DNA of 20,420 nucleotides from a bacterium (GTDB lineage Bacteria > CG2-30-53-67 > CG2-30-70-394), in the NCBI GenBank assembly GCA_024278555.1, contig JAJRSX010000039.1, positions 1 through 20,420 on the forward strand, read 5' to 3'. The notes under the pieces were generated by a model, which was given only the letters and a program-made list of their open reading frames with translations, made no database searches and was not told the origin of the DNA. Positions 1 to 20,420 of this stretch are shown piece by piece. Numbering within the stretch: the first letter of the stretch is position 1; each line of letters opens with the position of its first letter. The position numbers were made by a program, and so were the translations under genes.

Positions 1-282
1 CACCCGGCCCTGCTCCCCTCCTTCCCCGGCCTCCACGCCCAGCGTCAGGCGGTGGCGTACGGGGTGAAGATCTCCGGCTGCACGGTCCACTTCGTGGACG
101 AGGGGGTCGACAGCGGTCCGATCATCCTCCAGCGGGCCGTCGAGGTGCTCCCCGACGACACGGAGGAGTCTCTGGCGGCGCGCATCCTGGTGGAGGAGCA
201 CAAGCTCTACCCGGAGGCGGTGCGGCGCATCGCCCTCGGCGAGGTCCCCCTCGGCGGCCGCCGGCGTCAGGAGGTTGGGTGA
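1..282 (+). CDS. purN: Phosphoribosylglycinamide formyltransferase, C-terminal part (5' end outside window)
   Basis: Open from the first base in frame 1 and ending in TGA. The fragment encodes about 93 residues and opens with HPALLPSFPGLHA, the conserved stretch of the GAR transformylase active site that follows the catalytic Asn/His. It continues with YGVKISGCTVHFVDEGVDSG and PIILQ, the conserved C-terminal half of PurN. The enzyme transfers a formyl group from 10-formyltetrahydrofolate to glycinamide ribonucleotide in purine synthesis, in the cytosol. The usual length is about 200-215 residues, so roughly the first half lies upstream of the window. The stop overlaps the next start as GTGA, which suggests translational coupling to the DUF523 gene. 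Confidence 0.93.
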   Translation, partial: HPALLPSFPGLHAQRQAVAYGVKISGCTVHFVDEGVDSGPIILQRAVEVLPDDTEESLAARILVEEHKLYPEAVRRIALGEVPLGGRRRQEVG

Positions 283-767
283 GGAGCCCGTGCCCCCACG
301 TCACCGACGGCCCGGTCCTGGTGAGCGCCTGCCTCGCCGGGGTGCCGTGCCGCTTTGATGCCACCGCCCGCCCGGAGCCGGGGCTGTTGGCGCACGTGAT
401 CGCCGGCCACCTCATCCCTATCTGTCCGGAGATGCTCGGCGGCCTCCCCTGCCCGCGTGCCGCCGCGGAGATCGACCGCGGCGACGGCCACACGGTCCTC
501 GACGGCGGTGCCCGGGTGGTGGATGGCGACGGCCGCGATGTCACCGCCCTTTTCGTCGACTGCGCCCACTGCTGCCTGGAGATCGCCCGTCGCTACGGGG
601 TACGCGCGGCAATCCTCAAGGAGGGGTCGCCGTCGTGCGGCTACCACCGGCTCCATCAGGGCGGCCGGATCATCCCCGGCTGCGGCGTCACCACCGCCCT
701 GTTGCGCCGCAACGGCATCCAGGTGGTGCCGGAGATCATCGGCCTCGCCGGGGTAAAGGCGGCGTAG
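279..767 (+). CDS. DUF523 family protein (cysteine-rich, unknown function)
   Basis: 162 residues from a GTG that overlaps the purN stop as GTGA. The family signature is clear: VSACLAGVPCRFD near the N-terminus, then ICPEMLGGLPCPRAAAEI, and DCAHCCLEIARRYGV followed by AILKEGSPSCG. Conserved cysteines in each of these blocks suggest a metal or Fe-S site, but the role of DUF523 proteins is not established. Length matches the family (about 150-165). Overlap with purN implies co-translation, not necessarily a shared pathway. The stop codon TAG lies in GTAGGGGCGC, the head of a GC-rich dyad that recurs after other genes here. Confidence 0.88.
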   Translation: MRSPCPHVTDGPVLVSACLAGVPCRFDATARPEPGLLAHVIAGHLIPICPEMLGGLPCPRAAAEIDRGDGHTVLDGGARVVDGDGRDVTALFVDCAHCCLEIARRYGVRAAILKEGSPSCGYHRLHQGGRIIPGCGVTTALLRRNGIQVVPEIIGLAGVKAA

Positions 768-957
768 GGGCGCGCGGCGCGGGGCGCTTCGCGCGGGGGT
801 GGGGGATGGGGGAAGGAGGGCCGCCTGCGGCGGTCCATGAGATGTGGATCGACGTTCCCTGGCTACCTATTCAATAATCGCCGGTCGCAGGCCGGCACCA
901 GCCCGTCACCCCCCATCCCCCACCCCCCATCCCGGGCGAGCGAAGCGAGCCCCCACC
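765..957. repeat. G-rich inverted repeat between the DUF523 gene and murJ
   Basis: GGGGGTGGGGGATGGGGG at 795-812 is repeated as its exact reverse complement at 911-928, an 18-bp perfect match. Each arm is flanked by a small hairpin: GCGCTTCGCGC next to the left arm, GCGAGCGAAGCGAGC at 938-951 next to the right arm. The arms enclose about 100 bp of lower-GC DNA (813-910) with no gene. The right arm ends only a few bases before the murJ start, so it probably lies in the murJ leader. A third copy of the hairpin plus G-tract closes the window at 20389-20420. Four G-runs make a G-quadruplex possible. Confidence 0.75.
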
Positions 958-2544
958 ATGTCCCGTCCCGGCCTCCTGCGCTCCGTCGGGGTGATCAGCG
1001 GCGCGACCCTGGTGTCGCGCGTGGTCGGCTACCTGCGCGACATGCTGCTCGCCTACTACCTCGGCGCCGGGGTGGTGGCGGACGCCTTCTTCGTCGCCCA
1101 CCGGATCCCCAACTTCCTCCGCCGCCTGTTTGGCGAGGGGACCCTCACCGCCGCCTTTGTCCCGGTCCTCACCGAGCAGATCGCTGCCGGTGACCAGGAG
1201 GCGGCGCGCAACCTGATCCGCCGCCTCGCCGGCCTGCTCCTGGCCGCCTCCACCATGCTCACCCTCCTGGGGGGGGCGGCGGCGCCGTGGCTGGTGCGGA
1301 TCATGGCCCCCGGCTTCATCCACCAGCCGGAGAAGCTCCACCTCGCCATCGAGCTCACCCGGCTGATGTTCCCCTACGCCCTCTTCCTGGCGGTGGCGGC
1401 GCTGGCCATGGGGGTGCTGCAGGCCCACCGCCGCTTCCTCTGGCCGGCCCTGGCGCCCGCCGCCTACAACGTCTCCATCATCGCCGGGGCGGTGGTCCTC
1501 GCCGACCGGTGGCTCCCGCCGGCGCGGGCGATCGCCGTCGGGGTGGTGGTCGGGGGGCTTGCCCAGCTCCTCATCCAGCTCCCGGCGGTGCGCGAGGCCG
1601 GCTATCCGTTGCGCCCGGCGTGGCGTCCCGGAGACGCCACCGTGCGGCGGGTGGTGCGCCTCATGGGGCCGGGGATCCTCGGGCTGGCCATCCTGCAGGT
1701 GAACATCCTCATCTCCACCCTCCTCGCCTCCTTCCTCCCCAATGGCGCCGTCTCCTACCTCTACTACGCCAACCGGGTGATGGAGTTCCCCCTCGGCCTC
1801 TTCGGCATCGCCATCGCCACCGCCGCCCTCCCGGACCTCGCCGACCACGCGGCGCGCGGTGACACGGCGGGGCTGATCCGGGCGCTCAGGCGGGCGCTGC
1901 AGCTCTGCCTCCTGGTGATGATCCCGGCCGGGGTCGGCATGGCGGTCCTGGCGCGGCCGATCATTACCCTCCTCTTTGCCGGCGGCGCCTTCTCTGTTGC
2001 CGACATTGCCGGTACCCGCTCCGCCCTCATCGCCTTTGCCGCCGGGGTGTGGGCCTACGCCACGGTGAAGGTGGCAATCCAGGCGATGTTCGCCCAGCAG
2101 GACACCACCACCCCGGTGAAGACCGGCGCCGCCACCGTGGTGGTGGACATCATCCTGTCGTTGCTCCTCATGGGGCCGCTGGCCCACGCCGGCCTGGCCC
2201 TGGCTACCAGCCTCGCCGCCGCCTTCCAGTTCGCCCTCCTCATGTTCTTGCTGCGCCGTCGCCTCGGCCCCCTCGGCGGCCGCGCCCTGCTGGCCACCAC
2301 CACCCGGGCGCTGGCGGCGAGCGCGGTGATGGCGGCGGCGTGCGGCTTCGCCGACGGCCGCTGGCCCGCCCCCGGCTCTCGCCTCGGAGCTTTGGGCGAG
2401 GTCGCCGCGATCATCCCCGCGGCGGTGGTCGTCTACGGCGTCGTCCTCCTGCTCCTCGGCGGCGAGGAGCGCCGCTGGCTGGCACGCCTGTGGCGGGGAG
2501 GTCGCGGGGCCGACACCAGGGGTGTAGGCAAGGATGGGCGGTAG
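958..2544 (+). CDS. murJ: Lipid II flippase MurJ (MviN)
   Basis: 528 residues from ATG 958. The frame is open 38 codons further upstream, but that extension is low-complexity and lies in the G-rich repeat, while the MurJ family begins close to this Met (MSRPGLLRSVGVISGATLVSR). The family block follows: RVVGYLRDMLLAYYLGAG, VADAFFVAHRIPNFLRRLFGEG and AAFVPVL, with the basic residues that line the lipid II cavity. The rest is about 14 hydrophobic segments, and DTTTPVKTG is the conserved loop in the second half. It moves lipid-linked peptidoglycan precursor across the inner membrane. Length is normal (510-530). The stop TAG begins a GTAGGAG hairpin element. Confidence 0.95.
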   Translation: MSRPGLLRSVGVISGATLVSRVVGYLRDMLLAYYLGAGVVADAFFVAHRIPNFLRRLFGEGTLTAAFVPVLTEQIAAGDQEAARNLIRRLAGLLLAASTMLTLLGGAAAPWLVRIMAPGFIHQPEKLHLAIELTRLMFPYALFLAVAALAMGVLQAHRRFLWPALAPAAYNVSIIAGAVVLADRWLPPARAIAVGVVVGGLAQLLIQLPAVREAGYPLRPAWRPGDATVRRVVRLMGPGILGLAILQVNILISTLLASFLPNGAVSYLYYANRVMEFPLGLFGIAIATAALPDLADHAARGDTAGLIRALRRALQLCLLVMIPAGVGMAVLARPIITLLFAGGAFSVADIAGTRSALIAFAAGVWAYATVKVAIQAMFAQQDTTTPVKTGAATVVVDIILSLLLMGPLAHAGLALATSLAAAFQFALLMFLLRRRLGPLGGRALLATTTRALAASAVMAAACGFADGRWPAPGSRLGALGEVAAIIPAAVVVYGVVLLLLGGEERRWLARLWRGGRGADTRGVGKDGR

Positions 2545-2565
2545 GAGGCGGCGCCCGCCGGCGCC
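2541..2565 (+). repeat. REP-like hairpin supplying the murJ stop
   Basis: GTAGGAG followed by GGCGCC-CGCC-GGCGCC, a 6-bp stem with a 4-nt loop. The TAG is the murJ stop codon. No T-tract follows, so a classical intrinsic terminator is not supported. The rest of the 2545-2756 gap shows no convincing gene. Confidence 0.6.
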
Positions 2566-2756
2566 CCGCGCCAACGGCGCGGCAGCCCCGTCGGGGCCGA
2601 GTCGCGAGCGGGAGCTCGCTCTCACCGGGGTCCCACGGGTTTGGCGCCGCGTTGGGAGGCGCCGCCACCGTCGGTCTCTCCACCTGGGCGACGGGTCAGC
2701 GGTCGTAGTAGGTTGCGGTGGCCGGCGGCCGTCTCGGTCGCCGGGCGAGCCGTGGG

Positions 2757-5393
2757 GTGACAGAGGTGGAGAAGGAGCTCTTTTCAACGCTGGAGCGCGG
2801 GGGGGTCTGCCTCACCGCCACCCGCCGTCTGGCGCGGGAGGTCGGCCGCGCCTATGACCGGTGGCAGCGGTCGCGGGGCCGGGAGGCGTGGGCGGCGGCG
2901 GCCTGCCTGCCCCTCACCGTCTGGTTGCGCGAGCAGTGGGCCGCCACCTGGCCGGCCACCCACCTGCCGGGCGAACCGCTCCACCTTGCCGCCTGGGAGG
3001 GGGTGATCGGCGACGACCTTGGCGCGGCCTCCCGCTCCCCCCTGGAGGTCGCCTCCCTCGCGCCGGTGGCGGCGGCGGCGGCGCGCCTCGTCGCCCACTA
3101 CCGCCTCGGGGAGTCGGCCGCCACCGAGGAGGAGCGCGCCCTTTTCCGCTGGCGCCGCGCCTTTTCCCGCCGCTGTCGCGACCTCGGCTGGCTCGACCCC
3201 GCCACCCTCGCGGACGCGGTGGCCGGCGCCATCGAGGCGGGGGAGGTGGCGGTTCCGGGCGAGGTGCTCCTCGCCGGCTTCGACCGGCTGAGCCCGGCGG
3301 AGGAGGCGGTGGTCGCGGCCCTCCGCGCACGCGGCAGCGCGGTCCGGCGGTGGGCACCGCACCCGGCCCAACCACCGGCCTGGCAGCGGACCGGGTGCGC
3401 GGACAACGAGGCGGAGCTCCGCGCCGCCGCCCACTGGTGCCGCCACCGGTGGCGGCCGGGGGTGCGCCTCGGGGTGGTCGTCCCCGACCTCGCGACCTGG
3501 CGACCCCTGGCGGAGGAGATCTTCACCGCCGAACTCGATCCCGCCTCCATCCTCCCCGGCAGCCCGGAGGCGGCCGCCTTTGACATCTCCCTCGGCCCAC
3601 CCCTGGCGCATCAGCCGGTGGTGGCCGCCGCCCTGGCAGCGCTGCGGGCGGTAAATGGGGAGCTCACCCAGGACGGGGCGGCGGCGCTGCTTGCCGATCC
3701 GTTCGTGGGCGGCGCGGAGCGCGAGGGGCGGGCGCGGGCGGAGGCGGCCCTGCGCCGCGCGGGGAGGCCGCACCTGCGGCTGCACCGGCTGGCGGCGGCG
3801 GCGCGGGCGGCCGGGGCGGTGGAGACGGCGCGCTGCCTCGACGGCCTCGACCGCGCCCTCTCCCCCCCGCAACGGCTGGCGCCGAGCGGCTGGGCGACTC
3901 GGATCATCGAGGCGCTGGCCGCCGCCGGCTGGCCCGGGCCGCGCACCGCCACCAGCCGCGAGGTCCAGGCGGTGCGCGCCTTTCACCAGCAGGTGGCCGC
4001 CCTCGCCTCCCTCGATCCGGTCGTCGGCCGCCTCTCCCGAGCGGCGGCGGTGGGCCGCCTTGGCCGCCTCTGTGGCCACCCCTTCCAGCCCCAGGGGGGG
4101 GCGGCGCCGGTGCAACTCCTCGGCCTTCTCGAAGCGGCCGGCATCCCCTTCGACGCGGTGTGGGTGGCGGGGCTCGACGCCGCCACCCTGCCGCGGCCGC
4201 CGCGCCCCCATCCGCTCCTCTCCGTCGCCCTCCAGCGCCGCTTTCACCTGCCGCACGCGACCGCCGAGGGGGAGCTCGCCCGCGCCCGCCGGCTCCTCGC
4301 CGACCTGCAGGCGGCGACCCCCGACGGGGTGGTGAGCTATCCGCGCCAGGAGGGCGAGGCGCGGTGTGTCGCCTCACCGTTGATCGCGGATTTCCCGGAG
4401 ATGGCGCCCCACCCGCCCCACTCCGCATCCCTGGTGGCGGCGGTGGCCGCGGCCGCGCCGTCGCTGGAGGTCGTGGCGGAGAGGTCGCCGCCGCCGGTCG
4501 CCCCCGGACCGGTGCGCGGCGGCAGCCGCCTGGTGGAGGCGCAGTCCCTCTGCCCCTTCCGTGCCTTCGCCACCCACCGCCTCGGGGCCGAGCCGCTGGA
4601 GGCGGAGGAGGAGGCGCCGGGGCCGCGCGCCCGCGGCACCCTCGTCCACGCCGCCCTTGAAGAGGCGTGGGGCGACCTCTCCGGCCACGCCGACCTGATC
4701 GTCCTCGACGAGGGGGGGCGCCGTGACCTGTGCGAGACGGCGGCGGAGGCGGCGGTGGCGGGCAGCAAGATCGCCCTCGATCCGCCCCAGGAGGCGGTCG
4801 TCCGTTCCTGGCTCGCCGACCTGGTGGGTGAGTGGCTGGCGGTGGAGGCGGCGCGGCCGCCCTTTACGGTGGTGGCGGCCGAGCGGCCGGCAAAGGTGGT
4901 GGTCGGCGGCCTCACCCTGGGGCTGCGGATCGACCGGATCGACCGGATCGACGACGGCCGGCTGCTCCTCCTCGACTACAAGACCGGCCGGGTGGCCCCC
5001 GGCGACTGGTGGGGCGACCGGCCGCTCTCCCCGCAGCTCCCCCTCTATACCTGCATCGACCTGGCAGCGGTGGTGGGCGATGACCAGGCGCCGCTGGCCG
5101 GGGTCGCCTACGGCGTGGTGCGGCCGGGGGAGTGCAGCTTCAAGGGGGTGGGGGAGGGGACCGGGATCCCCGGCCTCCTGGAGGCGGACGACCGGCGGGT
5201 GGCGGCGAGCGGCGCGAAAAATTGGTCGGAGCTCCGGGCCGGCTGGGGTGCGGTGGTGGAGCGGCTCGGTGCCGCCTTCGCCGCGGGCGAGGCAGCGGTG
5301 GCGCCCCTCCTCGATTCCGCCGGCCGCCCTCGCCCGTGTGACCGGTGCCACCTCGCCCCCCTCTGCCGGATCCACGACCGCGAAGCGGTGTGA
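2757..5393 (+). CDS. RecB/AddB-family PD-(D/E)XK nuclease, probable DNA repair protein
   Basis: 878 residues from GTG 2757; GTG 2718 or 2766 are alternatives and no strong ribosome site decides. The N-terminal half opens with LTATRRLAREVGRAYD and has AddB-like helicase-fold character, including DAVWVAGLDAATLPRPPRPHPLL, but I see no Walker A motif, so ATPase activity is doubtful. The C-terminal nuclease domain has GTLVHAALEEAW (H631), LRIDRID and LLLLDYKTGR (D740, K742), the RecB-type active site. C599 pairs with C861-x2-C864-x5-C870 in the spacing of the AddB/Cas4 4Fe-4S staple. Size and order match the proteobacterial family described as 'probable DNA repair protein' (TIGR03623 as I recall). 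No AddA partner adjoins it. Confidence 0.85.
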   Translation: MTEVEKELFSTLERGGVCLTATRRLAREVGRAYDRWQRSRGREAWAAAACLPLTVWLREQWAATWPATHLPGEPLHLAAWEGVIGDDLGAASRSPLEVASLAPVAAAAARLVAHYRLGESAATEEERALFRWRRAFSRRCRDLGWLDPATLADAVAGAIEAGEVAVPGEVLLAGFDRLSPAEEAVVAALRARGSAVRRWAPHPAQPPAWQRTGCADNEAELRAAAHWCRHRWRPGVRLGVVVPDLATWRPLAEEIFTAELDPASILPGSPEAAAFDISLGPPLAHQPVVAAALAALRAVNGELTQDGAAALLADPFVGGAEREGRARAEAALRRAGRPHLRLHRLAAAARAAGAVETARCLDGLDRALSPPQRLAPSGWATRIIEALAAAGWPGPRTATSREVQAVRAFHQQVAALASLDPVVGRLSRAAAVGRLGRLCGHPFQPQGGAAPVQLLGLLEAAGIPFDAVWVAGLDAATLPRPPRPHPLLSVALQRRFHLPHATAEGELARARRLLADLQAATPDGVVSYPRQEGEARCVASPLIADFPEMAPHPPHSASLVAAVAAAAPSLEVVAERSPPPVAPGPVRGGSRLVEAQSLCPFRAFATHRLGAEPLEAEEEAPGPRARGTLVHAALEEAWGDLSGHADLIVLDEGGRRDLCETAAEAAVAGSKIALDPPQEAVVRSWLADLVGEWLAVEAARPPFTVVAAERPAKVVVGGLTLGLRIDRIDRIDDGRLLLLDYKTGRVAPGDWWGDRPLSPQLPLYTCIDLAAVVGDDQAPLAGVAYGVVRPGECSFKGVGEGTGIPGLLEADDRRVAASGAKNWSELRAGWGAVVERLGAAFAAGEAAVAPLLDSAGRPRPCDRCHLAPLCRIHDREAV

Positions 5394-5403
5394 CCGGGGG
5401 GTA

Positions 5404-5970
5404 GGCGTCACCGGTGCTGCAACACAGTGGGGCGCGGCCCGGAAGGCCAATTCATAGGCTGAGCCGCAAATGGGGCGCGAATGGACGCGAATGGTGGGCA
5501 GGGAAGGTGAGGTGTCACCGGTGCCCCCAACCGCTACGCAGCAGCCTGGAAGGCGATTTCACCACAGAGGCGCAGAGGGGTGGTGGGCCAGGGGGTAAGG
5601 CGCCATCGGTGGAGACAACCAGCGCGCAACGGCCCGGAAGGCGATTTTTTAGCCACGGAACCCACGGAAGGGCACGGAATGTGGGGCCTTCCGTTGGGTT
5701 GGATGAACAACCCGGCCCCCGTGTCTACTCGAAACACGGCAGGCGCCACCTCGTTCCCTTTCTCCCCGCCACGCTCCCTCGCCCCTTCCGTGTGCTTCCG
5801 TGGATTCCGTGGCGAATTTCCTTCCGGGTCGCAACGGCTCCTCGGCCGCACGCCTGGTGACGCCGTAGCTGTGAGGCCATGTCCCTCCGCGTCTTGGCGT
5901 CTCTGCGCGAGGCCCACCTTCAAGGTGGCGACGAAATCTCGTGGTCACCGCCGCTGACGCCTCACCGAGA
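5404..5970. repeat. Nested array of modular leader-plus-payload repeats (588-bp gene-free gap)
   Basis: Three copies of a 44-nt leader start at 5404, 5511 and 5599. Each begins GGYGYCAYCGGTG and ends with GCCYGGAAGGC exactly 33 nt later, without gaps. Each is followed by a different tandem motif: CGCGAATGGA-type units at 5465-5494, CACAGAGGCGCAGAGG at 5561-5579, and CCACGGAA-type units at 5653-5680. Two inverted copies close the array. The CACGGAA payload returns as ccttccgtgtgcttccgtgg at 5784-5803 and continues to 5813, with its leader at 5814-5864. The CAGAG-type payload returns at 5884-5912 with its leader at 5914-5961. The second unit therefore encloses the third as nested palindromes. 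No gene is visible in 5394-5981. Confidence 0.8.
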
Positions 5971-5981
5971 GGGTTGCGTCC

Positions 5982-7106
5982 CTACAGGACCACCAGGTCA
6001 TCGCGGTGGATGACCTCTTCGAAGGCGGTGTAGCCGAGGAGGTCGGCGATCTCGCGGCTGTGGTGGCCGCGGATGCGCAGGAGCTCGTCGGCGGCGTAGT
6101 TGGTGAGGCCGCGGGCGATCTCCCTTCCCGCCGGGTCGTGGCAGGAGACGAGGCTGCCGGCGGTGAAGTTGCCGCGCACCTCGGTGATCCCGGCGGCGAG
6201 CAGGGACGAGCCGTGCTCGGTGAGCGCCCGGCAGGCGCCGTCGTCGAGGTGGAGCTCGCCCGCCGGGGTGAGGCTGAAGGCGATCCACTGCTTGCGCGAG
6301 CTGAGGCGGTGCTTCTCCGGCCAGAAGAGGGTGCCGGTGATCTCGCCGGCCAGGGCGCGGGTGAGCTCGCCCTCCCGGTGGCCGTTGAGGATCAGGGTGG
6401 TGACGCCGAACCGGCTCGCCTGGCGGGCGGCGAGGACCTTGGTGCGCATGCCGCCGGAGCCGACCGTGCCGTGGCTGGCGCCGGCGAGCGCCAGGAGTGG
6501 CTCGTCGATCTGGGTGACCTCGTGGATCGGCGTCGCCTCGGGGTCGCGGTACGGGTCGCCGGTGCACAGGGCGTCGATGTCGGAGAGGAGGATGAGGAGG
6601 TCGGCGTCGACCAGGTGGGCGATCTGGGCGGAGAGGTGGTCGTTGTCGCCGACCCGGATCTCGGCGGTGGAGACGGTGTCGTTCTCGTTGATCACCGGCA
6701 CCACCTTGTGGCGCAGGAGCGCCTCCAGGGTGCGGCGGGCGTTGAGGAAGCGGTCTCGGTTGCGGGTGTCGTCGTTGGTCACCAGGATCTGGGCGCAGGT
6801 GATCTCCCGGCGGCGGAAGGCGCCGTCGTAGGCGGCGATCAGCGCCCCCTGGCCCACCGCCGCTGCCGCCTGGCTCTCGGCCAGGGAGCGCGGCCGGCCG
6901 CTGAGGCCGAGGCGTCGGCGGCCGGCGGCCACCGCCCCGGAGGAGACCAGGAGGGGCTCGCGCCCCGCCGCGTGCAGGTCGGCGATCTCGCCGGCCAGGG
7001 CCTGGATGCGGTCACCGTCGAGGCCGCCGCTATCCAGGGTGACCACCCGGCTGCCGACCTTCACCACCACCCGGCGGGCACCATCGAGTAGGGCCTGGCG
7101 GTTCAC
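5982..7106 (-). CDS. proB: Glutamate 5-kinase
   Basis: 374 residues from a GTG that overlaps the obg stop as GTGA; longer upstream reading lies inside obg and is rejected. The amino-acid kinase domain has VVVKVGSRVV (K16-G18), LLVSSGAVAAGRRRLGL (52-68), NENDTVST (140-147), VGDNDHLSA (152-160), SDIDALCTGDPY and GTVGSGGMRTKV (213-223). A PUA domain fills about 280-374, so this is the two-domain form as in E. coli (367 residues). It phosphorylates glutamate with ATP in the first step of proline synthesis; proA is not in the window. It is last in the rplU-rpmA-obg-proB operon, an arrangement known in several proteobacteria. The stop is inside GTAGGGACGC. Confidence 0.96.
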   Translation of the reverse strand: MNRQALLDGARRVVVKVGSRVVTLDSGGLDGDRIQALAGEIADLHAAGREPLLVSSGAVAAGRRRLGLSGRPRSLAESQAAAAVGQGALIAAYDGAFRRREITCAQILVTNDDTRNRDRFLNARRTLEALLRHKVVPVINENDTVSTAEIRVGDNDHLSAQIAHLVDADLLILLSDIDALCTGDPYRDPEATPIHEVTQIDEPLLALAGASHGTVGSGGMRTKVLAARQASRFGVTTLILNGHREGELTRALAGEITGTLFWPEKHRLSSRKQWIAFSLTPAGELHLDDGACRALTEHGSSLLAAGITEVRGNFTAGSLVSCHDPAGREIARGLTNYAADELLRIRGHHSREIADLLGYTAFEEVIHRDDLVVL

Positions 7107-8179
7107 GGTCGCGGCCTCCAGTCGTCGAGGTCGTCTGCCGGCGGGTGGCGTCTCGGCGGCGCCTCGGTCGTGTCGACCCCACGGTGGCGCGCCACCTGCG
7201 CCCAGAGCGCCTCCAACAGCGGCCCCAGGCCGGCGCCGGTGACACACGAGATGGGGTAGATGGGGAGGTCGCGCTCGGCGCACGCCGCCACCAGGGTGGC
7301 GGGGAGGGTGTCGTCTTCCACCAGGTCGAGCTTGTTGGCGACCACCAGCCGCGGCTTGGCCGCCAGCTCCGGGGCGTGGGCGGCGAGTTCGTCCTGGAGG
7401 ATGGTCAGGGCGGTGGCTGCGTCGGGCTCGGCCCACGGTCCGGCGTCGAGGAGGATGAGGAGGGTGGCGGTGCGCTCCACGTGGCGGAGGAAGCGGTGGC
7501 CGAGCCCCGCCCCCTCGCTCGCCCCCTCGATGAGGCCGGGGATGTCGGCGACCACGAAATCACGGTTCATGTCGAGCTCGACCACCCCGAGCTGGGGCTC
7601 AAGGGTGGTGAAGGGGTAGTCGGCGATCTTCGGGCGGGCGTGGGAGATGCGCGACAGGAGGGTCGACTTGCCGGCGTTCGGCAGCCCTACCAGCCCCACG
7701 TCGGCCAGCAGCTTGAGGTAGAGGCGGAGGGTGAGCTCCTCCCCCTCCTCGCCCGGTTGGGAGAAGCGTGGTGATTGGTGGGTGGAGCTCTTGAAGTGGG
7801 CGTTGCCCTTGCCGCCGCGGCCGCCACGGGCGATCACCACCCGGGCGTCGGGTTTGTCGAGGTCGACGATCACCTCACCGGTCTCCTCGTTGCGCACCAC
7901 GGTCCCCACTGGGACCTCGATGATGCAGCTCCGGCCATCGTGGCCGGAGCGGCTGCGCCCCTTGCCCGGCTCGCCGTTCTCCGCGTACTGGTGCTGGTGG
8001 TAGCGCAGGGCGATGAGGGTCGCCACCTTCGGCGAGGCCACGATCACGACATCACCGCCGCGGCCGCCATTGCCGCCGTCGGGGCCACCGCGAGTGACGA
8101 ACTTTTCGCGGTGGAAGCTCACCGCCCCGGCGCCGCCGTGGCCGGAGCGAGCGTAGATCTTGGCTTGGTCGACGAACAC
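7103..8179 (-). CDS. obg: Obg/CgtA GTPase, ribosome assembly
   Basis: 358 residues from GTG 8179 (VFVDQAKIYARSGHGG, the standard Obg start); 13 further upstream codons are outside the family. The glycine-rich Obg fold occupies about 1-158 (GGPDGGNGGRGGDV, ARGGRGGKGN). The GTPase domain follows: G1 GLPNAGKST at 165-173, switch I YPFTTLEP, G3 DIPG at 212-215, G4 NKLD at 282-285 and G5 SCVTG near 311. The C-terminal tail is short, proline/arginine-rich and lacks a folded OCT domain. Obg binds the 50S subunit and couples its maturation to GTP and ppGpp. Placement after rplU-rpmA is the classic arrangement. Its TGA overlaps the proB GTG. Confidence 0.97.
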   Translation of the reverse strand: MFVDQAKIYARSGHGGAGAVSFHREKFVTRGGPDGGNGGRGGDVVIVASPKVATLIALRYHQHQYAENGEPGKGRSRSGHDGRSCIIEVPVGTVVRNEETGEVIVDLDKPDARVVIARGGRGGKGNAHFKSSTHQSPRFSQPGEEGEELTLRLYLKLLADVGLVGLPNAGKSTLLSRISHARPKIADYPFTTLEPQLGVVELDMNRDFVVADIPGLIEGASEGAGLGHRFLRHVERTATLLILLDAGPWAEPDAATALTILQDELAAHAPELAAKPRLVVANKLDLVEDDTLPATLVAACAERDLPIYPISCVTGAGLGPLLEALWAQVARHRGVDTTEAPPRRHPPADDLDDWRPRP

Positions 8180-8221
8180 GGTGGGGGTACCGGATCGTCT
8201 CGGCCGACCACGCTGCAAAGG

Positions 8222-8243
8222 CGCGGACGGCCGTCGGCCCTAC
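8222..8243 (-). repeat. REP-like GTAGGG hairpin at the end of rpmA
   Basis: On the minus strand GTAGGGCCGACGGCCGTCC. TAG is the rpmA stop, and GACGGCCGTC is a perfect 10-bp palindrome. It occupies part of the 60-bp gap before obg, so it may attenuate obg-proB relative to the ribosomal genes or protect the upstream mRNA. Confidence 0.5.
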
Positions 8244-8497
8244 TCGGCCGGGATGATTCGGATCTCTTTCTTGCCCCAGCGGTTGCGGCCGAACTGCACC
8301 TGTCCGGTTACCTTGGCAAAGAGGGTGTCGTCACCACCGCGGCCGACGTTCGGTCCCGGGTGGTATTTGGCGCCGCGCTGGCGGACCAGGATGGAGCCGC
8401 CGGGGACGGTCTCGCCGCCGTACCGCTTGATCCCGAGCCGCTGCGAGTGAGAGTCGCGACCGTTCCGACTGCTACCTACACCTTTTTTATGGGCCAT
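8240..8497 (-). CDS. rpmA: 50S ribosomal protein L27
   Basis: 85 residues, a full-length L27: [58 protein letters not shown] and KVTGQVQF. The N-terminus begins directly at MAHKKG, so there is no Firmicutes-type cleaved extension. L27 lies at the peptidyl-transferase centre, where its N-terminal tail contacts tRNA. It follows rplU by 15 bp and precedes obg by 60 bp. Only ribosomal protein; no paralogue in the window. Confidence 0.98.
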
Positions 8498-8512
8498 GGC
8501 TTATCTCCGGGG

Positions 8513-8824
8513 TCACGCCTCGATGGCGGCCACACGCAGGGCGGTATAGGGCTGACGGTGGCCTTGCAGCTTCCGGTACCCCTTGCGCCGCTTCTTCTTG
8601 AAAACGAGGATCTTGGGCGCGCGATCCTGGGCGACAACGGTGCACTGGACCTTGGCGCCGTCGATGAACGGGCGGCCGACCGCCAGGGCATCGCCACCAC
8701 CGACGGCCAACACCTGGTCGAGCGACACCGTCGCGCCGACCTCGCCGTCCAACTTCTCGACGCGCAAGAGGTCGCCCTCTTGCACCCTATATTGCTTGCC
8801 GCCTGTCTCGATGATTGCGTACAT
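8513..8824 (-). CDS. rplU: 50S ribosomal protein L21
   Basis: 103 residues, the same length as E. coli L21: MYAIIETGGKQYRVQEGDLLRVEKL at the start, KVQCTVVAQDRAPKILVFKKKRRKGYRK in the C-terminal half and the conserved GHRQPYT near the end. It binds 23S rRNA in the large subunit. It is first in the operon with rpmA, obg and proB, behind a recognisable promoter about 30 bp upstream. Confidence 0.98.
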   Translation of the reverse strand: MYAIIETGGKQYRVQEGDLLRVEKLDGEVGATVSLDQVLAVGGGDALAVGRPFIDGAKVQCTVVAQDRAPKILVFKKKRRKGYRKLQGHRQPYTALRVAAIEA

Positions 8825-8851
8825 AGTGGTCTACCCGGAAAAAGGGGCGCT

Positions 8852-8880
8852 TAGATACCACGCCCGCCCGGCGAGTGCAA
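8852..8880 (-). promoter_or_regulatory. Probable sigma70-type promoter of rplU-rpmA-obg-proB
   Basis: On the minus strand TTGCAC (8875-8880), a 17-bp spacer and TATCTA (8852-8857), 28 bp before the rplU ATG. Both hexamers are close to consensus (4 of 6 matches each) with ideal spacing and correct placement. The resulting leader would be short, about 20 nt. Confidence 0.6.
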
Positions 8881-8924
8881 CGAATATCGGTCGCCGGCGG
8901 CCTCTCCGGCTCCGGTCGGCGCCC

Positions 8925-9240
8925 GGCAGGGGGGGCATCCACGAAGCCACACGAAGGGCGCTGCGCGCCGACACGAAGGGGGAGGCGGGGCGGTACTTCG
9001 GCGACGCGATCCACGAGGGGATCAGGCAGAAGAGCGGGGCCGCGCAGTGGCCGGTCTTCGTGTGCCTTCGTGGACAACCCAACCGACCGAAGGGCCGGGC
9101 CTCCATAAAGCCTCGTTCGAGACCCAAGCCCCCCTGCGCCTTGGCCTCTCCGCGCGAGATCCCCGGCGGATGATGATGGGGTCGCCGCCCTCATTGCCTT
9201 CGACTCCAGGGGAGGCCGTGATCGTCCGATCTGGGAAGCG
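8925..9240. repeat. CACGAAG-type palindrome with flanking fragments (429-bp gene-free gap)
   Basis: CCACGAAGCCACACGAAG at 8939-8956 is matched by CTTCGTGTGCCTTCGTGG at 9056-9073, its reverse complement at 17 of 18 positions. About 100 bp lies between, including GGCGCTGCGCGCC and one more ACACGAAGG. The loop-side sequence after the right arm (ACAACCCAACCGACCGAAGGGCC) resembles, in reverse, the centre of the 5404-5970 array (GGCCTTCCGTTGGGTTG). A solitary fragment at 9133-9160 resembles, in inverted orientation, the CAGAG-type payload. Apart from the rplU promoter, no gene is seen in 8825-9253. Confidence 0.65.
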
Positions 9241-9253
9241 GAGACCGGGCTCG

Positions 9254-9709
9254 ATGGCGACGCGCACCTCACACCTTCCATGTGGCTCTACCGCCCCGGC
9301 GGCGGCCGCCGCGGCCAGGGCGTGCGACCTGTCGGGGCTTCGCGTCCTGTTTGTCGACGATGAGCCGGGGGTGCGGCGCCTGGTGACCGTCGCCCTCGAC
9401 CGCCTGCACGCCGAGGGGACGGTGGCGGCGTCGCCGCTGGAGGCGTTGCGTCTGGTGGAGGCGGCACCGGGCGGTTTCGACCTGGTGATCACCGACTTCC
9501 GCATGCCGGAGATGGATGGCCGGGAGCTCTTCCACCGGATCCAGGTGGTCGCTCCCACCCTGCCGGTGGTGATCACCAGCGGCTATGCCGAGGATGGCCG
9601 GGTGCGTGACTGTCTGGCGGAGGGGGTGTGTGGCTTCCTCGCCAAGCCGTTCACCATCGCCGTCTTCGCCGCCGCGGTGCGCGACGGGGTGGCCGGGGGT
9701 GTCGGGTGA
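9254..9709 (+). CDS. Stand-alone response-regulator receiver protein
   Basis: 151 residues from ATG 9254; longer upstream starts run into repeat DNA. After a 25-residue Ala-rich leader comes one CheY-like receiver domain: LRVLFVDDEPGVRRL with acidic D35/D36, phosphoacceptor D81 in LVITDFRMPEMDG, VVITSGYAE with T108/S109, and K131 in FLAKPFT. There is no output domain, so it acts through a partner, as CheY or Spo0F do, or in a phosphorelay. No kinase gene is nearby. Its TGA overlaps a tiny downstream frame as GTGA. Receiver identity is secure; pathway is unknown. Confidence 0.88.
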   Translation: MATRTSHLPCGSTAPAAAAAARACDLSGLRVLFVDDEPGVRRLVTVALDRLHAEGTVAASPLEALRLVEAAPGGFDLVITDFRMPEMDGRELFHRIQVVAPTLPVVITSGYAEDGRVRDCLAEGVCGFLAKPFTIAVFAAAVRDGVAGGVG

Positions 9710-9807
9710 TCGCGGTGCGGTTGGGTCGCGAGGTCGCGGAGCGGCCGCCGTGGGTCGCCACCGTCGCCCTGGTGGCGGGGATCCTGTCGCTCCTCGCGGC
9801 GCTTTAG
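9706..9807 (+). CDS. Possible 33-residue single-pass membrane peptide
   Basis: GTG 9706 overlaps the receiver stop as GTGA; TAG at 9805-9807. The product starts VIAVRLGREVAERPPW and ends in one hydrophobic helix of about 18 residues, WVATVALVAGILSLLAAL. The basic N-terminal half and hydrophobic end fit a single-pass inner-membrane peptide. The overlap is the same GTGA type as purN-DUF523 and obg-proB, which favours translation. It is short, and chance hydrophobic frames are common in GC-rich DNA, so this remains tentative. No family recognised. Confidence 0.35.
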   Translation: MIAVRLGREVAERPPWVATVALVAGILSLLAAL

Positions 9808-9873
9808 GTAGACGGCGCCGACGGACGGTGGCCGCGGGCGGAATTCACCGCGGTGGTGTCGGTAGAATGGGCG

Positions 9874-11814
9874 ATGGCGCGTCCCTCCCCCCCGGAGCTG
9901 GCGGACATCCCGCACCGCCCCGGCATCTACCTGATGAAGGATGGCGACGGCGAGGTCCTCTACGTGGGCAAGGCGATCGACCTCGCCCGGCGGGTGCGCT
10001 CCTACTTCAGCCGCGGCGACCAGCCGGTGAAGACGCGCGCCCTGGTGGCGCGCATCGCCTCGGTGGAGACGATCATCGTCGAGAACGAGGTTGAGGCGCT
10101 GCTGCTGGAGTCGAACCTCATCAAGCGGTACCGGCCGCGCTACAACGTCGTCCTGCGCGACGACAAACAGTACCCGTACATCCGCCTGTCGGTGCAGGAG
10201 CCCTTCCCGCGCATCGACGTGGTACGCCGGGTCGCCGATGACGGCGCCCGCTACTACGGCCCCTTTGTCACCGGCACCGGGATCCACGCCACCGTGCGCC
10301 TGATCAATCGCACCTTCATGGTGCGCAAGTGCCGCAACCGCGAGTTCCGGATGAAGGAGCGGCCGTCGCTCCAGTTTCAGATCGGCCGCTGCTACTCGCC
10401 GTGCACCGGCCGGATCACCCCGGAGGCGTACCGCGAACGGGTGGTGGAGCCGGTGCGCGCCTTCCTCGACGGCCGCGACCGCACCCTCCTGCGCGACCTC
10501 ACCGGCCGGATGGAGCAGGCCGCGGCCGCGGAGCGGTTCGAGGAGGCAGCCCGCCTGCGCGACGCGATCCAGCGGATCGAGCGGCTCACCGCCCGCCAGG
10601 AGGTGGTCGACGTGCGCGGCGGCGATGCCGACTGCTTCGGGGTCCACCGGGAGGGGGAGACCACCGCGGTGACCCTGCTGGTGGTGCGCGCCGGGCGCCT
10701 CCAGGGGCGGCGGGACATCTTTCTGGAGGGGGAGGAGGGGGGCGAGGCGGAGCTCCTTGCCCAGGTGGTCCGCCAGCTCTACACCGCCGGCGCCCTGGTG
10801 CCGGAGACGGTCCTGGTGCCGATGGCCCTGCCCGAGCAGGCGGCGGTGGAGGGGTACCTCACCGCCCGCCGCGGCCGCCGCTGCCGGCTGTTGGTCCCCC
10901 AACGGGGCCACCGCGCCAAGCTCATCCGTCTCGCCCGGGCCAACGCCGCCGAGGCGTACGCGAGCCACCTGGCGCGCCGCACCCGCGCCACCGACCTCCT
11001 CGCCGACCTCAAGCTCCGCATGGGGCTCGGCCGTCTGCCGAAGCGTATCGAGTGCTTCGACATCTCCAACGTCTCCGGCGACCACGCGGTGGGCTCCATG
11101 GTGGTCTTCGAGGCGGGGCAGCCCCTCAAGCGCCACTACCGCCACTTCCGGGTCCGCGCGGCGGAGGGGCCGAACGACTTCGCGATGATGGCGGAGGTGA
11201 TCGAGCGCCGCTACGCCGGGGCGCTCGCCGACCGCCTGCCGTACCCCGACCTCATCCTCCTCGACGGCGGCCCGCCGCAGCTCGCCGCGGTGGCGCCGCT
11301 CCTTGCCGACATCGGTCTGGTCGGCCGCTGTGACCTCCTCGGGCTGGCCAAGGCGCGGTCGGTGGACGGCCAGGGGCGCGGGCGCGGCGAGGCTGCGAAG
11401 AGCCACGAGCGGCTGGTGCGCGCCGACGGTGGCGAGCCGCTCCTCCTCGCTCCCGACGACCCCCTCTGCCACCTCGTCGCCCGCATCCGCGACGAGGCCC
11501 ACCGCTTCGCCATCACCTACTACCGCAAGCTCCACGGCGACCGCCTGGTCGCCAGCGGCCTCGACGACTGCGCGGGCATCGGCCCGGCGCGCAAGGTGGC
11601 GTTGCTCAAACACTTCGGCTCCCTGGCCCGGGTGCGCACCGCCACCGTCGCGGAGCTCGCCGCCTGCCCGAAGATGACCACCCCGGCCGCCGAGGCGGTC
11701 TACCGCCATCTGCACCCGGCCAACGGCGAGGAGAAAGCCACGGAGGGCCAGGATGGCTCAACGCCGGGGCGCGAAGAACGGCCGACTGCACGTGGCCAGG
11801 AAGAACAGGGTTGA
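9874..11814 (+). CDS. uvrC: UvrABC excinuclease subunit C
   Basis: 646 residues from ATG 9874; GTG 9853 is an alternative. GIY-YIG nuclease domain: HRPGIYLMKD, EVLYVGKA, and NEVEALLLESNLIK with the metal-binding Glu. Next the cysteine region (C153, S165, C173, C177), a UVR motif with AAAAERFEEAARLRDAIQ, the RNase H-like nuclease (IECFDISNVSG, LLDGGPPQL, HRFAITYYRK) and a C-terminal HhH domain (GIGPARKVALLKHFGS). It makes both incisions around a UvrB-bound lesion. Odd: S165 replaces one cluster cysteine (TCG codon at 10366-10368). The last residues (QEEQG, stop) are encoded by CAGGAAGAA and CAGGGTTGA, part of a 9-bp tandem repeat. Confidence 0.97.
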   Translation: MARPSPPELADIPHRPGIYLMKDGDGEVLYVGKAIDLARRVRSYFSRGDQPVKTRALVARIASVETIIVENEVEALLLESNLIKRYRPRYNVVLRDDKQYPYIRLSVQEPFPRIDVVRRVADDGARYYGPFVTGTGIHATVRLINRTFMVRKCRNREFRMKERPSLQFQIGRCYSPCTGRITPEAYRERVVEPVRAFLDGRDRTLLRDLTGRMEQAAAAERFEEAARLRDAIQRIERLTARQEVVDVRGGDADCFGVHREGETTAVTLLVVRAGRLQGRRDIFLEGEEGGEAELLAQVVRQLYTAGALVPETVLVPMALPEQAAVEGYLTARRGRRCRLLVPQRGHRAKLIRLARANAAEAYASHLARRTRATDLLADLKLRMGLGRLPKRIECFDISNVSGDHAVGSMVVFEAGQPLKRHYRHFRVRAAEGPNDFAMMAEVIERRYAGALADRLPYPDLILLDGGPPQLAAVAPLLADIGLVGRCDLLGLAKARSVDGQGRGRGEAAKSHERLVRADGGEPLLLAPDDPLCHLVARIRDEAHRFAITYYRKLHGDRLVASGLDDCAGIGPARKVALLKHFGSLARVRTATVAELAACPKMTTPAAEAVYRHLHPANGEEKATEGQDGSTPGREERPTARGQEEQG

Positions 11815-12075
11815 CAGGATTGGGGGGGAGCTGGACCGGGGGGATTGCGTCGCCGGTGGTGAGCCGGGGGACGGCAGCGGCCTGGAAGGCGGGGGGGGAT
11901 CCGCAGATCCACGCAGATCTCCGCAGATCCTTACGGCCACGGAGACCGCCCGTCAGGGGCAACACCGTCGCCGCGGGAGTACCTGCGAGTCACAGCTTCC
12001 ACGGATGGGCATCCAAAAAGATCTGCGTTGATCTGCGCAGAGCTGCGGATAACCCAACCTGCCAGGTGGCACTGC
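11797..12075. repeat. CAGGATTGA 9-mers followed by a GCAGATC-type palindrome with leader
   Basis: Three 9-bp units, CAGGAAGAA, CAGGGTTGA and CAGGATTGG, occupy 11797-11823 across the uvrC stop. A leader like that of the 5404 array follows: GCGTCGCCGGTG at 11847 and GCCTGGAAGGC at 11880-11890. Its payload of 8- to 10-bp units is ATCCGCAG, ATCCACGCAG, ATCTCCGCAG at 11899-11930. The inverted arm at 12021-12050 reads on the minus strand ATCCGCAG, CTCTGCGCAG, ATCAACGCAG. Its leader has ACCTGGCAGGT (plus 12057-12067). Confidence 0.75.
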
Positions 12076-12570
12076 AATCCGGGAGATCGCGGCGGCCGCC
12101 GCAGCATGGGAACCACGGAGTTTTCCCGACCCTCGGGTGATCTCCACATAGGTGGGGGGGAGGGAGCCACGGGGTCACCCTGTGCCCCCCCTTCGAGGAT
12201 CAGCGGAAACCGCCTTCCAGGCTTGCACCGTGATCACCTCGTGACTCCCTCGACCCTGTTGGCGGTCTCCCCTCCCCCCGGGATCTTGCCCTCTTTCCGG
12301 TTGCCCATCGCCGGTCATGAGCTAAGGGCAGTCTCCATCTCTTGAGATGACGGCGTCGGTCGGCTGAAGCCGACCCTACGGTCTGGTAACCCTATCTTGT
12401 TTCCGCTGATCCCCTTCGTGCTCTTCGTGGCCCTCGTGGTTTTGTCCGGTGGAAGGGGGTTCCCCGGAGGGCAGCAGATGGAGCCGACGATCGTGGGGTA
12501 GCCCCATCGTCTTGACATGGGCGCCCCGACGAGGGGTGATGGGGCCGACTCGCAACTCGGAGGTGTGGCG
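12076..12570. repeat. Degenerate repeat remnants upstream of gmhA
   Basis: No gene is visible. GGGGTCACCCTGTGCCCCC at 12170-12188 resembles the start of the modular leader. An inverted GCCTGGAAGGC mini-hairpin lies at 12212-12222. GATCAGCGGAAAC at 12198-12210 is inverted at 12399-12411. The latter abuts inverted CCACGAAG-type units at 12412-12440. GTAGGGTCGGCTTCAGCC on the minus strand (12362-12379) heads a perfect GTCGGC-TTCA-GCCGAC hairpin at 12359-12374. At 12486-12511 GACGAT pairs with ATCGTC around GGGG/CCCC, a strong hairpin, followed by TTGACA at 12512; no good -10 follows. Confidence 0.6.
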
Positions 12571-13149
12571 GTGGACGACTCGGTGGAGGCGGTGCGACGG
12601 CAGCTTCTCGATGGGGCGCGGCTGCGGGAACAGGTGGCGGCGGAGCTCGCGGAGCCGATCGCGGCGGTGGCGGAGCGGCTCACGGTCTGCCTGCGCGACG
12701 GCCACAAGGTGCTCCTGTGCGGCAACGGCGGCTCGGCCGCGGACGCCCAGCACATCGCCGCCGAGCTGGTCGGCCGCTACACCCGCGAGCGGCCGGGCTG
12801 GCCGGCGATCGCCCTCACCACCGACACCTCGGCCCTGACCGCCATCGGCAACGACTACGGCTATGACCGCATCTTCGACCGCCAGGTGGAGGCCCTGGGC
12901 CGGGAGGGCGACGTGCTCATCGGGATCTCCACCAGCGGCAACTCCCCCAATGTCCTGGCCGCGGTCGTGCGGGCGCGGTCTCAAGGGCTGTACACCGTGG
13001 GCTTCGCCGGCCGCGACGGCGGCCACCTCGCCAGCGCCTGCGACCGCTGCCTCACCATCCCCCACGCCGAGACCGCACGCATCCAGGAGCTGCACATCAC
13101 CCTCGGCCACATCCTCTGCGACCTGGTGGAGGATGCCCTTACCGGGTGA
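12571..13149 (+). CDS. gmhA: Sedoheptulose-7-phosphate isomerase (phosphoheptose isomerase)
   Basis: 192 residues from GTG 12571, chosen because GGAGGT lies 6 nt upstream (12559-12564) and because this start gives the E. coli length and numbering. It is a single SIS domain: [21 protein letters not shown] (48-68), [10 protein letters not shown], and [10 protein letters not shown] (118-127). The catalytic/zinc residues H61, E65, Q172 and H180 all fall at the E. coli positions. It converts sedoheptulose 7-phosphate to D-glycero-D-manno-heptose 7-phosphate, the first step towards the LPS core heptose, in the cytosol. It stands alone; hldE and gmhB are not in the window. It converges on the FmdE-like gene. 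Confidence 0.96.
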
Positions 13150-13187
13150 GTGAGGGGTGTTCCGGGGCTACGGCCGCCCGGGGCCGC

Positions 13188-13235
13188 GGTCCGCTTTTCC
13201 GCAGTGGACCGGGCCAAAGCCCGACAGACTCCTAG
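13188..13235. terminator. Hairpins between convergent gmhA and the FmdE-like gene
   Basis: GGTCCGC and GCAGTGGACC flank TTTTCC at 13189-13211, and CGGGCCAAAGCCCG (13209-13222) forms a 5-bp stem with a 4-nt loop. On the minus strand the second reads TAGGAGTCTGTCGGGC, beginning at the stop of the FmdE-like gene. No long U-tract follows, so a termination role is inference from position between convergent genes. Confidence 0.4.
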
Positions 13236-13840
13236 GCCACATCCACGGTGATCAGGCGCGGGTCATCGGCGTGGTCGCAGAGGATCGCCTCGACGCGACC
13301 CTGCCAGAGGCGGCGGAAGCGACCCGCCTCCTCCTCGGTGGCGAGGCCGGCGAGCTGCCTCTGGAGAAGGGGCATCATCTCGGGGTCCGGGGGGACGACC
13401 CCCGGGTCGTAGCGGACCGAGGCGCTCTTGCCCGTGTCCCTCCGGGTGAATCGGACCGGCGCGGCAGAGGCGTTGCCGAAGGAGAGGAGGCGGCGCCGGT
13501 CGAAGCGGTCGCCGATGCCGTGGAAGCCGCCATCGGCGGCGGCACCGGTGATCAGCGACAGGACATTCGCCACCACCCCACACACCCCCTCTTCGATCGG
13601 CTGCCGCATCCGCACCTCGATCTCGCCCCGGGTCGGGAGGTCGTCGCCGTAGAGCGCCTCCAGACCGCGGGTGGCCATGAGGAAGGCGCCGGCCACGGTC
13701 GGGCACGAGTGGCCCGCCAGGCGCACCGCGTCGAGGTAGCGCACCTCCACCACGCCGCCCTTCAGGGCGCCGAGAAAGTCGGCGAGGGGGTCGCGCAGGC
13801 GGATCGGGGCGACGCGGTCGTAGAAGGCGGGGTAGTCCAT
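13232..13840 (-). CDS. FmdE-like domain protein, function unknown
   Basis: 202 residues from ATG 13840. The recognisable core is LAGHSCPTVAGAFLMA (H44, C46), like the metal-binding GHxCPG block of FmdE, the protein encoded with molybdenum formylmethanofuran dehydrogenase. Next come EIEVRMRQPIEEGVCGVVAN, LITGAAADGGFHGIGDRFDRR and a C-terminal LWQGRVEAILCDH. Proteobacterial proteins of this type are about 200 residues and stand outside methanogenesis operons; their role is unknown. No signal peptide or membrane helix. It is divergent from the deoxyhypusine-synthase-like gene, with 110 bp between them. The stop TAG begins TAGGAGTCTG with a CGGGC-TTTG-GCCCG hairpin. Confidence 0.6.
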   Translation of the reverse strand: MDYPAFYDRVAPIRLRDPLADFLGALKGGVVEVRYLDAVRLAGHSCPTVAGAFLMATRGLEALYGDDLPTRGEIEVRMRQPIEEGVCGVVANVLSLITGAAADGGFHGIGDRFDRRRLLSFGNASAAPVRFTRRDTGKSASVRYDPGVVPPDPEMMPLLQRQLAGLATEEEAGRFRRLWQGRVEAILCDHADDPRLITVDVA

Positions 13841-13861
13841 GGGGAGAGTCTGGAGGGGGGA

Positions 13862-13882
13862 GGGGGTGGCGACGTCACCCCC
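13862..13882. promoter_or_regulatory. Dyad in the divergent intergenic region
   Basis: GGGGGTG at 13862-13868 and CACCCCC at 13876-13882 form a 7-bp stem with a 7-nt loop. On the minus strand it reads GTAGGGGGTGACG, so it may be another GTAGG-type repeat, not an operator. It sits between two divergent starts, so a regulatory role cannot be excluded. Confidence 0.4.
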
Positions 13883-13897
13883 TACGTACCATGATCC

Positions 13898-13939
13898 AGC
13901 GAACAGCGAACAGCGAACAGCTGAAGGCTGAAAGCCAAC
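13898..13939 (+). repeat. Six tandem heptamers before the deoxyhypusine-synthase-like gene
   Basis: AGCGAAC three times (13898-13918), then AGCTGAA, GGCTGAA and AGCCAAC, without gaps, 42 bp in all. The array ends 11 bp before the chosen ATG 13951, in the position of the ribosome-binding site, and no GGAGG-like site is visible beside it. Confidence 0.8.
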
Positions 13940-13950
13940 CCCTCACTCCC

Positions 13951-14895
13951 ATGCCCTTCCCGCAGATCGACCTCACCAAGGGGACCACCCGGCCGCTGGC
14001 CACGCGGCCGAACAAGGTCACCACCGCCCTCTTTGCCCGGTGTCACGACGGGGTGCCGCGGATCGACGCCTTCGTCGACGGCCTCCCCAGGCTCCTGGCC
14101 GCCGATGCCCTGCGCGGGCTGATCGAGGCGATCTGCACGGCGCGCGAGCGCGGCCGGCCGGTGGCCCTGGCCATGGGGGCGCACGTCCTCAAGACCGGCC
14201 TGACGCCGCTCCTGATCGAGGCGGTCGAGCGGCGGGTGATCACCGCCTTCGCCCTCAACTCCGCCGGCTCCATCCACGACTACGAGCTCTCCCTCATCGG
14301 CGAGACCTCGGAGGACGTGGCGGTGGCCATCGAGGACGGCTCCTTCGGCATGTGGGAGGAGACCGGCGCCGACCTCCACCGGGCGGTGCGCGAGGGGGTG
14401 GCGCAGGGGCTCGGCTACGGCGAGGCGGTGGGTCGCTATATCCTGGCCCACAGCCCCCATTCGGAGAACTCGCTCCTCGCCCACTGCGCCGAGGTGCAGG
14501 TCCCGGCCACGGTCCACGCGGCCATCGGCACCGACATCATCCACATGCACCCGGCCATGGACGGCGCGGTGATCGGCGCGGCGAGCTTCACCGACTTCAA
14601 GGTCCTCTCTCACGTCGTCTCGGAGCTCGACGGCGGCGGCGTGTGGATCAACTGCGGCTCTTCGGTGATCTTGCCGGAGGTCTTCCTCAAGGCGGTCACC
14701 CTGTGTCGCAACCAGGGCTTCCCGGTCGCGGAGATCGTCACCGCCAACCTCGACATGATCCGCCACTACCGGCCGCACGAGAACGTCCTCGCCCGCCCCA
14801 CCTCATCCGGCGGCCGCAGCTACGAGCTCGTCGGCCACCACGAGATCATGGTGCCGCTCCTCCTGGAGGCGGTCTTTGCGCGCCTCGGCGAGTAG
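13951..14895 (+). CDS. Deoxyhypusine-synthase-like NAD-fold protein, function unknown
   Basis: 314 residues from ATG 13951; the frame is open from 13891 but that part is the heptamer repeat. Conserved-looking blocks are ALAMGAHVLKTGLTPLLIE, ITAFALNSAGSIHDYELSLIG, EDGSFGMWEETG, AIGTDIIHMHPAMDGAVIG, VWINCGSSVILPEV and TANLDMIRHYRPHENVLAR. The Ala-Gly-Ser/Ile-His-Asp-Glu region and overall length resemble bacterial proteins annotated as deoxyhypusine-synthase-like. Bacteria generally lack eIF5A, so the true substrate is unlikely to be deoxyhypusine; a homospermidine-synthase-like or other NAD-dependent reaction is possible. Cytosolic, no signal peptide. The divergent FmdE-like gene is its only close neighbour. 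Family assignment is tentative. Confidence 0.5.
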   Translation: MPFPQIDLTKGTTRPLATRPNKVTTALFARCHDGVPRIDAFVDGLPRLLAADALRGLIEAICTARERGRPVALAMGAHVLKTGLTPLLIEAVERRVITAFALNSAGSIHDYELSLIGETSEDVAVAIEDGSFGMWEETGADLHRAVREGVAQGLGYGEAVGRYILAHSPHSENSLLAHCAEVQVPATVHAAIGTDIIHMHPAMDGAVIGAASFTDFKVLSHVVSELDGGGVWINCGSSVILPEVFLKAVTLCRNQGFPVAEIVTANLDMIRHYRPHENVLARPTSSGGRSYELVGHHEIMVPLLLEAVFARLGE

Positions 14896-14952
14896 CCCGG
14901 TCGCGGCCAAAGTGGCGGTGGCCGTAGAGAGGGGCAGCCGGGCGGCGACGAT

Positions 14953-14982
14953 TCGGGCCCCCCTGTGGAGGCCCCTCCTACT
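14953..14982 (-). repeat. REP-like GTAGGAG hairpin at the end of iscX
   Basis: Minus strand GTAGGAGGGGCCTCCAC followed by AGGGGGGCCCG: GGGCC and GGCCC can pair. The TAG is the iscX stop. It lies between the convergent deoxyhypusine-synthase-like gene and iscX. Confidence 0.55.
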
Positions 14983-15181
14983 TCAGGTCGTTCCACGCCA
15001 TCTGGATCGCCTCCAGGCGCACCTCGTTTGACTCCTCCGGGTCGTCCTCGAACTCGTCGAGCTTGGTGACCCAATCGAGGAGGTCGCTGAAGTGAATGTC
15101 GTAGAGGGGGTCGACGTCGGGATAGAGCTCGTTGAGGAGCTCGGCGATCTCTTCGGCATCGTCCCAGGTGAGTGGGTCCAT
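14978..15181 (-). CDS. iscX: IscX (YfhJ), small acidic Fe-S assembly protein
   Basis: 67 residues from ATG 15181; 25 further upstream codons are Pro-rich and outside the family. The sequence follows IscX throughout: LTWDDAEEIAELLNELYPDVDP, FSDLLDWV, LDEFEDDPEESNEVRLEAIQMAW. E. coli IscX has 66 residues and binds IscS and iron, tuning cluster assembly on IscU. The acidic patch is preserved. In E. coli it ends the isc operon; here no isc gene is next to it, and its only same-strand neighbour is the NFACT gene 131 bp upstream. The stop TAG is the head of a REP-like element. Confidence 0.9.
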   Translation of the reverse strand: MDPLTWDDAEEIAELLNELYPDVDPLYDIHFSDLLDWVTKLDEFEDDPEESNEVRLEAIQMAWNDLK

Positions 15182-15312
15182 GGCGGCCTCTGTCAGGTGG
15201 GGAAATGAAGAGTCAGGGGGTTCGGTCTTTGCCGGTGGTTTCGGCACGGCGGCCAATCTCCTGCAGAGAGATCGGCCCCGTGCGCAGACTCCTCTACCGG
15301 CCTCGGCCTCTT

Positions 15313-16926
15313 CTACGCAACCGGTTTTTCGTCCGCACCGCCGGCGACGCGCTCACCGGTCTCGGGATCGCCCATGACCTCGTGGTGGCGGTCGACAAGA
15401 ACCTGCCCCGGCGCCATCCCCGGACCGCGGCGCAGGTAGCGGATCTGGGTGGCGTAGCACGCCACCCGCGCCTCGTTGCGGCCGCGGGAGAAGTGGGCGG
15501 CGAGGCCGGCGGCGACGGCGACGACCTCCTCCGGCGGCGCCTTGCGCCGCTCCGGGTTGGCAATGACCACGTGGGCACCCGGGAAGTGGAGGGCGTGGAG
15601 CCAGAAGTCGTCCGGCCGCGCCTGGCGCACCAGGGCGGCATTGGCGCGGCCGTGGCGCCCCACCGACAGGCGCCACCCGGCCACCTCGTAGGTGCGTACC
15701 CCGGGGGGGGCGCCGCGCCGCCGTGGGCGGCGTTCCTTGCGCCGCGGCAGGTAGTGCGCCTCGGCCATCTCCTCGGCCACCGCCTCCAGGAGGGTGCCGT
15801 CGGCCGCCTGCTCGACCGCCACGGCCAGCTCCTCCAGATAGGCCGCTTCGTGGCGCAGGGCCTCCAGCCGGGTGGCCGCCCCGTCGCGGGTGCGCACCAG
15901 CCGCCGGGCGCGGCGAAAGGCGGCGTCCGCCTGCGCCGTGGGCGGGGTGTCGGCGGTGATCCGGCGCATGGCGTCCGGGAGGTCGTCGGCCTCCAGCCAC
16001 CCCTCGCGGCCGGCGGGGAGGTGGCTGAGCTCACAGAGGATCGCCTCGCCGCGCCGCCGCCACGCCGCCTCTTCGTCGCAGGCGGCCAGGGCCCGCTCGT
16101 TCGCCGCCACCGCTCTCGCCTGCCGCTTGCGGGCGCGGGCGAGGGCGCGGGTGAGGGTGCGGCGCAGGGGCGCGCCGCGGCGGCCCATGGCCGGCTCGGC
16201 GTGGCAGTGGAGCAGGGCGGCGGTGAGCTCCCCAAAGGGGCCCGCCTCTTCGAGGCCCGGTTGGGTGAGGCGCAGGGGGGTGGCGTGCCACGGGCCGTGG
16301 CCACGCCGGTAGGCCCACGCCTCCCCGACGTCGAGGGCGGCGGCGATCTCCTCGACCGGACGGTGGCGCGCCTCCTCCTCAAAGAGGCGGCCGGGGGAGG
16401 GGGTGAAGGGGGGGGCGAGACCACGGTCGGGCGGCGGTGGGGGGGGGAGGTACGGGGCCCCGGCGAGGAGCGGCGGCAGGTCGCGACGGTCCATCGGCCG
16501 GGGTGAGGAGAGGGCGGCGATCTGGCCGTCATCGCCCAGGGCCAGGAGGCGCGGCGGCTGGCCGAAGAGCTCGGCGATCAGGTCGATGGACTCGACGCGG
16601 CCGGAGAGGCGGCGGCGGGCAAAGGCGAGAAGGACGATGCGGTCGCCGGTGCAGCAGGCGATCTCGGTCAGCCACCCGCCACGCAGGCGGTGGCCGAGGT
16701 GGCGGATCAGGGGGGTGGCCGAGTCGGTGGGCGGGGGGAGGGCGGCGTCGGTCAGCCACAAGAGGGTGGGGTCGCCGCGCAGGTCGATCCGCAGGCGGCC
16801 GCGCGCGCCGGGGGTGGTGAGCTCCACCTCTACGACCTCGCTGTTGCCGCGCACCCCGCGCACCCGCGCCCCGGCGAGGCGGGGGTGAAGGCGGAGGCAG
16901 TGGTGGTAGAGGGTGAGGTGGAGCAC
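15313..16926 (-). CDS. rqcH: NFACT-family ribosome quality control protein (RqcH/Rqc2-like)
   Basis: 537 residues from GTG 16926, slightly shorter than B. subtilis RqcH (about 570). NFACT-N spans roughly 1-190 with LIAELFGQPPRLLAL and D95-R96 in CTGDRIVLLAF, matching the Asp-Arg pair needed for Ala-tail synthesis in RqcH. A charged helical middle region at about 250-400 fits the coiled-coil arm. The C-terminal NFACT-R domain has PDDFWLHALHFPGAHVVI and YATQIRYLR. The family binds obstructed 50S-peptidyl-tRNA and recruits Ala-tRNA to tail stalled peptides for degradation. The gene symbol is by homology; rqcH function here is inferred from domain and motif. Confidence 0.88.
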   Translation of the reverse strand: MLHLTLYHHCLRLHPRLAGARVRGVRGNSEVVEVELTTPGARGRLRIDLRGDPTLLWLTDAALPPPTDSATPLIRHLGHRLRGGWLTEIACCTGDRIVLLAFARRRLSGRVESIDLIAELFGQPPRLLALGDDGQIAALSSPRPMDRRDLPPLLAGAPYLPPPPPPDRGLAPPFTPSPGRLFEEEARHRPVEEIAAALDVGEAWAYRRGHGPWHATPLRLTQPGLEEAGPFGELTAALLHCHAEPAMGRRGAPLRRTLTRALARARKRQARAVAANERALAACDEEAAWRRRGEAILCELSHLPAGREGWLEADDLPDAMRRITADTPPTAQADAAFRRARRLVRTRDGAATRLEALRHEAAYLEELAVAVEQAADGTLLEAVAEEMAEAHYLPRRKERRPRRRGAPPGVRTYEVAGWRLSVGRHGRANAALVRQARPDDFWLHALHFPGAHVVIANPERRKAPPEEVVAVAAGLAAHFSRGRNEARVACYATQIRYLRRGPGMAPGQVLVDRHHEVMGDPETGERVAGGADEKPVA

Positions 16927-17093
16927 GGCAGCGCCACTCTAGCGCAGGAGTGGCCGGTGGTTGCCACTGGCCACCACCCCCGCGAGATCGGTGAGCCTGA
17001 GCTTCTCAGCAGGGATCGTCGCGATCGCGCGCAGGAATCCTGCGATGCTGGCCAGCCCGGCCATGCCCGCGATTGCCTCCACCGCCGCTCTGG

Positions 17094-17199
17094 GGGTCGC
17101 CCCATCGGGGGCATGGCCCCCTCCTACCCGTGTTCCGGGAGTCGGTGGCTTTTCCGCCTTCGGTCCGGTCTCTCGGTAGGAGCCGGCTCCCGTCGGCGA
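17094..17199. repeat. Pair of inverted REP-like elements at the 3' end of the Uma2-family gene
   Basis: Minus strand GTAGGAGGGGGCCATGCCCC (17108-17127) has the stem GGGGGC-CAT-GCCCCC. Plus strand GTAGGAGCCGGCTCCCGTC begins at 17176, with the perfect palindrome GGAGCCGGCTCC (17179-17190). The two heads face in opposite orientation 48 bp apart, like a two-REP BIME. The region between them and some sequence beyond is read as the C-terminal tail of the Uma2-family protein. The 16927-17093 gap also holds the palindrome GCAGGAATCCTGC near 17032 and no gene. Confidence 0.65.
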
Positions 17200-17822
17200 G
17201 CCACGCCGCCGGCGTCCCGCGGCGAACGTGCGGGCTCCGTCGGCTCGACCCGGAAGAGGGCGGCGAGGTCGATGGTGAGGTCGGGGAAGCGGGTCGAGGT
17301 GATCGTCCCGTCTTCGACGCCGAAGACGTCGGAGATGCCGTAGGTGCCGTGGTTGAGGGCGTAGCGGAGGATCACCCGGTCGATCGGATGGACGAGCCAG
17401 TACTCGGGGACCCCGGCGCGCGCGTACCGGTCACGCTTAATGCCCTCGTCCTTGCGTGCGGTGGAGGGGGAGAGGATCTCCGCCACCAGGTCGGGGGCGC
17501 CACGGATCCGTCTCTCGCCCACCTTTGCCGGATCGCAGACCACGAAGAGGTCCGGCTGGACCACGGTCTCCACCGCCTCGTCCGCCTCGTCTGCCTCCGG
17601 GAGGAGGATGTCGCAGGGTGCGGCGAGGACCTCACACCCCTGGTCGCGAAAGTGGGCGAGCAACAGGACCAGTAGGTCGCCCATCACACGCTGGTGGGTG
17701 ACGGAGGGCGCCGGGCTCATGTCCCAGGCGATCCCGTCGATCACCTCCCACCGCTCTCCCTCCGGCCAGGTCAGGTAGTCGCCGTAGGTGAAAGAGTCTT
17801 CGGGTTGGAGGGCGAGGCCCAT
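17124..17822 (-). CDS. Uma2-family (DUF820) PD-(D/E)XK nuclease-like protein
   Basis: 232 residues from ATG 17822. The family pattern is complete: WEVIDGIAWDMSPAPSVTHQRV (25-46), VVQPDLFVVCD (88-97), GAPDLVAEILSPSTARKD (108-125, D111/E115 as nuclease acidic residues) and YARAGVPEYWLVHP (133-146). Uma2 proteins have a restriction-endonuclease-like fold, are expanded in cyanobacteria and many environmental bacteria, and have no settled function. The domain ends near residue 193. The last 39 residues are Arg/Pro-rich and are encoded by the REP pair at 17094-17199, with the stop TAG given by a GTAGGAG head. The short C-terminal tail is therefore probably acquired and not functional. Confidence 0.9.
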   Translation of the reverse strand: MGLALQPEDSFTYGDYLTWPEGERWEVIDGIAWDMSPAPSVTHQRVMGDLLVLLLAHFRDQGCEVLAAPCDILLPEADEADEAVETVVQPDLFVVCDPAKVGERRIRGAPDLVAEILSPSTARKDEGIKRDRYARAGVPEYWLVHPIDRVILRYALNHGTYGISDVFGVEDGTITSTRFPDLTIDLAALFRVEPTEPARSPRDAGGVARRREPAPTERPDRRRKSHRLPEHG

Positions 17823-17903
17823 CGTGGCTCCTTGGGGGTGCGTCTGTCGGCCAGCCCCAAGTCTATCGCACCCGCCACTCGGCGCACCACGCGGCGGTCT
17901 CTG

Positions 17904-18683
17904 TTACCGCATCGCCGGGTGGCAGCGGTCGCAGTCGTCCAGGGGGAAGCTCACCCGCAGGTGGCAGAGGCCGCAGAACTTGCCCTGGAGGTTGTAGCGC
18001 ATGGAGAAGTGGGCGGTGGTCTTCTTCTTCACGTTGAAGATGTCCGGGTGGCAGTTGGAGCAGTCGAGCCACAGGTTGTGGTCGGCGTGGGAGAAGAAGG
18101 CGGGGGGGATCATCGTCCAGCCGGCATCGAGCTTGAGGTCCTTGTCGTAGGCGATCGCCTTTGGTGGCGTCTCGAGGAGGGTGCGTTTCGGGTGGATCTT
18201 TCCCTCCTTGACCGCCCGTACCCAGTCGATGTTGTTGCCGTACTGGGCCTTCGGCATGGTCTCGGCGAAGGTGTTGAACCTGTCGGCGCCGGCGGTGAGG
18301 TCGCCGGTGTGGCACCGGTCGCAGTTCTCCTTCGTGTGGCCGAAGGCCTCCTTGCCGTCGTGGCAGGCGCCGCAGTACTCGCCGTGGCGGTTGCGCGCCT
18401 CGGTGATCTCAGTGGTCTCGAGCTCCATGTTGAAGCCGAGCTCCACGTGGCAGACGCGGCAGGTGTACTTGGCCCGGTGGAGCCAGTGGGAGAAGATGAC
18501 GGGCTTTACCCCGTTGGCCTCCGCAACGCGGTTGAGGAGGCGGTTGCCGTAGAGGGCCGGGTCGGGCAGGGGCGGGGTCTTGAAGTACTTACCCCCCGCC
18601 GCCCTCCCGGGGGCAAGGAGCACCGCCAGGAGGAGCACAGCGAGGGTGGTGGTCGTGCGGTGGTGCATCAGAGGACGTCCCAT
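17904..18683 (-). CDS. Periplasmic hexaheme c7/c3-type cytochrome (second of pair)
   Basis: 259 residues from ATG 18683, which shares its A with the upstream stop (TGATG), implying coupled translation. Signal peptide: hydrophobic LAVLLLAVLLA at about 14-24, cleavage near GRAAG. Six CxxCH sites start at C75, C104, C121, C208, C237 and C251, arranged three plus three, with extra His in FSHWLHR and FSHADHN as likely axial ligands. YGNNIDWVRA is shared with the first gene. This matches the triheme c7-type repeat of anaerobic respiratory cytochromes. It likely carries electrons in the periplasm; the partner is unknown. Clearly a paralogue of the adjacent gene. Ends in TAA, the only one in the window. 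Confidence 0.92.
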   Translation of the reverse strand: MGRPLMHHRTTTTLAVLLLAVLLAPGRAAGGKYFKTPPLPDPALYGNRLLNRVAEANGVKPVIFSHWLHRAKYTCRVCHVELGFNMELETTEITEARNRHGEYCGACHDGKEAFGHTKENCDRCHTGDLTAGADRFNTFAETMPKAQYGNNIDWVRAVKEGKIHPKRTLLETPPKAIAYDKDLKLDAGWTMIPPAFFSHADHNLWLDCSNCHPDIFNVKKKTTAHFSMRYNLQGKFCGLCHLRVSFPLDDCDRCHPAMR

Positions 18684-19486
18684 CAGAAGACGTCTTTGGT
18701 GTGGCAGAGGCGGCAGTCGAAGTTCACCGGGAAGGAGACCTTGTCGTGGCAGGCGCCGCAGAACCGTCCTTCGAAGATATCCTGCATGGTGAACTTGGTG
18801 ACCCCCTTCTCCACCCCGAAGATGTCCGGGTGGCACATCTCACAGCCGTTCCATACCGCGTGCTTGGTGTGGGAGAAGACGATCTCCGGCATGTTGAACT
18901 CACGGGCGTGGATGACCACCTCGCCGGCGTAGCGGATCGGCTTGCGCTTGCGGGTGACCCCCGGGAGCTCGTCCTTCAGGTGCAGCAGCCCCTGCGCCTC
19001 GGCGGCGAGCCAGTCGATGTGGTTGCCATAGGCGCTCTTGGGCAGCCCCTTGGTGGCGGCGTAGAAGTCCGCCTTCGGGGCGTCGGGCTTGCCCACCGAG
19101 TGGCACCGGTCGCACTGTTTGACCGGCTTGCTGGTGAGCCCCTTGCGCTCCTGCCGCTGCCACCCGAAGGCCTCTTTGCCGTTGTGGCAGGCGCCGCAGT
19201 AGAGGTCGTGGCGGTTGTCCTGCTCGCGCACGCCGGTCTCGCCGGCGCGCATGGCAAAGCCGAGATCGACGTGGCAGAGGCGGCAGGTGTACTGCATCCG
19301 GTGGTTCCAGTGGTCGAAGACCACCGGCGCCACCTTCGCCTTGGTAGCGTAGGTGTCCATCACCACCCGGCCGTACGCCTCCGGGCGGGGGATCCGCTTG
19401 CGCACCCCGAAGGTCTCCGCCCCTACCGTTCCCGCCGCAACGGCGGCAACCGCCACCGTTGCCACAACCATCGCGATCCGTCTCAT
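18683..19486 (-). CDS. Periplasmic hexaheme c7/c3-type cytochrome (first of pair)
   Basis: 267 residues from ATG 19486 with GGAGGC a few bases upstream. Signal peptide: hydrophobic residues 6-22 and probable cleavage after VGA (residue 23). Six CxxCH sites start at C68, C97, C125, C215, C243 and C258, three plus three, the same order as in the second gene. FDHWNHR and FSHTKHA supply extra histidines; CGACHNGKEAFG and CHPDIFGVEKG are matched in the second gene by CGACHDGKEAFG and CHPDIFNVKKK. YGNHIDW is shared. All hemes are CxxCH, so bis-His low-potential hemes are expected. Likely periplasmic electron transfer in anaerobic or metal respiration; no reductase or quinol oxidase is in the window. 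Confidence 0.93.
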   Translation of the reverse strand: MRRIAMVVATVAVAAVAAGTVGAETFGVRKRIPRPEAYGRVVMDTYATKAKVAPVVFDHWNHRMQYTCRLCHVDLGFAMRAGETGVREQDNRHDLYCGACHNGKEAFGWQRQERKGLTSKPVKQCDRCHSVGKPDAPKADFYAATKGLPKSAYGNHIDWLAAEAQGLLHLKDELPGVTRKRKPIRYAGEVVIHAREFNMPEIVFSHTKHAVWNGCEMCHPDIFGVEKGVTKFTMQDIFEGRFCGACHDKVSFPVNFDCRLCHTKDVF

Positions 19487-19509
19487 GGCCGCCTCCCTGG
19501 GGTCTGGGT

Positions 19510-19640
19510 GGATACCGTGTCGAAAATCCAGTCTCTGCTTTGATGAATAGTAATGACCTAGTGTTTATCAAACTTTGCACTTTATGTGTCCAGTGAGTGC
19601 AATGTACTGCATACGAGTCAACAGATACCGTAAAGGTTCG
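19510..19640 (-). promoter_or_regulatory. AT-rich promoter region of the cytochrome pair
   Basis: This is the only clearly AT-rich stretch of the window. On the minus strand TTGATA (19566-19571), a 16-bp spacer and TATTCA (19544-19549) make a plausible sigma70 promoter. TTTGAT and ATCAAA flank it as an inverted pair, and TTGCAC and GTGCAA form a second dyad just upstream (about 19574-19602). The spacing does not fit an FNR box (TTGAT-N4-ATCAA), so the regulator is unknown. Confidence 0.45.
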
Positions 19641-19671
19641 CGTCCGGTGGATCCCGAGGTGTGGGGGTCCG

Positions 19672-20379
19672 CTACCGGCGCCACCCCGCCGCGCTGATCT
19701 GACGGCCGGCAGCGGCCCGGTCACGGCGAAAGGAGTGGCAGGGGAAGGTGGTGTCGCAGGCGGTGCAGCCGCCCACGAGGTGGACCTGCTCCGGCGGCAG
19801 GCCGGCCTCGATCAGCAGCGCCCGGTTGACCGCCCGCAGGTCGACGTGGGGGCGGCGGCCACCGCCTGCCTGGATGGCGACGCGGCCGGCGTCGCCGAGC
19901 CGCGCAAGGGCCATCACCACCTCGTCACCCACCTCGTAGCAGCACGGGCCGATGGCGGGGCCGAGGGCGGCATGGAGGTCGGTGGGGGCGACGGCCGCCG
20001 CCGCGGCCAGCCGCGCCACCGCGTTCGCGGCGATGGCGGCGGCGGTCCCGCGCCAGCCGGCGTGGACCGCGGCGGCCGCCCGGGCGGTCGGCGCGATGAG
20101 GAGGATGGGGCAGCAGTCGGCGGTCACGATCCCGGCGAGGTGGCCGGGGGTGAGGACGATGACCCCGTCCGCCTCGCCCGCCGTGGTGCCGTCGGCCACC
20201 ACCACCCGGTCGCCGTGGACCTGGGTCGGCAGGTGGAGGGGGGCGTCGGGGGGGAGGGCGAGGGCGGTGCGTGCCGCCGCCGCCGTGGATGCGCGATCCG
20301 CGGCGGGGTTGGCCGCGGCGCCGAAGAAGGCGTGGACGAGGCCGAACAAGCGGCCCCAGGCGGGGACGGTGAGGTACAT
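19672..20379 (-). CDS. pgeF: PgeF, polyphenol-oxidase/laccase-domain protein (YfiH family)
   Basis: 235 residues from ATG 20379. Family blocks: PTQVHGDRV (H55), ADGVIVLTPGHLAGIVTADCCP (C89), AAVHAGWRGT (H106), ALGPAIGPCCYEVG and a C-terminal GGCTACDTTFPCHSFRRD. H55, C89 and H106 are the zinc/catalytic triad of the family. E. coli YfiH (PgeF) removes L-serine wrongly placed in peptidoglycan precursors; many homologues carry the name laccase-domain protein. Length matches the 240-260 norm. Cytosolic, no signal peptide. Not coupled to the cytochrome operon: 185 bp with its own promoter region separates them. Confidence 0.93.
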   Translation of the reverse strand: MYLTVPAWGRLFGLVHAFFGAAANPAADRASTAAAARTALALPPDAPLHLPTQVHGDRVVVADGTTAGEADGVIVLTPGHLAGIVTADCCPILLIAPTARAAAAVHAGWRGTAAAIAANAVARLAAAAAVAPTDLHAALGPAIGPCCYEVGDEVVMALARLGDAGRVAIQAGGGRRPHVDLRAVNRALLIEAGLPPEQVHLVGGCTACDTTFPCHSFRRDRAAAGRQISAAGWRR

Positions 20380-20388
20380 GGTGGGGGG

Positions 20389-20420
20389 CGGGGCCTGCGG
20401 CCCCGGGGGTGGGGGATGGG
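20389..20420 (+). repeat. Third copy of the hairpin plus G-tract module, cut by window end
   Basis: GGGGCC-TGC-GGCCCC followed by GGGGGTGGGGGATGGG, the same arrangement as at 785-812 and 911-951 (inverted). It lies just upstream of pgeF and is cut by the end of the window. Confidence 0.7.

Follow-up and report, generated by a model that had tools for sequence, protein, structure and literature searches.

The window analysed here, a bacterial DNA stretch of 20,420 nt, contains at 5404-5961 a nest of repeated sequences which fills the gap between two convergent genes, approaching the two gene ends to within ~11 nt and 20 nt. The features of the nest and its flanks are as follows.

5393: stop codon of the upstream ORF, which has a PD-(D/E)XK-nuclease domain
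5404-5447, plus strand: leader 1, beginning 11 nt past that stop codon
5476-5494, plus strand: payload B, a CGCGAATGGA tandem, unpaired in the nest
5511-5554, plus strand: leader 2
5560-5580, plus strand: left arm of payload C, CACC-ACAGAGGCGCAGAGG
5599-5642, plus strand: leader 3
5649-5679, plus strand: left arm of payload A, CCACGGAACCCACGGAAGGGCACGGAA
5680-5785, no strand: core of the inner A mini-element, ~105 nt, common to the genome's other A elements
5786-5816, minus strand: right (inverted) arm of payload A, complementary to the left arm at 27/31 positions
5815-5864, minus strand: leader 3', inverted and diverged (leader model match, E 0.0015)
5885-5912, minus strand: right (inverted) arm of payload C, or C', which reads CCTCGCGCAGAGACGCCAAGACGCGGAG on the minus strand
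5917-5961, minus strand: leader 2', inverted
5982: end of the next gene, which has AA_kinase and PUA domains and is glutamate 5-kinase-like

The three 44-nt leaders align without gaps, and the identities given in a first-pass annotation of the sequence (30/44 between the leaders at 5404 and 5511, 35/49 between those at 5511 and 5599) were reproduced exactly, with a further 31/44 between those at 5404 and 5599; the best other ungapped 44-nt match to the leader at 5511 on either strand of the window reaches 26/44. Each leader is followed, as had been claimed, by a different short tandem payload, and all three payloads were located (CGCGAATGGA x1.9 at 5476-5494, CACAGAGGCGCAGAGG at 5564-5580 and a CCACGGAA-type unit x3 at 5653-5679), each with two or three units and no more. 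Leaders 2 and 3 and their payloads recur in inverted form and, as had been described, in reverse order; these copies are present downstream as the A arm, leader 3', the C' arm and leader 2', while payload B has no inverted partner in the nest. The folding check proposed for the region gave a divided result: folded as RNA, the nest (592 nt) is more stable than 100/100 dinucleotide shuffles (z -4.1), and the inner element folded as DNA gives a z of -6.0, but the leader itself has no conserved hairpin, since RNAalifold gives 3 pairs only and a stem-partner swap test yields neither an excess nor covariation. Because strong folding is expected of any inverted repeat, these values leave the choice between a DNA and an RNA role undecided. 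A search of Rfam gave no match over the gathering score anywhere in the window.

Comparison of the nest with its own 3.06-Mb genome by BLAST produced 86 matches. A leader model built from 40 copies, with which 150 of 8,607 candidates were scored, places the leader at 91 or more sites with E<0.01, at least ~74 of them with E<0.001, and these counts are lower bounds because the scoring covered only those 150 candidates; iterated nhmmer on selected stretches of the genome gave 94 leader places. The abundance of the nest repeats in the genome is far beyond chance. The model matches that number at least 74 in this genome fall to 2 weak ones in a congener and 0 in six sister-family genomes, and the leader is a lineage-specific dispersed repeat, not a universal one.

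The genome-wide profile scan suggested in the first-pass annotation shows that the leader is neither confined to the nest nor restricted to one payload. Among 92 near-complete leaders, 85 run directly into a recognised payload belonging to one of at least six classes: A (CACGGAA) in 44 cases, C (CACAGAG/CGCAGAG) in 14, D (CGCAAAG/CGCGAAG) in 13, B (CGCGAAT) in 10, E (CGCAGAT) in 3 and K (CACGGAG) in 1. This bears out the proposal of a modular element in which the leader is constant and the payload changes. The swapping of payloads is borne out in part, in that many leader pairs which are 75-91% identical have differing payloads, but in 57/85 cases a leader and its closest relative agree in payload (shuffled mean 28, max 44), and the excess over the shuffles indicates that leader and payload are in part inherited together. 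The converse relationship is looser. Leaders are mostly followed by a payload, but when 15 distinct arrays of G-ending words were sampled regardless of leader, only 5 had one (in 3 of the 5, its proximal half only), and the other two-thirds (10/15) have other outer sequences, often ending alike in TGGAAGG..ATTT-CACC.

The payloads, which had been described as different tandem repeats, proved to be dialects of a single word and not unrelated sequences: nearly all of them consist of 2-4 tandem copies of the degenerate word CRCVRAD with a period of 8-11 nt, the G-class word (AGGATCAGCGGAAA) being the sole exception to C-R-C-V-R-A-D. Payload arrays, apart from the unpaired B, are mostly paired with an inverted arm around a core of ~100 nt, and the A elements have in addition to their common core a diverged right leader. 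Three other elements are present in the window.

8941-9075, no strand: F-class pair, CCACGAAGCCACACGAAGG with an inverted arm at 9056-9071
11847-12045, plus strand: E-class element, consisting of a leader (11847-11890), a CGCAGATCCA arm (11899-11930) and an inverted arm (~12018-12045)
12196-12414, no strand: G-class element with AGGATCAGCGGAAA inverted ends

The leader at 11847-11890 is the fourth of the window, separate from those of the nest, and its payload (CGCAGATCCA, E class) again differs. In the family of the 12196-12414 element, ~20 copies were aligned, 81-94% identical, and their right end (CCGCTGATCCTC) is precise. In most copies the arm beside CGCCTTCCAGGC is of the CACAGAG type, whereas in the window copy its place is taken by the other end (AGGATCAGCGGAAA) in inverted form, which is a literal exchange of payloads, CACAGAG arm against AGGATCAGCGGAAA arm, beside the same leader end. 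Nesting goes further elsewhere, as in the three-shell arrangement F-D-A-A'-D'-F' at L042. The unit that emerges is a lineage-specific outer leader, an arm of 2-4 tandem CRCVRAD words, a core and an inverted arm. In the full form the core is a gene of ~120 aa belonging to the GxxExxY family, and in the mini form it is a gene-less segment of ~35-105 nt; the mini forms are dispersed, may be nested or arranged in tandem, and have arm words that vary while the leader sequence stays.

Repeats of this kind are found near GxxExxY genes and near genes for four-helix proteins, which provided the starting lead for tests of gene association. In the genome of the window, 4/4 GxxExxY (PDDEXK_3) loci lie between inverted C-class arms, and the arm-flanked genes score 150, 145 and 139 bits against TIGR04256 (cut-off 35) and also exceed the Pfam cut-off of PF13366. 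The association of an enzyme gene is with the payload arms and not, as the idea of an enzyme that recognises the leader would have it, with the leader. Word patterns drawn up from this genome were then tested on others, using a scan of named genomes that gave 80 GxxExxY loci from at least 12 phyla including archaea, a biased sample in that the loci are the best matches to the local protein. In the 79 testable loci, inward-facing arms were found upstream of 60, downstream of 66 and on both sides of 52, with the wrong orientation on both sides in 5; for 395 shifted control windows on the same contigs the corresponding counts were 11 upstream, 12 downstream and 0 on both sides. The commonest word is identical in both arms of 42/52 loci (shuffled mean 11.6, max 22). 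Under the same strict rule, arms on both sides were found at 14/30 loci of a replicate set chosen by family model, and further loci of that set have CGCAGAT or CGCCGAT words. As the alternative gene partner, the four-helix IVP gene was rejected, CRCVRAD arms being present at 0 of 30 IVP loci.

The association extends to whole genomes. Across 241 genomes, the occurrence of three or more array matches tabulated against the presence of GxxExxY gives 30/5/30/176 (Fisher p=1e-16), or 25/3/29/176 (p=1.4e-15) outside the window's own class, and the reversed word pattern is almost absent. For the CRCGGAW words of the A class, a pattern with a higher background than that of the first array pattern, GxxExxY is present in 13/14 genomes with at least 20 matches (p=5e-8). 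No A-, B- or G-class arms were seen around a GxxExxY gene, and what ties the A class to GxxExxY is confined to the shared leader, the common grammar of the words and co-occurrence in genomes. In the window's own class, the genomes G005 and G007 have 30 and 9 word arrays respectively and no GxxExxY, for which gene loss, incomplete assembly or another mobiliser are alternative accounts. Spread by phages or plasmids was considered and rejected, GxxExxY having been found in 8/72,556 plasmids and 0/50,697 phages.

Evidence that palindromes without a gene represent forms of the GxxExxY element is most direct at a sister-family locus, L330, at which a mini element (756-865), a full element (866-1337) and a second mini element (1338-1445) lie side by side with matching ends. 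All three copies have an alike outer TTTACTGAGAATTTTGAACC sequence and a CGCAGAGGACGCGGAGTACCGCAGAGG-type arm, but the GxxExxY ORF is present in the middle copy only, and in the outer copies ~35-40 nt stand in its place. The characters by which MITEs are recognised, namely terminal inverted repeats, the lack of a transposase gene and many dispersed copies, are all found in the mini-elements. Gene-bearing partners with the same ends, which may or may not be autonomous, are seen both at L330 and in the C-class arms around GxxExxY in the window's own genome. A search for recent GxxExxY paralogues that would reveal exact ends yielded none: when one genome has several copies, these are mostly only 66-71% identical, or tandem, and full elements therefore do not have the look of recent activity; G004 has two identical copies, but with 2,701 nt in common they look like an assembly duplicate. 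At L317 and L318 (G147:C1:786000-810000), about ten GxxExxY matches occur in roughly 40 kb, several of them in near-identical tandem repeats.

Comparison of the window with the congener shows turnover of the intergenic sequence. The 3' side of uvrC extends over ~740 nt in the window and ~100 nt in the congener, which thus has no counterpart downstream of uvrC to ~640 nt of element-bearing DNA, a difference in size only; at the gap of the F element the congener has a different palindrome, GTAGAAAGTAG, and at the site of the nest it has an unrelated tandem element of ~305 bp with CGCAAAG words. No exact empty site or target duplication was obtained from this comparison at the nest or at uvrC: no junction is readable at the nest because the congener's gap holds a different element, and exact junctions are otherwise obscured because the intergenic DNA is too diverged. 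The intergenic location of the elements, the filling of a convergent gap almost to both gene ends, and the presence of palindromes in the same gap of the congener would suit transcription terminators or structural, REP-like elements which have a chromosomal function and have been multiplied by recombination without any dedicated enzyme. Comparable multicopy repeats have been read as regulatory in the available text of the Geobacter genome papers (PMC2700814, PMC2996986). This explanation is nevertheless quite improbable, because the sequences at the same place in congeners are unrelated, mini and full forms with matching ends adjoin at L330, and the tie to the GxxExxY family is strong. The multicopy sequences treated in those papers, from Geobacter metallireducens and G. 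bemidjiensis, resemble the present elements in forming intergenic families of palindromes or short direct repeats, several of which share one gap above chance and one set of which has inverted ends; they differ in that the text available for them describes putative regulatory sequences with no link to GxxExxY or word arms, although the supplements may include relatives.

The arrangement of a small gene between inverted repeats which also disperse without the gene is known from the REP/BIME-RAYT and TIRYT systems (PMC3733652), whose repeats are likewise intergenic, lineage-specific in sequence and often present as dimers or clusters. A rival account is that the mini-elements are MITE-like elements moved by a conventional host transposase (Y1/RAYT-like or DDE), with GxxExxY as a passenger or as a defence or addiction gene that uses the same ends. 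These systems show that such an arrangement exists, and the window's own genome has four Y1_Tnp genes, one of which (L123) is flanked by word arrays left and right, but the words differ. The other three Y1_Tnp loci, however, are armless, the best leader match being E 0.79, and the arms around GxxExxY are correctly oriented in at least 12 phyla. We consider transposition of this kind unlikely, and a RAYT/TIRYT element as such was rejected, since 0/4 Y1_Tnp loci have a leader match below E 0.79 and the arrays at the one locus that has them are unmatched. The gene is also of a different kind, encoding a PD-(D/E)XK protein here and a Y1 tyrosine transposase in those systems. The leader begins with CGTC, TGTC or CCTC and in this respect resembles the CGTC-tagged REPs, but this identification also fails: the stem of 8-9 bp that follows the tag in a REP is absent (at least 7 pairs in 1/82 leaders only), there is no covariation, and the arms are tandem degenerate words which change while the leader stays.

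The protein itself gives the elements a candidate enzyme. An AlphaFold2 model of GxxExxY (pLDDT 94.8) has a compact PD-(D/E)XK fold, for which the closest solved structure is the Cas4 protein SSO0001 (Foldseek E 2.6e-4; VIA Z 9.6, rmsd 4.9, 104 residues), followed by restriction enzymes and the archaeal Holliday-junction resolvase Hjc (Z 7.0, rmsd 3.2, 86 residues); a Z below 8 may reflect merely a common arrangement. In 32 GxxExxY sequences E23, D63, K75 and Q87 are invariant and E73 is nearly so (at least 90%), so that GxxExxY has both the core fold and the conserved D, ExK and Q residues by which the PD-(D/E)XK superfamily is defined. The model and these residues lead to the prediction that GxxExxY acts as a Cas4/RecB-like nuclease, and it is a candidate mobiliser of the elements.

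We conclude, with a probability of roughly 0.6, that the nest at 5404-5961 is made up of MITE-like mini-elements, the relatives of a small and widespread element which in its full form encodes GxxExxY. The best reading of the mini-elements is that they are non-autonomous relatives of the GxxExxY elements which have been inserted into one another, possibly by transposition. A mechanism can be proposed in which pairing of the two arms, in single-stranded DNA or in RNA, would produce a hairpin or cruciform; the predicted nuclease would cut these structures and so mobilise the full copies and also, acting in trans, the mini ones. One arm might then be turned into a copy of the other by repair or fold-back copying, so that the arms would stay matched even as the word drifts or is swapped, and insertion near or inside earlier copies, as preferred targets, would build nested palindromes in intergenic gaps. 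The mobilisation could also be carried out by an enzyme other than GxxExxY. The tie between the repeats and GxxExxY gives the repeats a likely origin and the protein a testable role, it explains the nested multi-payload palindromes of the window, and it suggests a mobile DNA family of which little is known, together with a candidate enzyme. To our knowledge, short-word repeats such as CACAGAGACACAGAG, which recur in bacterial intergenic DNA, have had no explanation. In the literature searched, a body exclusive of bioRxiv, subscription journals and supplements, the association of GxxExxY with word arms is not described; GxxExxY is mentioned in the accessible parts of it merely as a neighbour of reverse transcriptase, and the accessions TIGR04256 and PF13366 and six repeat strings occur in unrelated contexts only.

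The word-by-word matching of the arms in 42/52 GxxExxY loci and the strong folding of the nest would also be expected if the arms act as RNA, with a stem in the transcript being removed by RNase III or a similar enzyme, as happens in 23S rRNA intervening sequences, so that pairing is selected for and insertions do little harm. A point in favour of this account is that a parallel system with inverted short-word arms surrounds the gene for IVP, the 23S rRNA intervening sequence protein. The elements of the window, however, are intergenic, and one lies in a convergent gap, where there is no transcript that needs to be rescued; matching of the arms is, moreover, equally expected from DNA hairpins. 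An RNA role thus seems rather doubtful, and we retain the reading of the nest as mini-elements related to the GxxExxY element.

The IVP loci are of interest in their own right. The TIGR02436 loci of other genomes (L285-L314) and one in the window's own genome (L115:1270-1654) have their own inverted arrays of words of ~7 nt, among them GGCATAA, GTAGCGA, GTTAACA, GACTAGG and GGTAAAA; 21/58 IVP flanks are strongly tandem, 15 of the 21 at lag 7, and the inverted-flank score exceeds 99% of the control in 23/29 cases. The 23S rRNA intervening sequences with IVP and TAACTGA heptamers (PMC4990558, PMC4679880) resemble the present elements in having a small ORF between inverted ends, and the dispersed IVP genes analysed here resemble them in their inverted word arrays, but the gene family is another one, as is the word grammar. 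The IVP arrays form a parallel system, perhaps related to the TAACTGA heptamers (PMC4679880).

GxxExxY and the IVP four-helix proteins are both common small "hypothetical" proteins. A more general proposal, which is tentative and which we hold to be possible rather than probable, is that there is, across bacteria and in some archaea, a class of mobile DNA which has no known transposase or recombinase and in which a single Cas4/RecB-like PD-(D/E)XK nuclease of ~120 aa (GxxExxY) would act on hairpins or cruciforms formed by inverted word arms. The words could be rewritten as long as the arms match, the ends would be recognised by structure and period instead of by a fixed sequence, and the unrelated IVP four-helix protein would run a parallel system with 7-nt words. 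If it is true that the nuclease moves the elements, then this would represent a principle for mobile elements whereby each end matches the other and not a fixed recognition sequence.

Dispersed intergenic elements with short inverted ends and an internal tandem repeat with a "leader" and a "tail" have been described as the BrickBuilt MITE of Porphyromonas gingivalis (PMC4596501), but BrickBuilt has a single repeat, of 23 nt, and belongs to a single species, whereas the elements described here have many words obeying one grammar, occur across phyla and are tied to a gene family. A likeness to CRISPR arises in the sister-family genomes, which have tandem modules every 61-62 nt, each made up of a constant linker (~37 nt) and a changing 24-nt word payload. 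The identification as a CRISPR array was rejected, because a single word grammar governs the changing part and the linkers vary; in other elements, moreover, the payload has an inverted arm as its pairing partner, the modules are nested and inverted, and no foreign-derived spacers were evident in the 61-62-nt modules. Such modules, found for example at L239:500-700, L241:653-989 and L238:1921-2129, could be taken for CRISPR arrays by annotation pipelines. Direct repeats of a different nature are seen on the minus strand of the window at 17900-19500, where repeated coding sequence with CxxCH-type heme motifs probably represents several multiheme cytochromes in a row.

Follow-up and report, generated by a model that had tools for sequence, protein, structure and literature searches.

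Inverted arrays of short tandem units in a bacterial operon gap: probable gene-less shells of very small mobile elements with GxxExxY or S23 genes

The clusters of short tandem units in the analysed window are very probably gene-less, MITE-like shells of widespread and very small mobile elements, which carry a GxxExxY or an S23 gene when they are full. The window is the whole stretch of DNA that was analysed (20,420 nucleotides), an entire 20.4-kb contig (C8) of a draft assembly of 3.06 Mb in 211 contigs. Its gene order includes murJ, a TIGR03623 repair gene, proB, obgE, a response regulator, uvrC (9853-11814), gmhA, and a GSU2086-family gene. The sampled genome is GC-rich and full of spurious open frames. 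The features found in the window are collected in Table 1.

An insertion between uvrC and gmhA

In G001, the only same-genus genome available for comparison, uvrC adjoins gmhA with 47 bp from stop to start, versus about 750 bp in the window, and the genes are 84-85% identical in DNA. Judged from this alignment, about 700 bp of the gap (roughly 11842-12555) is an insertion. No target duplication is readable at the site, where the relative is about 84% identical in the flanking genes. Searches of the gap gave no Rfam match and no tRNA match.

The inserted stretch contains a 136-bp fold-back element made of three GCAGATC units (starting at 11903, 11913, and 11923), a spacer, two exact inverted units (GATCTGC at 12020 and 12030), and a degenerate third. 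Among 500 dinucleotide shuffles of the 714-bp gap, none matched the tandem 7-mer count and none gave any folded array. In a 166-nt segment with the GCAGATC units, the arms pair as three 8-bp helices in matching register, with internal loops of 2 nt between them (z-scores of -5.2 as RNA and -5.0 as DNA). Since the insertion has no GxxExxY or S23 ORF, the GCAGATC element is a shell only; both genes are also absent from the whole window. The shell belongs to the class defined by inverted arrays of short units, and like a MITE it is gene-less, has inverted ends, and its syntenic site is empty in G001. The operon gap as a whole would be a pile-up of this shell, which is of the GxxExxY type, a CACGAAG shell fragment, two leader copies, and a REP.

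Table 1. Repeat features of the window, with positions counted from its first nucleotide (RC, reverse complement)
Position	Strand	Feature	Basis
890-964	.	84% match to the right-arm region of the S23-bearing element G000:C165	
5436-5920	.	Layered cluster: CGCGAATGGA array, ACAGAGG array, and CACGGAA shell (5653-5812), with a leader for each	
8940-9072	.	CACGAAG shell with inverted arms	
11842-12555 (limits approximate)	.	Inserted stretch, uvrC to gmhA	G001 comparison
11847-11892	+	Leader repeat GCGTCGCCGGTG...GGCCTGGAAGGCGG, dispersed in the genome ahead of many array types	Genome pattern counts
11900-11931	+	Left arm TCCGCAGATCCACGCAGATCTCCGCAGATCC, 3 units, period 10	Array search, shuffles
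11932-12017	.	Centre of the GCAGATC shell, without a recognised long ORF	ORF inspection
12018-12052	-	Right arm, inverted GCAGATC units (2 exact, 1 degenerate), pairs with 11900-11931	Inverted-repeat search, folding
12197-12280	-	Second leader type, inverted (RC: GGGTCGAGGGAGTCACGAGGTGATCACGGTGCAAGCCTGGAAGGCGGTTTCCGCTGATCC); also precedes CACAGAG shells in L045 and L054	
12358-12380	-	REP-like hairpin (RC: CGTAGGGTCGGCTTCAGCCGACC), 9 copies per 0.88 Mb	
12399-12412	+	GTTTCCGCTGATCC, exact inverted partner of 12197-12210	
12414-12440	-	One-sided arm (RC: CCACGAGGGCCACGAAGAGCACGAAG), CACGAAG, GxxExxY-type units	
13897-13921	+	CAGCGAA heptamer array, one-sided, period 7, S23-type	

Much of what a preliminary description had read from the letters was recovered. 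The GCAGATC-type units with an inverted set, their spacing of 8-10 bp, the leader words at 11847 and 11880, and the clusters at 5404-5970 and 8939-9073 (both inverted) are all real, as are the heptamers at 13898, which are one-sided. The arm placed at 12412-12440 is of the CACGAAG type, but it is one-sided and lies on the minus strand; a partner array was sought nearby and none was found. A supposed CAGGATTGA 9-mer array had to be dropped. CAGGATTG is present once only (11815), so there is no such array in the window, and because G001 has a matching TAGGATTG at the corresponding position, the word belongs to the old gap. One of three proposed payload types is thus no array, and the term itself is misleading: the arrays are element ends, and the payload, if any, is a GxxExxY or an S23 gene.

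The gap between gmhA and the GSU2086-family gene (window 13140-13950) is likewise about 0.75 kb longer than in G001, having gained a reverse-strand ORF (13232-13840) and the CAGCGAA heptamers. The ORF has no NCBIfam match; by eye its product appears similar to formylmethanofuran dehydrogenase subunit E. CCGACAGACTCCTAG (window 13221-13235) is another dispersed word, with 8 copies per 0.88 Mb when one ambiguity is allowed, and in G001 it stands at the end of uvrC.

Shells across the sampled genome

Folded arrays were searched for blindly, as a 7-mer repeated at 7-12 bp whose reverse complement is also repeated within 500 bp. The genome sample consisted of 0.88 Mb of stretches, with a shuffle control on 0.30 Mb. 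The whole sample yielded 43 folded arrays, a few of which look coding or of a different, RAYT-like type (CTTGCAA); the control portion yielded 14, versus 0.4 in 3-mer shuffles. Shell units include CACGGAA, CACGAAG, CACGAAA, CACAGAG, CGCAAAG, CGCAGAG, CATGAAG, GTAGAAA, GTAGGGA, TCAGCGG, and GCAGATC, the last of which was found by pattern search in the window only. Read from outside to inside, nearly all arms have the same purine-rich direction. The CACGGAA shells (about 158 bp, including the one in the layered cluster of the window) form a family with a common centre in unrelated surroundings, and this centre can point either way with respect to the repeats that flank it. In one locus (L037) three shells are nested, CACGAAG[CGCAAAG[CACGGAA]]. 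Inverted partners are thus regularly present, which does not fit random drift, and together with the G001 comparison the census bears out the earlier reading of modular inserts with inverted short units in otherwise syntenic gaps.

The leader repeat, GGCGTCACCGGTG...GGCC[CT]GGAAGGC, has 29 core copies in 0.88 Mb and stands before many different arrays; it abuts varied shells in L007, L009, L016, L026, L032, L045, L051, L056, and the window. The CACAGAG shells are preceded by a second leader type. Elements of 65 bp (CTTGCAAACTTGCAAGTTTG...) are found at L056:11345, L063:5148, L115:19802, L120:4380, and L123:4693, some of them with GGGGTCAGG-type ends like those of the RAYT gene at C27.

Shells with CACAGAG and GTAGAAA units but no gene have ends in common with GxxExxY (C142, C116) and S23 (C210) elements of the same genome, at about 84-100% over 26-45 nt. 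A candidate autonomous partner with the same ends is therefore seen for these two unit types. Pattern searches of this genome found no gene-bearing copy with GCAGATC arms and none with CACGGAA arms.

The genome also encodes four RAYT (Y1) transposases and one REP lies inside the cluster of the uvrC-gmhA gap, so REP-type elements mobilised by RAYT were considered as the identity of the shells. The ends of the RAYT genes differ (GGGGTCAGG..., hairpins), with tandem arrays at 1 of 11 only, and the S23 element described below duplicates its target, unlike Y1 elements of the IS200/IS605 type, which are not known to do so. RAYT was rejected as the mover on account of the different ends around Y1 transposase genes, and this origin of the shells is highly improbable.

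Two gene families between the arms

Among the matches listed, CCACGRARNNCACGRARNNCACGRAR occurs in genomes of named species of Pseudomonadota, Desulfobacterota, Planctomycetota, Verrucomicrobiota, Chloroflexota, Acidobacteriota, Spirochaetota, and Cloacimonadota, and in one archaeal assembly. About 2 matches are expected by chance in uniform sequence (own estimate). An inverted partner lies within 500 bp in 46 of 99 array places among the matches listed, and in L132 a GxxExxY frame begins directly after the array. Family searches found GxxExxY (PF13366) and S23/IVP (PF05635) genes in this and other genomes; one S23 record search used a generic family-like query sequence, only for locating records.

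For each of these genes the left-hand 250 nt were compared with the reverse-complemented right-hand 250 nt, with 60 shuffles per gene. All 60 shuffles were beaten at 31/38 GxxExxY genes and 31/38 S23 genes, versus 2/22 in the uvrC control (Fisher P = 5e-8 each). In full versions the inverted arrays tightly bracket one gene. Arm period varies with the gene family: a period of 7 was detected in 24/31 S23 elements and in 2/31 GxxExxY elements (P = 1e-8). GxxExxY arms have periods of 8-11 bp and units such as CACAGAG, CGCAGAG, CACGGAG, CACAAAG, and GCAGATT. The unit type of the window shell is represented at genes elsewhere by GCAGATT arms of GxxExxY genes in G041, G055, G147, and G186 (same orientation as the GCAGATC of the window), and in G136. 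The G136 genome alone has 10 GxxExxY elements of 416-477 bp with largely different units. The suggestion that a near-helical period helps a protein bind one DNA face is unsupported, since sister arrays have a 7-bp period and what the arrays share is that their two arms are complementary.

Across 193 genomes, GxxExxY genes were found in 24 of the 29 enriched for 10-bp arrays versus 24 of the 164 others (OR 28, P = 7e-13; P = 7e-11 with the genome's own class left out). An association of 10-bp arrays with S23 genes was tried and rejected, as the effect vanishes after accounting for GxxExxY in the same genomes. No GxxExxY was found in phage records.

Three side observations were made in these genomes. 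Several GxxExxY genes and fragments are clustered within about 40 kb in G147:C1:784000-812000 (L346, L347). Predicted proteins in L303, L263, and L309 begin with translated array DNA (PQRAQRNAEE, PQRHRGHRE, PRISQIDAD), which gives rise to annotation errors. In the uvrC genes of G004-G007 (L066-L068, L071), the UvrC matches in family f2 hold in-frame TGA codons.

Insertion of S23 elements

Plasmids of Nostocales provide filled and empty versions of the same site. An S23 element is present in Trichormus variabilis (L409) and Scytonema (L413) and absent in Nostoc linckia and Tolypothrix (L411, L412), with flanks 98-99% identical. The insertion in L409 measures 428 bp and consists of the 423-bp element and a second copy of GTAAT, a 5-bp target duplication; this is the one S23 site at which a clean duplication was read. 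A further filled/empty pair has a TTCTA duplication, possibly partly array sequence. In the neighbouring gap another S23 element, also part of a filled/empty pair, has TAATG/TTATG (4/5 match) at its ends, and the fourth case is a 408-bp insertion whose junction is not clean. These comparisons demonstrate that the S23 type is mobile. A decayed copy was detected in Nostoc C052 (L414), and gene-less shells of the Nostocales S23 family (170-202 bp) stand at three other places.

The S23 insertion sites lie between stop and start of mostly co-directional neighbours, e.g. cas6/cas4 of type I-D CRISPR, radA and its neighbour, and an iron-sulfur gene/sufB. Such junctions probably serve as sites because an insert there does little harm. 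The S23 genes of L407 and L408, which sit in type I-D CRISPR loci with cas6 on one side and cas4 on the other, have long heptamer arms, and related plasmids are without them.

GxxExxY elements are presumably mobile as well and would move like S23 elements. At three sites in the G136 genus no clean empty site for a GxxExxY element was found; other elements, remnants, or conserved copies stand there. In this genus a single operon gap is occupied differently in four species: by a GxxExxY element in one, by S23-type genes in two others, and by a hybrid remnant in the last. Duplications have left little trace at the flanks of old elements (GxxExxY P = 0.018, S23 P = 0.57).

These insertions bear on two explanations that need no element. 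Arrays might be regulatory or RNA-processing hairpins formed in place (terminators, RNase III sites, protein-binding arrays), as their strong folding and location in operon gaps would suggest; the cited passages of PMC4679880 discuss heptamer arrays as regulatory, and those of PMC4692102 report Xanthomonas arrays as not linked to mobile elements. Hairpins of this kind would not account for the insertion relative to G001, the nested copies, the shared-centre families at unrelated sites, or the clean S23-type insertion with a target duplication, and this explanation is improbable. Replication slippage could likewise grow an array and template switching could supply its inverted arm. Unit number does vary, and the two arms of an orthologous element drift together (CACCAAG in G136, CACAAAG/CACTAAG in G195), so slippage may maintain the arms. 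As an origin of the arrays it is very improbable, given that the same units recur across phyla and that gene and arms insert as a unit.

Encoded proteins and a possible mechanism

The genome's own GxxExxY protein matches TIGR04256 and PF13366. Across 25 GxxExxY sequences the G, E, Y, D, ExK, and QxxxY positions vary little or not at all: E27, E77, K79, Q91, and Y95 are invariant and D67 is at least 90% conserved. The AlphaFold2 model (pLDDT 95.5) has Cas4 SSO0001 as its best Foldseek match in the PDB, with a probability of 1.00 but an E-value of 2e-3 and a TM-score of about 0.5, followed by AdnA, an alkaline exonuclease, RecE, and lambda exonuclease. By modelled fold and catalytic motif, GxxExxY is a putative minimal RecB/Cas4-like PD-(D/E)XK nuclease; the Cas4-like fold suggests a role in end processing of single strands. 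The own-genome S23 protein is homologous to Xcc0516 (2gsc, E-value 8e-24), and by this homology S23/IVP is a four-helix-bundle protein. Neither is a recognised transposase. In orthologous pairs dN/dS is 0.13 for GxxExxY (dS 1.5) and 0.09 for S23, and on these values both genes are under purifying selection.

Three points are established: gene and arms are found together, the S23 element enters its site in one piece and duplicates 5 bp of the target, and shells have the same ends as copies with a gene. A full element is about 0.4-0.6 kb long, with a left arm of at least 3 short tandem units, one small gene across the element, and an inverted array as the right arm; GxxExxY genes go with 8-11 bp units and S23/IVP genes with 7-bp units. 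The arms may pair, on a single strand or in RNA, into an interrupted hairpin or binding platform recognised by the encoded protein. That protein, alone or with a further partner, would bring about cutting and joining at AT-rich stop/start junctions. Shells would be copies that have kept the ends without the gene and are mobilised in trans.

It is possible that these are autonomous transposons of a new kind, each with a single encoded protein (the 127-residue Cas4-like nuclease or the four-helix-bundle S23 protein) that would recognise the inverted tandem arms of its own element and promote integration and a short target duplication; no transposase of the DDE, serine, tyrosine, or HUH class would take part. 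It is a serious possibility that GxxExxY and S23 are cargo or helpers and that an unlinked transposase or reverse transcriptase does the moving. The element is without a transposase, its target duplication implies a staggered cut, and S23 is homologous to Avd, the reverse transcriptase partner of diversity-generating retroelements (PMC10053308). The covariation of the arms with the gene family (period 7 versus 8-11) points the other way, as it suggests that the encoded protein reads the arms. Because S23 shares its fold with Avd, the proposed elements may move by an RNA-mediated route.

Comparison with known systems

In the open literature, with subscription papers and preprints outside the scope, no paper was found that connects these arrays with S23 or GxxExxY genes or demonstrates that they insert, and the exact array strings had no match; priority is thus not certain. 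The passages found on GxxExxY in this literature mention nothing on mobility.

Intergenic elements of this kind resemble MITEs in being short, gene-less, and present in many copies with inverted ends, some of which are shared with gene-bearing elements of the same genome. They differ from MITEs in that the ends are inverted arrays of short tandem units and the gene-bearing partner is without a known transposase. Eukaryotic foldback elements also have inverted ends of short tandem repeats; the present elements are far smaller, bacterial, and have unrelated genes. One-gene elements of about 0.4-0.6 kb would rank among the smallest gene-carrying mobile elements.

Dispersed intergenic tandem heptamers are known as TAACTGA in Beggiatoaceae (PMC4679880), GGGAATC in Xanthomonas (PMC4692102), and the cyanobacterial STRR; for GGGAATC, 70-75 pairs in inverted orientation are reported (PMC4692102). 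The passages cited from these two papers describe the arrays without a link to S23 genes or insertion, whereas in the present elements heptamer arrays form the arms on both sides of S23 genes. The GCAGATC units of the window, with a period of 10, are unlike the known tandem 7-mers. The proposed elements offer one explanation for intergenic repeats lacking a mechanism, both the heptamers of cyanobacteria, Beggiatoaceae, and Xanthomonas and the CACGAAG/CACAGAG/GCAGATT words of many phyla. They also give a likely mobility role to two orphan families, GxxExxY and S23/IVP, and explain why predicted GxxExxY proteins can have spurious extensions at the N-terminus (PQRAQR, HRGHRE).

Close parallels are also found in the intervening sequences of 23S rRNA. 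These selfish elements contain an S23 ORF, form a stem at their ends, and are suspected to be mobile; that of Coxiella burnetii is 428 nt long (PMC4990558). The PF05635 gene family, the similar size, and terminal inverted repeats forming a stem are shared with them. The window shell lies between uvrC and gmhA, not inside an rRNA gene, and has no Rfam match, so it is not itself such a sequence. By contrast, the elements described here are found in intergenic DNA, operon gaps included, their arms are tandem arrays, and they show a target duplication; the class also comprises a second gene family and shells that lack a gene. Since ends and empty sites are now defined, the old suspicion of mobility in 23S rRNA intervening sequences becomes directly testable.
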